NCBI GenBank assembly: GCA_040755395.1
Contig: JBFMAX010000001.1
Location: 310,001 to 374,000, forward strand
From: Nitrospirota bacterium
GTDB taxonomy: Bacteria > Nitrospirota > Nitrospiria > Nitrospirales > Nitrospiraceae
Length of the DNA stretch: 64,000 nt
Direction: 5' to 3'
Positions within the stretch are counted from its first letter, which is position 1. Every line of letters starts with the position of its first letter. Positions 1 through 64,000 of the stretch are shown here, in pieces. Under the pieces are notes generated by a model. That model did not search any database and was not told where the DNA came from. It worked only from the letters and a program-made list of their open reading frames with translations. Made by a program: the position numbers and the translations under genes.

Positions 1-14
1 GAAGGTTGACAGGC

Positions 15-362
15 TCAGCGGCTTTGTTCGAACCCGGCTCGCGAATGAACTCCGTCGGCCTTGTCATTCAGCGATTCCGGAAGAGCGCCTGACGGTTCTC
101 GCTTTCTCTCGCGCTTCGAAGAGGAAGGTTTGAGCTTCGTGGGTTTTTCCCCTTTCGGGGCGTGCGGCAACTCGACCATGTAGGTTCCTTCGCCCACTGA
201 TGTCACGCACACCTGTCCGGTCCGGCTCATGCGATCGACTGCGAGAAAGACCTGGTTCCACGTGACACCCGACAAGCTCAGCACCAAGTCATCGAGCTGA
301 CAGCCGGGAGCGCGTCGCACGGCTTCAAGGATCCGATCGGCAACAGTCTCTTGTGGTAACAT
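15..362 (-). CDS. small winged-helix-like hypothetical protein (paralogue of 44406-44705)
   Basis: 115 aa. Residues about 5-65 look like one helix-turn-helix or winged-helix unit (helix, 'TWNQVF' helix, then 'MSRTGQV' and a beta hairpin), followed by a basic, low-complexity tail of about 50 residues. The protein encoded at 44406-44705 shares the same opening (ILEAV..R..GC...ELV/DDLV, TWNQVF, R.SR.GQ/RQ), so the two are clear paralogues. No enzymatic motif is visible. DNA or RNA binding is an inference from fold-like spacing only. It is the last gene of a minus-strand run of small proteins starting near 1.75 kb. Its start is preceded by a purine-rich GAGAGAGAAAAGG stretch. Confidence 0.7.
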   Translation of the reverse strand: MLPQETVADRILEAVRRAPGCQLDDLVLSLSGVTWNQVFLAVDRMSRTGQVCVTSVGEGTYMVELPHAPKGEKPTKLKPSSSKRERKREPSGALPESLNDKADGVHSRAGFEQSR

Positions 363-404
363 GGCAATCCTTTTCTCTCTCAGGCTTCCCAGCGTCTCGC
401 TTCG

Positions 405-474
405 CCGAGACCATCCCTCTCATCCGACCTCTCTTGGTCTCAGGGCAAGGACGGGATGAGGGGATGGTCTGAAG
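405..474. repeat. large intergenic stem-loop
   Basis: The arm at 408-424 (AGACCATCCCTCTCATC, read on +) is complementary, apart from one mismatch, to 454-470 (ending GGATGGTCT). The loop is about 29 nt. It lies between the stop of the gene ending at 493 and the start of the gene at 362 on the minus strand. There is no U-run, so it is more likely a processing or attenuating hairpin than a classical terminator. Confidence 0.55.
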
Positions 475-492
475 GCACAGACCAACGCATTT

Positions 493-999
493 CTACTGCG
501 CTGAGCCGGGTCTGGGCACCTCCGTCCCATACTGCCCGGCCGCGGACCTTGGCACCGCGATCCCGTACTCATCGAGCGGTGTGACCATCTGCGCGAAGTT
601 GGTCAACTCTTCCGCCGCGACATCGCTGATACCATGATCCCGCTTGGCGAGCATTCTGAAGAACGCGCCCATCTCGGCTTTCACGGCTCGGCGATCTCCA
701 CGGCCCAGCGCGTTCCGGACCAGGTCCAACTTCGCCAGATAAGGGGAAAAATCGGACGCGGGATAGTTGGTTTTGTAGATGCCCAGCGAGTTCCTGATCT
801 CATCCACCCAGGTGGATTGCGCCGGAGCAGGCCGGACCGAGGACATCTCCGGTTGCGCGGAGGGCCGCGTTCCCATGATCTCTGGAATCCCCGATCCGGG
901 AGACTGCTCCGCTGCATAGGTTGACAGTGGAGGGAGCCACGACGTCAGTGTAAGCGTCGCGAGAATGACCGTGCGACCGATGAACAGATCGGTTCTCAT
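493..999 (-). CDS. secreted hypothetical protein
   Basis: 168 aa from the start at 999, chosen because GGAGAAAAGGAGAAACGCATC lies directly upstream and the product then begins with a typical Sec signal peptide (MRTDLF..RTVILATLTLTSWL.. ending near 'TYAAEQ', residues 1-32). A longer frame to 1278 exists, but its N-terminus is arginine-rich and overlaps another small gene. The mature part has no cysteine pair or known motif; it has a Pro/Ser-rich linker and then a helical region around residues 60-140. The signal peptide resembles that of the secreted protein at 45396 ('RRTVILTSLTL'). Function unknown; probably periplasmic. Confidence 0.7.
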   Translation of the reverse strand: MRTDLFIGRTVILATLTLTSWLPPLSTYAAEQSPGSGIPEIMGTRPSAQPEMSSVRPAPAQSTWVDEIRNSLGIYKTNYPASDFSPYLAKLDLVRNALGRGDRRAVKAEMGAFFRMLAKRDHGISDVAAEELTNFAQMVTPLDEYGIAVPRSAAGQYGTEVPRPGSAQ

Positions 1000-1037
1000 G
1001 ATGCGTTTCTCCTTTTCTCCATTTCTCCATGTTCGCG

Positions 1038-1202
1038 TTATGCTGCTTTCTTCCTCGTCGTACGAAGATCGCCGACGGCGGTCTCCCTCTTGCCGGCGCC
1101 GGCTGACTGGGAGGCTATCAGCGCCCAACCTGACACGACGAGGGCAACGATGACCCCCGCGACCGCGATCGACCCATCGATGACAGAACTCACATTCTCC
1201 AT
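1038..1202 (-). CDS. small single-TM membrane protein
   Basis: 54 aa, found by reading the minus strand directly. ATG at 1202 is preceded by a strong GGAGGTG Shine-Dalgarno eight bases upstream, and the frame runs to TAA at 1038. Residues about 8-32 are one hydrophobic helix (SIAVAGVIVALVVSGWALIA), followed by a short basic tail (KRE..RTTRKKAA), which suggests a cytoplasmic C-terminus. It sits between the zinc-ribbon gene and the secreted protein and reads in the same direction. No family recognised. The strong ribosome-binding site is the main evidence that it is real. Confidence 0.6.
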   Translation of the reverse strand: MENVSSVIDGSIAVAGVIVALVVSGWALIASQSAGAGKRETAVGDLRTTRKKAA

Positions 1203-1365
1203 TTGCATTCACCTCCTTTTTGCTTCGGCGTCTTGTTCGGAGTCTCAGGGGTTGACGCTTCCTCGGAGGCCCCGGCATGAAGCGCGCACCCCGTCATCTC
1301 GTCTGTCCAACCACCGGTCATGACCCTGGATCCTGGCGCCCGAAGCGAGATCGGGCTTCATTCGT

Positions 1366-1593
1366 TCAATTGTTGGACTCCGCGAGCTTCGGCCGGCCGG
1401 ATACCGCCACCACTGCGCCGGGAAGACGGGCCCGGCTCCGAATCGGCTCGTGGTGACCTTTTCGATTGGCTTCGATACCGGGGTCGGTGGCCTCGCCGCA
1501 CAGCAGGCATCGCCACCCCGAGATCGTCTCGCCGCTCGCCGTTTCCTTCATTCTGACAGGTATCATCAAGCCGTCACACCGTGGGCAGTGCAT
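1366..1593 (-). CDS. small zinc-ribbon protein
   Basis: 75 aa. Two CxxC knuckles (C3-P-R-C6 and C29-L-L-C32) separated by a short beta-rich segment form a probable single zinc-ribbon. The last 40 residues are basic and disordered-looking. Small proteins of this plan are often DNA/RNA-binding or protein-interaction modules; nothing here fixes a role. A related two-knuckle protein is encoded at 43149-43391. It belongs to the minus-strand set of small genes downstream of the leader element at 1909-1997. Confidence 0.65.
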   Translation of the reverse strand: MHCPRCDGLMIPVRMKETASGETISGWRCLLCGEATDPGIEANRKGHHEPIRSRARLPGAVVAVSGRPKLAESNN

Positions 1594-1634
1594 CTGTTAG
1601 CCTTTCCGGGCTCTGGCCCGCACGCCGTTTGCGG

Positions 1635-1751
1635 TCACGATACTTTCCTCAACGTTCGCCCCCATACGATGCAGGCATAGTGGGAATATTTCGGTTCCCT
1701 CCGGAAGCGGCGTAGCCAGAATGTTTTGATCTGCGACCACAGTCCGTTCAT
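1635..1751 (-). CDS. possible 38-aa basic peptide
   Basis: ATG at 1751 follows GAAGGAGACGAGGC, a good ribosome-binding site, and the frame runs 38 codons to TGA at 1635. The peptide is basic and aromatic (MNGLWSQIKTFWLRRFRREP..). It ends 41 bp before the zinc-ribbon gene. Support is only the RBS and context, so it may be a leader peptide or non-functional. Confidence 0.35.
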   Translation of the reverse strand: MNGLWSQIKTFWLRRFRREPKYSHYACIVWGRTLRKVS

Positions 1752-1908
1752 GCCTCGTCTCCTTCAACCAACGACGGTCCCGGGTCTCCTTCGATCACTC
1801 CGCAAGTCTTGCCGACGAGTGCTTCGCAGAAGACACGGACGGCCATTCCTGTTTTCAGCTCACGAAAGATGCAAGGACCGGCGTTCAACGCCGGGGAATG
1901 CCGCGCTT

Positions 1909-1997
1909 CAAAGAAACTCTGGCGGAGAAGCGACGGAGACCGGGGAATCGATCGCGCTGGGAAGGATCAGGAAGCGCGAAGGATAGGACAGTCAACG
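1909..1997 (-). promoter_or_regulatory. conserved leader element, copy 1
   Basis: Read on the minus strand this contains TGACTGTCCTATCC, then CGCGCTTCC, GCGCGATCGATTCCCCGG, TCTCCGTCGCTTC and CCGCCAGAGT. The same series of blocks appears at 35885-35990, 38738-38842 and 44699-44800, always upstream of small genes. The rest of the 1752-2178 gap has no other gene-like sequence except the promoter of the gene at 2179. Confidence 0.6.
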
Positions 1998-2139
1998 AAA
2001 CTCGACACGTCAGGCTTTCATCCTACGCGCAAAGAGCAGCCCGGTCAAGCCGCATAGAACGCGTCCGGGATAGTTCAATGATTTCATAGGCTCTCGGAGG
2101 CGCCACGCGTACGCCGCTCCCGGTTCTCCGGCCTGACTC

Positions 2140-2148
2140 TGGTATAAT
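2140..2148 (+). promoter_or_regulatory. extended -10 promoter of the iron transporter gene
   Basis: TGGTATAAT is a perfect -10 (TATAAT, 2143-2148) with the extended TGn motif. It lies 30 bp before the ATG at 2179. No good -35 is visible, as is usual for extended -10 promoters. Confidence 0.55.
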
Positions 2149-2178
2149 CCGCTCAACTTTTCTCCTCGAGGTCCGACA

Positions 2179-3144
2179 ATGGGGACTCTTCACCGCCATG
2201 ATCCCGAGCTCGCCCGGACGCTCATCCTGGACGAGCGGTTCGACCTGTCGCTCTATCGAGCGCTGCGGGAGATCTCGTCCGATGAGGACGCGAAGAAAGT
2301 GCTCGATGAGTTGATCCAGGTGGAAATTCAGCATCTGGCGTTCTGGCAGAAGTTCTTCGATTCCACGTTGGATACCCTCGATCTTGGCCGGCGCGTGAAG
2401 CTGCGCGTCATCGTCCTGGCGTGCCGGCTGTTCGGAACCACGGCGGTCCATCTGATTCTCGAAGCGATCGAAGTCTATGGCGTGCGGAAGTATCTCGCGC
2501 TCTGGAAAAGTTACAAGGGCCAGCCTTTGGGCGAGGCGCTCGAAGGCATTCTCATGGACGAGTTCAAACATGAGGACGCGCTCGTCACGCAACTGACCGA
2601 GCGAAAGATCAACGCGGAGAAGATCCGGAACATCTTCCTGGGATTGAACGACGGGCTGGTCGAAATCCTCGGAGCCGTGAGCGGGTTCTTCGGCGCCTTC
2701 GGCGACGCCGTGACGGTCTTGATCGCGGCCTCGACGACCGCCGTGGCGGGCTCGCTCTCGATGGCGGCCGGCGCCTTCTTGGCGTTGAATTCCGAGAAGG
2801 AGGTGAAATCGACCGAGTCCTTGAAGAAGCAGTTCTTGGGGAAGGCGAGCGGTTCGACCGATATGGAGGAACAGCCCTTCGGGTCGGCCGTGGTCGTCGG
2901 CTTGAGCTACTTTATCGGCGCGCTCGTGCCGGTCTTGCCGGTCCTCTTCGGCGCGACGAATGCCTTGTTTTCCGTGCTGACGGCCGGTCTCGTCATTATT
3001 GTCGTCTCCACGATTCTCGCCTTCCTGTCCGGCATGAATGTGCGGCGCCGGATCGTCATGAACCTCGTGATCATCACCGCGGCCGTCACCATTACCTATG
3101 CCATCGGTATCGCGGCAAAGACACTCTGGGGCATCTCCGTGTAA
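2179..3144 (+). CDS. ferritin-like / VIT1-CCC1 family iron (manganese) transporter
   Basis: 321 aa. Residues 1-150 form a ferritin/rubrerythrin-like four-helix region with carboxylate/histidine motifs (VEIQHLAFW near 50; DEFKHED near 128). Residues 150-321 form the VIT1/CCC1 membrane domain ('NDGLVEILGAVSGF', 'TTAVAGSLSMAAGAFLAL', and three further hydrophobic helices at about 240-265, 268-290 and 297-318). This fusion is known for bacterial membrane-bound ferritin-like proteins that move Fe2+ (or Mn2+) across the cytoplasmic membrane, usually for export. The likely role is iron detoxification in an organism rich in iron-sulfur enzymes. It is a single gene with its own extended -10 promoter. 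Confidence 0.85.
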   Translation: MGTLHRHDPELARTLILDERFDLSLYRALREISSDEDAKKVLDELIQVEIQHLAFWQKFFDSTLDTLDLGRRVKLRVIVLACRLFGTTAVHLILEAIEVYGVRKYLALWKSYKGQPLGEALEGILMDEFKHEDALVTQLTERKINAEKIRNIFLGLNDGLVEILGAVSGFFGAFGDAVTVLIAASTTAVAGSLSMAAGAFLALNSEKEVKSTESLKKQFLGKASGSTDMEEQPFGSAVVVGLSYFIGALVPVLPVLFGATNALFSVLTAGLVIIVVSTILAFLSGMNVRRRIVMNLVIITAAVTITYAIGIAAKTLWGISV

Positions 3145-3205
3145 AGCTGACGGCTGAGGGCTGATAGCTCATAGCTGGCAGCTCATAGCGAATAGCTGGT
3201 AACCG
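3145..3205. repeat. intergenic short-word repeat (AGCTCATAGC type)
   Basis: Quasi-tandem words GCTGACGGCTGAGGGCTGA and then AGCTCATAGC / AGCTCATAGCGAATAGC. It is the same class as the stretches at 14834-14903 and 24427-24518. Confidence 0.5.
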
Positions 3206-3219
3206 GCGGCGGCTCGTCC

Positions 3220-3942
3220 ATGGCCCACATCTTCATCGGCCTCTCCGGGTATTCTTACAAACCCTGGCAGGGACCGGGGCGCTTCTACCCGGAAGGTCTG
3301 AAATCGTCCGAGTTCCTTCGCTACTACGCCACCCGCTACCGGACCGTCGAGCTTGATGGAGTCTGGTATCGCCTGCCGACCGAACAGACCGTTCGGTCGT
3401 GGATCGAGCAGACTCCCTCGACCTTTTTCTTTGCACCCAAAGCCCATCGCCAGATCACCCACATGTCCCGGCTGAAGCCGGAGGCGCTGTCGTTCGCGCA
3501 GCTCATGCTGGACCGGCTGGCGCCGCTGGCTGAGAGCCGGCGTCTCGGCCCGATCCTGCTGCAACTGCCGCCGAACCTGCGACGCGATGATGCTCGTCTT
3601 GCCGATTTCCTCGGCAAGCTGCCGCAGGGCTTTCGCTGGGCCGTCGAGTTTCGCCACGACTCGTGGCGCGTGGCCGAGGTAGAAAAGCTGCTGACACAGC
3701 ATGGGGTCGCCTGGGCGGCCGCCGATACGGATGAGCAACCGGCTGAACGTCGCGACACGGCCGGTTTCTGCTACGTCCGCCTCCGTCGCAGCGCATATGA
3801 CGAGACGGCGCTAGCCGAGTGGGCCGAATGGCTGGAGAAGGAGGCTCAAGCCGGGAAAGAGTGCTTCGTGTACCTCAAACACGAAGACGAAGGCTCGCCG
3901 TGGGTGTGGGCTGATCATCTGCTCCGACTTGCGGGAAGCTGA
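3220..3942 (+). CDS. DUF72 (YecE-like) TIM-barrel protein
   Basis: 240 aa, the normal length for DUF72/YecE proteins. The family hallmarks are visible: an N-terminal 'GLSGYSYKPWQG..FYPEGL' strand, 'YRTVELDGVWYRLPTEQTVRSWIEQTP..F.FAPKA' around residues 42-75, 'LGPILLQLPPNLRRD' near 112 and 'WAVEFRHDSW' near 137. DUF72 proteins adopt a TIM barrel resembling AP-endonuclease-type barrels, but no reaction is established. Monocistronic. The start at 3220 fits the family N-terminus. Confidence 0.85.
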   Translation: MAHIFIGLSGYSYKPWQGPGRFYPEGLKSSEFLRYYATRYRTVELDGVWYRLPTEQTVRSWIEQTPSTFFFAPKAHRQITHMSRLKPEALSFAQLMLDRLAPLAESRRLGPILLQLPPNLRRDDARLADFLGKLPQGFRWAVEFRHDSWRVAEVEKLLTQHGVAWAAADTDEQPAERRDTAGFCYVRLRRSAYDETALAEWAEWLEKEAQAGKECFVYLKHEDEGSPWVWADHLLRLAGS

Positions 3943-3956
3943 TCGTCGATCGCTCA

Positions 3957-5591
3957 TCATCGAGCCGAGACCATGGGCAGTTCCCTTGGACCCTCCGCCT
4001 CGCTCTGAATGCGCAGGCGCTCGGCCGCCGACTCCTGCAGCACGTGGTTGAGCATGTCATCCGTCAGTTGCGTGAGGTGGGCCGCAGCGTCCTTCATCGC
4101 TCCGTGCTCAACGGCGCGCGAGAGGACCTCGGCCTTCGTCGCCCCTTTCTTCTGTCCGAGGAACGGCTTGATGATCAGATAGGCCACGTCTCGTACCGGC
4201 ATATAACGGAGAAAGCGCCGCAGCAGCTTGAACGTTTGCATCGGATAATGCAGCAGCTTGTAGAGGAACAGCCGCCGCAACCCGACACGGCGCTCATCGT
4301 TGATCACTTCGCCGGGGAGGCAGGTCGGGTCGATCTCGGAGCATTTGAAGTACTTGTACCAATCGGTTGATTCGCTGACCAACCCGCGCTTGACATATTC
4401 CTGCCACAGCGGCGTCCCGCGATACACGCAGAGGCGATTGAACCCGAAGGTATCGAGCGGAATTCTCGCGGCAAAGTCGAAAGTGGCCTTCACTTCTTCA
4501 GCCGTCTCATCCGGATTGCCGACGACGAAGAACCCGTGCACGATCTCGATGCCGGCCTGCTTGGCGTTCCTGACCGCCGTCTCGGCTTCCGCCAGCGTCT
4601 GCTCTTTCTTTAACCGATCGAGCACCTTCTGACTGCCGCTCTCGAGTCCGAACATCAGAGTCCGGCAGTGCGCTTCGGCCATGGCGGGGAACAGATGCTG
4701 CGCGACCGAGTCCACCCGTCCCTCGCAGCCCCACTGAATCGTAAGGCCATTGTCGTTGATGCCCTTGCAGATCGCCTCGATGCGTTTGGGCTGCAGCAGG
4801 AAGTGATCGTCCACGAAATAGACCGAGCCATACCCGAGATCCTGGAGATGCTTGAACTCCTCCACGACATGCTGCGGACTCCGGGAGCGCCACTTCCCTT
4901 CATTGAAGATCGGAATATCGCAGAACACGCAGGGCCACGGACAGCCGCGCGAGGTCTGCATGGTGGTGAACCGTTCCATGGAAAGCACCGCCGGCACGTC
5001 CAGCGGCATGGATTCGACGAAGTCCAGCGGCAGGCTTTCGCGGTCGGGAAACGGCCACTGATCGAGGCGGCGTTCCATCGGCCGGTTCGGATTGTTCACG
5101 ACACGGCCGTCCTTCGCCCACGTGAGCCCTCCGACACCCTCCGGATCGTCCAACCGTTCCACGAGATCGAGGATGAGCTGTTCGCCGTCGCCGCGGCAGA
5201 TGAAGTCCACTTCGGGACATTGCAGCTTGACCAGCGGGGCATTGAGGCTGGCGAACACCCCTCCGAACGCCAGCTTCACCCTTTCATTCGTCGCGCGAAT
5301 CTGGCGGGCCAGGATCTTCGCGTAGGGGTAACTGGTCGTGCTGAGGAAGCTCAACCCGACAAGGGCCGGCCGCCGCCGCCTGATTTCCTCGACGATGACC
5401 TCATTGGGCGTCTCCGGATTCGCCTGGTCGAACATGACGCATTCATGGCCCGCTTGCTTCAGCACGGCCGAGAGCGACATGATGCCGATCGGAGGGAACC
5501 CCATCACCCGGATGTGTCCGTTCTTTGCACGAGTCTTGGCCGGGAGGGCGTAAAACTGCGGGTCGCGGACGTGGACCAGGAAGGTGAGCAT
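3957..5591 (-). CDS. B12-binding domain radical SAM protein
   Basis: 544 aa. The N-terminal 150 residues resemble a cobalamin-binding Rossmann domain (IMSLSAVLKQAGHECVMFDQ, then RRRPALVGLSFLST). The radical SAM core follows, with the [4Fe-4S] cluster motif C217-P-W-P-C221-V-F-C224. The C-terminal 150 residues are helical. Class B radical SAM enzymes of this plan include P-methylases, hopanoid and lipid modifiers and many uncharacterised methyltransferases; the substrate cannot be read from sequence. No pathway partner lies alongside. The 3' end is 14 bp from that of the convergent DUF72 gene. Confidence 0.85.
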   Translation of the reverse strand: MLTFLVHVRDPQFYALPAKTRAKNGHIRVMGFPPIGIMSLSAVLKQAGHECVMFDQANPETPNEVIVEEIRRRRPALVGLSFLSTTSYPYAKILARQIRATNERVKLAFGGVFASLNAPLVKLQCPEVDFICRGDGEQLILDLVERLDDPEGVGGLTWAKDGRVVNNPNRPMERRLDQWPFPDRESLPLDFVESMPLDVPAVLSMERFTTMQTSRGCPWPCVFCDIPIFNEGKWRSRSPQHVVEEFKHLQDLGYGSVYFVDDHFLLQPKRIEAICKGINDNGLTIQWGCEGRVDSVAQHLFPAMAEAHCRTLMFGLESGSQKVLDRLKKEQTLAEAETAVRNAKQAGIEIVHGFFVVGNPDETAEEVKATFDFAARIPLDTFGFNRLCVYRGTPLWQEYVKRGLVSESTDWYKYFKCSEIDPTCLPGEVINDERRVGLRRLFLYKLLHYPMQTFKLLRRFLRYMPVRDVAYLIIKPFLGQKKGATKAEVLSRAVEHGAMKDAAAHLTQLTDDMLNHVLQESAAERLRIQSEAEGPRELPMVSAR

Positions 5592-5881
5592 CGCGGCCTC
5601 CTCTCTGTGTTAAGGACAGGAACCGGGGCTCCGTTGTGTGCCGCCGAGTCTCCGAGGGGAGGCCGATCCTATCTCTGTGAGGTTGGAATTGACCTGAATG
5701 GCTCTTGCGCCGACCGGGTTTTTCCCATCAGCGCCGAACGCCCTGTCGTGAATCGTTGACGGACCGGAGGCTGTGTGGCCTCATTGATGCGCTGAGGGTA
5801 ACACGATTGAACGTGCGGGGGAAGCAAATAGTGCAGACGTGGAACAGGTGGATTGGGACGTATTCAGTCGCTGCGCATCAA
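5592..5881. other. intergenic, no gene seen
   Basis: 290 bp between the radical SAM start and the sucD stop. I see no convincing ORF with a ribosome-binding site and no strong terminator. It presumably holds the promoter of the radical SAM gene. Confidence 0.5.
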
Positions 5882-6754
<873 letters not shown>

Positions 6755-6804
6755 GTCGGATTTCCTACTCTAGGTTTTTAAGTCGGAATCTGACTCGCAG
6801 TTGC

Positions 6805-7002
6805 CTAAGTTTCTTCACTCTGGTCCAAATATTGTTCATGGCATCCTTTATGCCACACTCGTCTGAAGAGGAACCCTCCGACTTCCTCAGGAAATTGCTT
6901 CTCAACCTCTAGGTCGGGATCTCCCTCTCTAACAGTCACTCCACAGTACGCACATAGATGAGCCCAGCCGTGAAGCTTTGAAAGTTGAAAACTGTCGTCC
7001 AT
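6805..7002 (-). CDS. small Cys/His-rich hypothetical protein
   Basis: 65 aa from ATG at 7002; a GTG 33 bp further upstream is possible but has no better ribosome-binding site. Likely metal ligands are C-A-Y-C near residue 18 and W-H-K-G-C-H near residue 52, a CxxC...HxxCH pattern suggesting one zinc-binding knuckle. The rest is acidic. It sits between sucC and sucD on the same strand. No family recognised, and it has no obvious metabolic link to its neighbours. Confidence 0.5.
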   Translation of the reverse strand: MDDSFQLSKLHGWAHLCAYCGVTVREGDPDLEVEKQFPEEVGGFLFRRVWHKGCHEQYLDQSEET

Positions 7003-7099
7003 TGTATTCAGGTCTCTCTGCTTTATAAGCCGCACAGGGCGCGGGATCTGGTTCGCGAATTATGCGGAAGATCGGGTTACCGATGGTTCCCGTCACCCT

Positions 7100-7125
7100 C
7101 CCCTCTCCCCCAAGGGGGCGAGGGG
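7100..7125. repeat. C-rich/G-rich palindrome (REP-like)
   Basis: CCCCTCTCCCCC, AA loop, GGGGGCGAGGGG. Similar palindromes with flanking CACCCTC occur at 16790-16810, 49028-49050 and 49160-49188. Confidence 0.6.
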
Positions 7126-7228
7126 CGAAAATTGGAAGCGGTCGGGCTGCGAGGCTCTTGGAGCGTTATCAGAGCACCGTTGGGTCACCGCTCTTGCTGA
7201 GCCGGAGCGGTCGTGTCGCAGACGCGGC

Positions 7229-7330
7229 GGCGAGGACTGTTTGAGCTGCGTCTCCCGAAGGGAAGGACACAGCGAGTTCCGCAGCCGAGCGGAGGCGAAG
7301 CTTAGAGCGGTCAACGGTGCTCTGTGGCTG
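7229..7330. repeat. dispersed intergenic repeat family B, copy 1
   Basis: Contains GACTGTTTGAGCTGCGT, AGCGAGTTCCGCAGCCGAGC and GAAGCTTAGAGCGGTC. The same blocks in the same order occur at 49380-49505 and 61795-61895. Short open frames crossing it appear to be repeat-derived. It fills most of the sucC-side spacer (7003-7372), where no gene is evident. Confidence 0.6.
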
Positions 7331-7372
7331 CAAGCGGAAAGAGCCTCGCTGCCCAGGACCCACCACAACAAC

Positions 7373-8572
<1,200 letters not shown>

Positions 8573-8683
8573 GGTTCTCCTCAGAAAACTGCCTGCGCGA
8601 CGGGCGGGACTGGCCCGAAAGGCGGGACTGGTTGCAATTTATGGCAAGTCGCGCCTTTCTCGCGCTTCGCGTATGTCTCGCTG

Positions 8684-10264
8684 TTACTCCTTTTTCGCGT
8701 ACGCCGGCAAGACCATCGGCGAGACGACGGAGAAGGACGCTCCGTGTTTGCGGGCTTCGGCGCGGAAACGGGCGAGATGGTCCAACGTCAACTTGCCCTG
8801 CGACATCGAGGCGGCCCGTTGCGCCGCCGTCGTGCCCGAGCGCTTCCCGAACACCATCAGATCCAGGAGCGAGTTGCCCATCAACCGATTGCGTCCGTGC
8901 AGACCGCCCGATGCTTCACCGGCGACGAAGAGGTTCCGCACCTCGGACTCGCCGTTCACGTCGATCTTCACGCCGCCGTTCTGGTAGTGCAGCGTGGGAT
9001 AGATCAGCACCGGATCCTTGCTGATGTCGATCCCGAAACGTTCGTACTGGCGGACCATCGCCGGGAAATGCTTTTCGAGCGTCCCCGGCCCGTGCTCGAC
9101 CTCCAGCAGCGGCGTGTCCAGCCAGACGCCGACCCGGCCGGACATCGTACGGATGCCTCGCCCCTCTTCGCACTCGCGGATAATCGAAGAGGACACGACG
9201 TCGCGGGTGTCCAGCTCGTTGACGAACCGCTCGCCGCGCGCGTTCACCAGGTGACCGCCTTCCGATCTGATGCCTTCCGTCACCAGCGCCCCCGCCAATT
9301 GCTCCGGATAGACGGCCCCGGATGGATGGTACTGGAACGTATCGATCTGCACCAACTTGGCCCCCATCCGATAGGCCAGGCAGAGCCCGTCCCCGGTCGC
9401 GCCGTAGTGGTTGCTGGTCGGGAAACCCTGAATATGCAGCCGCCCGATGCCGCCGGTCGCCAGGATCACTGTTTTGGCCGCGACGACGATGAACCGCTGG
9501 TTGTCGAGATCCCGCAGGACCGCGCCGGTGCAGGCGCCATGATCGTCGCTCAGCAGTTCGACGACGGCGCAAAACTCCAAAAGCTGGATCTTCCGGTTCA
9601 ACACCTCGTCCTTGAGCACCCGCATGATCTCCAGACCCGTATAGTCGGAGCAGGTCAGGAGCCGGGGTTTGGAGCTGCCCCCGCCCCTCTTGACGTGCAG
9701 ATTGCCGTCGGCGTCCCGATCGAAGAGCACCCCCAACTCGATCAGCCACTTGGCGATGGACGGGCCTTCCTCCACCATCACCTTGAGCAGCCGGTGGTCG
9801 TTCTGCATGTGCCCGCCCTTGAGGGTGTCCAGGAAGTGTTGGATGGGCGAGTCTTCCGGCGCGACGGAGACCTGAATGCCACCCTGGGCCATCACGCTGT
9901 TGGAATCGCCGAGGCGGAGCTTCGTGGCCAGGATGACTTTCGCGCCTTGCCCGTGCGCGTGCAGCGCGGCCGCGCACCCGGCCCCGCCTCCGCCGACGAC
10001 GAGCACATCCGTCGTGTAGGCCGGAGTCAGGTCGAGGTCGTCCGGAACCGGGCTGTCGCCTTCGAGCAGGGCGGCCAATTCCACGACCGTCTTCTCGCCG
10101 GCGTTGGGGCCGAATCGGATTGCCCGGTATGCGCTTTCGCGGTAATCGGGATGATACTTTTTGATCAGCGTGTCGCGCTCGGCGGGCGAATACTTGGGCA
10201 GCGTTTGGGTGCGCCGAAAATCGCGGGTCTTGTGCACGATTTGCTGGAGAACGTGGATGTCCAT
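8684..10264 (-). CDS. frdA: fumarate reductase / succinate dehydrogenase flavoprotein subunit
   Basis: 526 aa. FAD-binding motif VLVVGGGGAGCAAALHAHGQGAKV near residue 88, the flavinylation-region motif NSVMAQGGIQ, and family blocks GGHMQND, QYHPSGAVYP, LVTEGIRSEGG and NLFVAGEASGGLHGRNRLMGNSLLD. It catalyses fumarate/succinate interconversion and runs as fumarate reductase in the rTCA cycle. The iron-sulfur partner is the next gene upstream (10374-11090). No membrane-anchor subunit gene lies nearby, so the enzyme may be soluble or use an anchor encoded elsewhere. Confidence 0.9.
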   Translation of the reverse strand: MDIHVLQQIVHKTRDFRRTQTLPKYSPAERDTLIKKYHPDYRESAYRAIRFGPNAGEKTVVELAALLEGDSPVPDDLDLTPAYTTDVLVVGGGGAGCAAALHAHGQGAKVILATKLRLGDSNSVMAQGGIQVSVAPEDSPIQHFLDTLKGGHMQNDHRLLKVMVEEGPSIAKWLIELGVLFDRDADGNLHVKRGGGSSKPRLLTCSDYTGLEIMRVLKDEVLNRKIQLLEFCAVVELLSDDHGACTGAVLRDLDNQRFIVVAAKTVILATGGIGRLHIQGFPTSNHYGATGDGLCLAYRMGAKLVQIDTFQYHPSGAVYPEQLAGALVTEGIRSEGGHLVNARGERFVNELDTRDVVSSSIIRECEEGRGIRTMSGRVGVWLDTPLLEVEHGPGTLEKHFPAMVRQYERFGIDISKDPVLIYPTLHYQNGGVKIDVNGESEVRNLFVAGEASGGLHGRNRLMGNSLLDLMVFGKRSGTTAAQRAASMSQGKLTLDHLARFRAEARKHGASFSVVSPMVLPAYAKKE

Positions 10265-10274
10265 TCGTTACCGA

Positions 10275-10372
10275 CCCGGCGCGAGACACGTGGCGAGAGG
10301 CGAGCGGTAAGAAGGACCGCACACGCTGATTCTTTCGCCCATAGCCTCTAGCCCCTCGCCTCTCGCCTAGAA
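10275..10372. repeat. intergenic short-word hairpin between frdB and frdA
   Basis: GGCGAGAGGCGAG (10292-10304) is the exact reverse complement of CTCGCCTCTCGCC (10355-10367). It is placed immediately after the iron-sulfur gene. A 20-bp string ending in CTCGCCTCTCGCC is shared with 28110-28129. Confidence 0.65.
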
Positions 10373-10373
10373 T

Positions 10374-11090
10374 CTATTTCAGTTCGGCGCACGCCTTCGC
10401 TAGCTCTTGGTCGTTCATGTTCAGGATCTTGTTCCACTCCGCGTCGTAACGGCCTTCCTGGATTTCTTTGATCCGGCGGTCAAGCCGCTCCGGCTTCGGA
10501 GTGAAATGAGCGCCCTGAACGCGGCTGACGTAGAGTGCGACGAAATTCGGCGCGATGTCGGCGATGCAGACCGGCGCGCAGAGCCCGCACATGACGCAAT
10601 CCATGAACATCTCGGATACGCCTTTGAAATCGCCGAACACCGCCTTCCATACCCCCTCCCGAACATCGATTTTCTGAGGACAGGCTTCGGTGCAGGCGTT
10701 GCAGTTCCGGCAGAGGGGCGCTTCCGGGTAGAGATTGAAGAGGTCTTGCTTGGGGTCCTCTAGTTTGGTGATGTCGTAGGTGGCTTTCCGGGCTGGAAAC
10801 GGCGGCACCATGGAGAACGACATGCCGTCTTCGACCGCCGTCTGGCAGGCCAAACAGGTCTTCACCTTGGGGTCATCTTTCGTCCGATAATAGGTCGCGC
10901 ATGCGCCGCAGAAGCCGCCGAGACAGCCGGCTCCGCGGACGACTTCTTGTCCCGTATACCAGAGCGCCTTGATGACGGTGATTCCTTCCGGCACCTGATA
11001 CGTCTTGCCGGCGATCTCGACCGTCACCATTTTCGGCCGGAGGATTTCCTCCTGGTCGATGACGTTCTGGGTATCGTAATCGGCCGCCAT
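10374..11090 (-). CDS. frdB: fumarate reductase / succinate dehydrogenase iron-sulfur subunit
   Basis: 238 aa from ATG at 11090; a longer frame to 11177 only reads through a repeat. Order: a plant-type [2Fe-2S] domain with C56-L-G-G-F-C61-G-A-C64 and C79/C82, then two clusters with the 4Fe pattern, C127-R-N-C-N-A-C-T-E-A-C137-P and C165-V-M-C-G-L-C-A-P-V-C175. Textbook SdhB/FrdB has one [4Fe-4S] and one [3Fe-4S] site; here both motifs are full CxxCxxCxxxC, as in soluble heterodisulfide-reductase-like or rTCA-type subunits. Partner of the flavoprotein downstream. Confidence 0.85.
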   Translation of the reverse strand: MAADYDTQNVIDQEEILRPKMVTVEIAGKTYQVPEGITVIKALWYTGQEVVRGAGCLGGFCGACATYYRTKDDPKVKTCLACQTAVEDGMSFSMVPPFPARKATYDITKLEDPKQDLFNLYPEAPLCRNCNACTEACPQKIDVREGVWKAVFGDFKGVSEMFMDCVMCGLCAPVCIADIAPNFVALYVSRVQGAHFTPKPERLDRRIKEIQEGRYDAEWNKILNMNDQELAKACAELK

Positions 11091-11112
11091 CTTATCTCGA
11101 ACGATCACTTCA

Positions 11113-11193
11113 GACCGTGAAGCGTGATGCGTAACGCGTGACGGGTAACGAAATCCCTCGGATCTCCAACCCATCACGCATCACGTGTCACGC
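11113..11193. repeat. intergenic short-word hairpin between icd and frdB
   Basis: Words of the GCGTGATGCGTAACGCGTGACG type. CGTGATGCGT (11123-11132) pairs exactly with ACGCATCACG (11176-11185). It starts just past the icd stop. Confidence 0.65.
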
Positions 11194-12465
<1,272 letters not shown>

Positions 12466-12574
12466 CTCCTCACCTCTCCCTTGATGATTGAAGGATGTTT
12501 GTGGTGGCCTGAGCCCGATGTCCAATGCCAAGGTCGCCACAACCTCCCGCACCGGACCGCGAAGCTGTTGGTGT

Positions 12575-14821
12575 TCAACTCAGAGCATTCAAGGCCGACC
12601 CGGCCTTGAACCATCCGATCTGCTGCTCCGTCATGCTGTGGTTCGCCTGGATGGCGATCTCTGTTCCATCCGGCTTGTGGATGATCACCCGGACGGGCTT
12701 CCCCGGCGCCAGGTCCTTCAATCCCATGACGCTGATCCGATCGTTCTGCTCGATCTTGTCGTAATCGGCCGGGTCAGCGAACGTCAGCGGGAGAATCCCC
12801 TGTTTCTTCAAATTCGTCTCGTGGATGCGCGCGAAACTCTTGGTCAGCACCACCCGGACGTTCAGATAGCGGGGCGACATGGCCGCATGCTCGCGGCTGC
12901 TCCCCTCGCCGTAGTTCTCGTCGCCGACTACGACCGATCCGATGCCCTTCGCCTTGTAGCGTCGGGCGATCTGCGCGATCGTGAGCCCAGACTCGCCGGT
13001 CAGCACGTCGGTGCCCTTCCCCACCTCCGGGTAGAACGCATTGTTGGCGCCGAGGAACATGTTGTCGCTGATCTTGTCCAGGTGGCCGCGGTACTTGAGC
13101 CACGGACCGGCCGGCGAAATGTGATCCGTCGTCGTCTTTCCCTTCGTCTTGATCAACAGGGGCAGTTTGATAAAGTCCTGACCGTCCCAGCGCGGGAACG
13201 GCCGGAGCAACTGGAGCCGCTCGCTGTCGGGCGGAATGTCCACGGTGAGCGCCTCGCCGTCTTCAGCCGGCGGAACGTAGCCTTCTTCGCCTCTCGCAAA
13301 GCCCTTCGCCGGCAACTCTTCGCCCTGCGGAGGCTCGAACTTGAACTCTTTCCCGTCCGCCCCTTTCAGCGTTCCGCGTACCGGATCGAAGGTCAGATCG
13401 CCCGCGAAGGCATACGCCGTCACGACTTCCGGGCTCGCGAGGAACGACAGCGTCTCGTTGATGCCGTCGTTGCGGCCGGGGAAGTTCCGGTTGAACGAAC
13501 TGACGATCGAATCGGCCCGGCCTTTGACGGCGTCCGCCCGCTTCCACTGACCGATACAAGGACCGCAGGCATTGGCCAGGACGGTCGCGCCCATCTGCTC
13601 GAACGCCTCCATGAAGCCGTCCCGCCTCATCGTGTGGAAGATTCGCTCGGAGCCGGGCGTGACCAGGAACGCGGTCTTCGCCTTGAGCCCCGCCTTCAAG
13701 CCCTGGCGCGCGATGTGGGCCGAGCGGCTGATGTCCTCGTAGGACGAGTTGGTGCAACTGCCGATCAGCGCCGCTTTGAGTTCGACCGGATAGCCTTTTT
13801 CCCTGGCTTCCGCCGCCATCTTGGAGATCGGTCTGGCCAGGTCCGGCGTGTGCGGCCCGACGACGTGAGGCTCCAGCTTGGAGAGGTCGATTTCGACGAT
13901 CTGGTCGAAGTACTTCTCCGGCGACTGCAGCACTTCCGGATCGGCGGTGAGCAACTCGCGATTCGCCAGGGCCAGGTTCGCGATATCCGCCCGATCGGTG
14001 AGGTTCAAATAGGCCACCATCTTCTGGTCGAAGGGAAAGACCGAGGTCGTGGCGCCCAGCTCGGCGCCCATGTTGGTGATCGTGCCCTTGCCCGTGCAAC
14101 TGATCGTCTCGGCGCCGGGTCCGAAGTACTCCAGAATTTTGTTCGTGCCCCCCTTCACGGTGAGCAGGCCGCAGATGTACAGAATCACGTCCTTCGGGGA
14201 CGCCCAGCCGTTCAATTTGCCGGTCAGCCGGACACCGATCAGCTTCGGATGTAGCACTTCCCAGGGCAGCCCGGCCATGACCTCGCCCGCGTCGGCTCCG
14301 CCGACGCCGATCGCCAGCATGCCGAGACCGCCCGCGTTGGGCGTGTGGGAATCCGTCCCGATCATCAACCCGCCCGGGAACGCGTAGTTTTCGAGGACGA
14401 CCTGGTGGATGATGCCAGCGCCGGGCTTCCAGAATCCGATCCCGTACTTCTTCGCGGCCGAGGCGAGGAAGTTATAGACCTCCCGGTTTTCGTCCATCGC
14501 GCGCAGCAGGTCTTTCTGCGAGCCGACTTCCGCCCGAATCAGGTGGTCGCAATGGATCGTGCTGGGCACGGCGACCTTCTTCTTGCCGGCCTGCATGAAC
14601 TGCAGCATGGCCATCTGCGCCGTCGCGTCCTGCATCGCGACCCGATCCGGCCGCAACGCCAACATGGCCTTGCCCCGTTCCCACACCTGCGTGTCGAAAT
14701 TGTCGGCGTGCGACACGAGAATCTTTTCCGTCAGCGTGAGCGCGCGGCCGAACTTCTTCCGCGCCTTGGCCAGCTTCTCCGGCATCGACGCATACAGTGT
14801 TTTGGCTATTTCCAGCGACAT
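12575..14821 (-). CDS. acn: aconitate hydratase
   Basis: 748 aa from ATG at 14821 (GAGGAGTTCC upstream). [4Fe-4S] cluster cysteines are visible in '[11 protein letters not shown]' (near 380) and '[12 protein letters not shown]' (near 445). '[24 protein letters not shown]' (near 168) and '[19 protein letters not shown]' (near 655, swivel domain) are also present. Length and motif set match the mitochondrial-type aconitase. It isomerises citrate and isocitrate; in the rTCA cycle it converts isocitrate to citrate for ATP-citrate lyase, whose genes lie immediately upstream. Confidence 0.95.
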
Positions 14822-14833
14822 GGAACTCCTCTC

Positions 14834-14903
14834 AGCTAAGAGCGAATAGCTCATAGCAAGCAGCCAAAAGCTATTCGCTGTTTGCTATTCGCTACTTGCT
14901 ATT
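14834..14903. repeat. intergenic short-word hairpin between aclA and acn
   Basis: AGCGAATAGC (14841-14850) is the exact complement of GCTATTCGCT at 14870-14879 and again at 14884-14893. The words repeat with small variations (AGCTCATAGC, AGCAAGCAGC). It fills the whole junction and ends at the aclA stop. Confidence 0.65.
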
Positions 14904-16725
14904 TCAGAGGCGGCACCTCGCGCCGCTTCGGCGCGGCATAGTTGACCAGATAATCGAAGAGCCGGATCAGCCGGCTCTCCTGGCGCTTCTGATCGACCCA
15001 ATGCCCGATCAGGCCGATCGTCCGAGCCAGGATGAAGAAGCCGTTCAGGCTGTCCACCGGGAAGCCCAGATCCACGAGCACGGCCGCCATCGTGCCGTCC
15101 ACGTTCAGGATCAGGTTCTCTTTTTTCGCCGAGGTCACCTTTTCGACCTCCAAGGCGAAGTCCAAGTGCGGCGTTTTGATGCCGAGGCTCTTGACGTATC
15201 CGACCAATTCCTTCACCCGCTTATCCGGGTTTCGCACGCTCTTCACGCGATGGCCGATGCCGGGAACCGGGCCGACATTTTGCTTCATGTACGAAAGGAA
15301 CTCGTCCACCGTCATCTTGTTGTCCACCGCGTATTTGAAGTAACGCCCGGCGTCGGTGACGGCGCCGCCGAATCGAGGCCCGATCATGATCAACCCGGCC
15401 GCGACCGCCTGCGACATGCCGATGCCGGCGCAGGCCGCGATGATCGTGGCGAGCGCGCCGCTCACGCAGGGACCGTGGTCGGCGGACAACATGATGATCC
15501 GCTTGATGATCTCCGCTTCCTGCTTGGAGATAAGCCGCTTGTCCCACAGGAGACCGATAATGTGGGGAATATCGTAACCTTTGTTGATCAATTCCGAGGC
15601 AGGATAGCCGTCGTACAGCGGTTCATCGCCGCGATCGTCGCTGATCGTGGTCTTGATCAGCGGCGCCACCATGACTTCGCCGGTCTTCATGGCTTCGTCG
15701 ACGGTCTTGGGGAGCTTCGGGAGATCGGCCGGGCTCAAGTCGGGGATCGGCACGACCTGCCCTGTCCTGACGAACTCTTCGTACACTTCCTTGATGGACG
15801 GACCCAAGGCGCCGAAGGTCGGCGGGACGATCGCACCGGCCTTCTTGAGCGCTTCGGACTTCGAGCGGGCCGACCCTTCGCCTTTCAGCCCCTCTTTTGC
15901 CCCGGCGTGGCCGAACTTCATGCCCTTGGGCAGGCTTTCCTGGCAGAAACCCGACACCACCGCCAGGAGTTTGATCCGCCGCTTCTTCGCGCCGTACCAC
16001 TCGGCCGCCCGCTCTTCCAAATCGCCGCCCATCTCCCCTACGATCACGACCGCCTTCGTCTGAGGATCCTGTTCGAACATTTCCAAATACGTGACGTAAT
16101 CCGTACCGGGATAGGCGTCGCCGCCGATGCCGATCGCGGTAGTGATGCCGTCCGCGAACTGGGAACAGATCCAGATGATCTCGTTCGAGAGCCCGCCGGA
16201 TTTCGTGATGACGCCGAAAGAGCCTTCGCGATAGAGCTTGCAGGCGACGAGGTTGTCGAACGCGCCGCCGATGACGCCGAGCCGGCAGGCGCCCGCCGAA
16301 ATGATGCCGATCGAGGAGGGTCCGTTGAAGATCTTGCCCAGCTTGACCGCGTGACGGCCGAGCAGCTTCGCGTCCTTCTCAGGCACGCCTTCCGTGATCA
16401 TCGACACGAGCTGAATCCTCGGATCGTTGAGCGCCTCCATTCCCGCGGCAAGCGCCCGGTCGGCGCCGATATAAACGAGACTCGTGTTGATCTGCGGATG
16501 GTTGGCGGTCGCCTCCGCGACGCTCTTGTAGACCGGAATCGTCAACAGACCGCCGCCGTAAGGCACCTCGTTGGTCTTGCCCGCGTCCGGCGGATACACA
16601 AATGCGTCCACGTTGAGCGGGCGCTTGATCATGTAACAGAACTCGGCCATGCGGCGTGCGGCGTTCAAGCCCGCAGCTCCACCCTGGATCACCACCCGGG
16701 TGTCTTTGTTCGCAAGAATACTCAT
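14899..16725 (-). CDS. aclA: ATP-citrate lyase, large subunit (AclA: SCS-alpha plus citrate-synthase-like)
   Basis: 608 aa from ATG at 16725. The first 320 residues resemble succinyl-CoA synthetase alpha (VVIQGGAAGLNAARRM; the phospho-His motif MKFGHAGAKEG near 275). The C-terminal 270 residues resemble citrate synthase (SADHGPCVSGALATIIAACAG; 'GPVPGIGHRVKSVRNPD'; 'NLILNVDGTMAAVLVDLGF'). With AclB it performs the ATP- and CoA-dependent cleavage of citrate to acetyl-CoA and oxaloacetate, the signature step of the rTCA cycle. The gene follows aclB and precedes aconitase on the same strand. Confidence 0.95.
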   Translation of the reverse strand: MSILANKDTRVVIQGGAAGLNAARRMAEFCYMIKRPLNVDAFVYPPDAGKTNEVPYGGGLLTIPVYKSVAEATANHPQINTSLVYIGADRALAAGMEALNDPRIQLVSMITEGVPEKDAKLLGRHAVKLGKIFNGPSSIGIISAGACRLGVIGGAFDNLVACKLYREGSFGVITKSGGLSNEIIWICSQFADGITTAIGIGGDAYPGTDYVTYLEMFEQDPQTKAVVIVGEMGGDLEERAAEWYGAKKRRIKLLAVVSGFCQESLPKGMKFGHAGAKEGLKGEGSARSKSEALKKAGAIVPPTFGALGPSIKEVYEEFVRTGQVVPIPDLSPADLPKLPKTVDEAMKTGEVMVAPLIKTTISDDRGDEPLYDGYPASELINKGYDIPHIIGLLWDKRLISKQEAEIIKRIIMLSADHGPCVSGALATIIAACAGIGMSQAVAAGLIMIGPRFGGAVTDAGRYFKYAVDNKMTVDEFLSYMKQNVGPVPGIGHRVKSVRNPDKRVKELVGYVKSLGIKTPHLDFALEVEKVTSAKKENLILNVDGTMAAVLVDLGFPVDSLNGFFILARTIGLIGHWVDQKRQESRLIRLFDYLVNYAAPKRREVPPLK

Positions 16726-16744
16726 CGGGATCTCCACTGTGTAG

Positions 16745-16828
16745 AAAATAGCAGTCAGCTATCAGCCGTCAGGTTCACCCTCACGCTCCCCTCCCCCTTC
16801 AAGGGGGAGGGTCTCGGGGAGGGGGGTT
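16745..16828. repeat. short-word repeat plus C/G-rich palindrome
   Basis: AGCAGTCAGCTATCAGCCGTCAG words, then CCTCCCCCTT-C-AAGGGGGAGG (16790-16810). Belongs to the short-word and REP-like classes seen elsewhere. Confidence 0.5.
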
Positions 16829-16874
16829 TTCATGCTGCAGGGTGAGCCAAGGGCTCATGAAGACTTCTTAAAAA

Positions 16875-16970
16875 CCGTGACGGGTCACGAGTGATGAGTG
16901 ACGGGCGGAAGAGACGGAACGTCTACTCCAGCGCTTTCCACTACCACTCATCACGCGTCACGCATCACTT
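16875..16970. repeat. intergenic short-word hairpin between aclB and aclA
   Basis: GTGATGAGTG (16891-16900) pairs exactly with CACTCATCAC (16945-16954). Surrounding words are CGTGACGGGTCACGAG and GCGTCACGCATCAC. It overlaps the last codons of aclB. Confidence 0.6.
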
Positions 16971-18164
16971 GTTTTGGAGCGCCATGTCGACGATATCGGT
17001 CAGCGGCGTGTGGCGGTCGAACACGTGGATGTCGAACCCTTCGTCCTTCAACGCGCGCATCGCGTCGAGCCCCTCTTTCTCGCGGGGCCCGCCGCGGCGG
17101 ACCCAGATTTTCACCCCGTTCAACTTGCCTTCGGCCTTCGCCTTCCGGAACCCGGCGATGATGCCGCCGAACGTCTTCTTGACGTCGGTGAAGTTCGCGA
17201 TCGCGCCGCCCACGATGATGTTCTTGATGCCGGGCAAGGAACAGACTTTTTCCGTGAGGACTTCGACGGCCCAGTCCGGCGGATCGCCGGAATATTCGGC
17301 GTAGTTGGCCAGTTTTCCGCCGCGGGCGACCACGGCATCCGAATAGTAGACGCTCGCCCCGCCGCCGGCCGGCAACATAGCGGTATCGCCTCCGGGAATC
17401 TCGATGAATTTCACCGAACCCTTGATCTTGGCGTCCACCGCCATCACTTCCAATTCGTTCTTCGTATACGGGCGTCCGAATTCCGCGGCGAATTGGAAAT
17501 TCCAATCGGGATGTCTGAACTTGGCGTCCCCGTCGAGCAGAGTCACCGCGTCGAGCGCGACGAATTCGCCGTCGCTTTCCCGCACCACGACCGGATTCAC
17601 CTCGAGGTATTGCGCATCTTCGTTGTCGAAGCAGGCAAACAACTTACCGGCGAAATCGGCGACTTTCTTCGCGAGATCTCCCGTGAAACCGGCTTCCTTG
17701 GCCAGCTTCTCGAGCGCATCACGGGGGGGCGTCGTCCCGATTTCGACCGAGAGCCGCTTCACCCGATCCCAATTCGATTCCACCTCGATTCCGCCGCAGT
17801 TCGCGACGAGAATATCGGCGCCCTCGCGGGTGGATTTCACCGCCACATAATATTCCTCCTTGTGAGGAATCATTTCCGACACGATGACTTGGGACACCGT
17901 GAGGCTGCCCACCTGGCGTCCCAACATCTCCTTGGCGGCCGCCTCCGCACCGTGGAGATCGAGGCCGACTTTCACGAGCCCGAGCTTGAAGCGGGAGCCG
18001 AGCGCTTCGTGAGCCTTGACGACCAGTTTCGATTTCTTGAGCCAGTCATTGGCCTGGCCGAGCTTGGCCAGCTCGTCAACCGAGGTGACAACGACATAGT
18101 TGGGAACCGAAATGCCCCACTTCTTCATCAGCCCCATTCCCGGGCCCTCGAGCACTTTAGCCAT
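16965..18164 (-). CDS. aclB: ATP-citrate lyase, small subunit (AclB: SCS-beta-like)
   Basis: 399 aa. ATP-grasp-type protein related to succinyl-CoA synthetase beta (LVVKAHEALGSRFKLGLVKVGLD near 47; 'AQYLEVNPVVVRESDGEFVALDAV' near 184; 'MLPAGGGASVYYSDAVVARGG' near 262; 'NIIVGGAIANFTDVKKTFGGII' near 316). It supplies the nucleotide-binding half of the two-subunit ATP-citrate lyase. It is the first gene of the acl-acn-icd-frd run, with a candidate promoter at 18210-18238. The two-subunit arrangement is that of Chlorobi, Aquificales-like and Nitrospira rTCA bacteria. Confidence 0.95.
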   Translation of the reverse strand: MAKVLEGPGMGLMKKWGISVPNYVVVTSVDELAKLGQANDWLKKSKLVVKAHEALGSRFKLGLVKVGLDLHGAEAAAKEMLGRQVGSLTVSQVIVSEMIPHKEEYYVAVKSTREGADILVANCGGIEVESNWDRVKRLSVEIGTTPPRDALEKLAKEAGFTGDLAKKVADFAGKLFACFDNEDAQYLEVNPVVVRESDGEFVALDAVTLLDGDAKFRHPDWNFQFAAEFGRPYTKNELEVMAVDAKIKGSVKFIEIPGGDTAMLPAGGGASVYYSDAVVARGGKLANYAEYSGDPPDWAVEVLTEKVCSLPGIKNIIVGGAIANFTDVKKTFGGIIAGFRKAKAEGKLNGVKIWVRRGGPREKEGLDAMRALKDEGFDIHVFDRHTPLTDIVDMALQNK

Positions 18165-18209
18165 AAGCTGCGACTCCTTTTGCCAGCATCAGAAAACCAG
18201 CGGGGGGCT

Positions 18210-18238
18210 AGGGTAGCGGAATCTCGTACCGGCCTCAA
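18210..18238 (-). promoter_or_regulatory. candidate promoter of the rTCA gene cluster
   Basis: On the minus strand TTGAGG (18233-18238), a 17-bp spacer and TACCCT (18210-18215), about 46 bp before the aclB start. Weak -10, reasonable -35 and spacing. Confidence 0.4.
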
Positions 18239-18390
18239 TCCTCCAAAGGGCCTACCGAACGGGCTCAGAAGTCCTACCCGCCTCCTGACCAGCCGGGGAG
18301 ACCGCTAAGTTATTGAATTCCTAAGGCAGGGGAATGAAGAGTCTAAGGAAGTTGGCTCGGCGTAGTCAAGGAGGAAATTCGAGGAGAAAT

Positions 18391-19227
18391 TTACGACAGG
18401 TTTTTTCGCTGACACGAGGGACAATAGAAGGAACTGCGTTCGCCTCGCAATCGCCTGATACGTCGGCCGCAGCCGTTCGGGCAAGGCTGGCCTTCCTTCC
18501 CGTACACAAGATGTCGCTGCTTGTACCGTCCCTCTGTTCCATCCGGGGCAAAGAAATCCCGCACGCTGGAGCCCCCATATCTGATAGCCTCTTCCAGCAC
18601 TTCCCGCACGGTTCGATACAACCGCTCGGCGGCAGGCCTGCGCAGCCGGTTGGCAGGTCGATAGGGGTGAAGGCCGGCACGAAACAAGATTTCGTTCGCA
18701 TAGATGTTGCCGATGCCGGCAATCACCTGCTGGTGCATCAAAAGCGGCTTGAGCCGCCCGCGGCGAGCGTGCAGGAGACGAACGAACTCTTCCTTCGTCA
18801 TGTCCAGAGGATCGAGGCCAAACCGCCTGGCGATGAAGCGGTCCAGCCCTTGTCGATCCAACAAGTAGATCCTTCCGAACCGCCGGGGATTCCAGTAGCG
18901 CACCTCTGGCTCCGCTCCATCGTCCAAATACAGCGTGAAATGGGTATGCTGGGGAAACCGTTGGCCGGATGTCCTGAACAGGAAGCGCCCGGTCATCCCG
19001 AGCTCCCCGACGATGTACCGAGTTTCCTGACCGCGCGACAACGAAAACACCACGCTTTTGCCTCTCCGTTCCACCGCGGTAATCCGGGCGCCGCGATACC
19101 ATCCTACCGTGGACAAGCCTTCCCGCACGATGTCCGCGCGGCCCACCCAACAGTCCTTGACGCTGGCGCCTACGATCCGGCTTCGGAGTTGACAGGCGGC
19201 GACTTCCGCTTCCGGCAGTTCAGGCAT
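18391..19227 (-). CDS. mutM: formamidopyrimidine-DNA glycosylase
   Basis: 278 aa. It starts with the catalytic MPELPEAE (P2, E3) and has the conserved basic 'ERRGKSVVFSL' near residue 55, the H2TH region 'LLHARRGRLKPLLMHQQVIAGIGNIYANEILFRAGLHP' near 150-187 and a C-terminal zinc finger. It removes 8-oxoguanine and Fapy lesions and nicks the abasic site. The zinc finger reads C-P-N-G-C...C-P-S-C, so the first knuckle is Cx3C instead of the usual Cx2C. It stands alone on the minus strand with a phosphatase gene upstream. Confidence 0.95.
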   Translation of the reverse strand: MPELPEAEVAACQLRSRIVGASVKDCWVGRADIVREGLSTVGWYRGARITAVERRGKSVVFSLSRGQETRYIVGELGMTGRFLFRTSGQRFPQHTHFTLYLDDGAEPEVRYWNPRRFGRIYLLDRQGLDRFIARRFGLDPLDMTKEEFVRLLHARRGRLKPLLMHQQVIAGIGNIYANEILFRAGLHPYRPANRLRRPAAERLYRTVREVLEEAIRYGGSSVRDFFAPDGTEGRYKQRHLVYGKEGQPCPNGCGRRIRRLRGERSSFYCPSCQRKNLS

Positions 19228-19268
19228 GAAGATACAGGGGGACGCAGCCCCGGCGGGAAGACGACACG

Positions 19269-19733
19269 TTACAAGGGGCGCCGGGCGGGATCGGCCGGCA
19301 TATCGTACGGTTCGGTCGACTGTTTGTGTTTCTGCCGCATGCGCTGCACTTCCCGAATGGTCTCCTCGAGGTTAGGGATCGGCGCCGCACCCGGACGTCG
19401 CGCCGACACAAGCTTCACCGCGTCTTCATAGGTCATGCGTTCCACACAGCAGAGATAGGCGATGGCCACCGATACCGAACGTCCCATTCCCGCCCGGCAG
19501 CAGACCATCACACGCCCCGACGGCGCGTGCCGCTCCAGCCACTCCACAGCATGTTGCAGATCGAGCGGATCGACGGCCGCAAACTCTTTCAATGGGATCA
19601 CATGGTACGAAACCCACGGCGGCGGCTGAACCTGGTATTCGCCGGCCACCAACAAGAGCCCGCTCACAAACGGCGCCGGTTCGCGCGCATCGTCGCTGTT
19701 CCCGACCAGCAATGAATCCGTAATGAAGTGCAT
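19269..19733 (-). CDS. dual-specificity / tyrosine phosphatase family protein
   Basis: 154 aa. The CX5R active-site loop is C-R-A-G-M-G-R-S near residue 78, preceded by V-M-V-C where most family members have a histidine. A general-acid region is plausible around 'LKEFAAVDPLDLQ' near 49-60. Length and the 'MTYEDAVKLVSARRPGAAPIPNLEETI' helix match small dual-specificity phosphatases. Substrate unknown. It lies 41 bp upstream of mutM on the same strand and may be co-transcribed. Confidence 0.8.
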   Translation of the reverse strand: MHFITDSLLVGNSDDAREPAPFVSGLLLVAGEYQVQPPPWVSYHVIPLKEFAAVDPLDLQHAVEWLERHAPSGRVMVCCRAGMGRSVSVAIAYLCCVERMTYEDAVKLVSARRPGAAPIPNLEETIREVQRMRQKHKQSTEPYDMPADPARRPL

Positions 19734-19988
19734 AGGCCCTAAAGGTATCGAGAGGGAGTTCCTCCGTCAAGGTGTTTGCGGGAACCTCGAGTAGAAAACA
19801 TACACCATCACTATCCGGAACGAAAAGATAGACAATCTGCTTCCAACCGTCCGGATAGTGAGGCGGCGGGCCTGGTTGGAAATGGTCAGGAGACGGCCTT
19901 GAACACGTTGCAGTCTTGTGGCAATGGCCGCTATACTCGTATCACTGACGCAGCCAAGGCTGCGGTTCTTCAGGAGGATCACACCAGA

Positions 19989-20348
19989 ATGACGAAGCCG
20001 TCCGTTGAAGAAGTCGAATCACGGCTGGCCGGAGTCCGGTGCGCGATTTGTAAGGGGAGTCGGTTCATGATCGACCGCCGCACGATGCAGCCGGACGGAG
20101 AATGGAAAGGCGTGTGCACCGCTTGCCGGTACACATTCCCGGTCTATACGGACATGGAATTCTACCTGCGCACCCAGCCGGACATCCCATACCGCCTCAA
20201 GGAGATGTCCTGTCCTTCATGCCGGCAGCGCGGCGTGAACTTGGATTTTCGAGCGACCCTGTCGGTACGGGAGGCCGTCTACTTCCTGACCTGTTCCGCC
20301 TGCAAACACCGATTCCCCGAAAAGTCATCGTTGGAAGCGTTCGAGTAG
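19989..20348 (+). CDS. four-knuckle zinc-ribbon hypothetical protein
   Basis: 119 aa from ATG at 19989, preceded by CAGGAGGATCACACCAGA. Four CxxC pairs, C-A-I-C near 18, C-T-A-C near 43, C-P-S-C near 75 and C-S-A-C near 102, make two tandem zinc ribbons of similar design (each ending in '.RF/YTFP' or 'HRFPEK'). This duplication suggests a nucleic-acid- or protein-binding adaptor. No catalytic motif. A small acidic protein is encoded 35 bp downstream. Confidence 0.75.
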   Translation: MTKPSVEEVESRLAGVRCAICKGSRFMIDRRTMQPDGEWKGVCTACRYTFPVYTDMEFYLRTQPDIPYRLKEMSCPSCRQRGVNLDFRATLSVREAVYFLTCSACKHRFPEKSSLEAFE

Positions 20349-20383
20349 CCCCTCCCCTCCCCGGTTTGGTGTATACTGAAGCC

Positions 20384-20575
20384 ATGAAGGAACCCCAATC
20401 GCCTCCCCCAAAGCCCGCCGATGCCCCCGAACCAGATCAGCCCAAGGCGCGGAAGGAGATTCCTCTGGTTTCCGTTCCCAATGACCGGGATTTGATCGCC
20501 GAGGAAATGGCTGAGCTGTTCGAGGAAGACAAGGTCCGACACGAGCACGGCTCTTCCGAGCCGGAAGCGGATTAA
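20384..20575 (+). CDS. small acidic, Pro-rich hypothetical protein
   Basis: 63 aa. The N-terminal half is proline-rich (QSPPPKPADAPEPDQPK), the C-terminal half acidic and helical (DLIAEEMAELFEEDK). TATACT lies at 20372-20377, only 6 bp before the ATG, so the message may be nearly leaderless. No family recognised. It lies just after the zinc-ribbon gene and could be co-transcribed. Confidence 0.6.
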   Translation: MKEPQSPPPKPADAPEPDQPKARKEIPLVSVPNDRDLIAEEMAELFEEDKVRHEHGSSEPEAD

Positions 20576-20715
20576 CCGCAGAGGCCCTCAGCAATCGGCC
20601 GTCAGCTTTCAGCGGATCACCAGCCGGCATTTCAATCACCTACGACGAACGCGGAATGCTGAACTGGCGTGGTAAGTCAGCGGCCTCGGCGAGTTGCCGC
20701 CCTATCAACCGGCCA

Positions 20716-21030
20716 TCATGCGGCGTCCAGCGGTGAAATACGTTCAATCTTGCTTTTCGCGTTTCTGGACGCCTCCCAGAGATCAACGGCCCGTTGGGCG
20801 TTCAACCAAAATTCCGGGGTATTGCCAAACAGTCGAGCCAGACGTAGCGCCATCTCGGGACTCACGGCCCGTCGTTCCCGAAGCACTTCATTGACGGTCT
20901 GACGCGACACCCCGAGAGCCCTGGCAAAACTCGATACGGTCAGCCCGTAGTCCGGCAAGAAATCCTCTCGCAGCATCTCGCCCGGATGGGTGGGCCGCAC
21001 TTTCCGCGACCCTTTACTGGGAATGCTCAT
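20716..21030 (-). CDS. higA: HigA-family antitoxin (XRE-type), apparently without toxin
   Basis: 104 aa. An HTH_XRE domain occupies residues 35-80 (SSFARALGVSRQTVNEVLRERRAVSPEMALRLARLFGNTPEFWLNAQ), and the 'HPGEMLREDFLPDYGLTVS' lead-in is the HigA/VapI addiction-module hallmark. In a normal higBA locus the toxin of about 90 aa precedes the antitoxin. Here the 350 bp upstream contain no HigB-like frame, only an inverted repeat and AT-richer DNA. It is probably an orphan antitoxin or a stand-alone repressor. Confidence 0.85.
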   Translation of the reverse strand: MSIPSKGSRKVRPTHPGEMLREDFLPDYGLTVSSFARALGVSRQTVNEVLRERRAVSPEMALRLARLFGNTPEFWLNAQRAVDLWEASRNAKSKIERISPLDAA

Positions 21031-21081
21031 GTGACACCTCGTCTCAACCCGGATTCCGCAGTTGGTCTTGTTGGGTCGAGG

Positions 21082-21137
21082 AAAAGTGGTCGGGAGTCTT
21101 TATAGGATTCGCGTCTTGAAATGACTCCCGACCCCTT
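21082..21137. repeat. 17-bp inverted repeat (GGTCGGGAGTC type)
   Basis: AAAAGTGGTCGGGAGTC (21082-21098) pairs with GACTCCCGACCCCTTTT (21123-21139) with one mismatch and a spacer of 24 bp. A single arm (ATGATTCCCGACCCCTTTC) recurs near 60471. Motifs of this type are, from general knowledge, common around REP-associated Y1 transposases; none is present here. The rest of 21031-21388 contains no gene I can support. Confidence 0.55.
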
Positions 21138-21388
21138 TTTCCGACTCCATTAAGGGGGTAGTCTGACCGTCCTTCACTGCGCGCATCATCGACCCGTTGC
21201 ATTGACCCATTGCTACCATAGAGAGCAATGGGCAACCCCGAGCAACAGGTCCCCCGGCACCGTCCTTAGTGTTGCAATCAATTAATTCTTATGTGCGCGC
21301 TCTGTGAGCGCGAGGACGGTCAGGCTACCTCCTTACGTTCCTCTTTCTTGTGTGCGCGGTTCTCGAGCACGAGGGCCAGCCCTGCCGC

Positions 21389-22615
21389 CTAAGCACTCAA
21401 CACGGGCCGGATAATCTCCACCGTCGCATCGGCTGGAATCCGTCCCACTGTGGCTTCCCGTCCTTTCCGTTGCCCCCGCACAATCTGGTCGATCCTCACG
21501 ATCGCCCCGCGGTGCCACTCGTCGAAGGCGGCATTCGACGGCGACCGCATCCGATCCAGCCGCCCCACCTCTGGCCTTCCCGTCTCGTTGCACAACCAGA
21601 CCCGTTTTTCGCCCTTCATCTCCCGGAGTTCGCTCACGACACGGTAGACATCGGTTCCCCTGGGCACGATCGTGCGACCATCCTTGCGTAACAACAGATA
21701 GGAGAACTTCAGCGCGTCTTTGATCAATCCGACTTCCCGATCGATCGCCGAAACGATCGGCGGCGGTGTCCACGGCCGTTCCTCGTGGCACCAGTCCTCG
21801 ACCTTCACCAAAGCCGGACAGGGACGCTCGTGCAGGCAGGGACTGTAGACGGTGCAAACCTTGTCCTCCAGCAGGCGGTCGCGCAGTCGGTGCAGCGCGC
21901 GCGAGGTGTCCCGCAGGGCCGGTTCGACGATCATCAACGTTCCGGCCGGGTCGAGGAGTTCCAGGAGCGAACCGACCAGCGCGACTCTTGGAGCCAACGG
22001 ATCGCGCGCAGCGAGGAAGAGTTCCCCGAGGGTGTTGGCCAGCACGATCAGGTCGAAGGTCCGGCAGGAACCCTGCATCCAGTGCGCCGACAGAGGGGTC
22101 CGCTCCATATCTTCGCAGACCGTCCGGAGCTGCGCATCGGATGCTCCCACAAGGCCCACGCACGTCTCCCACAGACGCGCGCAATCGCTGAGGGCCATCG
22201 GCGAGCGATCTATGGCGAGGCACTCGAGCGGCCGCGTCGGGCCCGTCGCCGATCTCGCAACCCAGTCCAATACCGCCAGCACGGCCGTGCCCGGTCCGCT
22301 CCCGACATCCAGGATTCTGTACGGCCTCCCGGCCGATGCCGGCTCCATCGGCCATGGGGGCGACTCTGCGAGCAGCGACTGCACCTTCGCCAGGTTAACC
22401 GGAACGTAATAGGCCAAATAGGCCCGTCGCAACTCGTCTCTCTCCAGGTATGGATCGGCAAGTCCATCGCGTCGTCGCGTGAAGAGGAGAGACAGGGCGG
22501 CGACGCCGTGCGCGATCTCCTTGGCGGTCCTTGCTTCGGGCGTCGCGACGTCCACGCCTGCCACGCGGGAGAGTGTTTGAAGGATCGGCTGTGATAACCG
22601 GGGAAAAGCCGCCAT
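21389..22615 (-). CDS. Rsm22-like (METTL17 family) SAM-dependent protein
   Basis: 408 aa from ATG at 22615; an earlier ATG at 22678 overlaps the divergent gene and lacks a ribosome-binding site. The SAM-binding motif is 'RILDVGSGPGTAVLAVLDW' near residue 99. After the Rossmann domain comes a cysteine-rich motif, 'YSPCLHERPCPAL...DWCHEERPW' near 258-283, that matches the Rsm22 family metal-binding pattern. Rsm22/METTL17 proteins associate with the small ribosomal subunit and support its assembly; the bacterial homologues' exact role is not established. Divergent from the gene at 22677. Confidence 0.8.
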   Translation of the reverse strand: MAAFPRLSQPILQTLSRVAGVDVATPEARTAKEIAHGVAALSLLFTRRRDGLADPYLERDELRRAYLAYYVPVNLAKVQSLLAESPPWPMEPASAGRPYRILDVGSGPGTAVLAVLDWVARSATGPTRPLECLAIDRSPMALSDCARLWETCVGLVGASDAQLRTVCEDMERTPLSAHWMQGSCRTFDLIVLANTLGELFLAARDPLAPRVALVGSLLELLDPAGTLMIVEPALRDTSRALHRLRDRLLEDKVCTVYSPCLHERPCPALVKVEDWCHEERPWTPPPIVSAIDREVGLIKDALKFSYLLLRKDGRTIVPRGTDVYRVVSELREMKGEKRVWLCNETGRPEVGRLDRMRSPSNAAFDEWHRGAIVRIDQIVRGQRKGREATVGRIPADATVEIIRPVLSA

Positions 22616-22624
22616 CGTGTCAGG

Positions 22625-22654
22625 TTGACCCTCAGAAAGAGAGTGGTGTATCTT
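22625..22654 (+). promoter_or_regulatory. candidate promoter for the gene at 22677
   Basis: TTGACC (22625-22630), an 18-bp spacer and TATCTT (22649-22654), 23 bp before the ATG. It lies in the divergent gap. Confidence 0.5.
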
Positions 22655-22676
22655 ACCTCGCGGATGGAGCGCTGTC

Positions 22677-22925
22677 ATGACCGACGCGATCTTACAGGCT
22701 TACCGCGAAGTCGAGCAGGCGATGGCGCGGTACAACAAAGTGCTCGAAGAGCACGTGACCACGCTCCGCACCTCCGAGTCCGCCGACGCCAGGAAACTGG
22801 AGCGCATGACGCACGGCGCCAAGGCCATGCGCGACAGCAGCATGATTTATCTTTCCTACGCCAAGTTCATCGCGTACGGTATGCCTGAAAGCGAGGAGCT
22901 GATCGAAGAGGACTTGCAGGGGTAG
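22677..22925 (+). CDS. small helical hypothetical protein
   Basis: 82 aa, almost entirely helical and charged (AYREVEQAMARYNKVLEEHV..., ending in EELIEEDLQG). No cysteines, signal peptide or known motif. GGATGGAG precedes the ATG. It has its own candidate promoter and is followed by two stem-loops, so it is probably a stand-alone unit. Function unknown; a coiled-coil adaptor is possible. Confidence 0.65.
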   Translation: MTDAILQAYREVEQAMARYNKVLEEHVTTLRTSESADARKLERMTHGAKAMRDSSMIYLSYAKFIAYGMPESEELIEEDLQG

Positions 22926-22946
22926 GCTGGTCTGTCTCGTCTGTCT

Positions 22947-22988
22947 GGTTTATTTGGTCTGTTAGTAACCAGACAGACCAGATAAACC
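22947..22988. repeat. short-word hairpin (GTCTGTCTGGTTTAT type)
   Basis: GGTTTATTTGGTCTGT (22947-22962) pairs with ACAGACCAGATAAACC (22973-22988) with one mismatch. It is preceded by variant words GGTCTGTCTCGTCTGTC. Another member of the short-word class. Confidence 0.6.
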
Positions 22989-22996
22989 CAAAACCA

Positions 22997-23036
22997 AAAG
23001 GGCCCGATCCCGGACGGGATCGGGCCCTTTGTTTTC
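22997..23036. terminator. bidirectional intrinsic terminator
   Basis: A perfect 15-bp stem, AAAGGGCCCGATCCC / GGGATCGGGCCCTTT, with a GGAC loop, followed by GTTTT on + and preceded by an A-rich run on -. It separates the convergent genes ending at 22925 and 23055. Confidence 0.9.
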
Positions 23037-23054
23037 AGACCGCGCGCAGCGCCG

Positions 23055-24404
23055 TCAGATGCTGCGCATGAAGTGGGCCATCGCCGCCGGATCCACGTCC
23101 GCCACACCCATGACCTGAGACAGCGGGACATTGGTGGACTTCTTGCCGGTCAGTCCCGACTCGACCTCGTCCACGATCAATTCCACCGGCATGGACTGAC
23201 CGCCGTAGACGTGAGGGCCGGCGATGATCTTGGCCTTGGAGTGCCCGTAGATCGCGGCCGCGACATCCTTGGCCAGCCATCCCACGTAGTTGAACTCAGG
23301 GATCACGATCAGTTTCGCCTTGGCGCAGAGCTGCCGGAGTTCCTGCGTCGGAAACGGCCGCAGCGAGCGGATCTTGATCAGGCCGACCTTGATCCCTTTC
23401 TCGGCGCACAGTCTGATCGCCTCGCGGGACTGGGCCACCGCGCTGCCGGACGCGATCAGGATGGCATCCGCGTCCTCGGTGTTTTCCGCCGTACAGAGCC
23501 CGCCCATGTACTTGTTGATGTACTTCCGCGAACGCTCCACCGCCGCCCAGACTTCCTGCTGCCAGACGGCATGAATGTTATACGCCATGAAGTTGGATTT
23601 CTGGACCGGCGCATCGCGGGAAAGCCGCGCCGGTGGGTTCTCCGCGTCCAGCACAGGGACCGCACCACGCCAGGCGTCTCGAGGCGGGAGCTTGAGGCTC
23701 CGGTCCTGCATATGCACATAGCCGCGCGCGTGGGTCACGAAGAATCCGTCGCAGGCCACGCCGACCGGCAGGGTCACGTCGTTCTTCTCTCCGATGATGA
23801 ACCCCTTCATGATGAAGTCGAACATGTCCTGCTGATTCTCGGCATGGAAGAGGATCAATCCGCAGTTCAGGAGGTACGAAATCTCGATGTTGTCCGGCTG
23901 AATCGCGAGCGGGGCGTTGACCACGCGGCACGTAAACATGATCACGGCCGGCAGCCGATGCCCCGGCCATGACGCGATCGGCTCGATGCCGCGCAGCGTG
24001 CCCGGTCCCGCCGTCGCGGTGAAGCACCGCACGCCCGCGCGCGACGCCCCGGCGATGGCGGACATGACGCCGTATTCCTCCTCGCCGCGGTAGTATTCTT
24101 TCACGTAACCCTCGCCGTACAACACGCCGATGAGCTGCATGGTCTCGCTTTGGGGCGTGATCGGATAGGCCACGGCGAAGTCCACATTCGAGCGACGCAC
24201 CGCTTCCTTGGCCGCTTCGCTTCCCGTGATGAATTCGCGGGTCCTCGGCGCCTCCAGAAACATATATTCCGGCGTGACCACACGCTGTTTCTTGGCCTCC
24301 GCGTGCGGATCCTTCTTGACCTCGGTGGGCTTCGGAGCCGCCACGCTGGTGATCGGGTCACCTTGCGGATTGGTTTTGACTTCGGTCTCCAGGGATTCGC
24401 TCAT
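23055..24404 (-). CDS. 2-oxoacid:ferredoxin oxidoreductase, alpha subunit
   Basis: 449 aa. After an extension of about 60 residues the OFOR alpha core begins: 'FITGSEAAKEAVRRSNVDFAVAYPITPQSETMQLI' (the conserved YPITP motif), 'EEEYGVMSAIAGASRAGVRCFTATAGPGTLRGIE' and the domain II block 'ADAILIASGSAVAQSREAIRLCAEKGIKVGLIKIRSLRPFP'. With the beta subunit it reductively carboxylates acetyl-CoA to pyruvate or succinyl-CoA to 2-oxoglutarate using ferredoxin. Sequence alone does not tell me which. It is the last gene of a five-gene operon. Confidence 0.9.
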   Translation of the reverse strand: MSESLETEVKTNPQGDPITSVAAPKPTEVKKDPHAEAKKQRVVTPEYMFLEAPRTREFITGSEAAKEAVRRSNVDFAVAYPITPQSETMQLIGVLYGEGYVKEYYRGEEEYGVMSAIAGASRAGVRCFTATAGPGTLRGIEPIASWPGHRLPAVIMFTCRVVNAPLAIQPDNIEISYLLNCGLILFHAENQQDMFDFIMKGFIIGEKNDVTLPVGVACDGFFVTHARGYVHMQDRSLKLPPRDAWRGAVPVLDAENPPARLSRDAPVQKSNFMAYNIHAVWQQEVWAAVERSRKYINKYMGGLCTAENTEDADAILIASGSAVAQSREAIRLCAEKGIKVGLIKIRSLRPFPTQELRQLCAKAKLIVIPEFNYVGWLAKDVAAAIYGHSKAKIIAGPHVYGGQSMPVELIVDEVESGLTGKKSTNVPLSQVMGVADVDPAAMAHFMRSI

Positions 24405-24426
24405 GGTGGCACCTCTTGGCTTTTGC

Positions 24427-24518
24427 GCTACTCGCGCGTAGCGAATAGCTGAAGGCGTTGTGGCCGGATTCTTCTTCTGTAGCTTACCCGCGACTCGCTA
24501 CCGGCTGTTCGCTCTTGT
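24427..24518. repeat. short-word repeat between epsilon and alpha subunit genes
   Basis: TAGCGAATAGC and GTAGCTTACCCGCGACTCGCTACCGGCTGTTCGC words. TAGCGA (24439-24444) pairs with TCGCTA (24495-24500). Related to the word set at 14834. Confidence 0.45.
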
Positions 24519-25279
24519 CAGGCTTCGCTGTGCATATGTTCGGGTCGGTGTCCGTAGGCCGCGGCTCCTGCCAGATCCGCCGTGATCGGCACGAACTCGA
24601 GGGGGTTCGTGTGCGTCTTGCCGCCGTGCACCTTGGACTGTGTTCCGGTGAACCGGACGTTCTCACCGTTTTCCGGCAACGTGAGACCCATCTCTTCACG
24701 CACCCGCTTGACGACCTGCGCGACCCGCCGCAGCTTCGCCGCGTCGCAATCGCGGACGGTGAGCATTGCGTCTTCGTGCCCTTGCTCGGCGCAGAGCGCG
24801 CTTGTGCAGCAGTTCGTTCCCGCCCGAATCATCTTCAGCGTGAGATTGGCGTAGTGACAATGCACGCCGACGAAGATACAGGCTTCGATCTTGTTGCCCC
24901 AAATGGTCAGATTCGGGTGGTTCGGGTTGATGACTTCCTCGGGATCGATCTTGGGATACTTCGGGCGATAGTCCGGCATGGGGATGATCAGCACATCCGG
25001 AATCTGCGCGGCGATTTCCAAAACCGCTTTGGCCTTGTCCACGGCATGTTCGTTCCAGGCCCAGAGCACCAGCGGACCAGGGAAGATCGTCGCGTTGGGA
25101 CTCGTCAGCATCTTGCGCGCAATCTCCTCCATCACCTTTTCTTCGTCCTCATGATGCCCATACCACAACCCCTGGCCCGGCTCGGGCAAGGTCACCCCGA
25201 GCTGCGCAGCGGACGGCGGGTGAAACCCGGCCGGTCCGGGAACGATGATTTTTTCTCGTGTCTGCTGTGTCGTCTGCAC
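24518..25279 (-). CDS. 2-oxoacid:ferredoxin oxidoreductase, epsilon-type subunit
   Basis: 253 aa. It is not a canonical four-subunit OFOR component. It matches, by position and character, the extra subunit of five-subunit pyruvate/2-oxoglutarate oxidoreductases known from Hydrogenobacter-type rTCA bacteria; such proteins are also annotated as 'carbon monoxide dehydrogenase beta subunit family'. A His/Cys-rich patch (VGVHCHYANLTLKMIRAGTNCCTSALCAEQGHEDAM) lies around residues 125-160. It probably supports electron transfer or assembly. It sits between the ferredoxin-like and alpha genes. Confidence 0.75.
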   Translation of the reverse strand: MQTTQQTREKIIVPGPAGFHPPSAAQLGVTLPEPGQGLWYGHHEDEEKVMEEIARKMLTSPNATIFPGPLVLWAWNEHAVDKAKAVLEIAAQIPDVLIIPMPDYRPKYPKIDPEEVINPNHPNLTIWGNKIEACIFVGVHCHYANLTLKMIRAGTNCCTSALCAEQGHEDAMLTVRDCDAAKLRRVAQVVKRVREEMGLTLPENGENVRFTGTQSKVHGGKTHTNPLEFVPITADLAGAAAYGHRPEHMHSEA

Positions 25280-25316
25280 GACCCTATCTCCCTTTCTTGT
25301 CCCGCTCTTGTCCCGC

Positions 25317-25640
25317 CTATCCGACCACCGGACTCGCCAGCAAGGCAGTGGTGGACTTCTCGCCGTACATCACGTTATCCGTGATCGCCGCCTTGGGCAA
25401 TTGGTCGATCATCACCATCTTGATGGCGTGATGCTTGGCCATGTTGTCACACACCCAGACGCACTGCGCGCATCCTTTGCAGCGGTCCACCGCCACATAG
25501 GCCGCTCCGTACTTGTACCCTTTCTCTTTGCCCAACTGGTCGTTGTAGAGAATGGTATTGGCCTCAGGGCAGTATTGCGTGCAGAGCTTACAACTGGTTT
25601 GGGCGCAAATGTCGACGTTGATGTCGGCTACAAGGTACAT
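25317..25640 (-). CDS. 2-oxoacid:ferredoxin oxidoreductase, delta (2[4Fe-4S] ferredoxin) subunit
   Basis: 107 aa. Two [4Fe-4S] motifs: C12-x4-C17-x2-C20-x3-C24-P and C54-x2-C57-x2-C60-x3-C64. The x4 spacing in the first motif is slightly longer than the classic CxxC. It relays electrons between the TPP/Fe-S beta subunit and external ferredoxin. Its ATG lies 27 bp downstream of the gamma-subunit stop codon. Confidence 0.85.
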   Translation of the reverse strand: MYLVADINVDICAQTSCKLCTQYCPEANTILYNDQLGKEKGYKYGAAYVAVDRCKGCAQCVWVCDNMAKHHAIKMVMIDQLPKAAITDNVMYGEKSTTALLASPVVG

Positions 25641-25667
25641 CGGATCCCCTTTTCTTCTTCTTGAGGA

Positions 25668-26387
25668 TTATGCTTTAGCCGCGGCGGCAGCTTCGGCCCG
25701 TTTTGCCGCTTTGCTGACCTCATCCCAGCCGTTATCGGCCGCAAACTTCCAGCCGGCCGCAATCACGGCCATGTTCTTTTCGATGAGCTCCTGTTTCTTC
25801 TTGAACTTCCGCTCCACGACGCTATCCAGAGCCGCGGTTCCGCCAGACACCACAAACCCCTTGCCAAGGAACCGATCCTTCACCGCCTGACCCAAGGCCT
25901 CCAGGTTCGTCAACCCGGTGATACATCCGATCGCGCCCATCAAGGCCATATTCGTCGCCAGGTCCATCCCGGAGACTTCGAGAGAGATCTTGGTCGCCGG
26001 CAGGTAGTACAACTTTGCCCGCCGTTCCTCCAACTCGCGCATATGGTCCTTGTGCAACTTCATCGGGCCGTCATGATTGATCAGCGCCACCCCGTCTTCC
26101 TTCAATCCGAAATAGAACGGCATCGTATAGGATTTGCCGTGGGTGATGACCTGAGGGTGGAAGATGATGATGATGTGCGGGAAGGTGATCTCCCCGATCT
26201 CATAGATCGGCTCGTCCGACACCCGCACATAACTCTCGACCGGCGCCATGCGCTTTTCCGATCCATAGAACGGCACGATCGTGCTCTCGCCGCCGGCATT
26301 GATGACCGCGGTGCTGAGAATGTGCGAGGCGGTGACCACGCCCTGTCCGCCCACGCCGGCCATCCGGATATTAAACCGTTTCGCCAT
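25668..26387 (-). CDS. 2-oxoacid:ferredoxin oxidoreductase, gamma subunit
   Basis: 239 aa from ATG at 26387 (GGAGGGAGCAGCC upstream). It starts with the family signature 'IRMAGVGGQGVVTASHILSTAVINAGG', followed by 'FYGSEKRMAPVESYVRVSDEPIYEIGEI'. The last 30 residues are Ala/Lys-rich. The gamma domain binds CoA at the interface with alpha/beta in OFOR enzymes. Second gene of the operon. Confidence 0.9.
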   Translation of the reverse strand: MAKRFNIRMAGVGGQGVVTASHILSTAVINAGGESTIVPFYGSEKRMAPVESYVRVSDEPIYEIGEITFPHIIIIFHPQVITHGKSYTMPFYFGLKEDGVALINHDGPMKLHKDHMRELEERRAKLYYLPATKISLEVSGMDLATNMALMGAIGCITGLTNLEALGQAVKDRFLGKGFVVSGGTAALDSVVERKFKKKQELIEKNMAVIAAGWKFAADNGWDEVSKAAKRAEAAAAAKA

Positions 26388-26452
26388 GGCTGCTCCCTCC
26401 TTCTGCGCTGGACCCCCGCCCCTCAAACCGCTTTCCGCAGGTTACTTCTAGG

Positions 26453-27346
26453 TTACTTCTGAGGAACCGCGGCTGCCGCCGGCTTCGCCTGAAACTCCCT
26501 ATAGCCGTAGCGATCGGCCAGGTATTGTTTCGCGTCGTCGGTAATGAATTCGGTGAACTGGTAGCGATCGTTCTCGACGTTCTTGGCGTCTTCCATGACC
26601 TTGTCGGTGGGGATCGCGTATTCGATGTTGCACGAGGTGTAGGCCTGGATGTAGGTCGGGCCGACTTCGCGGGCAATGAGGACGGCCTTCTTGATCACGC
26701 TTTCGACCCGACGGGGGTTGTTCGGCACGACGGTCGCCACATAAGCGCAGCCGGCGACTTTGGCCATCTGGACCATGTCCATCTTCTCGAACTTCTTGCC
26801 CAGCGGCGCCATCTTCAGCACCGCGCCGCGGTTGGTCATGCCGCTTTCCTGCCCGCCGGTATTCCCATAGACCTCGTTGTCCAGCATGATCGTCGTAAAC
26901 TTCTCTTTGCGGAACCAGGAGTGGAGCACCTGCGAAAATCCGATGTCGGCCAAACCGCCGTCGCCGGCCAGCACGACGACATCCTTGGGTTTGTCGCCGA
27001 ATCGCAACCGGAGCCCGCGGGAGAGTCCGCTTGCCACGCCGTTGGTGTCGCCGTAGTTGCCATAGACGAACGGGATGGCGGCCTGGGAGAGGGCCAGACG
27101 TCCGCAGCCGGCCGTCCCGACCGTAATGGTATCTTCAGGATTCGGGAACGAAATGATGGCCAGCCGGATGAAGAGAGTCATCGCGCAACCTGCGCACATA
27201 GGATGTTCTTCGAGGATCTCTTTGAAGCTTCCCATTTGGGAAACCGTGACCTTTTTTCCGAAAGGTCCGTGCTCCACCATGTCACGATATTCCTTCGGCA
27301 TGAACTTCCCGAACCCCGGAGTGAATTTGACGTAATCAAGACTCAT
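26453..27346 (-). CDS. 2-oxoacid:ferredoxin oxidoreductase, beta subunit (TPP)
   Basis: 297 aa from ATG at 27346 (GGGAGGGTATCCAA upstream). The TPP-binding motif GDGG starts at residue 128, with the matching LDNEVYGNTGGQ at 155-166. Probable proximal [4Fe-4S] ligands are C51, C54, C81 and C239. It carries the thiamine chemistry of CO2 fixation onto acetyl-CoA or succinyl-CoA. First gene of the beta-gamma-delta-epsilon-alpha operon, behind a near-consensus promoter at 27492-27521. Confidence 0.92.
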   Translation of the reverse strand: MSLDYVKFTPGFGKFMPKEYRDMVEHGPFGKKVTVSQMGSFKEILEEHPMCAGCAMTLFIRLAIISFPNPEDTITVGTAGCGRLALSQAAIPFVYGNYGDTNGVASGLSRGLRLRFGDKPKDVVVLAGDGGLADIGFSQVLHSWFRKEKFTTIMLDNEVYGNTGGQESGMTNRGAVLKMAPLGKKFEKMDMVQMAKVAGCAYVATVVPNNPRRVESVIKKAVLIAREVGPTYIQAYTSCNIEYAIPTDKVMEDAKNVENDRYQFTEFITDDAKQYLADRYGYREFQAKPAAAAVPQK

Positions 27347-27491
27347 TTGGATACCCTCCCTGCTGTTCGCTGGCCCTCGCACACCACTATCAGCGGGCCA
27401 ACTTGAGGTCGTGTCGATGGGGATCGCCGTAATCGCAGAAAAATGCTTGCGGTACAAACCCGCCGGATGATCCGGTTCTTCCGAGAGACCG

Positions 27492-27521
27492 AGTGTAACA
27501 AAGGCCGGAAAACAGTGTCAA
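27492..27521 (-). promoter_or_regulatory. promoter of the oxidoreductase operon
   Basis: On the minus strand TTGACA (27516-27521), an 18-bp spacer and TACACT (27492-27497). It predicts a 5' UTR of about 140 nt. No other gene-like content is visible in 27347-27773 except the oppositely directed promoter below. Confidence 0.7.
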
Positions 27522-27736
27522 TTGTAAATCCGCTTAAAAGCGACTATTGTGCCCGAACAATCGCCAGTTTATAATTCCGCTCGGGTCAATGCAACGCCGC
27601 AGAAGGCCCACGGGCTGCGAAAGAAGGCCTAGCGCTCCCGGGTCCGGTAGGCCATTTGCCCTAAAATTTCCGACGTTCATTTCATTCATTCACCCTGATT
27701 CATTACTGTCCGCGTTCGCTCCGGTTGACGAGGAGA

Positions 27737-27765
27737 TTGCCGATTGGGCCGAATCCGTCTACACT
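27737..27765 (+). promoter_or_regulatory. promoter of the MTHFR C-terminal-domain gene
   Basis: TTGCCG (27737-27742), a 17-bp spacer and TACACT (27760-27765), only 8 bp before the ATG at 27774. Transcription would start at or next to the start codon, giving a leaderless or nearly leaderless mRNA. Confidence 0.55.
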
Positions 27766-27773
27766 AGGACGCT

Positions 27774-28022
27774 ATGCCGTTGCGCGTCATCATTCCGGGA
27801 GAAGACGAAGGCGCCGAGCACACGGGAGGCGTCCATAAGCGCCCGCCGATTCCCGAGGCATCGCTCAAGGCCGAATGCCCGAAGTTCATGAGCCACGGCC
27901 CTTGCGGCGGTGTGCGGAAGGGCGGATTCTGCGAAGTGTATCCGGACATGAAGTGCCCGTGGGTCACGCTGTATTTCGAATTGGAGAAGATCGGACAGAT
28001 CGAATGGATGAAGCAGGTGTAA
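27774..28022 (+). CDS. methylenetetrahydrofolate reductase C-terminal-domain protein (stand-alone)
   Basis: 82 aa. The core 'AECPKFMSHGPCGGVRKGGFCEVYPDMKCPWV' (residues 35-65) has four cysteines in the arrangement of the MTHFR C-terminal domain that in other bacteria is fused to, or encoded beside, the flavoprotein. In such systems it is thought to bind an iron-sulfur cluster or zinc and to link MTHFR to a non-NADH electron donor. The catalytic partner is probably the 295-aa MetF at 30880. No ribosome-binding site is needed if the message is leaderless. Confidence 0.75.
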   Translation: MPLRVIIPGEDEGAEHTGGVHKRPPIPEASLKAECPKFMSHGPCGGVRKGGFCEVYPDMKCPWVTLYFELEKIGQIEWMKQV

Positions 28023-28029
28023 CGCGAAC

Positions 28030-28130
28030 GTAGGGCGCGAGCCGCGGGGCACGCGGCGAGAGATCGTGCGGAGGAAAGACATTCACTTGGATCTTGGCTG
28101 TCTGCGCCGCTAGCCCCTCGCCTCTCGCCT
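28030..28130. repeat. intergenic short-word hairpin (GGCGAGAG type)
   Basis: GGCGAGAG (28055-28062) pairs with CTCTCGCC (28122-28129). It shares CTAGCCCCTCGCCTCTCGCC with 10348-10367. Confidence 0.55.
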
Positions 28131-28154
28131 TCAGGCCTCGGTGGGGAGCGAGAC

Positions 28155-28580
28155 ATGAAGCGCGACAAGGCACTGAGAGGAACAGGAGCGAGGAAGGCAA
28201 CAAAGCTCGGCTACAACGAGCGGCATGCAAGAAGCGGAGTCTCCGTTCCGCTGCCAGACATTGAAACTTGGCCGAACCAGTATAAAGGTTACGAGATCAC
28301 CATTGAGATCCCGGAGTACACGGCGATCTGCCCGAAGACCGGTCTTCCCGATTTCGGGACGATCCGGTTGCGCTACATGCCCGACAAGGCCTGCCTCGAG
28401 CTCAAATCGCTCAAGCTCTATATCCACGCCTACCGGAACCTTGGTATCTTTTACGAAAACGCCGTCAACCGCATTCTGCAGGACGTGGTGAAAGCCTGCC
28501 GCCCGGTCTGGGCGACCGTGACCGGCGAGTTCACCGCCCGAGGCGGCCTGCGGAGCACGATCGAGGCCCGGTACCCCTAA
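28155..28580 (+). CDS. queF: NADPH-dependent 7-cyano-7-deazaguanine reductase
   Basis: 141 aa, the short unimodular QueF type. Catalytic cysteine in 'YTAICPKTGLPDFG' (near residue 56) and the QueF signature 'CLELKSLKLYIHAYRNLGIFYEN' (near 79-101) with the substrate-binding glutamate. It reduces preQ0 to preQ1 in queuosine biosynthesis. A Lys/Arg-rich N-terminus of about 25 residues precedes the fold. No other queuosine gene lies in the window. Confidence 0.92.
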   Translation: MKRDKALRGTGARKATKLGYNERHARSGVSVPLPDIETWPNQYKGYEITIEIPEYTAICPKTGLPDFGTIRLRYMPDKACLELKSLKLYIHAYRNLGIFYENAVNRILQDVVKACRPVWATVTGEFTARGGLRSTIEARYP

Positions 28581-28712
28581 GAAGCGTCAACCGTCATTGG
28601 GCATTCGTCATTCGTAAAAGGACGGATTTCCAATCCTCCAGGTTCGGCGACTTCTCCCGCGATCTTCCCAACCATGTGGCGAGCGACGAGTAACGGAGCA
28701 CGCTCCTTTTGA

Positions 28713-29537
28713 ATGGCGATCTACGCAATCGGCGACATCCAAGGCTGCTTCTCGGCACTGCAGAAGGTCATTGATCGGATCCGCTTCGATCCCGCCAAGG
28801 ATCGCCTGTGGTTTGTGGGCGACTTGGTCAATCGCGGACCGGACTCGCTGAAGGTGCTGCGTTACGCCAAGAGCTTGGGGCCGGCCGCGGTCTCGGTCCT
28901 GGGGAACCATGACCTCCACCTGCTGGCTGTTGCGGCCGGTTGCGCGCCGGGCCGGACCAAAGACACGTTCCAGGATGTCCTGGACGCGCCGGATCGCGAC
29001 GAACTGCTGGACTGGTTGCGCCATCGTCCGCTCCTGTTTCGGGACCACGACTTCCTGCTCGTCCACGCCGGACTCTTGCCGCAATGGACCAGCACCATGG
29101 CTGTCGAGCTGGCCCGGGAAGTCGAGTGCGCGTTGCAGAGCGACGCCTATCAGAAGTTCTTGCGCATTCACTATAATAAGAATGGGCACACGCAATGGAG
29201 AGACGAGCTGACGGGCATGCCCCGCCTGAGCGTGATCGCCAACGCCCTGACGAGACTCCGCGTCTGCACTCCCTGTGGTGACATGGACTTCTCTTATACC
29301 GGTCCGCCCGAACAGGCGCCGTCGGGATTTCTTCCCTGGTTTGAGATCCCACACCGCAAGAGCGCGGACGTGACGATCGTCTGCGGACATTGGGCGGCGG
29401 CCGGACTCCGCGTGCTGGACAATGTGCTGGCGGTGGACAGCGGATGCATCTGGGGCCGACACCTGACCGCCGTCCGGCTCGAAGACCGGCAGGTCTTTCA
29501 AATCTCCTGCGGCGACCGCGGGTGCCGCGGTGCATGA
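28713..29537 (+). CDS. apaH: bis(5'-nucleosyl)-tetraphosphatase, symmetrical
   Basis: 274 aa, the usual ApaH length. Metallophosphoesterase motifs: GDIQGC (7-12), GDLVNRGP (36-43) and GNHD (near 68), plus 'LLVHAGLLPQW' and 'IVCGHWAAAGLR' histidines. It hydrolyses Ap4A to two ADP, limiting alarmone levels under stress. It overlaps the downstream DUF309 gene by 8 bp, suggesting co-translation. Confidence 0.93.
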   Translation: MAIYAIGDIQGCFSALQKVIDRIRFDPAKDRLWFVGDLVNRGPDSLKVLRYAKSLGPAAVSVLGNHDLHLLAVAAGCAPGRTKDTFQDVLDAPDRDELLDWLRHRPLLFRDHDFLLVHAGLLPQWTSTMAVELAREVECALQSDAYQKFLRIHYNKNGHTQWRDELTGMPRLSVIANALTRLRVCTPCGDMDFSYTGPPEQAPSGFLPWFEIPHRKSADVTIVCGHWAAAGLRVLDNVLAVDSGCIWGRHLTAVRLEDRQVFQISCGDRGCRGA

Positions 29538-30036
29538 GCCGGAACCGCCTGATCTCAACTGGCCTCGGTATTCCTGCCGCCCGTTTCCCTCTTACCGCTT
29601 CGTCCCGGGGCGGAACCCGCATCCGCGCCGCGACCCGCGCGGCCATTCCTATCACCTGCCCGAAGCCCGACCGGCGCCGTTTTCGCCGGAAGCGTGGGCG
29701 CAATCAGAGGACTTTCTGTACGGGATCGATCTCTACAATTTCGCCTATTGGTGGGAAAGCCACGAAGTGTTCGAAGGGCTCTGGCACGCGGCGGGACACC
29801 AGAGCGAGCAGGGCCGATTCTTTCAAGCCTTCATCCACCTCGCCGCCGCCCATCTCAAGCGGTTCACCGATCAGGAGCCGGCGGCGAACCGTCTCTTCGT
29901 AAGCGGGTTGGCAAGGCTCGAGCGGTTTCCCCCTTTGTTTATGGGGGTCGATGTGGCCCGCTTGACGGCGGGCATCCGCTCCGCGTTGGCGGATCCCACC
30001 GCGCAACCGATCCTCGTCCGATTGCTGATGTCCTGA
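29530..30036 (+). CDS. DUF309-domain protein
   Basis: 168 aa from GTG at 29530, inside the end of apaH. The DUF309 signature 'GIDLYNFAYWWESHEVFEGLWHAAG' lies near residues 64-88, followed by 'QGRFFQAFIHLAAAHLKR'. The first 55 residues are Pro/Arg-rich. DUF309 proteins are small helical bundles with conserved His/Glu of unknown function. Overlap with apaH makes translational coupling likely. Confidence 0.75.
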   Translation: MHEPEPPDLNWPRYSCRPFPSYRFVPGRNPHPRRDPRGHSYHLPEARPAPFSPEAWAQSEDFLYGIDLYNFAYWWESHEVFEGLWHAAGHQSEQGRFFQAFIHLAAAHLKRFTDQEPAANRLFVSGLARLERFPPLFMGVDVARLTAGIRSALADPTAQPILVRLLMS

Positions 30037-30091
30037 CGCCTCCGTCGTCAACGGAGCGGCGTCCCGGATTTCGTGTTGAATCGGGACCGGT

Positions 30092-30883
30092 TCAGTGATA
30101 GCTCTCCGAATGGCTCGGGAACTTCCCCTGCTCCACTTCTTCTTTGTAGCGACGCAACGCCTGCAGGGCATCGGCCTTGAGGTGGGCGTAGGGTTTGACG
30201 AATTTCGGCGTGAAGTCGTCGAAAAGGCCGAGGAGATCGTAGAGGACCAGCACTTGGCCGTCGCAATGCGGGCCGGCGCCGATGCCGATGGTGGGAATGG
30301 TCAACGCTTTCGTCACACGCCGAGCCAAGTCGGCCGGCACGGCTTCCAGAACGACCGCGAAGGCGCCGGCGGCCTCCAAGGCTTTGGCGGCCTCCAACAA
30401 GGCGTCGGCACTGTGCCGATCCTTGCCCTGCACTTTGTACCCACCGTATTGATGCACGGACTGCGGCGTCATGCCCAGATGCCCCATGACCGGGATGCCG
30501 AACTTCGTGATCGCAGCGACGCGATCCATCACCGGCACGCCGCCTTCGAGCTTCACCGCCCCCGCGCCGGCTTGCAGGAAACGGCCCGCGTTGCGAACGG
30601 CTTCTTCCACGCTGACCTGATAGGACAGGAACGGCATATCGCCGATCACCAGCGCCCGCTGAGCCGCGCCGGCGACCAACTTCGTGTGGTACAGCATGTC
30701 GTCCATCGTGACGGACAGGGTGTCTTTGTTTCCTTGGACCACCACGCCGAGCGAATCCCCGACCAGCAGCACGTCGATCCCCGCCTGTTCGATGATGCGG
30801 GCGAACAGCGCATCATAGGCGGTGACGACGATGAGCTTCCTGCCCTCTCGCTTGCGCTTCTGAAACTCGGGAACCGTCATCAC
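30092..30883 (-). CDS. panB: 3-methyl-2-oxobutanoate hydroxymethyltransferase
   Basis: 263 aa. PanB blocks: 'VVTAYDALFARIIEQAGIDVLLVGDSLGVVVQG' with the metal-binding Asp, 'IGDMPFLSYQ', 'GAVKLEGG', 'VMGHLGMTPQSVHQYGGYKVQGK' and 'GIGAGPHCDGQVLVLYDLLG'. It transfers a hydroxymethyl group from methylene-THF to alpha-ketoisovalerate in pantothenate/CoA synthesis. It overlaps metF by 4 bp, coupling two users of methylene-THF. Confidence 0.95.
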   Translation of the reverse strand: MMTVPEFQKRKREGRKLIVVTAYDALFARIIEQAGIDVLLVGDSLGVVVQGNKDTLSVTMDDMLYHTKLVAGAAQRALVIGDMPFLSYQVSVEEAVRNAGRFLQAGAGAVKLEGGVPVMDRVAAITKFGIPVMGHLGMTPQSVHQYGGYKVQGKDRHSADALLEAAKALEAAGAFAVVLEAVPADLARRVTKALTIPTIGIGAGPHCDGQVLVLYDLLGLFDDFTPKFVKPYAHLKADALQALRRYKEEVEQGKFPSHSESYH

Positions 30884-31767
30884 ACCAGCTCCGCCTTGGT
30901 GAGAATCTCCGGCAGGCGATCGATCGCCTTGATCGCCATCAGGTGGACTCCGTCGCAGTGCGGCCGCACGGCTTTGATCGTCCGGACGGCGATCTCCACG
31001 CCGACATCCAGCGCGTGCTTGTCACCGGCCGCGCGCAACTCGGCGATCATGTCGTCCGGCACCGAGATCCCGGGAATGTTCGCGTTCATGAACTCGGCCA
31101 TTTTGGCCGAGCGCAGGAGCAGAATCCCCGCCAGCACTTTGACCTTGAAGCGGCGGACCGCCTGCATGAAGCTCGCGAACTGCTCCGGGTGGTAAATCGC
31201 CTGGGTCTGGAAGAATTGGGCGCCGGCGCGGACTTTGGTTTCAAACTTCACCAACATGGGGCCGATGGGGTCGGCTTCGGGCGTGACCGCGGCGCCGATC
31301 GTAAAATCGGTCGCGCCGTCCAGTTTGTTTCCCGCCATATCCCGGCCATTGTTCAAGCCTTGAACCAGTTGCATGACCTGAACCGAATCGAGGTCATACA
31401 CCGGCTTGGCCTCTTTGTGGTCGCCGACGGTCGGATAGTCGCCGGTGAGGCACAGAATGTTGCGAATACCCAGCAAGTGCGCCCCTAAGAAGTCGGACTG
31501 CATCGCCAGGCGGTTCCGATCCCGACACGTCATCTGCATGACCGGATCATGCCCCATTTCGTAGAGCAGCCGGCAGACCGGCAGCGATCCCGCACGCATG
31601 ACCGCCGCCGTGTTGTCGGTCACGTTGACGCCGTGCACTCGTCCGACCAGCCCTTTGGCGCTTTCCAGCAGCACAGAAATGTTCGTGCCTTTGGGCGGGT
31701 TGTATTCGATCGTGACCGCGAACTGACCCTGATCGAGCACTTCTTTCAGACGCCGGGGTTCCCGCAT
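30880..31767 (-). CDS. metF: methylenetetrahydrofolate reductase (flavoprotein)
   Basis: 295 aa. TIM-barrel MTHFR with 'FAVTIEYNPPKGTN' (N-terminal catalytic Glu region), 'LLGIRNILCLTGDYPTVGDH' near 98-117 and 'GAQFFQTQAIY' near 180. It reduces 5,10-methylene-THF to 5-methyl-THF. It lacks the Cys-rich C-terminal module, which is encoded separately at 27774. Middle gene of folD-metF-panB, a one-carbon run: it starts 10 bp after the folD stop and ends overlapping panB. Confidence 0.92.
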   Translation of the reverse strand: MREPRRLKEVLDQGQFAVTIEYNPPKGTNISVLLESAKGLVGRVHGVNVTDNTAAVMRAGSLPVCRLLYEMGHDPVMQMTCRDRNRLAMQSDFLGAHLLGIRNILCLTGDYPTVGDHKEAKPVYDLDSVQVMQLVQGLNNGRDMAGNKLDGATDFTIGAAVTPEADPIGPMLVKFETKVRAGAQFFQTQAIYHPEQFASFMQAVRRFKVKVLAGILLLRSAKMAEFMNANIPGISVPDDMIAELRAAGDKHALDVGVEIAVRTIKAVRPHCDGVHLMAIKAIDRLPEILTKAELV

Positions 31768-31777
31768 AGAGCTTCCT

Positions 31778-32650
31778 TCACCTCGCGCCGGCGAAACGTT
31801 TCGCGGATTCCAGCGTATTGTCCAACAGCATAGCGATCGTCATCGGTCCTACGCCGCCCGGCACCGGGCTGATCCAGCCGGTCTTCTGGCTGACGGGACC
31901 GAAATCCACATCGCCCACAAAGGTGCCGTCCGCGAGCCGGTTCACTCCCACATCGATTACCACCGCGCCCTCGCGCACCATGTCCGCCGTAACGAACTTG
32001 GCCTTCCCGATCGCGACGACAAGGATTTCGGCTTCGCGGCACACGGCGGGCAAGTCCCTGGTCTTGGAGTGGCAGATGGTCACCGTGGCATGCCGATGGA
32101 GCAGCATCAATGCCACCGGTTTCCCGACAATGTTGCTCCGTCCCAGGACCACGGCGCGCTTGCCCTCGATCGGAACGCCGGTGGATTCGATCATTTTGAT
32201 CACGCCTTTCGGCGTGCAGGCTTCGAAAATCGGGTTGCCTTCCACCAATCGGCCGAGGTTGTAGGGATGAAACCCGTCCGCGTCTTTCTTGGGAGAGACC
32301 GCGTCCAATACGACCTTGCTGTCGATGTGCTTGGGCAGCGGCAGTTGCACGAGAATGCCGTGGATCCGTGGATCCGCGTTCTTTTTCTCGATCAGGCTCA
32401 AGAGATCGGCTTGGGACGTGCTCGCGGGCAACTTGTGCTCGTCCACGTAGATACCCGCCGCATCGCAGGCCTTCTGCTTGTTTTTGACGTACAGGTGCGA
32501 CGCGGGATCGTCTCCCACCAGGATCGCCGCCAACCCCGGCCGCACGCCGGTCTTCGCGTATAGTTCCACCACGTCCTTCGCGATGCGCTCGCGAATACTC
32601 TGGGCCAAGGTTTTTCCATCGATCAGTCGCGCCGCCACGGATCCCTCCAT
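31778..32650 (-). CDS. folD: bifunctional methylenetetrahydrofolate dehydrogenase / cyclohydrolase
   Basis: 290 aa from ATG at 32650. Motifs: 'SHLYVKNKQKACDAAGI' with the catalytic Tyr and Lys near 52-56, 'GILVQLPLPKHID', 'DGFHPYNLGRLVEG', 'VVLGRSNIVGKPVALMLL' (NADP Rossmann loop near 160) and 'PVPGGVGPMTIAMLL'. It interconverts methylene-, methenyl- and formyl-THF. First gene of the one-carbon operon. The upstream 32651-32974 stretch contains no gene I can support. Confidence 0.95.
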   Translation of the reverse strand: MEGSVAARLIDGKTLAQSIRERIAKDVVELYAKTGVRPGLAAILVGDDPASHLYVKNKQKACDAAGIYVDEHKLPASTSQADLLSLIEKKNADPRIHGILVQLPLPKHIDSKVVLDAVSPKKDADGFHPYNLGRLVEGNPIFEACTPKGVIKMIESTGVPIEGKRAVVLGRSNIVGKPVALMLLHRHATVTICHSKTRDLPAVCREAEILVVAIGKAKFVTADMVREGAVVIDVGVNRLADGTFVGDVDFGPVSQKTGWISPVPGGVGPMTIAMLLDNTLESAKRFAGAR

Positions 32651-32974
32651 TGCGATTCCCGATGCAATTCCCGAATAAAGAGACGCGACCAAGCGATTAG
32701 ATGCCCATGATTTCCCTGGTCGCTTGTGAGGAAATCAGCGAACGATAACAGGCCATTCGAATATCCGTCAAGCGCGCAGGAGTCCTTTCACACGCCCGCC
32801 TTCGCGCTTCTTTGACTTCTCCCTACGGGTCCTAAAGCGGGGCCGGCCTTCATACGGCGACCCGTTCGCCGACATTCGGGATTTAGCGAGATATACAGGT
32901 TGCACGGCTCATGAGATTCTGAAATCATAGCCGACGGTCGAAACGATCGGTGAGACAAGGGGGCCGGCTTGGGC

Positions 32975-33919
32975 ATGACAAGATTTCTCCGCCCTCTCTG
33001 TGTGAGCATCATGCTTTCCGGCTGTGTATCTTCCTCATCCTTTACGCCCGGCACTCAAGTGGAACGGGCACATTTTGCAACTCGATGTCACGCCCCCGGC
33101 GTCGTTCGGTGCTTCGGGTTCGATTCCGAGATGGAAGTCGAACCGTACATCTACCCCGGTTTTGACGGAACGATCCGCCCGGAGATCGACAGGAACATCA
33201 AGGCGTCGGGGACAGGCTCTCTGCGCTTCACGGTGCCTCCGAACTCGCCGGCGGATAGCTCCGGGAGTTTTCAATTCAATTTCTCGGACGATCTTTCGGT
33301 TCAGTTCGGAGAAGGAGACGAATTCTTTGTGCAATGGCGGCAACGGTTCTCGCCGGAATTCCTCGATACGTTCTACGAGGGAGGGCTCGGCTGGAAGCAG
33401 ATCGTCATCGGAGAAGGCGATCGACTCGGTTTCTTCTCTCCAGGATGCACGCAGTTAGAAATCGTGGTGAGCAACACTGAACAGCGCGGGTACCCGCAGA
33501 TGTACCACAGTTGCGGCGGAAAGGACGGGCAATACGAAACGCTCTACCTGAACCGATACGTGTCCTACACCGCCAACGAATGGATGACGTTCCAGGTGCA
33601 CGTCAAGATCGGAACGTGGTACAAGAACGACTCCGATTACAAGGGAGACAGCACGGTACAGCTTTGGGTGGCACACGAAGGAAAGGACCCGTCGTTCGTC
33701 GTCGATCTGAGTCCTCGGCCGGCAACTCTCTTCGGCTTGGAAATTCCGTGGACGGGCAACGGATATGATTTGGCCAAGACAAACCCGGAAGCCAAATACG
33801 GCAAGATTCTCCTGACGCCCTACCACACCGGTAAGTCCGAGTCGCAGGCTCATCCGACCGGTTATGTGTGGTACGATGAGCTCATCGTCTCGACCCAGCG
33901 GATCGCGGAACCGCAATGA
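32975..33919 (+). CDS. lipoprotein with polysaccharide-lyase-like beta-sandwich
   Basis: About 314 aa from ATG at 32975 (a TTG two codons earlier is possible). Lipobox L-S-G-C lies at residues 14-17, so the mature protein is lipid-anchored. The remainder is beta-rich with aromatic and glycine turns ('GSFQFNFSDDLSVQFGEGDEFFVQWRQRF', 'GLGWKQIVIGEGDR', 'YVSYTANEWMTFQVHVKIGTWY', 'GYVWYDELIVST'), a pattern seen in concanavalin-A-like lectins and heparinase/glucuronan-lyase-type polysaccharide lyases. The enzymatic assignment is an inference; a carbohydrate-binding role is equally possible. Confidence 0.6.
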   Translation: MTRFLRPLCVSIMLSGCVSSSSFTPGTQVERAHFATRCHAPGVVRCFGFDSEMEVEPYIYPGFDGTIRPEIDRNIKASGTGSLRFTVPPNSPADSSGSFQFNFSDDLSVQFGEGDEFFVQWRQRFSPEFLDTFYEGGLGWKQIVIGEGDRLGFFSPGCTQLEIVVSNTEQRGYPQMYHSCGGKDGQYETLYLNRYVSYTANEWMTFQVHVKIGTWYKNDSDYKGDSTVQLWVAHEGKDPSFVVDLSPRPATLFGLEIPWTGNGYDLAKTNPEAKYGKILLTPYHTGKSESQAHPTGYVWYDELIVSTQRIAEPQ

Positions 33920-34046
33920 CGCTCGAGCGGAAGATACTGATCATTTAGCGTGCTCCACCACGGTTCTTTCGGATAGGCTATTCCGCAACCATTTCATTGG
34001 ACAGTTAACGTCCCCCAGCAGCAACCAGGAACTGAGTTTTCCTACG

Positions 34047-35102
34047 ATGCGCCCCCTTCACCGCCGCTTCCCTGCTCCTCATTGCTCACAGGTCTGCCGA
34101 TTACGACAGTGCTACTTTGCCTCGTTCATTTTGGTCTTCATGGTCATGTCTCAAACCGATCTCGCTGAAGCGATGCAAGTCGTAGATCTGCGGTCGCCGC
34201 ACAGTTTCCTGGGCGACCCCTCCGGCAAGGAGTATTTCATCTCGAACGTCAACGGAGAGCCCGACTCCAGAGACAACAACGGTTTCATCACCAAGCTCGA
34301 CGCCGAAGGCAAGGTCGTCAACCTGAAATTCGTTCAAGGCGGCGGCGAGGTCACGCTTCACGCGCCCAAAGGCATGGCGCTGGTGAACCACACGCTTTAC
34401 GTCGCCGATTTGGATACACTCAGAGCATTCGACCAAAAAACCGGTCGCCCGGTTCTGACGCTCTCGTTGGCACCCCAGTCCAAAGCATCATCAGCGTCAT
34501 CGGGTAAGCCGGTTTCCCTGGTGGATGTGGCCTGGGACGGGCAACGCTTCCTCTATATTTCAGATTCGACCAACAATTCCATCTACCGAGTCGATCTCGA
34601 TCAGCAATATGCCGTTTCGCTGCTCGTCCACGACGATCGGCTGGCCGGCCCGTCCGGGCTCGCCGTCCATCCCAAAAGCGGACACATCATTGCCGTGAGC
34701 TGGGAAAAAGGCAAAATCCTGGAGATCACCCCGGAGGGTGCGTTGACCGAGTTGGTCTCGAACGGATTTTTCACCGCCCGGTTTCAGAATCTCAGCGGCG
34801 TCGATTTCGACCGCTGGGGCAACATGTATGTCTCGGATCAGACCAAGGGCAAGATCTGGCGCATGACTCCGAATCAACGTTTTCATGTCATCGCGGAATA
34901 CCTCCCGAGTCCGGCCGACATCGGCATCGACAGAGGCAACAACCTGATCCTGGTGCCCTATCAATACGCCGACGCGGCGGAGATGAACGGATTGGAGGCG
35001 CCGGCCGGGTCCAGGAGCAAAGGCCAGAAGCGCACGCTGGCCGACTATGGCTTCGTGCCACCTCCGCCCAAACCACAGCCCGAAGGGGCGACAAAGAAAT
35101 GA
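34047..35102 (+). CDS. secreted NHL/SMP-30-like beta-propeller protein
   Basis: 351 aa from ATG at 34047. A basic N-terminus and hydrophobic stretch (YFASFILVFMVMSQ) act as a signal peptide. Repeated propeller blades follow: 'NNGFITKLDAEGKVV', 'PKGMALVNHTLYVADLDTLRAFD', 'VDVAWDGQRFLYISDSTNNSIYRVD', 'PSGLAVHPKSGHIIAVSWEKGKILEITPEG' and 'SGVDFDRWGNMYVSDQTKGKIWRM'. The C-terminus is Pro-rich. NHL/SGL propellers bind ligands or act as lactonases; no catalytic set is recognisable. Its stop overlaps the start of the next gene (ATGA). Confidence 0.7.
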   Translation: MRPLHRRFPAPHCSQVCRLRQCYFASFILVFMVMSQTDLAEAMQVVDLRSPHSFLGDPSGKEYFISNVNGEPDSRDNNGFITKLDAEGKVVNLKFVQGGGEVTLHAPKGMALVNHTLYVADLDTLRAFDQKTGRPVLTLSLAPQSKASSASSGKPVSLVDVAWDGQRFLYISDSTNNSIYRVDLDQQYAVSLLVHDDRLAGPSGLAVHPKSGHIIAVSWEKGKILEITPEGALTELVSNGFFTARFQNLSGVDFDRWGNMYVSDQTKGKIWRMTPNQRFHVIAEYLPSPADIGIDRGNNLILVPYQYADAAEMNGLEAPAGSRSKGQKRTLADYGFVPPPPKPQPEGATKK

Positions 35103-35818
35103 GCAAGTGCGCCTATTGTCACCTGCGCAAAGGAAAGCGATCCTGTCCGGCCCTGGGCGGACCGATCTGCAGCCAATGCTGCGGCGAGCATCGCGTCGTC
35201 CGGATCGCCTGCCCGTCCGACTGTGTATATCTGGACACCGGCAGCGAATATCAACAGCGACGATTGGGCGAACAGTTCGCGCCGGTCCGACGTGAACTGT
35301 ATCGAGAACTCGGCCAACTCGGCGGCGAAAAAGCGGCGGCGCTGCTCAACCTGATCGAGGTCGTCACGTTCAGCTACTTCCAAGGTCGCCGCGACGGCCA
35401 GGACGCGGAAGTGATCGCGGCGATCCAGGCGCTCCGTCGGATGCTCAGCCCGCTGCATGTGCCCGCCGCACCGATGCCGGTTTTTGCCGAGCATCTCAAG
35501 AAGGAGTACGAGAACTTCAAAAAGCAGGAACCGCAGCACGTCATCGACGCCTCGACCGCGCCGGAGGTGCTGGACCGCGCGCTCAAATTCATTACCGAAT
35601 TCTCAGGCGGGGCGTTTCAGTCCCGGCGCTTTCTCAGCGGCCTGATCGGCTATGTTCGCGCCTTTCATCCCGACATCGCCGAGCACCTCTCCAAACAACA
35701 GGAGGGAGGCCGCATCATTCTCCCCGGCCAATTCAACCCCCCGGCCGTCGAACCGCACGTCCATTCCCAGGAGTCCGCGCACCATCACGAAGGCCACCTT
35801 CACACTCACCGCCATTGA
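35099..35818 (+). CDS. Cys-rich N-terminus / His-rich C-terminus hypothetical protein
   Basis: 239 aa. The first 45 residues hold about nine cysteines in knuckle-like order (C-A-Y-C, C-P, C-S-Q-C-C, a His, C-P-S-D-C), suggesting a treble-clef or dual zinc site. The middle is helical. The last 18 residues are histidine-rich (HVHSQESAHHHEGHLHTHRH), typical of metal storage or chaperone tails. Translationally coupled to the propeller gene by a 4-bp overlap. No family recognised; metal-binding is the safest statement. Confidence 0.7.
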   Translation: MSKCAYCHLRKGKRSCPALGGPICSQCCGEHRVVRIACPSDCVYLDTGSEYQQRRLGEQFAPVRRELYRELGQLGGEKAAALLNLIEVVTFSYFQGRRDGQDAEVIAAIQALRRMLSPLHVPAAPMPVFAEHLKKEYENFKKQEPQHVIDASTAPEVLDRALKFITEFSGGAFQSRRFLSGLIGYVRAFHPDIAEHLSKQQEGGRIILPGQFNPPAVEPHVHSQESAHHHEGHLHTHRH

Positions 35819-35884
35819 CGGCCTCTTCAGGCTTCGAGCGAGCGGCGGTCGCTATTCCAGCGGAAGTGTGGTAGACTGGAATAC

Positions 35885-35990
35885 CGTATGAGCTACGGTC
35901 ACTATCCTATCTCTCGCGCGTCCGTTCTTCCTTTCTAACCCTGCGCGATCGATTTTGTAGTTTCCGCCGTTCTTACGTCCGAGTTGCCGA
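35885..35990 (+). promoter_or_regulatory. conserved leader element, copy 2
   Basis: TATGAGCTACGGTCAC, TCCTATCTCTCGCGC, CTGCGCGATCGATTT and TCCGCCGTTCTTACG are blocks shared with copy 3 at 38738 and with copies 1 and 4. It lies in the 335-bp gap before the gene at 36154; nothing else is recognised there. Confidence 0.55.
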
Positions 35991-36153
35991 ACAACACAGC
36001 ACGTCCCCTGTGAGCCGTCCGAAACACGCCGGCGCCGCCGAAGGGATTGTGTGAGGGGCGGTATCGTACTCACGGCGACCGCGCCGAATCGTCGGCGAAC
36101 GGCCGCGATTGGCGCGGCCCCTTTCGCCATCACAATGTGGAGGCCCCATCATC

Positions 36154-36492
36154 ATGAGCGAAAGAAAACATGGGCAGGCAGTGACCGGAAGGTCCTGGAT
36201 AAGAATTCCCGATGGCACCAAGGTCCGACATCGATCGGACGGGCACGAAGGATACATCGACGGATTGACGGAGATTGTGACCGGTCCGCGTCGCAATCCT
36301 GATGGACGAACACAGTACCGGCTCAATATCGGCGAACCGGATCGGATCCTTGCCGTCGAGGAGGATTTGCTGATCCTCACGGACAAGGAAGGATTGGTCC
36401 TCATGGCCAAGCAGAAAGTCGAATACCGCTGCTATATCACCGAACAACTCCACGGCGCATTCGCGAATGACAGATTCGTGGCCTCGCGCTGA
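36154..36492 (+). CDS. hypothetical protein, possible SH3-like beta-barrel
   Basis: 112 aa from ATG at 36154 (GTGGAGGCC upstream). A beta-rich N-terminal half, 'IPDGTKVRHRSDGHEGYIDGLTEIVTGPRRNPDGRTQYRLNIG', has the alternating pattern of a small SH3/KOW-type barrel. The C-terminal half includes 'AVEEDLLILTDKEGLVLMAKQKVEYRCYITEQLHG'. No named family. It follows leader element copy 2 and precedes a small basic protein, so it may be regulated with the other small genes. Confidence 0.6.
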   Translation: MSERKHGQAVTGRSWIRIPDGTKVRHRSDGHEGYIDGLTEIVTGPRRNPDGRTQYRLNIGEPDRILAVEEDLLILTDKEGLVLMAKQKVEYRCYITEQLHGAFANDRFVASR

Positions 36493-36547
36493 GCAGAGGC
36501 GGTCGCGCGGCGCAACCGTCGTAACCGGCAATCGAAGGAGTGTCACC

Positions 36548-36802
36548 ATGGTTTGGAGACGATCGCTTCAACACAAGCGCGCGAAACCGAAACGGAAGGT
36601 CAAACTGGAACGCTTGGGCCTGGGAGCATTGGAACAGCCGGTTGTTCCGATGGATGAGATCCGGCGACAAGGCCTGCTGCTGGCGGGTCGCACTCTCGGA
36701 CTCAGCGTCCGACCCCAACACCCGGTCCCAAGCGGGCCCGCGGTTCGCTCGGCCAGGCCGGCTGCAGCCACTCGACGCGGCCGGCGGGACTCCGCACAGT
36801 AA
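36548..36802 (+). CDS. small basic hypothetical protein
   Basis: 84 aa from ATG at 36548 with GAAGGAG upstream. It begins with 'WRRSLQHKRAKPKRKVKLERLGL', then an amphipathic stretch, then a Pro/Ala/Arg-rich tail. High positive charge suggests nucleic-acid or ribosome contact, but no motif confirms this. It follows the gene at 36154 by 55 bp on the same strand. Confidence 0.5.
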   Translation: MVWRRSLQHKRAKPKRKVKLERLGLGALEQPVVPMDEIRRQGLLLAGRTLGLSVRPQHPVPSGPAVRSARPAAATRRGRRDSAQ

Positions 36803-36831
36803 GAGCCGTGACTTGTTGTTGGTGTTTCAGG

Positions 36832-36860
36832 TTGCTTTTCGCTCTAGCTCCTGTTACAGT
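36832..36860 (+). promoter_or_regulatory. candidate promoter of the RRM protein gene
   Basis: TTGCTT (36832-36837), a 17-bp spacer and TACAGT (36855-36860). It implies a 5' UTR of nearly 190 nt; long leaders are common for cold-inducible RNA-binding proteins. Confidence 0.45.
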
Positions 36861-37058
36861 GTGCCATGGTTCATCGCGTCGGGCCTCGTGGTGAATCGGT
36901 CAAACGGAAGGCCCGTCACTGATGTTGTTTTGTCCGGGAATCTGATCGGAAGCCAGACCCAAGCCGCTCCATCGTTCGCGTCTTTGGCCCGTTCCTTCCT
37001 ATCGACTCATTGTTCTCGCGTCTAAGACATCATCACTACCATAAAAGGAGGAACCCCC

Positions 37059-37376
37059 ATGGGTTCGAAGTTGTATGTCGGTGGCTTGCCCTATGCGGCT
37101 ACCGAGCCGCAGTTGCATGACTTGTTCGCCCAGCACGGCACCGTCGAGTCGGCGCGCGTGATTACGGACAAGTTCACGGGACAGTCACGGGGTTTCGGCT
37201 TCGTTGAAATGTCCACCGCAGAGGAGGCTAATGCCGCGATCGCCGCGTTGAACGGTTCGCAGCTCGACGGCCGCACGTTGACGGTGAACGAAGCGAAGCC
37301 GCAAGAGTCGCGTTCAGGCGGCGGCCGTTTCAGCAGTGGCCGTAGCGGCGAGCACCGCAACCGCAACCGCTTCTAA
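37059..37376 (+). CDS. RRM-domain RNA-binding protein
   Basis: 105 aa. A single RRM with RNP2 'KLYVGGLPY' (residues 4-12) and RNP1 'RGFGFVEM' (44-51), followed by a Gly/Arg/Ser-rich tail. This matches the Rbp family of bacterial single-RRM proteins, which are often cold-induced and bind mRNA. AAAAGGAGG precedes the ATG at ideal spacing. A stem-loop terminator follows. Monocistronic, with a long 5' leader. Confidence 0.92.
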   Translation: MGSKLYVGGLPYAATEPQLHDLFAQHGTVESARVITDKFTGQSRGFGFVEMSTAEEANAAIAALNGSQLDGRTLTVNEAKPQESRSGGGRFSSGRSGEHRNRNRF

Positions 37377-37405
37377 CGGCGCAGGCCGAGAAGCACAGTG
37401 AATAG

Positions 37406-37433
37406 GAGGGGCGTCTCGACCGAGACGCCCCTC
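37406..37433 (+). terminator. stem-loop after the RRM gene
   Basis: GAGGGGCGTCTCG and its complement CGAGACGCCCCTC flank a two-base centre. No U-run follows, so termination efficiency is uncertain. Confidence 0.6.
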
Positions 37434-37467
37434 TGCACAATCACTTCTGTATGTAAGGGCTATCCTG

Positions 37468-38328
37468 ATGACATCTCTTTCGCTCTCCACTAAACCGCTT
37501 CCTCGACCCTGGAATTATGGCACCGCGTTTCTGTTCAGCCTCGTCAGCCTCGGCGCTCTGATCGGGGTTCCCGTCTTCGCGTATCTCTACGACTACACGT
37601 GGGTGGATTGGACCATGTTCGGACTCCTGTATGTCGTCACCGGTTTGGGTATTACGGTCGGGTACCACCGCATGGCGGCTCACCGCAGCTTCGACTGCCC
37701 CAATTGGGTCAAGGCCGGGCTGTTGATCGCCGGCGGTTGGGCGCTGGAAAACTCCGCGCTGAAGTGGGCGTCGGACCATATTCGCCACCATGCCCATTGC
37801 GACCGCGAGGCGGATCCGTACAACGCCCAGCGAGGATTTTGGTACAGTCACTGCGGGTGGTTGTTCTTCGACGATCCCTATGCGGACGACAAGTATGCGT
37901 CCCGCTTGCGGCAGGATCGGGTCGTCCTGTGGCAACACAGGTACTACCTACCCATCGTGCTCTCCGGCCTCGCCCTCACGTTCTTGGTCGGGTTTCTCTA
38001 CAACGGATGGGTCGGCGGAATGGGATGCTTCCTGTTAGCGGGCGTGGGGCGGACGTTCGCGGTGCTGAACTCCACGTTTTGCATCAATTCCATCTGCCAT
38101 CTCTGGGGCAACCAGCCACACGGCCAGTCCGACTCGAGCCGGGATAGTTGGTGGATCTCCCTGCTGACTTTCGGCGAGGGCTACCACAACTACCACCACA
38201 CGTATCAAAGCGACTACCGGAACGGCCCCCGCTGGTATAACTTCGATCCTTCAAAGTGGGTGATCTTCACGCTCTCTCTCCTCGGCCTAGCCACCTCGTT
38301 ACGCAGGGCCTCTGCCGAAACCAACTAA
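37468..38328 (+). CDS. fatty-acid (acyl-CoA/acyl-lipid) delta-9-type desaturase
   Basis: 286 aa. Three diiron histidine boxes: HRMAAH (67-72), HIRHHAH (104-110) and GEGYHNYHH (near 235). Two pairs of hydrophobic helices (about 20-62 and 155-200) put the active site on the cytoplasmic face. It inserts a double bond into saturated acyl chains, adjusting membrane fluidity. Its position next to the RRM protein gene makes a cold-response link plausible, though this is an inference. Confidence 0.9.
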   Translation: MTSLSLSTKPLPRPWNYGTAFLFSLVSLGALIGVPVFAYLYDYTWVDWTMFGLLYVVTGLGITVGYHRMAAHRSFDCPNWVKAGLLIAGGWALENSALKWASDHIRHHAHCDREADPYNAQRGFWYSHCGWLFFDDPYADDKYASRLRQDRVVLWQHRYYLPIVLSGLALTFLVGFLYNGWVGGMGCFLLAGVGRTFAVLNSTFCINSICHLWGNQPHGQSDSSRDSWWISLLTFGEGYHNYHHTYQSDYRNGPRWYNFDPSKWVIFTLSLLGLATSLRRASAETN

Positions 38329-38330
38329 AA

Positions 38331-38364
38331 AGCGGCCATCTTGAGGAAACCGGCCGCTGGTTTT
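38331..38364 (+). terminator. probable terminator of the desaturase gene
   Basis: AGCGGCC (38331-38337) pairs with GGCCGCT (38352-38358), followed by GGTTTT and preceded by AAAA. Confidence 0.5.
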
Positions 38365-38737
38365 CCCCGGCCCGTGCGACGTCGGTCGAATCGCCTGGCG
38401 GTTCCATATCCGCCATCAGCACCACGCCGGTCACCACCGTCACTGACCGCCAAGGCGATGGCGCTGGATTCGAGTCCCTGGCGGCTCACCAAACCGACGC
38501 GCGACGTCGATAGCTCACAACATCTCAGCACCTCCCACCGCCTTATCCTGCCGTTCGCAGGACGATTGCTGGGGCGATGGGTAGGCGTGTTCTTGTCTCG
38601 TGACGGCCTCTCGGTGCTTCTGATCCGGTATCCGGTAAGCTTCCGCAAGTCTGCGACCCTGGAAAATCATTGAACTATCACAGACCTCCAAATATAGGTT
38701 GACTTCACCACGCTGCCCGCGTAGGGTGAACACATGA

Positions 38738-38842
38738 CGTATTGAGCTACGCTGACTTTCCTATCCTCGCGCTTCCCGCTTCCTCCCTGCGCGACTGATT
38801 CCCCGGTCTCCGCCGCTTCTACGCCAGAGTCTCCCTGTCGTT
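38738..38842 (+). promoter_or_regulatory. conserved leader element, copy 3
   Basis: TATTGAGCTACGCTGAC, TTTCCTATCCTCGCGC, CTGCGCGACTGATTCCCCGG, TCTCCGCCGCTTCTACGCC and AGAGTCTC. Best-preserved copy. A possible promoter, TTGACT (38699-38704), 17 bp, TAGGGT, lies just upstream. The remaining 38365-38700 sequence contains no gene I can support. Confidence 0.6.
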
Positions 38843-38952
38843 GTCTTTCGTTGCCGTCAACGGAGAACGACCTGGACGCCGATCACATGATCGATAGCCG
38901 GGAAAAGAGCGGTTTTGACATTCGGACAGATCCGTGGAAGGGGGTGAACGCG

Positions 38953-39039
38953 ATGTATCCGATTCTCGCGCTGCTGGGAATCATGTTGCTGACTTGGGGG
39001 GCGGCCGTGTGGGCTACCTTTCGGGAGGAGAAGCCATAA
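38953..39039 (+). CDS. 28-aa single-TM peptide
   Basis: MYPILALLGIMLLTWGAAVW is one hydrophobic helix, then a short charged tail (ATFREEKP). GGGGTGA lies upstream at workable spacing. Its plan (one helix plus polar tail) resembles tiny subunits of respiratory complexes, but no partner is nearby. It follows leader copy 3 and precedes another one-TM protein. Confidence 0.5.
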   Translation: MYPILALLGIMLLTWGAAVWATFREEKP

Positions 39040-39160
39040 GCCGGGGAGCCGCCTCTCAGGAGGGCACGGTCAACCGGCCGGGTGCATCGAGGCATGCGGA
39101 CGCGTCGTACGCGCAGGGGCGTCCTTCTTCCGCAGTCGAATGACAACACAGAGGAGCATC

Positions 39161-39301
39161 ATGAGTGCCGTCCAGACCTTTGTTCAGCAGGTCACGCACT
39201 CTCCGTTCACCGCCGCCGCGCTGTTCTTTGGCGGGGCTGTGGTCGCGGCGACGCTGTACACCTACGTGTATGACTACAAGGAGTGGCCCGACCGGGACTA
39301 G
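39161..39301 (+). CDS. 46-aa single-TM membrane protein
   Basis: Read directly from the sequence: ATG at 39161 with GAGGAGCATC upstream, stop TAG at 39301. Residues 16-36 form a hydrophobic helix (FTAAALFFGGAVVAATLYTYV) followed by a charged tail (YDYKEWPDRD). It lies 121 bp after the 28-aa peptide and 81 bp before the next gene, all in the same direction. No family recognised. Confidence 0.6.
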   Translation: MSAVQTFVQQVTHSPFTAAALFFGGAVVAATLYTYVYDYKEWPDRD

Positions 39302-39382
39302 GCGCCCTCGTCTCCTCCCCGGCCGCGGAGACGTTGGCGGAGGATCCGGCGCAGAAGACATCACCAGACACAGGAGGGCAAG

Positions 39383-39913
39383 ATGAACCAGGAGCCATTC
39401 ACAGCGAGTTGGGACCAACATCAAGGATACGAAGAGGAACAACCTACGCCCTGGATGGTTCAAGGGCACCAGACCATAAGAACGAGGAGAGCGGTCGAAT
39501 CCCACAGCGCCGCAGCGAAGCCGGAAGGCGGAGACGGAGGACAAGTTATGAGATGCATCGTCATCAATAAGAGCGACGGGGACTTTTGCCTGAGCCACAA
39601 GGCGTTTCTGCGACTGCGAGACCTGGGGCAACGAGAGGCGCTCAAGGAACCAGACTTTGGTACATATCGGCTCGCAAGCGCGACTCTACAGGAGCCGACT
39701 TTGAATCGGTATGGCACACTCATCCCCCGGGATGATCAGAAACTCGTGAGGGTGGTGGTGGAACTCGGCGCTCAGGCAAACGGTCACGGTGTCGACCTGA
39801 AGATTGTAGAAATTCCGAACGATGTCAAATGGGAGATCGAGAAGGTTGGCGGCACGGAACATGTGAGCGAAGCGCATCTGACCGAAGCGCATCGCACTTG
39901 GCACTGCGCATGA
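39383..39913 (+). CDS. hypothetical protein of the 'HRTW'-ending family
   Basis: 176 aa from ATG at 39383 (AGGAGGGCAAG upstream), or 121 aa from ATG at 39548 (CGGAGGACAAGTT upstream). Both starts have strong ribosome-binding sites in the same frame. The conserved part begins at the inner start: 'MRCIVINKSDGDFCLSHKAFLRLR', 'RDDQKLVRVVVELGAQANGHGVDLKIVEIPNDVKWEIEKVGGTEHV', ending 'AHRTWHC'. I recognise this layout as a widespread uncharacterised small protein of phages and bacteria, with no known function. The outer N-terminus is polar and disordered-looking. Confidence 0.65.
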   Translation: MNQEPFTASWDQHQGYEEEQPTPWMVQGHQTIRTRRAVESHSAAAKPEGGDGGQVMRCIVINKSDGDFCLSHKAFLRLRDLGQREALKEPDFGTYRLASATLQEPTLNRYGTLIPRDDQKLVRVVVELGAQANGHGVDLKIVEIPNDVKWEIEKVGGTEHVSEAHLTEAHRTWHCA

Positions 39914-39941
39914 ACGTCACAGTGAACGATCTCGCCGCTGA

Positions 39942-40160
39942 TTGTGCCCCTTCCCTAAAGAAAAGGAATTGGTCCTGGCACAAGACGCTCTGGACCGCGA
40001 GGAGTTGGGGGAATGTTCTTCACGATGCCGGCAAATCTGCCCAGCTTATAAGGATCAAGATCTCGGAGGTGCACACTGTCTCTTTCACGCGGGTCATTTC
40101 TTGAAGGCCACCGGACTCTTGCGTGCCTCGAATCACAACGATACAATCAGCGCCGGGTAG
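39942..40160 (+). CDS. possible small cysteine-containing protein
   Basis: 72 aa from GTG, no clear ribosome-binding site. The sequence has a protein-like helix (EKELVLAQDALDREELGE) then C-S-S-R-C-R-Q-I-C and C-L-F-H, a possible metal site. It ends 9 bp before the Crp/Fnr gene. It may be real and co-transcribed with the regulator, or a chance frame. Confidence 0.35.
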   Translation: MCPFPKEKELVLAQDALDREELGECSSRCRQICPAYKDQDLGGAHCLFHAGHFLKATGLLRASNHNDTISAG

Positions 40161-40169
40161 GACGCGTTG

Positions 40170-40823
40170 ATGGCACCCAAACACCCCAGGCCGTTCAATC
40201 CTAAAACCTTCCTCACCAGAGTCGGCAGCGGCAAAACGATCCTGCAGTGTCGGAAGAAACAGATTATCTTTTCGCAAGGTGACGCGGCGGATTCCGTGTT
40301 TTATATCCAGGAGGGCAAGGTCAAACTCACCGCCGTCTCCCAGCAAGGCAAAGAAGCCGTGATCGCCTTGCTGGAGCGCGGAAACTTTTTTGGGGAACCC
40401 TGCCTCGTTGGACAGCCTGTTCGCCTGACGACCGCGACCGCACTGGAAACGTCCACGATCGTTCGTATTGAAAAACCCGCCATGATCCGCATGCTCCACG
40501 ACGAGCCCGCATTCTCAGAGCTATTCATGTCCTACCTGCTTTCCCACAACATTCGAATTCAAGAGGACTTGGTCGATCAGCTCTTCAATTCAGCCGAGAA
40601 GCGGTTGGCGCGGGTGTTGCTGTTGCTGGCGCATTTCGGGAAAGAAGGCAAGCCGGAGCCGGTCATCGCGAAGATCAGCCAGGAAACGCTGGCCGAAATG
40701 ATCGGTACCACGCGGTCACGAGTCAGCTTCTTCATGAACAAGTTCAGGAAGCTGGGCTTCATCGACTATAACGGTGGATTGCACGTGCACAGCTCCCTCC
40801 TCAATATCGTCTTGCACGACTAG
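40170..40823 (+). CDS. Crp/Fnr-family transcriptional regulator
   Basis: 217 aa from ATG at 40170. Effector (cNMP-like) beta-roll at residues 20-120 ('IIFSQGDAADSVFYIQEGKVKLTAVSQQGKEAVIALLERGNFFGEPCL'), a dimerisation helix, then an HTH_Crp at about 150-200 ('ISQETLAEMIGTTRSRVSFFMNKFRKLGFIDY'). It lacks the N-terminal cysteine set of FNR, so it is not an obvious oxygen sensor, and its ligand is unknown. A 20-bp dyad 65 bp downstream (40888) could be a target. This is a plausible local regulator of the surrounding small-gene region. Confidence 0.9.
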   Translation: MAPKHPRPFNPKTFLTRVGSGKTILQCRKKQIIFSQGDAADSVFYIQEGKVKLTAVSQQGKEAVIALLERGNFFGEPCLVGQPVRLTTATALETSTIVRIEKPAMIRMLHDEPAFSELFMSYLLSHNIRIQEDLVDQLFNSAEKRLARVLLLLAHFGKEGKPEPVIAKISQETLAEMIGTTRSRVSFFMNKFRKLGFIDYNGGLHVHSSLLNIVLHD

Positions 40824-40887
40824 CATTCTCTCTTAGACATCGTTGACTTCGAGCAGCGCGAGGGCCGGTGCCTTCCTCCTCATTTCC

Positions 40888-40907
40888 TCAAAACTGAGCA
40901 ATTTTGA
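40888..40907. promoter_or_regulatory. 20-bp dyad, site 1
   Basis: TCAAAACTGAGCAATTTTGA: perfect 6-bp arms around CTGAGCAA. Site 2 at 42984-43003 keeps the centre and changes both arms together. It lies 61 bp upstream of the lipoprotein gene at 40969. Confidence 0.55.
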
Positions 40908-40968
40908 ACAGACCGAAATCTGTCTTGTCGGATAGATTTACCTTCAATACCGACACGATTGGTCTTTC

Positions 40969-41718
40969 ATGCCTAACCATAGGCTACGGGTTCACCATAC
41001 CGCCGTCTTAGGGCTTCTGCTTCACTCGGCCTTTGGCGTGCAAGGCTGCTTGGCCATTACGTGGCTGGGCGCGGTCGGGATCGATATGACCCGGACCAGT
41101 GACATTGAGTTCCGGTCATTCGAGAACTCGTGGGCGGTCGCACCGCAAGAGCGGCACCACCTGGGATTGGTGAAGAGCGTCGCGGTGATGCCGTTCGTCG
41201 GAGATCCGGCAATGGCTGAGCGGTGGATTGCTGTCCTTCAACACATGACCGATCTTCGCGTGGTAAGCCTGTCCGGCGCGACTCGGCAGGGGCATCTGAA
41301 TGTAAACCCCGACTTTTCCCACAGGTCGGCCGACCGCGGGCAGATAGAGCTGGCGAAACGGATCAGCGCGGAGTTTCAGGTGGATTGCGTGCTGTTCGGG
41401 AGTGTGGCCGATCACGAGGCGCAGAGGCGTCTTGCGGGATTAAAGGAGAGTTCCCTGCGGAGGCTCTACCTGCATCTGATAAGCGCAGAAGGGAGCCTCT
41501 TGTGGAAGACCGAGCTCCCTTACACGATTGTGAAGGGGGCCAAGGACCTCGATGAGGAAATGGTGACACACGCTCTCCTGACTCGTGTGCTGGCCCAGGC
41601 CAACGAGGTTGGGTTAGCGGAATTGGGAGCGGGACACCAGCAGGCTGCATCACGATTCTTGCGCGACGGGTCCGACCATCAACAGACACAGCTTTCACCG
41701 GCGGTCGAGCGTCCTTGA
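40969..41718 (+). CDS. putative lipoprotein (CsgG/GNA1162-like)
   Basis: 249 aa. Hydrophobic N-terminus (VLGLLLHSAFGVQGC) with a lipobox-like V-Q-G-C at 24-27. The mature part has 'GLVKSVAVMPFVGDP' near 65, the strand typical of CsgG/GNA1162-type outer-membrane lipoproteins, then 'GQIELAKRISAEFQVDCVLFGSVADHEAQRR' and 'LYLHLISAEGSLLWKTELPYTIVKGAKDLDEEMV'. Such proteins help secretion or build periplasmic assemblies. The family placement is an inference from these blocks. Confidence 0.65.
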   Translation: MPNHRLRVHHTAVLGLLLHSAFGVQGCLAITWLGAVGIDMTRTSDIEFRSFENSWAVAPQERHHLGLVKSVAVMPFVGDPAMAERWIAVLQHMTDLRVVSLSGATRQGHLNVNPDFSHRSADRGQIELAKRISAEFQVDCVLFGSVADHEAQRRLAGLKESSLRRLYLHLISAEGSLLWKTELPYTIVKGAKDLDEEMVTHALLTRVLAQANEVGLAELGAGHQQAASRFLRDGSDHQQTQLSPAVERP

Positions 41719-41916
41719 CGGTCATGGCACTTCTTCACAATCGAGCACGTTTGACCGGATTGCAATTTGGCTTCAAGCGCGAACGTTACGACGTGGTCTC
41801 CGAAAACCGAGCCGCCGGCAATTTGCGGAATCTGCGCCCTTACAGACAGCAGTCACGTAGGGAGATCGCTGAGTGCAAGGTCCCCTTACGTTATGACCAG
41901 CCTGTGGAAGCCTTCA

Positions 41917-42423
41917 ATGATGAACGACGAAGCACGGCAAGGAACTCACCATGAACATCACTTGCGGTATGGACAGCGATTGTCCTCCCCTGCGCCGGGC
42001 ACGATGCGCCCGTCTCACCGTTCGAGTCCGGGCATTCTGGTCTTTTCGCACAGGCGGCACTTGCTGCACGTGAATCGCGCGGCTTTGGACCTGCTGGGCC
42101 GCCTCGAACAGACGGAGACCGGACTAGCCACTCTGACGTTCACGAGGCTGGTCAGCGAGCTTCGCGTTCAAATCCAAGATACCCTCGACAACCGCAGAGA
42201 CGCCAACGTCCGGGATCTCGTTGAATTGAAGCGCGTCATAGTGGAATCGGGGCGAAAGATCCTCCTTCGTGGATTCGGGCTGCCTGATCGGAATTCAAGC
42301 AACCTCTCGCGAGTTATCATTGTCCTCGAGGAGGTCAGTCTCCAGCAGGCGCAAGCGAAGGTTCAATCCGCTCATGGGGAGGGCGCCGCCCAGGAGCATG
42401 TCCCCGTGAACAGGTATAAATGA
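41917..42423 (+). CDS. PAS-like fragment, possibly truncated regulator
   Basis: 168 aa from ATG at 41917 (other ATGs at 41920 and 42004). The recognisable part begins 'SPGILVFSHRRHLLHVNRAALDLLGRLEQ', a PAS-like opening, followed by a helical linker and 'SRVIIVLEEVSLQQAQAKVQSA'. The protein then ends in a short polar tail. In related regulators, as I recall them, a LuxR-type HTH follows this linker; it is absent here. A second good ribosome-binding site with ATG at 41951 sits in another frame, suggesting an old frameshift. It may be a degraded gene. Confidence 0.5.
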   Translation: MMNDEARQGTHHEHHLRYGQRLSSPAPGTMRPSHRSSPGILVFSHRRHLLHVNRAALDLLGRLEQTETGLATLTFTRLVSELRVQIQDTLDNRRDANVRDLVELKRVIVESGRKILLRGFGLPDRNSSNLSRVIIVLEEVSLQQAQAKVQSAHGEGAAQEHVPVNRYK

Positions 42424-42473
42424 AACGCATTTCCAAAGTAGTAATTCATGGCCACCAAGTGGCCACCCTGGAG

Positions 42474-42618
42474 CATGAAAATGCGGGTGGCACCGACCTG
42501 GGCGCCTGTCCGCGCGCAGCGGGGTCCCTACACCGGGCGGGGTGCGAGCTTGCACCCGTTGCAATCGGAAAAGAGCAACGGGTACCCGACTGGTCGGTGA
42601 CAGGACCCGCATTTTCAT
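42474..42618. repeat. structured intergenic repeat family C, copy 1
   Basis: Outer arms ATGAAAATGCGGGT (42474-42487) and ACCCGCATTTTCAT (42605-42618) are exactly complementary. Inner stems: CACCGACC/GGTCGGTG, and CCCGTTGC/GCAACGGG around an A-rich loop. The core CCCTACACCGGGCGGGGTGC is identical in copy 2 at 61967-62063. The 42424-43148 gap otherwise shows only the dyad at 42984 and no gene I can support. Confidence 0.65.
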
Positions 42619-42983
42619 ACCAGTCCTAATAAGGCTCTTTGATGTCTTGCTGATCATCAGACTAGATGGAACACGCGAGAAGCGCCATTCCGTCGAACAC
42701 TATCCCCGGTCTGCCGAACAGGCAGACCATCGAGCATCGCTTTTTGTGCAACTCGGAAGGCTATGAACAGTGCGGAGGGGCCGGGCCGAGTGCTTTTCCC
42801 GCCAACGGCCTCCGCGGACAACCGTCTCTCACACGCCCCTCCGCCACTTCATCGAGGAAGCTGAACGATCAACCGTCCGTGCCATGAGGATCAGCCTTGC
42901 GATTGCCCTGCACGACCGGTTTCCCCTTCAGTGTCATGGGGTTAGGTCGAGCAGTCAGATCGCGTTGGTCCGGCCAAAATTCT

Positions 42984-43003
42984 TCAGAACTGAGCAATTC
43001 TGA
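42984..43003. promoter_or_regulatory. 20-bp dyad, site 2
   Basis: TCAGAACTGAGCAATTCTGA: the same centre as site 1 at 40888, with both arms changed in a matching way (A to G on the left, T to C on the right). It lies 145 bp upstream of the zinc-ribbon gene at 43149. Confidence 0.55.
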
Positions 43004-43148
43004 CCAGCTACGTTCCCTCGAGCAGCCTAGTATAGTTCTACGCAGGATGACTCTGTTCTACGCTGATTTGATCATTGCAGAAGTCGAGATTCGACCGAAG
43101 TAGGAACGTCTAACGTCCGCTGCACAGGACAGAACGGGAGAAGACGTC

Positions 43149-43391
43149 ATGGCATGCGCACGATGCGGCGGGTTGGTGGTCGAGAACTGGTGGGACCTCG
43201 TCGGCGATGCCAGTCAGAAGTGGCTCCAGGGAACGAGGTGCGTGAACTGCGGGGCCATCGATGACCTTGTGATCCTGGCGAATCGTCTACGGCCGCATCC
43301 GGCTCGAATTATCGCTCCCCGCGGCGCAACCGGCATGGGAAAGGCGCCTGTCCCTTCGTTTCGCGGAAGGCCCAATAAAGTCCCTTTCTGA
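43149..43391 (+). CDS. small zinc-ribbon protein
   Basis: 80 aa from ATG at 43149 (CGGGAGAAGACGTC upstream). Knuckles C3-A-R-C6 and C31-V-N-C34 with 'GLVVENWWDL' between them form a two-CxxC zinc ribbon like that at 1366-1593. The C-terminal half is basic. It is 23 bp upstream of an SPFH gene and probably co-transcribed with it. Role unknown. Confidence 0.65.
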   Translation: MACARCGGLVVENWWDLVGDASQKWLQGTRCVNCGAIDDLVILANRLRPHPARIIAPRGATGMGKAPVPSFRGRPNKVPF

Positions 43392-43414
43392 AGCGAAGTA
43401 ACCTGGAGGTCGGC

Positions 43415-44296
43415 ATGTACCTTCCGTTGGCGGTCGGACTCGCAACGCTCGTCGTGCTCTTGCTCATGACGATCAAGATCGTCCCGGAGTATCAGCGCAT
43501 TGTCATTCTCCGGCTCGGCAAAGTCCTCCCAAGGGCGATGGGGCCGGGCCTGGTGCTGATCATTCCGTTGATCGATCGGCCCATTCGCGTAGACCTTCGA
43601 GAAACGTATCTCATCGTCCCCCACCAGACCTGCATTACGAAAGACAACGCCCCGATTTCCATCGACTTCCTGATCTATTCGAAAGTCCTGGATCCCATCG
43701 CCAGCGTGGTGCAGGTCCAGGACTTTGCGGGGGCCTCTCAAGGGATCGCCACGACGACGCTCCGGGCCGTCGTGGGCGATATTCCGCTCGATGATGTGTT
43801 GGCCAAGCGCGAACAGATCAACCATCTGTTGCAGGCCAGAATGGACGAAGTCACGCAACGCTGGGGAGTGAAAATTACAACCGTCGAGATCCGGGAGATC
43901 ACACCCCCCAAAGAGGTTCAGGAGGCCATGACCCGCCAGATGTCGGCCGAGCGCAGCCGGCGGGCCACGGTGACCGAGGCGGAAGGGACGAAACAGGCGG
44001 CCGTGACCGTGGCTGAAGGCGAAAAGCAGTCGGTGATTCTAAAAGCCGAAGGGGATAAACAGGCCGCGATCCTGCGCGCAGAAGGCTTCGCTCTCGTCCT
44101 CGGCAAGATTTTCGACGTGGCCAAGGGGATCGATTCCAAAACCATGACGTTGCAATATCTGGACACGTTAAAGGTCATGGGCGCCGGCCCCTCCACGACA
44201 TTCATCGTTCCAATGGAGCTCAGCTCGTTCCTGGCAGGCGCCTTGAAAGATGGAAAGAGAGCGATCAGCAACAGTGACGCCGTCGTCGGATCATGA
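43415..44296 (+). CDS. SPFH/stomatin-like membrane protein 1
   Basis: 293 aa. One N-terminal TM helix (LPLAVGLATLVVLLLMTI), then the SPFH/band-7 domain: 'VPEYQRIVILRLGKVLPRAMGPGLVLIIPLID', 'LRETYLIVPHQTCITKDNAPISIDFLIYSKVLDP' and 'TTTLRAVVGDIPLDDVLAKREQINHLLQ'. Next comes a long Glu/Ala/Lys coiled coil (residues about 175-235) with imperfect 'AEGxKQAAI' repeats. Slipins and stomatins form membrane rings and often regulate proteases or membrane microdomains. A NfeD partner is usual but is not seen here. A second SPFH protein is encoded at 48088. Confidence 0.9.
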   Translation: MYLPLAVGLATLVVLLLMTIKIVPEYQRIVILRLGKVLPRAMGPGLVLIIPLIDRPIRVDLRETYLIVPHQTCITKDNAPISIDFLIYSKVLDPIASVVQVQDFAGASQGIATTTLRAVVGDIPLDDVLAKREQINHLLQARMDEVTQRWGVKITTVEIREITPPKEVQEAMTRQMSAERSRRATVTEAEGTKQAAVTVAEGEKQSVILKAEGDKQAAILRAEGFALVLGKIFDVAKGIDSKTMTLQYLDTLKVMGAGPSTTFIVPMELSSFLAGALKDGKRAISNSDAVVGS

Positions 44297-44405
44297 TTTC
44301 ACAGCATCCGGATCAGTTTGTCTTCGATCTCATGACCCTGCCGCGGTCGGCGTCCTGACGACCGAGGAGCCGCGATATCGGAGGTTTCAGAACGGAGGCC
44401 TGGTC

Positions 44406-44705
44406 ATGAAACAGGAGTCCACCCTTACTGCTCGGATTCTCGAAGCGGTGCACAAGAGGCTTGGTTGTCGGATCGAAGAGTTGGTCTCTCTTTTCCCGGA
44501 CCACACGTGGAATCAGGTCTTCCGCGAAGTGAATCGTCTGAGCCGGAACCGCCAATTGCGTCTGATGTTAGATGGTCGAGGGGTTTTCACTGTCAGGAGA
44601 CCTGACGAGGTCATGGCTTTGCAATCTTTAGCCGGCTTGCAGGGCACACAGTTGAAGCTTACTTCATGCCGTCGCAAGAGATTCACGACGTTTCAGCCGC
44701 GCTGA
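44406..44705 (+). CDS. small winged-helix-like protein (paralogue of 15-362)
   Basis: 99 aa from ATG at 44406. 'LTARILEAVHKRLGCRIEELVSLFPDHTWNQVFREVNRLSRNRQLRLMLDGRGVFTV' corresponds nearly position by position to the N-terminal part of the protein at 15-362. The C-terminal tail is basic and unrelated. The fold looks like a small HTH with a wing. It immediately precedes leader element copy 4, just as its paralogue lies near copy 1. Confidence 0.7.
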   Translation: MKQESTLTARILEAVHKRLGCRIEELVSLFPDHTWNQVFREVNRLSRNRQLRLMLDGRGVFTVRRPDEVMALQSLAGLQGTQLKLTSCRRKRFTTFQPR

Positions 44706-44800
44706 CTGCCTCATCCCTCGCGCGGCCCGATGACGCTGTCGCGCGACCGATTTCCCGGTCTCCGTCGCCTGCTACGCCGGACTGTCTCTGAAGCACGCCG
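44699..44800 (+). promoter_or_regulatory. conserved leader element, copy 4
   Basis: CGCTGACTGCCTCATCCCTCG, GTCGCGCGACCGATTTCCCGG, TCTCCGTCGCCTGCTACGCC and GGACTGTCTCTG. Upstream of two small secreted-protein genes. Confidence 0.55.
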
Positions 44801-44937
44801 TTCTTGGGGGTACACACCAAGAGCGCCGTCTCTTGTTTCCGTCAGTCTCGCTCGGACAGGGAAGACTTCCCGGTGACGTATCGGGATCGCCCCTGACCCA
44901 GCGCGTCGTCGTGTTCGCAACGAAAGGAGTGCAGGCC

Positions 44938-45267
44938 ATGAAACTCTATACGATGGTGTTCACAGGACTCGTGGTAGCGGGGAGTGTTTCCCTTGCCTTC
45001 GCAAATCCGGCGATGCTCCCCAAACATCCCGGGTATCCCGCAGGAGGAGAGTTTGCCAACGACACGGGGCAGCAGAACCTGACGCATTCACAATCCCTTC
45101 TGGATGCCGCGGTGTCAGAGGATGCGCATACGACCCAGAAACTGGTGGACCCGAATAATGCCAGGCTGCTGAAGCCGCAGGGAGCCGGCCAACTGCCGGC
45201 AGTTGAGGGGCCCAATATCAAGATTGAGCCGCCGGTCACTGAGGCGACTCGCATGCCCAAGCCGTAG
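44938..45267 (+). CDS. small secreted hypothetical protein
   Basis: 109 aa from ATG at 44938 (GAAAGGAGTGCAGGCC upstream). Signal peptide MKLYTMVFTGLVVAGSVSLAFA, cleavage likely after residue 22. The mature protein is polar, Pro/Asn-rich and lacks cysteines (HPGYPAGGEFANDTGQQNLTHSQSLLDAAVSEDAHTTQKL). No domain recognised. Followed by another secreted protein; both lie behind leader copy 4. Confidence 0.65.
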   Translation: MKLYTMVFTGLVVAGSVSLAFANPAMLPKHPGYPAGGEFANDTGQQNLTHSQSLLDAAVSEDAHTTQKLVDPNNARLLKPQGAGQLPAVEGPNIKIEPPVTEATRMPKP

Positions 45268-45395
45268 CGTACTGTTCACGCGAGAAGGGCCCGGTGAAGC
45301 GGGTCAGTTCCCGACAAGTCCCGCGTGTCACCGGACATGTGCCTACGACGAACCGGCTCACCCCCGAGCCTTATATCCTAAGGGAGGAAAGAGCA

Positions 45396-45704
45396 ATGAC
45401 TACCTATCTGTTCATGAGGCGTACCGTTATTCTCACATCGCTCACGCTGATTGCATCGCTGTCCGCACTGGCTGCACAGCCGGGGGATCAACCTTCGCGC
45501 GGAGCTACACTTCCTGCTTCGACGGAAGCGATGAGTGCCGTGGCGGCGGGCGCGGCCGAGGACACGCTCAAAGCCTGTCTGGCCAGAATTCCCCAGGACG
45601 CCAGTATCGGTCAGCGTATGATCGCTGAAACGAGCTGCCAGCGGGAGGAGATGGACAGGAAAGTGATCCAAGCTGTGCCTAACACTGAATACGCATCTCA
45701 GTGA
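45396..45704 (+). CDS. small secreted hypothetical protein
   Basis: 102 aa from ATG at 45396, which follows AGGGAGGAAAGAGCA. The signal peptide 'TTYLFMRRTVILTSLTLIASLSALAA' resembles that of the protein at 493-999. The mature part carries two cysteines (ACLARIPQ... and ETSCQREEMD) that could form a disulfide. No family recognised. The following gap (45705-45995) contains no gene I can support. Confidence 0.65.
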   Translation: MTTYLFMRRTVILTSLTLIASLSALAAQPGDQPSRGATLPASTEAMSAVAAGAAEDTLKACLARIPQDASIGQRMIAETSCQREEMDRKVIQAVPNTEYASQ

Positions 45705-45995
45705 AAAGGAGGAGTTGGAGAGACGCGATACATCACAAACCCTGAGTCCGCGGCTTTGCCCGATCTGCGCCCATGCAATGTTGAGTGCAAAAAGAGCGGC
45801 AAGGGACAGCCAGATTTGATCGTTGAGAGGGAGTGGTCTGCAGCCTGCGCCGGCGTCACAGTGAGAAAGGAACACGTGGTGCTGGAGGCGCTCTGTAAAT
45901 TGACGTGAGCCCCGTCAGGGGGCCGTGATACGCGAGGAGAGGACGGTGGATCTTATCCGACCAGCACGGCCATATCTCGGTTCGTCGGGAGTTCA

Positions 45996-47858
45996 CAGAC
46001 GCGACGGCTCCTGTTGGTGGATCCCTAGCCCAAAAACAATCCCTACCATCTGACCGCGCCGGAACGGCGCGCGGTCTGGTTTCCGAAGCTGAGCCTGCCG
46101 GTAATCGCGGCCTACACGCCTGAGTATTGGTGTGTGGATCTCGTGGATGAAGCCGTGGAGGATGTGAATTTCGAACACCCCTGCGATCTCGTCGGGTTGT
46201 CGATCATGACCTGCTACGACCCGCGGGCGCATGAAATTGCGACGGAGTTCAGGAAGCGAGGCAAACCGGTCGTCATGGGCGGCGTTCACCCGACCTATTG
46301 TCCCGACGAGGCTCTGCAGTATGCCGATGCCGTCGTTTGCGGCGAGGCGGAAGATCTGTGGCCCGAACTCATCGCCGACTTCGAGGCGGGGGCCATGAAG
46401 CGACGGTATCAGATGGAATCGTTTCCGACGCTGGAACAGTATAAGAGCCCGCGTGCGGAACTGCTGAGCCCCGATGCCTATATGACCAGGCAATGCAGTT
46501 TCACCACCCGAGGGTGTCATTTCGATTGCGAGTTCTGCAGTGTCTCTCCCTTCAACGGGAAGACCACCAGACGCCGGCCGGTTCAAGAAGTCGTCAAGGA
46601 ATTGACCCGGATCAAACAATGGATTCGCGGCGAATTGGTGGAACGGATACGCCATGACTCGCTCTGGCACGCCTTCATCACGGGGGTTCGCATTCGCCTC
46701 GGCATTGAAGACGGCGCCATCTTCGCCTTCGTCGATGACTTGCACAACAGCAACCGGGCTTACTGCCGGGAACTTTGGACGGCGCTCAAGCCGCTGAAGA
46801 TCAAGTGGGGATGCCAAGCCACGATGTTCCTGGGCGATGATCCGGAAATGGTCAAGCTGGCGGCGGAGAGCGGCTGCGTGTCTGTCTTCGTGGGGATGGA
46901 ATCGCTGAATGAAGACTGCCTGGAGGAAACCCATAAGCCGTTTAACCGGGTGCAGAAGTTTTCGCAAGAGATCAAGATGTTTCATGACCATGGCATCATG
47001 GTGAACCCGGGGATTGTCTTCGGCTTCGATAACGACGATGAATCGGTCTTTGAACGTGCCGTGGAGTTCCTGGTCAAGAATCAGGTGGAGTTGGCCTATT
47101 TCAATGTGCTCACTCCACTCCCTGGCACGGCCCTCTATGAACGCTACACTCGCGCCGGCCGCATCTTCGACAAGGACTGGGCGAAGTATGACGGCAAACA
47201 TGTGGTGTTCTATCCAAGCCGGATGACACCGGAGCAACTCCAGGAGGGCTTTTTCTGTGCCAACCATCGGTTCTATTCGCTGCCGTCGATCTGGCGCCGG
47301 TTGGTGGGCACCAAACAGCGATTCATCCCCCGTTTGTCCATGAACCGGCAGTTTCGCAAGTTAGTCAAGCGGTCCTGTCCGCAAGGGACCCTCTCGCCGG
47401 TCGCCGGGGCGCTCAAGACCCTGGAAGCTCAGTTGCCGACGCTGGAGACGGATCAACTCATCCCCAATGCGCTCCATGCCCTCAGACAGAAGCTGGGTCA
47501 GACCGCCGCACCCGCGCACGGATTGTGGTTGACGATGAGAGCCAAGCGGCATGACCAGTTTGCCGCGCTGTTTGTCGACCTTGAAGGGACACTCGATCGA
47601 CTGAATGCGCAAGAACTGCTGAAACGAATCAGCGAGGCGGCGGAGAAAGCCCGGATCGACATCATCGTGAACTTTGAACACCTGAAACACGCGACGCCCG
47701 AGGCGCTCAGAGCCTTGCTGGACGGTGAGGCGTTGAAAGCCGTGGTGCCCTATGCCAAGGTGCGCTACCGGAAGTTCAAGGCGGCGTTTGAGAACGCGGT
47801 GCAGGAGCGCTCCATCGATCGACTTGAATGGCTGAGCCAGGATGTACAAGACACATAA
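45996..47858 (+). pseudogene. B12-binding radical SAM gene with lost start and in-frame TAG
   Basis: The open part (46134-47858, 574 aa from GTG) has the end of a cobalamin-binding domain ('CDLVGLSIMTC', 'KPVVMGGVHPTYCPDEAL'), the radical SAM motif C128-H-F-D-C132-E-F-C135 and a C-terminal region resembling a STAS-type fold ('RHDQFAALFVDLEGTLDRLNAQELLKRISEAAEKARIDIIVNFEHLKHA'). Upstream, the same frame keeps coding-like sequence (RRLLLVDP, stop, PKNNPYHLTAPERRAVWFPKLSLPVIAAYTPEYWCVDLV), but TAG at 46026-46028 interrupts it and ACG stands where ATG is expected (45996). The gene is probably decaying, unless translated from an internal GTG without a ribosome-binding site. Confidence 0.65.
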
Positions 47859-48087
47859 TATCCCCGTGCGCGACCGTCGCCGCTTCCTAAAAGCCGGTCG
47901 TTCGAGTGGAAGCGGCCAGGTGCGGGCGAGGCACCGGGGAACGGGGTTCGTACCGTAAGGCTGTCCAACCAGGAGAGAAGACCAGACGCAACAGGGCCCG
48001 GGCGCAGGGGAAGCGGTACGGAGACCCGTGTGGCGATGGCCTGCTCCGTCAACGCTTCGGCCTGAACCTGAATAGGAGGCGCCTCGC

Positions 48088-48870
48088 ATGGAGTTGGCGT
48101 TCAGTCTCCTCATCCTGCTGGTTTTGCTGGCTGTCGTCTTGGCGATGGGCTTCAAGGTGCTGCGCGAATATGAACGAGCAGTGATCTTTCGGTTTGGAAG
48201 AGTGGCGCGAGGCCTCGTGGGCGGCCATGGCCCCGGCATCGTGGTCATCATGCCGCTTGTCGATAAGCTCTTACGCGTGAGCCTGCGGACCGTCGCCATG
48301 GACGTGCCTCCACAAGACGTCATTACACGGGATAACGTGTCCGTGAAGGTGAACGCCGTCATTTATTTCCGTGTCGTCGATCAGCAGCGAGCGATTGTCC
48401 AGGTTGAGGACTATCTGTATGCGACGTCGATGATGGCCCAGACTACGCTCCGCAGCGTGCTCGGCCAGAGTCAGCTCGATGATCTGCTGGCCAAGCGGGA
48501 AGAGATCAACGTCCACCTCCAGCGCATCCTTGACCAACAGACAGAACCCTGGGGCATTAAGGTTTCGGCGGTCGAAGTAAAAAACGTGGACCTTCCCCAA
48601 GAGATGCAGCGCGTGATCGCCAAGCAGGCCGAAGCGGAACGCGAGCGGCGATCCAAAGTCATTCACGCCGAGGGCGAATTCCAGGCCGCACAACGCCTGG
48701 CGGACGCGGCCACGGTCATGAGCCGGCATCCGATGGCTCTCCAACTGCGGTACCTGCAGACCTTGGTGGAGATCGCCGCTGAAAAGAATTCGACCACGAT
48801 TTTCCCGATCCCCATCGACATGCTCACGCCGTTCGTCCAAGGTCTGCAAAAGCGCGAGGCAGGAGAGTAA
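48088..48870 (+). CDS. SPFH/slipin-family membrane protein 2
   Basis: 260 aa from ATG at 48088 (AATAGGAGGCGCCTCGC upstream). N-terminal TM helix ([18 protein letters not shown]), then a canonical slipin core: '[71 protein letters not shown]' and '[31 protein letters not shown]', ending in '[24 protein letters not shown]'. Closer to classic stomatin/slipin than the protein at 43415. Membrane-domain scaffold or protease regulator; no NfeD or HflKC neighbour. The 228-bp gap before it has no gene. Confidence 0.92.
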
Positions 48871-49536
48871 AAGGAAAATTCTGGGCGAATGACGCGGCAC
48901 GCAACAAATTGCACGACCACATCGCTCGATCCCGGCAATTGGCCGCTTGGGGGTGACGTGTGAGTCTCGCTCGGCCTATGGACAAAGAAAACAGGCTCTT
49001 CAGGAAATCGTGTGGGTCTTTCTTTTTCCCTCTCCCTTGAGGGGAGAGGGGAGGGTGAGGGTGAACGCCGGGGTTGGTGGACAAGACTGTGATGCCCATG
49101 GAGGCCCCCGATGTTTCTGAACAGGTCACGGCCCCATGCCGATCTCCCCCTCACCCGCACCCTCGCCCCCGCAAAGCGGGGGCGAGGGATGTCCTGGAGT
49201 TCTATACCCACACAAGATCCGGAAGAGCCAGTATTCTTTTCCACCGCAAAGTCAGAGCGTCGGGGGAGAGGTTGGACGAACCTGCCAGGCGCAATCGCGC
49301 GGATTCACCCGTTGCAACGAGGAGCGACAGGTACCCGGCTCCGCGCTTGCCGAGCAGATGCGGTCCGCGAAGCGGACGGCGAGCGCTGTCCGAAGCTGCG
49401 TTCATGCAACGCACAGGACGCAGCAAGTTGCGCAGCCGAGCGGGGTACCCGTTGCTCCTCTTCATGCAACGGGTCTTGGAGGCTTAGCGCGGTCGAGCCG
49501 GAGCGCTGAGCAAGGCAGGTTCGGCCAACCTCTCCC
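48871..49536. repeat. repeat-rich intergenic region
   Basis: Contains two C/G-rich palindromes, CCCTCTCCC...GGGAGAGGG (49028-49050) and CCCTCGCCCCCGC-AAA-GCGGGGGCGAGGG (49160-49188), and repeat family B copy 2 (about 49380-49505: GCTGTCCGAAGCTGCGTTC, GCAGCAAGTTGCGCAGCCGAG, GGAGGCTTAGCGCGGTCGAG). Open frames here cross the repeats and are not credible genes. Confidence 0.6.
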
Positions 49537-50124
49537 TTACTCGACGATCGTCACCGTCATCTCCACCCGCTCCGTCGGCAGATCGCGCGAGTCGCGGGGC
49601 AGGTTCACGATCTTGTCCGCCACCCCGATCCCTTTCACCACCTCGCCGAAGACGGTGTACTTCCGATCCAAGAACCGGGAATCCTCCACCACGATGAAGA
49701 ACTGCGAGCCGGCGCTGTCCGGGTCCTGCGCCCGCGCCATCGACACGATGCCCCGCTTGTGCGGAATGTCGTTGAACTCCGCCTTGATGGTGTAGCCGGG
49801 ACCGCCCGTGCCGTAGGTGTCTTTCTTCGTCGAGTCCTTCGTGTTCGGATCGCCGCCCTGAATCATGAACCCGGGAATCACGCGGTGGAAAATCGTGCCG
49901 TTATAAAATCCGGACTTGGCCAGCTTGATGAAATTCTCCACGTGTTTGGGCGCGACATCGGGAAAGAATTTGATTTCCATCTCGCCGTATTTCGTCTTGA
50001 TGATCGCCCGCGGTTCCTTGCCGCCAGACGCCTGATCGGCCGCCGGCGCGACCAACGGCCCCCCCAAAAGCATCGCGACGCTCACCCCTGCCAGGACTGC
50101 ACGGATTGTCCTCAACATTAACAT
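49537..50124 (-). CDS. exported cyclophilin-type peptidyl-prolyl cis-trans isomerase
   Basis: 195 aa. Signal peptide at residues 1-29 (VLAGVSVAMLLGGPLVAPAADQ). The cyclophilin domain has 'IKTKYGEMEIKFFPDVAPKHVENFIKLAKSGFYNGTIFHRVIPGFMIQGGDP' (catalytic Arg in FHRV), 'GTGGPGYTIKAEFN', 'GIVSMARAQDPDSAGSQFFIV' and 'KYTVFGEVVKG'. It assists folding of periplasmic proteins. Downstream of rnc on the same strand. Confidence 0.92.
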   Translation of the reverse strand: MLMLRTIRAVLAGVSVAMLLGGPLVAPAADQASGGKEPRAIIKTKYGEMEIKFFPDVAPKHVENFIKLAKSGFYNGTIFHRVIPGFMIQGGDPNTKDSTKKDTYGTGGPGYTIKAEFNDIPHKRGIVSMARAQDPDSAGSQFFIVVEDSRFLDRKYTVFGEVVKGIGVADKIVNLPRDSRDLPTERVEMTVTIVE

Positions 50125-50176
50125 TCAGCGCCCCCTTTCTCTCTCGCTCACCGGTCTCATTCCACCGACAGGGCCG

Positions 50177-50899
50177 TCAGGCCCCGACCTGCTCGAGCGC
50201 CTGTTTGGCCGCCATCTGTTCCGCTTCCTTCTTGCTGTGCCCCCTTCCCACGCCGACCACATCCCCCCGGATCGTGAGCTCCACCTCGAAAAGCTTCCGG
50301 TGGTCGGGCCCGGATTCGCGCACGGTCGCATACTGCGGCAACGTCTCGAATCGCTTCTGACACCACTCTTGCAGCAAGGTCTTGTAATCATCCATCTCCG
50401 GCCGGGCTTTCTGGTTCTCCACCCCGCTCAACTCGGGAGCCAGCACGCGCAGGGTGAACGCCCGGCTGGCTTCCAGCCCCCCGTCCAGATAGACGGCGGC
50501 GATCAGGGCTTCCAGCGCATCGGCCAGCAGCGAATTCTTTTCACGTCCCTTGGTCAGTTCTTCGCCCCGCCCGAGTCGCAGCAAGTTGCCCAGGTTGAGC
50601 CGGCGCGCCGCCTTGGCCAGCGAGGTCTCGCTGACCAGTCGCGCTTTCAGTTTCGAAAGGGCGCCTTCCGACAGGTCGGGGAATGAGGACGCCAGGTGAT
50701 CGCTGACGATGAGCGCCAGCACCGCGTCGCCCAGAAACTCCAGCCGCTCATTGTGCTTGCCCTGTTTGCCCTTGCTTTCGTTGACGTGGGACTTGTGCGT
50801 GAGGGCTTGGTCGAGCAGGCCGGGCCGGCGGAACTGATAGCCCAAGGCTGCCTGGATGACCTCGATGTCCGCCACAGTGTCGGTCTTGGAACGCGCCAT
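50177..50899 (-). CDS. rnc: ribonuclease III
   Basis: 240 aa from ATG at 50899 (an ATG at 50920 is also possible; neither has a strong ribosome-binding site). RNase III signature 'HNERLEFLGDAVL' near 50 and the second acidic motif 'ADALEALIAAVYLDGG' near 125. The C-terminal dsRBD is 'DYKTLLQEWCQKRFETLPQYATV...VGRGHSKKEAEQMAAKQAL'. It processes rRNA precursors and other double-stranded RNAs. Last gene of the fab superoperon, the classic fabF-rnc arrangement. Confidence 0.95.
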   Translation of the reverse strand: MARSKTDTVADIEVIQAALGYQFRRPGLLDQALTHKSHVNESKGKQGKHNERLEFLGDAVLALIVSDHLASSFPDLSEGALSKLKARLVSETSLAKAARRLNLGNLLRLGRGEELTKGREKNSLLADALEALIAAVYLDGGLEASRAFTLRVLAPELSGVENQKARPEMDDYKTLLQEWCQKRFETLPQYATVRESGPDHRKLFEVELTIRGDVVGVGRGHSKKEAEQMAAKQALEQVGA

Positions 50900-50992
50900 A
50901 TGCGCGACACGGTGCGACATGCAGGTAAATGAATCAGGCCGGATACTCAGACAGGCGCGGCCCAACCGCGGCGGTCTTTTCCCGCCATCGCG

Positions 50993-52243
50993 TTATGCAT
51001 CAAAACGTTTGAACAACAGGCAGGCGTTCACGCCGCCGAATCCGAAGGAGTTCGAGAGCACGACGCCGGGCGAGGCCTGGCGAGCCCGATTGGGCACATA
51101 GTCCAGATCGCACTCGGGATCGGGATTCTCCAGATTGATGGTCGGCGGCAACACGCCGCGGTAGAGCGCCAGCACGCTAAAGACGGCTTCGACGCCGCCG
51201 GCTGCGCCCAGCAGGTGCCCGGTCATCGACTTCGTGGAACTGACCGGAATACGACAGGCCCGTTCGCCGAACACCTGTTTGATGGCTTGCGTTTCAATTT
51301 TATCGGCAAAGGTCGACGTCCCGTGCGCGTTGATGTACCCGATTTCATCCTTGGCGATCCCCGCATCCTTGATGGCCAGTTCCATACACCGCACCGCCCC
51401 TTCTCCTTCGTCGGGCGGCGCAGTGATGTGATAGGCGTCGCTGTTCATGGCATAGCCGATGACCTCGGCATAGACCCGTGCGCCCCGCCGGCGCGCCCGC
51501 TCCAATTCCTCCAACACCACCACCCCGGCGCCCTCGCTGAGCACGAAGCCGTCCCGATCACGATCGAACGGCCGGCTGGCCCGCGGCGGATCGTCGTTCC
51601 GCGTGGACAACGCCCGGGCTGCGGCGAACCCCGCCACCGCAGTGGGCACGATGCAGGACTCGGTGCCGCCGGCCAGCATCACGTCCGCCTCGCCCCGCTG
51701 AATGATCCGGAAGGCGTCGCCGATACAATGGTTCCCGGTCGCGCACGCGGTCACGGCGCAGGAGTTGGGCCCCTTGGCGCCCAGCCTGATGGCCACCTGG
51801 CCCGAGGCCAGGTTGATGATGACCATGGGAATGAAGAAGGGCGAGACCCGATCCGGTCCTTTCTCCAGTAAAACCTTATGGTAGTGCTCAATCGCCGGAA
51901 GCCCGCCGATGCCGGCGCCGATATACACCCCGACGCGATCCGCGTCCTCGGGCGCGATCTTCAGCCCCGCGTCATCCACCGCCATCTGGCTCGCGCCAAC
52001 GGCATAATGGATGAAGGTGTCCATTTTCTTGATTTCCTTTTTCTCGATGAAGTGGGCGGGGTCGAAGTCTTTGACTTCCCCTGCAATCTGGACAGGATAG
52101 CCGGCGGGATCAAAGCGGGTAATCCGGCCGATCCCGGACTGCCCGGCGCACAACGCTTTCCAGGTCTTTTCGAGGCCTGTGCCGAGCGGCGTGACCAGCC
52201 CCAGCCCCGTCACCGCGACCCGTCGTGTCACCCGCTCGCTCAT
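50993..52243 (-). CDS. fabF: 3-oxoacyl-[acyl-carrier-protein] synthase II
   Basis: 416 aa. Catalytic Cys in '[17 protein letters not shown]' near 165; catalytic His in '[11 protein letters not shown]' near 305 and '[18 protein letters not shown]' near 340. Elongating condensing enzyme of type II fatty-acid synthesis. It lies 18 bp downstream of acpP. Confidence 0.95.
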
Positions 52244-52261
52244 CCTCGGCCTGACCTCGTC

Positions 52262-52495
52262 TTACACCTTCTCCTTAATATACTCCAGCGCCTTCCCGAC
52301 GGTGAGGATCTTCTCGGCGTCCTCATCCGGGATTTCGATCTCGAATTCCTCCTCGAGCGCCATCACCAGCTCGACCGTATCCAGGGAGTCCGCGCCAAGA
52401 TCTTCGACAAAGTGCGCCTCCGGAGTGACTTCGTCCTCCTCGACCCCCAGTTGCTCGGCGATAATTTTCTTCACACGTTCTTCAACGGTCGCCAT
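52262..52495 (-). CDS. acpP: acyl carrier protein
   Basis: 77 aa from ATG at 52495 (AAGGAGGTGGGCAAGTCA upstream). Very acidic four-helix protein with the phosphopantetheine attachment Ser37 in '[21 protein letters not shown]'. It carries growing acyl chains for the Fab enzymes encoded on both sides. Confidence 0.97.
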
Positions 52496-52633
52496 TGACT
52501 TGCCCACCTCCTTCCCCATGTTCCCTTTCCTTCCTGCATGTCCTGGATCCTGGCTCCGGATCTTGGAATTTTCAGTTCCACCCTCGTCAGAACTCAACGC
52601 TCATCACTCAGCGTCCGCGCAGCGGCCGGCGCG

Positions 52634-53377
52634 TCACGCCATCAACATCCCGCCGTTGACGTGCAGGACATGACCGGTGATATACGACGCCTCGTCCGAA
52701 ACGAGAAACCGGACGGCGGCGGCGATATCGTCCGGCCGGCCCAGCCGGCCCAGCGGGATCTGCTTCTGCAAGGTCTCCTTGACGTCGGCCGGCAATCCCT
52801 GGGTCATCGCCGTGTCGATAAACCCGGGCGCGACGGCGTTGACGGTCACGTTCCGACCGGCATATTCCCGCGCCACGGTCTTTGTGAACCCGATCACCGC
52901 CGCCTTGGATGCGGCGTAGTTGGCCTGGCCGACGTTGCCCATCACGCCGACGATCGAGGCGATGTTGACTATCCGGCCGTAGCGCTGCTTGGTCATCGGC
53001 TGAAGCACCGCTTTCGTGCAGTGGAAGGTGCCGTTCAGGTTGACTTGCAGCACGAGATTCCAGTCTTCCTCTTTCATGCGCAGCAGCAGACCGTCGCGGG
53101 TGATGCCGGCGTTGTTGACGAGGATATCGACTTTGCCCCAGTCCTTCAGCGCCTGGTCGACCATGGCCTTCACGTCGTTGAAGTCCGCGACATTGACCTT
53201 GACGTTCAACGCCCGCCGGCCGAGTTCTTCGACGGCGGCGACCGTCTCTTGCGACCGGCCGGGATCGAGATCGGCTACCACGATGTCGGCGCCGTCGCGG
53301 GCCAGCGTCTCCGCAATCGCCCGCCCGATCCCCTGCGCGGCGCCGGTGACGATGGCGACTTTACCTGCTAAACTCAC
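52634..53377 (-). CDS. fabG: 3-oxoacyl-[acyl-carrier-protein] reductase
   Basis: 247 aa. SDR fold: NADP motif TGAAQGIG (12-19), 'NNAGITRDGLLLRM', the catalytic Ser in 'IVNIASIVGVMGNVGQ' and the YxxxK motif 'NYAASKAA' near 152. Reduces beta-ketoacyl-ACP. Between fabD and acpP. Confidence 0.96.
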   Translation of the reverse strand: MSLAGKVAIVTGAAQGIGRAIAETLARDGADIVVADLDPGRSQETVAAVEELGRRALNVKVNVADFNDVKAMVDQALKDWGKVDILVNNAGITRDGLLLRMKEEDWNLVLQVNLNGTFHCTKAVLQPMTKQRYGRIVNIASIVGVMGNVGQANYAASKAAVIGFTKTVAREYAGRNVTVNAVAPGFIDTAMTQGLPADVKETLQKQIPLGRLGRPDDIAAAVRFLVSDEASYITGHVLHVNGGMLMA

Positions 53378-53384
53378 GACAAAC

Positions 53385-53485
53385 CTTTCGTCGTTAAATG
53401 TTAATCGTTATTCGTTATTCGTTAAACGCGAGAGTTCATGCCGGATGCCTTTGACGATTCACGATTAACGGTTCACGTTTAACGC
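53385..53485. repeat. intergenic short-word hairpin between fabD and fabG
   Basis: GTTAATCGT (53400-53408) pairs with ACGATTAAC (53461-53469), and CGTTAAACG (53420-53428) with CGTTTAACG (53476-53484). Words of the CGTTATTCGTTA type; the hairpin overlaps the last codons of fabD. Confidence 0.6.
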
Positions 53486-54409
53486 TCTGAGGGTCGCGTC
53501 CAGCGACTTCGGGTCATGGACGTTCAGCGTCACGGCGTCGGGCAGGATGCGCTTGATCAGTCCGGCCAGAACCGTGCCCGGTCCCACCTCAATGAATGTC
53601 GTGACGCCCAACCCCGCCATAGTCTTGATCGAATCTTCCCACAGCACCGAAGAGGGCAACTGGCGGATCAACGACGCCCGCACCTCGTTGGCCAGCCTGA
53701 GCGGTTTGGCATCGGCGTTGTTGACCAGCGGCACCGTCAAATCCGACCAGGTCGCTCGCGCCATGTCCTGCGCGAGCCAGTCCGCCGCCGGTCGCATGAG
53801 CGGCGTATGGACCGGCACGCTGACCGGCAGCGGGATCGCTTTGCGACTCCCCTTGGCTTTCGCCAGCTCGATCGCCCGCTCGACCGCGGCTTTTTCCCCC
53901 GCGATCACCACTTGCCCGGGACAGTTGAAATTCGCCGCCGCGACGACCCCGACCGGCGAGGCTTCCCGGCAGATCTCTCTGACGGTCTCGCCCGTCAAAC
54001 CGAGAATCGCGGCGACCAATCCGCTTCCCGGCGGCACGGCCTCGGCCATGTATCGCCCGCGCTTCTGGACGAGCCGGACGGCGTCGCGAAACGCCAAGCC
54101 TCCGGCGGCGACAATGGCCGAATATTCGCCGAGGCTATGACCGGCGACGGCGAGAGGCTTCGCTCCGGCCGGCTCCAGCAGACGCAACGCGGCGACGCTG
54201 CTGGTGAGCAGCGCCGGCTGCGTGTATTCCGTCAGATTCAGCCGATCGGCCGGTCCCTCGAAACAGAGCGCGGCAACGTCGTAGCCGAGGACGGATGACG
54301 CCTCTCCGTAAACCGTTCGGACTGCGGGATGCGCTTCGTAGAGCGCTCGCCCCATCCCGACCGACTGTGAGCCTTGGCCGGGAAACACCAGCCCGATTCC
54401 GGACGCCAT
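53465..54409 (-). CDS. fabD: malonyl-CoA:ACP transacylase
   Basis: 314 aa. 'VFPGQGSQSVGMG' at 9-21, the catalytic serine in 'AVAGHSLGEYSAIVAAGGLAF' near 92, a conserved Arg in 'QKRGRYMAEA', and 'PVSVPVHTPLMRPA' with the catalytic His near 200. It loads malonyl groups onto ACP. Confidence 0.95.
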   Translation of the reverse strand: MASGIGLVFPGQGSQSVGMGRALYEAHPAVRTVYGEASSVLGYDVAALCFEGPADRLNLTEYTQPALLTSSVAALRLLEPAGAKPLAVAGHSLGEYSAIVAAGGLAFRDAVRLVQKRGRYMAEAVPPGSGLVAAILGLTGETVREICREASPVGVVAAANFNCPGQVVIAGEKAAVERAIELAKAKGSRKAIPLPVSVPVHTPLMRPAADWLAQDMARATWSDLTVPLVNNADAKPLRLANEVRASLIRQLPSSVLWEDSIKTMAGLGVTTFIEVGPGTVLAGLIKRILPDAVTLNVHDPKSLDATLRALNVNR

Positions 54410-54477
54410 AGCGCGCTATGATATGGTAGAAATCCGATTCAATGTCAACGAGAAAAACGTTCTGCAGGAGCGTTCTG

Positions 54478-54556
54478 CACTCAGCCGTCGGCGGTCAGTC
54501 TGAAAGAACGCTTCCGGAGTTGAACGCTGATCGCCGACTGCCGACGGCTTCGCCGT
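54478..54556. repeat. short-word repeat between fabH and fabD
   Basis: CAGCCGTCGGCGGTCAGTC...GATCGCCGACTGCCGACGGC: CCGTCGGCGG and CCGACGGC arms oppose each other across about 50 bp. Short-word class. Confidence 0.45.
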
Positions 54557-55531
54557 TCACCAGCGAATCATCGCCGAGGCCCAGGTCAGCCCGGCGCCGA
54601 AGGCGCCGATCATGACCAGGTTCCCTTCCCGCAACCGTCCTTCGCGCACCGCTTCATCGAGCGCGATCGGGATCGACGCTGCGGACGTGTTCCCGTACCG
54701 GTCCATGTTCAGAAACACTTTTTCGAGAGGCAGTCCCAGCCGCTCCGCGACGGCCTTGATAATCCGCACGTTGGCTTGATGCGGGACGTAGAGATCCACA
54801 TCCTCGATCGACAGGTTATTGTGGGCCAAGGTTTCCCGCGCAATCTCTTCCAACGTGCGGACCGCCACCTTGAACGTCTCGTTGCCCTTCATCTTGATGT
54901 ACTGCAGCCGCTCGCTCAGCATCTTCTCCGACGGCGGATGGCGCGACCCGCCGCCCGGCACCACGATCAGATCGCACAGGCTGCCGTCTGAGCGCAGATG
55001 GGAGGAAAGGACGCCGCGTTCGCCTTCGCCGGCGCTGAGCACGACCGCCCCGGCTCCGTCGCCGAACAGGACGCAGGTGTTGCGATCCGTCCAGTCGGTG
55101 ATGACCGACATCACCTCGGACCCGATCACCAGCACATGCCGCAAGCCGGTCTTGATGTAGGCGTCGGCGACGGCCAAGGCATAGACGAAGCCGCAACAGG
55201 CCGCCGAGATGTCGCACGCCGCCGCGCGCGTCGCGCCGAGTCGATGTTGGATGAGACAGGCGGTGGCGGGAAGCGGCATGTCCCCGGTGCAGGTGGCGAC
55301 CAGGATCAGGTCCAGGTCCGCGGGCGAGAGTCCGGCGGTCTTCAGCGCCCGCTCGCCGGCCTGGACGCCCAGATCCGAGCAGGCCTCCCCCTCGGCGACG
55401 ACGCGACGTTCGCGGATGCCCGTCCGCTCGACGATCCACTGATCCGACGTGGCGACCAACCGTTCGAGATCGGCATTGGTCACCACGCGTTCGGGGACAT
55501 ACGAGCCCGTTCCGGTGATCCTGGCCTTCAT
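54557..55531 (-). CDS. fabH: 3-oxoacyl-[acyl-carrier-protein] synthase III
   Basis: 324 aa from ATG at 55531, which overlaps the plsX stop. Catalytic Cys in 'CDISAACCGFVYALAVADA' near 112, His in 'YVPHQANVRIIKAV' near 245 and Asn in 'NMDRYGNTSAASIPIAL' near 275. It starts fatty-acid synthesis by condensing acetyl-CoA, made by ATP-citrate lyase in this organism, with malonyl-ACP. Confidence 0.96.
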   Translation of the reverse strand: MKARITGTGSYVPERVVTNADLERLVATSDQWIVERTGIRERRVVAEGEACSDLGVQAGERALKTAGLSPADLDLILVATCTGDMPLPATACLIQHRLGATRAAACDISAACCGFVYALAVADAYIKTGLRHVLVIGSEVMSVITDWTDRNTCVLFGDGAGAVVLSAGEGERGVLSSHLRSDGSLCDLIVVPGGGSRHPPSEKMLSERLQYIKMKGNETFKVAVRTLEEIARETLAHNNLSIEDVDLYVPHQANVRIIKAVAERLGLPLEKVFLNMDRYGNTSAASIPIALDEAVREGRLREGNLVMIGAFGAGLTWASAMIRW

Positions 55532-56559
55532 GCCGGAATGCCTTCCTGCCCCGATTGTCGGTGCAAAGCCAGGCTTTCCTCGATGTCCCGACGGATCAAC
55601 TCGTTCAGCCGGCTCTCGACCATCGCCTTGGCCCGTTTGATCGCGTTCTTGATCGCCTTGGCCGACGAACGCCCGTGGCAGATCATGCACACGCCGTTCA
55701 CGCCCAAGAGCGGCGCGCCGCCGAACTCCGCATAATCGATCCGGCGGCGCAGGCGAAGGAGCGGCCCGGCCACCAGCGGATAGGCGAGCCGGCCCAGGAA
55801 GGAGCCGGCCAACTCTTTCATGAGGAGCTTTTTGATCGTATCGGCCACGCCTTCGGAAATTTTCAACGCCACGTTGCCGATGAAGCCGTCGCACACGATC
55901 ACATCCGCCGAGCCGCTATAGACGTCGCGGCCTTCGACGTTGCCGATAAAGTTGATCGGGAGGGCTTTGAGCAGCTTGAAGGCTTCTTTCGTGACCTCGT
56001 TGCCTTTCGTGTCTTCCTCGCCGATACTCAGGAGACCGACGCGGGGATTGGGCTTGCCGTACAGGTGCTTGGCGTATTCGTTTCCCATCAACGCGAATTG
56101 CTCCAGGTGGCTCGGCGTGCAATCGACGTTCGCGCCGACGTCCAACATCACCGCGGTGCCGGTGAGCGTCGGCAGCGTCGTGGCGATGGCGGGCCGTTCC
56201 ACGCCTTTGATCACCTCCAGCACGAAAAACGCGGCGACCATGCTGGCGCCGGTATTGCCTGCGCTGATGACGGCGCTCGCTTCTCCGGATTTCACCAACT
56301 CGGTCGCGATCCAAATGGACGATTCCCGTTTCTTTCGGACGACGGTCGCCGGCGATTCGTGCATCTCCACGACCTGCGGCGCATGCCGGATCGTCAGACG
56401 AGAATCAGCGTACTTGGCCCGCCCGAGCTGTTCCTTGAGCTGCGCCTCGTCCCCGACGAGGACCACCTCAACATCCAGCTCGCGAACGGCTTGAAGGGCG
56501 CCCTCGAGAATAGGCGGCGGCCCGTGATCCCCGCCCATCGCGTCGACGGCGATTCGCAT
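55528..56559 (-). CDS. plsX: phosphate acyltransferase
   Basis: 343 aa from ATG at 56559. 'RIAVDAMGGDHGP' at the N-terminus, 'SAVISAGNTGASMVAAFFVL' near 92, 'VMLDVGANVDCTPSHLEQFALMG' near 123 and 'DVIVCDGFIGNVALKISEGVAD' near 215. It makes acyl-phosphate from acyl-ACP for phospholipid synthesis. It overlaps fabH by 4 bp. Confidence 0.95.
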   Translation of the reverse strand: MRIAVDAMGGDHGPPPILEGALQAVRELDVEVVLVGDEAQLKEQLGRAKYADSRLTIRHAPQVVEMHESPATVVRKKRESSIWIATELVKSGEASAVISAGNTGASMVAAFFVLEVIKGVERPAIATTLPTLTGTAVMLDVGANVDCTPSHLEQFALMGNEYAKHLYGKPNPRVGLLSIGEEDTKGNEVTKEAFKLLKALPINFIGNVEGRDVYSGSADVIVCDGFIGNVALKISEGVADTIKKLLMKELAGSFLGRLAYPLVAGPLLRLRRRIDYAEFGGAPLLGVNGVCMICHGRSSAKAIKNAIKRAKAMVESRLNELIRRDIEESLALHRQSGQEGIPA

Positions 56560-56698
56560 GCGTTGTTGATGGATACCCACCGGCGTTGATGATCGATCGG
56601 AGCGCAGCGCCTCGTCTCACCATGAACTGGGGCGGGCGACCGACCTGCCACCCGCGGCGCCCGCGCACCCGGACCTGGTTGAGAAGGGATCCCGCGCG

Positions 56699-56884
56699 TT
56701 ACGCTTCCTCGACGGCAATGACCGCCTTCCCCTTATAGGTGCCGCAATTCAGGCATGTGTAATGCGGAAGCTTCAGCTCGTGGCACTGTGGACACACGGA
56801 GAAGCCCGGCGGAATGATTTTCGATTTGCTGGTTCGCCGCCGATCTCGGCGGGCCCTGGAGAGCTTATGTTTTGGATTCGGCAT
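56699..56884 (-). CDS. rpmF: 50S ribosomal protein L32
   Basis: 61 aa. 'MPNPKHKLSRARRDRRRTS' and a four-cysteine zinc ribbon 'CPQCHELKLPHYTCLNCG' (C+ type). Between the DUF177 protein gene and plsX, the usual bacterial arrangement. Confidence 0.96.
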   Translation of the reverse strand: MPNPKHKLSRARRDRRRTSKSKIIPPGFSVCPQCHELKLPHYTCLNCGTYKGKAVIAVEEA

Positions 56885-56934
56885 GGTGACTCCTTACTCG
56901 CTCGCTCCGATATTCGCGCCCGCGGCGACCGGCG

Positions 56935-57516
56935 TCAGCCGCCCTGCTCCGGGTCTCTGAATCGCCTGAGCACCCGGAACGGCGAATTATCCGGTTCCTG
57001 CGGACACCGGCAGCGGCCGACGTTGAAATCCTGCCCGCAGACGCCGCAGAGACCCTGACAGTCTTCCTGACACAGCGGCTGCATCGGCTCGGCCAGGATG
57101 ACCTGTTCCCGGAGCATCGGGGCCAGATCGATTTCATCTCCGGTATAGAGATAGGGTTCGTCCTCTTCGTCGGCGCCGATCGCGTCCAACCGTCCATGCG
57201 GCAGCACGCGCGTCGCTCCGCGCAAGGCGCCGGCGCCTTCGCTGACGTACTCCGCGTCCACGGACACCGAGAGCGGATCGGCAAAGTCCTTCAGGCAGCG
57301 CACGCACTGGCGAAGAATCATGCCCTCCAGCAGGCCGCTGGCTCGGATGCTGCCGCTAAGTTTGACCAACTCCAAGGCCACGACGAGAGCGCCCTGCACC
57401 AGAGCATCCCGTTCGCTCAATCCCAGTTCTTCCGCCGTGACGTCGCACCGGAGAACCAGTCCTTCCTGGGGGATGTCGGACACCTTCGGGGTCAGTGAGT
57501 TCATCGACGTCACCAT
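56935..57516 (-). CDS. DUF177 (YceD-like) protein
   Basis: 193 aa (ATG at 57516; ATG at 57504 also possible). The conserved knuckle 'GMILRQCVRCLKDF' near 66-78 and 'DEIDLAPMLREQVILAEPMQPLCQEDCQGLCGVCGQDFN' near 125-163 define DUF177/YceD, which is linked to 23S rRNA accumulation in bacteria and plants. Five further cysteines follow. Its place next to rpmF is conserved. Confidence 0.88.
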   Translation of the reverse strand: MVTSMNSLTPKVSDIPQEGLVLRCDVTAEELGLSERDALVQGALVVALELVKLSGSIRASGLLEGMILRQCVRCLKDFADPLSVSVDAEYVSEGAGALRGATRVLPHGRLDAIGADEEDEPYLYTGDEIDLAPMLREQVILAEPMQPLCQEDCQGLCGVCGQDFNVGRCRCPQEPDNSPFRVLRRFRDPEQGG

Positions 57517-57596
57517 AACCTGAGCGTTGCTCCCCCTATACCGTCAGACCGCTGCGATGTCAAACCGATCGGCTCGTTGCACAGGCGGCACCGAGC

Positions 57597-57824
57597 TCAG
57601 CGCTCCTCCGCAAAACTCACCAGGGCGATGTGCCGGGCGCGCTTGATGGCGATCGTCAGCTCGCGCTGATGCCGCAAGCAGTTGCCCGAAATCCGGCGCG
57701 GCACGATCCGGCCCCGCTCCGTCAAGAAATTCTTCAGCAGTCCGACGTCCTTGAAATCGATTCCCGCCTTGTCGATGCAGAACCGGCAGGGCCGCCGTCG
57801 CTGAAACAACCGTCCTCGTTCCAT
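57597..57824 (-). CDS. rpsR: 30S ribosomal protein S18
   Basis: 75 aa. '[11 protein letters not shown]' with C13/C16, '[45 protein letters not shown]'. Binds S6 in the 30S platform. Twelve bp after ssb. No rplI follows. Confidence 0.96.
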
Positions 57825-57836
57825 GAACCGCCTCCG

Positions 57837-58232
57837 TTATGGCTGCTCTTCGAACTCGTAGTTCGTATCATCCGACGTCGGCGCGTCGCCGCCGCCCGCC
57901 TCGGGCCGCTTGGGCAGGAACGTCACGGTCTGCGCGACGACCTCGTGCTTGCTGCGCTTCTGGCCGTCCTCGGTCTCCCAGCGGCGCTGCTGCAGCCGAC
58001 CGTCCACGATGACGCCGTTCCCTTTGCTGAGATACTGGCCGCAGTGCTCGGCCTGCTTGCCGAAGACGACGATATCGACGAAGCAGACTTCCTCTTTCAG
58101 TTCCTCCCCCTGCTTGTACCGCCGGCTCACCGCCAAGCCGAAGCTCGCCACCGGCGTGCCGCTCGGCGTGTAACGGAGCTCCGGATTGCGGGTGAGGTTG
58201 CCGATGAGGATGACTTTATTGAACCCGGCCAC
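57837..58232 (-). CDS. ssb: single-stranded DNA-binding protein
   Basis: 131 aa. OB fold: 'NKVILIGNLTRNPELRYTPSGTPVASFGLAV', 'EEVCFVDIVVFGKQAEHCGQYLSKGNGVIVDGRLQQRRWE'. The C-terminal tail is short and ends YEFEEQP, without the conserved acidic tip ending in I-P-F that recruits partners in most bacterial SSBs. Another SSB elsewhere may be the main one. Overlaps rpsF by 17 bp. Confidence 0.93.
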   Translation of the reverse strand: MAGFNKVILIGNLTRNPELRYTPSGTPVASFGLAVSRRYKQGEELKEEVCFVDIVVFGKQAEHCGQYLSKGNGVIVDGRLQQRRWETEDGQKRSKHEVVAQTVTFLPKRPEAGGGDAPTSDDTNYEFEEQP

Positions 58233-58566
58233 TGTCCGACTCCTGGGCGTCGCCCGCCTGTTTCTTGGAAACCGGCTCCTCTTTCAGTCGGACCGTCAAG
58301 AACTTGATGACCGAATCTTCGAGCCGGTACGAGCGTTCCAGCTCGCTGACGACCGTGCCCGGCCCTTTGAAATAAAAATAGATGTAGGTGCCTTTCCGCT
58401 CACGCTCGACTTCATACGCCAGTTTCTTGCGGCCCCAATTCTCCGCCTTGACCAGCGTGGCGCCGTTCTTCTCCAGGACCCCCTTCATCTTGTTGATGAT
58501 CGCGCCGGTGTCTTCATCGGAGAGCGACGGACGGACGATAAAGATAGACTCGTAGAGCTGCTGCAT
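58216..58566 (-). CDS. rpsF: 30S ribosomal protein S6
   Basis: 116 aa from ATG at 58566 (AGGAGGTTGTCTGC upstream). 'LYESIFIVRPSLSDEDTGAIINKMKGVLEKNGA', 'ENWGRKKLAYEVERERKGTYIYFYFKGPG', then a polar tail. First gene of the large ribosomal/fatty-acid operon, with a strong promoter at 58653-58682. Confidence 0.95.
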   Translation of the reverse strand: MQQLYESIFIVRPSLSDEDTGAIINKMKGVLEKNGATLVKAENWGRKKLAYEVERERKGTYIYFYFKGPGTVVSELERSYRLEDSVIKFLTVRLKEEPVSKKQAGDAQESDSGRVQ

Positions 58567-58652
58567 GCAGACAACCTCCTGGACAAAGGCCCCCGAACGC
58601 AGTCGGGAGCGAGGGATATGAGCGTCGGATGAGGAGACGCAATCGGCGGTGG

Positions 58653-58682
58653 AAGCTACCACAGCGCCAAACGGGCTGTCAA
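58653..58682 (-). promoter_or_regulatory. promoter of the rpsF-ssb-rpsR-fab operon
   Basis: On the minus strand TTGACA (58677-58682), 18 bp, TAGCTT (58653-58658). Consensus -35, moderate -10. 5' UTR of about 80 nt. Confidence 0.6.
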
Positions 58683-58705
58683 ATGAAAGAAGGTCGGGGA
58701 GTTCA

Positions 58706-58796
58706 TGGATGGGCGAGAGGTCAGGGGTTCGGGGCGAGGGGGGAAGAGACTCCGACCTCTAGCCTCGGGCCTCTCGCCTCGAGCCTATTTCTAACA
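58706..58796. repeat. intergenic short-word hairpin downstream of fabI
   Basis: GGCGAGAGG (58712-58720) pairs with CCTCTCGCC (58770-58778). The words resemble those at 10275 and 28030. Confidence 0.55.
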
Positions 58797-58804
58797 GCGA
58801 CCGG

Positions 58805-59584
58805 CTACTCCAGCGCAGCCAACGATCCGAGAATATGATACCCGCCGTCGACGTAAATGACTTCCCCGGTAATGCCGCGAGCCAGCGGGCTGACGAGGAA
58901 CAGCGCCGTGTCCCCCACCTCCGCCTGCTCGGTCGCCCGGCGCAACGGCGCCACCTCCCGATGGTGATCGACCATTTTGCTGATCCCGGAGACGCCCCGC
59001 GCGGCCAAGGTCTTGATGGGGCCGGCTGAGATCGCGTTCACACGGATATTCTTCGGGCCGAGGTCATGCGCCAGGTAGCGCACCGTCGCTTCGAGGGCCG
59101 CTTTGGCCACCCCCATGACGTTGTAATGCGGGACGACCCGTTCGCTGCCCAGATAGGTGAGCGTCACCACCGACCCGCCGTCGGTCATCAGCGGCACCGC
59201 CGCGCGCGTGAGAGCCACGAGGGAATAGGCGCTCACATCCAACGCCATGGCGAAGCCCTGACGGGTCGTGTCGACAAACTGGCCGGCCAGTTCCTCGCGC
59301 GGCGCAAAGGCGACGGAGTGGACGAGGAAATCGAGCCGGCCGAACTTTTCGCCCACCCGCTTCATCAACGTGTCGATCTGAGCATCGTCCCCCACGTCGC
59401 AGGGGAACGCCTTCGCCCCCGGCATGGTGTTGACCAGTTCCACGACATTTTCCCGCAACCGCTCGTTCTGATAATTGAACAACAGTTGCGCCCCCGCCTG
59501 AGCCGCCGCCTGCGCGATCGCCCACGCGATGCTGTGCTTGTTCGCGACGCCGATAATGAGGCCCTTTTTGTCTTTCAGCAACAT
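58805..59584 (-). CDS. fabI: enoyl-[acyl-carrier-protein] reductase (NADH)
   Basis: 259 aa from ATG at 59584. 'GLIIGVANKHSIAWAIAQ' cofactor loop at 8-25, 'LVHSVAFAPREELAGQF' near 92, and the Y-x6-K active site 'YNVMGVAK' near 156. 'NAISAGPIKTLAARGVSGI' and 'GEVIYVDGGYHI' complete the FabI pattern. Last reductive step of each elongation round. The gap 59585-59904 has no gene. Confidence 0.95.
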   Translation of the reverse strand: MLLKDKKGLIIGVANKHSIAWAIAQAAAQAGAQLLFNYQNERLRENVVELVNTMPGAKAFPCDVGDDAQIDTLMKRVGEKFGRLDFLVHSVAFAPREELAGQFVDTTRQGFAMALDVSAYSLVALTRAAVPLMTDGGSVVTLTYLGSERVVPHYNVMGVAKAALEATVRYLAHDLGPKNIRVNAISAGPIKTLAARGVSGISKMVDHHREVAPLRRATEQAEVGDTALFLVSPLARGITGEVIYVDGGYHILGSLAALE

Positions 59585-59904
59585 CGTGCCCTGTTCTCCC
59601 GGCTGTATCGTGAAAACCCGTCGCTCGTGATGCGTGATGCGTATCTCGTGAAGCGCACTTACAAACGGACACAAGACGACCGGCGCTTCACGTCAAGACT
59701 GGGCGCTCAAGATAGCATGATTCTGTTTCAGAGTGAACCTGGTTCCGGTGGAGTCTTTCGGTGAGTCTGGGGCTCAGATTCTCGTCGAAAAGCAGTTTCA
59801 CACTGCTGACGAGCCGGCGAGCCGCCGTTCGCGGCCGGCGGCGAAGGCCAGGCGGGCGCAGATGTCTTCCGCTCGTCTCCTCTCCTTTGCCGGACGAAAC
59901 AACT

Positions 59905-59968
59905 CTGTCACAACGTTCGCGCCCAGGAGTACGATCGCAGGGAGTGTCACCTGCAGCGTCGTGTTAGG
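59905..59968. other. degenerate attC-like site after hicA
   Basis: Starting 10 bp past the hicA reading end, GCCTAAC (minus strand, 59962-59968) matches the RYYYAAC core. CGCGAACGTT near 59910-59919 matches the other half of the intact attC at 60545-60625, but the closing GTTRRRY core is lost. Confidence 0.4.
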
Positions 59969-59978
59969 CGTCCATCCC

Positions 59979-60190
59979 TCACAGCAACTCACGGAACTGT
60001 TCAACGGTGAGACCAGCATCACGAACGATAGCTCCCATCGTGATCGCGTTGACGGATTGTGGCGAGGGATGGTCAGTATGCGTTGTCCATTGCTCATCAC
60101 GATATGCTTGCCTTGGCGCACGACGCGGAAGCCTGCTTTCTCAAGCGCGCGCACGGCGTCAAGGTGGTTCACTCCCGGTATTTTGGGCAA
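59979..60190 (-). pseudogene. hicA: HicA mRNA-interferase toxin, frameshifted
   Basis: It starts (TTG at 60190, 2 bp after hicB) with 'PKIPGVNHLDAVRALEKAGFRVVRQGKHIVMSNGQRILTIPRHNP', the standard HicA dsRBD-like fold with its conserved His. After 'RHNP' the homologous sequence continues in the next frame as 'VNAITMGAIVRDAGLTVEQFRELL' ending in TGA at 59979. The region is 212 nt where 213 would be in frame, so a single base is missing near 60052-60056. The toxin is probably dead; the in-frame reading runs on into unrelated sequence. Confidence 0.85.
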
Positions 60191-60192
60191 GG

Positions 60193-60390
60193 CTACACTG
60201 CGACTTCGATCGCGCGCACGTCTTGCCCACGAATCTCATCCTCTACGGCCGCCAAATATTCGCGGATGGCATGCTGAATATGTTCAAGCGCCTCCTGCTC
60301 CGTGGCGCCTTGCGACCAACAGCCAGGAAGCCCTGGGACCGACACGGCGTAACCTTCCTCGGATTTGTGCAGCGTGACGCGGTATTTCAT
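60193..60390 (-). CDS. hicB: HicB-family antitoxin
   Basis: 65 aa from ATG at 60390 (CGAGGTTGCC upstream). 'YRVTLHKSEEGYAVSVPGLPGCWSQGATEQEALEHIQHAIREYLAAVEDE' is the degenerate RNase-H-like HicB fold. It has no added HTH or RHH domain. It is intact while its toxin partner is frameshifted. The pair lies in an integron-like patch, consistent with toxin-antitoxin cassettes known from chromosomal integrons. Confidence 0.88.
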   Translation of the reverse strand: MKYRVTLHKSEEGYAVSVPGLPGCWSQGATEQEALEHIQHAIREYLAAVEDEIRGQDVRAIEVAV

Positions 60391-60544
60391 GGCAACCTCG
60401 TGCAAAGATTATCTGTGGCCCACCTTCAACCCCGGGCAACGGTTCCTGGAACCATTGTCTTCCTCAAAAATGATTCCCGACCCCTTTCTTTTTTCCCGCT
60501 TCTTCGGAGAATTCGGCTGGCTTCACGGTGATCGGCGTTGTGCT

Positions 60545-60625
60545 GCCTAACGTTCGCGATGACCCGCACCATATGGAGCGCGTAGCGGCGACCCGGCGGT
60601 GTCGGCGTCGATCGCGTTGTTAGGT
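60545..60625. other. integron attC recombination site
   Basis: 81 bp bounded by GCCTAAC (60545-60551, RYYYAAC) and GTTAGGT (60619-60625, GTTRRRY). Inner arms CGCGATGAC and GTCGATCGCG pair with one extra base, like the extrahelical base of attC hairpins. The stop codon of the adjacent gene lies inside the core, as in gene cassettes. Confidence 0.65.
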
Positions 60626-61300
60626 GGCGGAGCTTTTCCCACTGGCGGCCTGCGCTGCCCAAGTTTGAATGATCTTCATCGTGGGCTTATAGAGCTTGGA
60701 AAACCCCTGCACGATGTCCGCGAAACTCACCCAATAGAAGCGCGGCTTGGTCGACAACCTGTTTCTGTCGAGCGCGAGCGCGAAAACGACCGGATATTCT
60801 GCCCCGACGATTGTCATATCGGTGTTGATGAAGGAGTGCTTGAACGCATTTGCTATATCGTTGAGCGTAGAGAGATAGGACTCATGGGGTGCAAACAGGT
60901 CTTTCACTTCCTGTGGCGGACTGTGCTTAAGGCCGGCGATGGAATCGACTTTGATCGCATCCGGCCATACTCCGTTGCTCTTCCACTCGCTGATGACATA
61001 AGCGAGAGAGATAAGCTCGTCCGCCGTCTTCCGGAGCCAATAGACTACCTGCTCTGCGTAGAACTGGTGTTCAAGTATGTCTTGCAGCGGATTCTGAGAT
61101 TGCTCGTTCTTTGGATGAACGTAGGTGGCAAATACGCGTGCGATCTCGAGATTGACCCTATCGAGACGGCGAACAATGTTCATCCCCTTAAGCAACAGAT
61201 TCCCGTACGGCGTGTCGCTAGGAAGCTGCGGCATATGGACGATATTGAGCGGTTGAAGCGGCTGCTTACCATTGTCTATTTGAGGAACGGTCGCCGCCAT
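60620..61300 (-). CDS. cassette-encoded hypothetical protein
   Basis: 226 aa from ATG at 61300, 7 bp after a GTTAGGT core (61308-61314 on the other strand) with AGGTGGCGGAG as ribosome-binding site; a GTG start 9 bp upstream is possible. It is helical with a lower G+C look than its neighbours. 'EHQFYAEQVVYWLRKTADELISLAYVISEW' and 'YLSTLNDIANAFKHSFINTDMTIVG' are its most distinctive blocks and could suggest a HEPN-like helical fold, but this is weak. No signal peptide. The tight packing between att-like cores shows it is (or was) a mobile gene cassette. Confidence 0.75.
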   Translation of the reverse strand: MAATVPQIDNGKQPLQPLNIVHMPQLPSDTPYGNLLLKGMNIVRRLDRVNLEIARVFATYVHPKNEQSQNPLQDILEHQFYAEQVVYWLRKTADELISLAYVISEWKSNGVWPDAIKVDSIAGLKHSPPQEVKDLFAPHESYLSTLNDIANAFKHSFINTDMTIVGAEYPVVFALALDRNRLSTKPRFYWVSFADIVQGFSKLYKPTMKIIQTWAAQAASGKSSAT

Positions 61301-61307
61301 CTCCGCC

Positions 61308-61411
61308 ACCTAACTATCAAGTCTGCTGCCGCCTACCCGCGCAGCATAGCACAGTAACCTAAGCACTTCGCTGAAGAGTAAGTCTACTTGCAAATCCAAG
61401 ACTTGTTCAAT
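61308..61411. other. attC-like site upstream of the cassette gene
   Basis: ACCTAAC (61308-61314), CAAGTCT (61318-61324), its exact complement AGACTTG (61399-61405), then GTTCAAT (one mismatch from GTTRRRY). Length 104 bp is within the known attC range. Weaker than the site at 60545. Confidence 0.45.
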
Positions 61412-62087
61412 ATTTCATCTTGCTTCGCCCCCTGGGATAGACTGCGATTCCCGCAGTCTATCCGGCGATCAGCACGCAGTATATCCCGGCCAATCGCTTG
61501 GAGTCGGGAGAGGTCAAATAGACCGTGAATCGCTCAGCCAGCTTCAGCTTTTTCAGAAGGGGAAGTATTGACTTCAGAAAGGACCACAAGCAAAAAGCCT
61601 TTACGGGGTAGGAAACTGGTCTCTCGAACCATTTCCCCCGCAAACGGGAGGGTGAGGCCTGGTCGCGAATCGCGCGGAGGCTCGGGGCGCACGACACGAC
61701 GAATAAAAAGTGTCATGTTTGTGCGCGCCGGCGAGTCGGTGAGGCGGCAGGGTGATTTCGCAGTTGCTGACCGGGTGCGATCGCGTAGCAACGCCGAAGA
61801 CTGTTTGAAGCTGCGTTCGCGCGAACGCGTCATACGCAGCGAGTTCCGCTGGCGAGCAGATAAGAGGCTTCGTGCGGTCGAGCCGGAACGTTGAGCAGAC
61901 AGGCTCCATCCTCCCGTTCTTTGACCACTCCCTGTCAGCGTTGTAGAGATATTGGAGGGTAAGAAGGCGGGTGGCGCCGACCTGGGAGCCTGCTCGCCCG
62001 CAGCGGGGTCCCTACACCGGGCGGGGTGCGAGGACGAGCGGGCTGGTCGGTGACAGGACCCGCCTCCGGATTTCGGACACTAAAACT
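61412..62087. repeat. repeat-rich gap: family B copy 3 and family C copy 2
   Basis: 61795-61895 carries the family B blocks GACTGTTTGAAGCTGCGTTC, GCAGCGAGTTCCGC and AGAGGCTTCGTGCGGTCGAG. 61967-62063 is family C copy 2, with outer arms AGGCGGGT/ACCCGCCT, inner GCCGACC/GGTCGGT and the core CCCTACACCGGGCGGGGTGC. No gene supported in this gap. Confidence 0.6.
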
Positions 62088-63179
62088 TCACACATTGAAC
62101 CGGAAATACACCACATCCCCTTCTTTGATCACGTAGTCCCGCCCTTCCAGCCGAAATAATCCCTTCTCCCGCACCTTCGCCTCCGAGCCGCAGGCGATCA
62201 AATCGTCGTAGTGGTAGACCTCCGCGCGGATGAAGCCGCGCTCCATGTCGGAGTGAATTTTGCCGGCCGCCTCCGGCGCCTTCGTCCCCTTGCGGATCGG
62301 CCAGGCCCGCGCTTCCACTTCGCCGGCCGTGAAGAAGGTGATGAGGTTCAACAACTCGTAGGCGACGGCGGTGAGCCGCACGAGGCCGGACTGGGCCAGG
62401 CCCAGGTCCTTCAAAAAGGCGGCGCGATCCGGCTCGGGCAGGGTGGAGATCTCCGCTTCGATCTGGCCGCAGATGAGCACCACCTTGGCGCCTCGCTTGT
62501 CGGCCAGCTCCTGCACCGCCCGCACATGCGGATGCTCCGCCGTCGTGCCTTCCTTCACGTTGGCGACGAACAACACCGGTTTGGCGCTCAGAAGCTGCAG
62601 CTCGTTCAGCATGGCCCGTTCGTCCGGCGAGAAGGCATGATTCCCCAGCCATTCGCCCTTGTTGAGCAGGTTGGTGAGCCTCTGCACGACAGCCAGTTCC
62701 TTGCCGGCCTGCCCCTCGCCCGATTTGGCGCGCTTCTCCACCCGTTGCCGGCGACGGTCCAAGGTCTCCAGATCGGCCAAGATCAGCTCGGTCTCGATCG
62801 TCTCGACATCGCGCTGCGGGTTGACCTCACCGCCGACGTGGACGACGTCCGGGTCCTCGAAGCAGCGCACGACGTGCATGAGCGCGTCCACTTCCCGAAT
62901 CTGGGCGAGAAACTGATTGCCCAACCCTTGGCCTTCGCTCGCCCCCTGGACCAACCCGGCGATGTCCCGCACCTCCAGCGTGCTCGGCGTCTTCTTCCTG
63001 GATTGAAAAATCTCGACCAGCTTGTCCAGACGCGGGTCCGGCACCGGGGCGATCCCGACGTTGGTCTCCACGGTCGAGAAGGGATAGTTGGCGACGACCG
63101 CCCCCGCGCCGACCAGCGCATTGAAGACGGTCGACTTCCCCACGTTCGGTAAGCCGATCATGCCGCAACACAAACCCAT
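62088..63179 (-). CDS. ychF: ribosome-binding ATPase YchF (Obg family)
   Basis: 363 aa. P-loop GLPNVGKST (9-17), 'DIAGLVQGASEGQGLGNQFLAQIREVDALMHVVRCFED' (switch II / G3), 'NVKEGT' where canonical GTPases have NKxD (YchF prefers ATP), and the C-terminal TGS domain ending 'LFRLEGRDYVIKEGDVVYFRFNV'. Binds ribosomes and is linked to stress responses. Downstream of pth, a commonly conserved pair. Confidence 0.95.
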   Translation of the reverse strand: MGLCCGMIGLPNVGKSTVFNALVGAGAVVANYPFSTVETNVGIAPVPDPRLDKLVEIFQSRKKTPSTLEVRDIAGLVQGASEGQGLGNQFLAQIREVDALMHVVRCFEDPDVVHVGGEVNPQRDVETIETELILADLETLDRRRQRVEKRAKSGEGQAGKELAVVQRLTNLLNKGEWLGNHAFSPDERAMLNELQLLSAKPVLFVANVKEGTTAEHPHVRAVQELADKRGAKVVLICGQIEAEISTLPEPDRAAFLKDLGLAQSGLVRLTAVAYELLNLITFFTAGEVEARAWPIRKGTKAPEAAGKIHSDMERGFIRAEVYHYDDLIACGSEAKVREKGLFRLEGRDYVIKEGDVVYFRFNV

Positions 63180-63183
63180 GCTC

Positions 63184-63302
63184 TTAACCCGATGAGGAAT
63201 GAGAAATTAGAAATGAGGAATGGTCATGAAACATCCACCAATTCCATTGATCGACGGCCCGGAGCGTTTCACATTCCTCATTCCTCATTCGCGTCCTCGC
63301 GC
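63184..63302. repeat. short-word hairpin between pth and ychF
   Basis: ATGAGGAATGAG (63192-63203) pairs exactly with CTCATTCCTCAT (63277-63288). Variant words GAGAAATTAGAAATGAGGAATGG follow. It overlaps the last codons of pth. Confidence 0.6.
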
Positions 63303-63862
63303 TCTCGCACGTTAAATTCATTCATCGCCGCGGCGACTCCTTTGACCACGATGCATTCCAGCGCCTGCACGGCGCGGTCCAGGACCGGCTCGATCCGGGC
63401 CCGCTCATCGCGCGAGAAGGGTTCCAACACATAGTCGGCCGAGTCCTGGCCCGGAGCCGGGCGCCCGATGCCGATCTTGAGGCGAGTGAAGTTCGGCGTG
63501 TCCAGCGCGGCCAGAATCGAGCGCAGGCCGTTGTGGCCGCCGTGGCCTCCGGCTTGTTTGATCCTCAGCCGGCCGAGTTCCAGATCCAAGTCGTCGTGGA
63601 TGACGATGAGCTGCTCAGGGGAGAGACCTAACTCGTGCAGCAGGGCCTTGAGTGGAGGGCCCGTGACGTTCATCCAGTCGAGACGGCCCGCAAGCTCGAC
63701 GGACTCCGAACCGACCGTTCCCGCGCCTCGTACGGCGATCCCGTGCCGCCGAAGACGAATCGACCACCGGGCCGCCGCCCGCTCGAGGACCCAGATGCCG
63801 ATGTTGTGGCGCGTATGGGCGTAGGCTGCTCCGGGATTCCCGAGCCCGACGATGAGGCGCAA
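63278..63862 (-). CDS. pth: peptidyl-tRNA hydrolase
   Basis: 194 aa. 'LIVGLGNPGAAYAHTRHNIG' with N9 and catalytic H19, 'NVTGPPLKALLHELGLSPEQLIVIHDDLDLELGRLRIKQAGGHGGHNGLRSI' with the conserved Asp near 93, and 'LKIGIGRP'. Recycles peptidyl-tRNA released from stalled ribosomes. Two bp downstream of the partial rplY reading frame, consistent with an rplY-pth-ychF operon. Confidence 0.95.
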   Translation of the reverse strand: MRLIVGLGNPGAAYAHTRHNIGIWVLERAAARWSIRLRRHGIAVRGAGTVGSESVELAGRLDWMNVTGPPLKALLHELGLSPEQLIVIHDDLDLELGRLRIKQAGGHGGHNGLRSILAALDTPNFTRLKIGIGRPAPGQDSADYVLEPFSRDERARIEPVLDRAVQALECIVVKGVAAAMNEFNVREREDANEE

Positions 63863-63864
63863 CG

Positions 63865-64000
63865 CTACTTCTTCTTTTCAGGTTCTTTCTTTTCGGCTTT
63901 CGGCGCTTCTTTGGCGGGCTCTTTCTTTTCGCTGGCTTTCGCTTCGGCCGCGGGAGCCGCCGCTTTTTCGGCCCCTTCGACCGGCGCCTCTTCCTTCCCT
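63865..64000 (-). CDS. rplY: probable 50S ribosomal protein L25/CTC, C-terminal tail (partial)
   Basis: Only the last 45 codons are in the window: an Ala/Glu/Lys-rich tail (EEAPVEGAEKAAAPAAEAK...EKKEPEKKK, stop TAG at 63865). Such tails are typical of CTC-type L25, and rplY is the usual gene just upstream of pth. The conserved domain is outside the window, so the name rests on composition and position. Confidence 0.6.
   Translation of the reverse strand, partial: GKEEAPVEGAEKAAAPAAEAKASEKKEPAKEAPKAEKKEPEKKK

Follow-up and report, generated by a model that had tools for sequence, protein, structure and literature searches.

Probable recent inactivation of a duplicate gene for a B12-binding radical SAM enzyme in a Nitrospirota genome

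Among solved structures, the best sequence and fold matches for the enzyme family considered here are AprD4 (PDB 6fd2), MgmA (PDB 9ccb) and TsrM (PDB 6wte), all of them distant, with 13-18% identity to the family over the structural alignment. Matches to BchE and the other named NCBIfam models fell far below the cut-offs, and a literature search revealed no paper evidently about the gene, an absence that does not prove that none exists. Recently formed bacterial pseudogenes, as described in PMC13345370, are likewise broken, with ribosome-binding sites and downstream frames not yet eroded; that account concerns genome-wide decay in endosymbionts, whereas here a single redundant copy in a 4.1 Mb genome is affected. 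The tssM1 gene of Citrobacter rodentium is also apparently interrupted and, according to PMC4256274, is rescued by transcriptional slippage on a run of 11 A. The shift described below has no such run, and a second stop would remain.

The gene was found in a window of 64,000 nucleotides (positions 310,001 to 374,000 of contig JBFMAX010000001.1, assembly GCA_040755395.1) from a Nitrospirota bacterium with a genome of 4.11 Mb in 74 contigs. Its remaining open frame (Table 1) matches the Pfam models Radical_SAM (52.1 bits, cut-off 29.5) and B12-binding (46.4 bits, cut-off 32.1), the latter at profile positions 41-120 of 121 only. The N-terminal B12-binding domain is incomplete in this frame, and its strand 1 is located before the in-frame TAG. 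In the structure modelled for the family, with L037 as first sequence, strand 1 corresponds to residues 12-17 and ends just before the Tyr that aligns with the TAG, and GTG 46134 falls in strand 2; the model is only moderate (mean pLDDT 67.9), was used solely to place strand 1 and was mapped onto the window by us. The C-terminal region of a core copy (L105, 9951-11843) is STAS-like, with a fold match to 1vc1 and a weak Pfam match in L041.

Table 1. Features at the 5' end and in the body of the window gene. Duplex energies were computed with an assumed 16S tail; random places gave a 5% quantile of -7.4 and a median of -2.9.
Feature	Position	Strand	Basis or remark
Shine-Dalgarno-like GAGGAGAGG before the ancestral start	45934..45942	+	duplex energy -8.7 kcal/mol
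GTG start homologous to the ATG of intact copies	45946..45948	+	VDLIRPAR, against MELIRPAR in the own paralogue and MNLIQPVR in the second copy of G052
Reading from GTG 45946: 35 codons in a shifted frame, ending at TGA 46051	45946..46053	+	translation
Net +2 frameshift	45972..45973	+	ATAT in the poorly conserved linker; alignment A1
ACG taken earlier for a mutated start (there given as 45996)	45999..46001	+	ordinary Thr codon
In-frame TAG	46026..46028	+	position of the Tyr present in all homologues
Frame left open after the TAG (609 codons + TAA), with the larger part of the B12-binding domain, the radical SAM domain and the C-terminal region	46029..47858	+	Pfam
First in-frame GTG after the TAG; mechanical ORF start	46134..46136	+	Shine-Dalgarno sequence absent (-2.2; background median -2.9)
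Intact iron-sulphur CxxxCxxC triad	46515..46538	+	translation GCHFDCEFC; residues invariant in alignment A2

The TAG is in frame with the open frame that ends at TAA 47856-47858. Upstream of it this frame reads ...VGSSQTRRLLLVDP, so that RRLLLVDP precedes the stop and PKNNPYHLTAPERR comes after it, and between the preceding stop and the motif the frame contains no ATG, GTG or TTG. Tyr occupies the TAG column in all 72 aligned homologues having a letter there. Both flanks of the TAG align codon for codon with the intact paralogue of the same genome and with an intact second copy elsewhere, and the observation is therefore more than chance. An alignment of the window copy with these two genes (L002 and L041, respectively) revealed a net +2 frameshift in the linker between GTG 45946 and the LLLVDPYP motif; its listed position is the aligner's placement, and the exact site varies by aligner. 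No long homopolymer is present at this site. Since the homologous start GTG 45946 lies in another frame, the disabling lesions of the window copy, as read from the DNA, are the net +2 frameshift and the amber codon replacing Tyr. Both are located within the first 83 of 1913 bases, for which the probability is about 0.002 with two random lesions.

The sequence-only reading of this stretch had reported the TAG, its two flanking motifs and 574 uninterrupted codons, and our analysis agrees on all three, the 574 codons being counted from GTG 46134 and 609 from just after the TAG. It had also placed an ACG at 45996, where an ATG start was expected, and had assumed that the TAG replaced a Lys codon (AAG). 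Position 45996 is CAG, and the in-frame ACG nearby is ruled out as a mutated start because relatives start further upstream; Lys is ruled out by the invariant Tyr. The proposal of two independent single-base lesions thus keeps its number and its TAG, while the ACG is no lesion and the second one is the frameshift, which had been missed. The comparison with orthologues that the same reading had suggested confirms that the TAG disrupts the homologous frame; it corrects the residue and places the start upstream of the ACG.

GTG 45946 is in the +1 frame and lies behind a good ribosome-binding site. The replacement of ATG by GTG at this start is not disabling. The start codons of relatives, chosen mechanically, are mostly located some 10-27 codons before the LLLVDPYP motif, and many of these proteins begin with M-x-L-I-x-P. 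A promoter scan gave 0 sites, with 0.8 expected.

Homologues were collected from 99 related genomes and by a scan of the GTDB contig collection. They are many, most with 54-83% identity, and have LLLVDPYPRNNPYH-like N-termini in common. The alignment comprises 73 sequences (98 found, 79 after removal of duplicates, 6 partial ones dropped). In the host genome, an intact copy 83% identical to the window copy is located on contig C6 (G000:C6:12017-13840) between argH and lysA, with argD, argF, argG, dapA and dapB nearby. When this neighbourhood was compared with 17 neighbourhoods of relatives, most of its genes had matches in 12-17 of them. The paralogue has the same domains, iron-sulphur triad and length as the window copy, but it is intact in the conserved arg/lys cluster, whereas the window copy lies elsewhere and is broken at its start. 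The radical SAM gene has the argH-lysA location in many Nitrospirota, yet it was found in only 37 of 175 genomes of the family (E 1e-100). A survey of stops in the homologues flagged a TGA in G077; a shared amber codon in G010 and G016 was ruled out, the flagged stops being their C-terminal TAGs. In L089 (JACDDF010000043.1) the homologous frame is broken before query residue 69, likely by an error, the coverage of this contig being about 1-fold by its name.

Two full-length copies were found only in the host genome and G052 among the 175 family genomes; G213 has two partial matches on different contigs. Like the window gene, the second copy of G052 (G052:C59, MAG HEB_FP_1_bin.25; L019/L041/L135) is an extra copy outside the arg/lys cluster, but it is intact and 78% identical to the window copy. 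Two of its neighbours match window ORFs at 40969-41718 (55%) and 44250-44705 (62% over 68 residues). Among the window neighbours at 30-62 kb, only an RRM gene matches in the 18 homologue neighbourhoods compared, and in L107 alone. The window copy shares three residues with the second copy of G052 that are found in no other ingroup sequence, and none with its own paralogue. In tree tests, neither a within-genome duplication of the C6 copy (p-AU 0.38) nor a grouping with the G052 copy (p-AU 0.48) was rejected. The neighbours and the three unique residues disfavour the within-genome duplication. The window copy is an accessory one, with the intact second copy of G052 and its partly common neighbours as the nearest counterpart.

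The stretch at 36500-49000 of the window is accessory and includes second copies or relatives of core genes. An RRM protein at 37059 is 78% identical to one in G000:C1 near 652 kb, and a slipin-like SPFH protein at 48088 is 81% identical to G000:C1:657477. To this set also belong a further SPFH protein at 43415, a fatty acid desaturase at 37468 and a Crp-like regulator at 40167. In addition, 38718-39426 (88%) and 39567-39875 (75%) are identical at these levels to G000:C1 around 307.3-308.6 kb on the other strand; the ORFs of both segments have no Pfam matches.

Selection on the window copy was assessed with a purpose-written codon model of 599 codons in 8 sequences, hand-picked from the 73 aligned; with the tree fixed by hand and synonymous change near saturation, the estimates are a rough bound. 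The window branch had an omega of 0.048, as against 0.047 for the rest of the tree (lnL difference 0.002), and relaxed selection was not found with these 8 sequences. When a neutral tail was added to the window branch, whose whole length is about 3.4-3.8 changes per codon, the best fit was at zero. More than about 0.04-0.05 neutral changes per codon was disfavoured, with lnL dropping by 1.4 at 0.04 and by 2.7 at 0.06. By our own estimate, 0.04 changes per codon correspond to about 24 substitutions in the remaining frame, about one of them a stop, which is compatible with the observation. Since omega equals that of the intact copies and the neutral tail is close to zero, the gene was constrained until lately and any loss must be very recent, in agreement with the earlier suggestion of a recent event. 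There is also a hint that the gene may have been under slightly weaker constraint already when it was whole: at 223 columns that do not vary in the other sequences the window copy carries 4 changes, the joint highest of 69, and its end branch is twice as long as that of the paralogue (0.20 against 0.095).

Based on the above results, we suggest, with a probability of roughly three in four, that at the window locus a second gene for the B12-binding radical SAM enzyme was inactivated very recently, the core copy being intact. The accessory copy would have been a working gene under purifying selection until lately. It would then have gained, in an order that we infer, the net +2 frameshift in the N-terminal linker and the amber codon at the invariant Tyr. 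A ribosome initiating at GTG 45946 would translate 35 codons before terminating at 46053; thus, the full-length enzyme is not expected, and a functional product is presumably absent. The loss would be tolerated since the core copy remains, and the paralogue presumably covers the function of the window copy. Two features do not fit this scheme easily. Random decay does not predict that both lesions should fall so close to the 5' end, and the downstream frame shows neither relaxation nor a further lesion. With regard to the latter, a very recent loss would leave no trace in the selection record.

Alternatively, initiation at an internal codon (GTG 46134 or one farther downstream, e.g., ATG 46275) may still yield an enzyme that is shortened at the N-terminus and useful; we regard this as unlikely, although an internal start had been raised already by the sequence-only reading. 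Both lesions lie upstream of the candidate starts, the downstream frame is clean and constrained, and ATG 46275 has a Shine-Dalgarno-like site (-8.1 kcal/mol); 11 candidates were tried, however, and the site is about 13 bases away from this codon. GTG 46134 lacks a Shine-Dalgarno sequence, in contrast to the ancestral start, and a product initiated there is predicted to lack strand 1 of the modelled B12 domain as well as its first helices. Furthermore, a comparison of the 35 codons that separate the TAG from GTG 46134 gave 14 synonymous and 4 nonsynonymous codon differences to the paralogue and 17 and 4, respectively, to the G052 copy, much as downstream. These codons are as constrained as the rest, which indicates that they were translated until recently. 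We consider it similarly unlikely that the accessory paralogue was remodelled rather than lost; in this case the two lesions would silence the N-terminus alone, and selection would maintain, next to the full-length relative, a shortened enzyme that starts internally and is devoid of strand 1 of the B12 domain. The clustering is the sole observation favouring a tolerated truncation of the N-terminus, and it hints at one.

Recent inactivation also has to be weighed against readings in which the gene still yields a complete protein. One or both lesions may be errors of assembly or sequencing, the gene being intact in the cell; full constraint with just two nearby lesions fits a local error, and the source is a 74-contig assembly. 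We nevertheless find this rather improbable, as the two lesions differ in kind, one being a 2-base shift away from any long homopolymer and the other a substitution. In addition, 944 kb of the host genome were compared with 599 reference ORFs, taken from 800 kb of the complete genome of a relative; 92 passed the filters of at least 60% identity and at least 80% coverage, and the 507 without a passing match were left out. Of these 92 conserved genes, 91 were intact, and the single flagged one, in which the stop stands 8 codons after the N-terminal end of the alignment, is best explained by an over-extended reference ORF. With no true disruption among them, random error appears to be rare and two errors in one gene unlikely. 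Decoding of the whole gene by recoding, i.e., a programmed or corrective frameshift followed by amber readthrough, would also agree with constraint on both flanks of the TAG until the recent past, but we consider it hardly credible. It needs two separate events within 55 bases, the shift has no long homopolymer, and no homologue carries the TAG. In 13 of 95 conserved genes the stop is a TAG, located as expected, and this codon is therefore an ordinary terminator in this genome. No CUA anticodon was found among the ARAGORN calls (56, some repeated from overlapping loci) over the loci holding all 43 tRNA genes detected by the Rfam tRNA model in the whole genome; thus, no tRNA reading UAG was identified and amber suppression was ruled out.

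If recently inactivated, the window gene is a clear case of a duplicate caught just after the event, with an intact copy in the genome and lesions that are necessarily recent. As a phenomenon it would be ordinary gene decay, and no wider principle rests on it. An annotation would list the mechanical ORF of 574 codons, starting at GTG 46134, as a normal gene despite the out-of-frame ancestral start. An antisense ORF of 424 codons (45993-47267, minus strand) opposite the radical SAM gene is probably a shadow of its codon bias. Elsewhere in the window, a short dispersed repeat at 42470-42620 recurs over 70-141 bases with 83-92% identity at five other places in the 944 kb of the genome examined.
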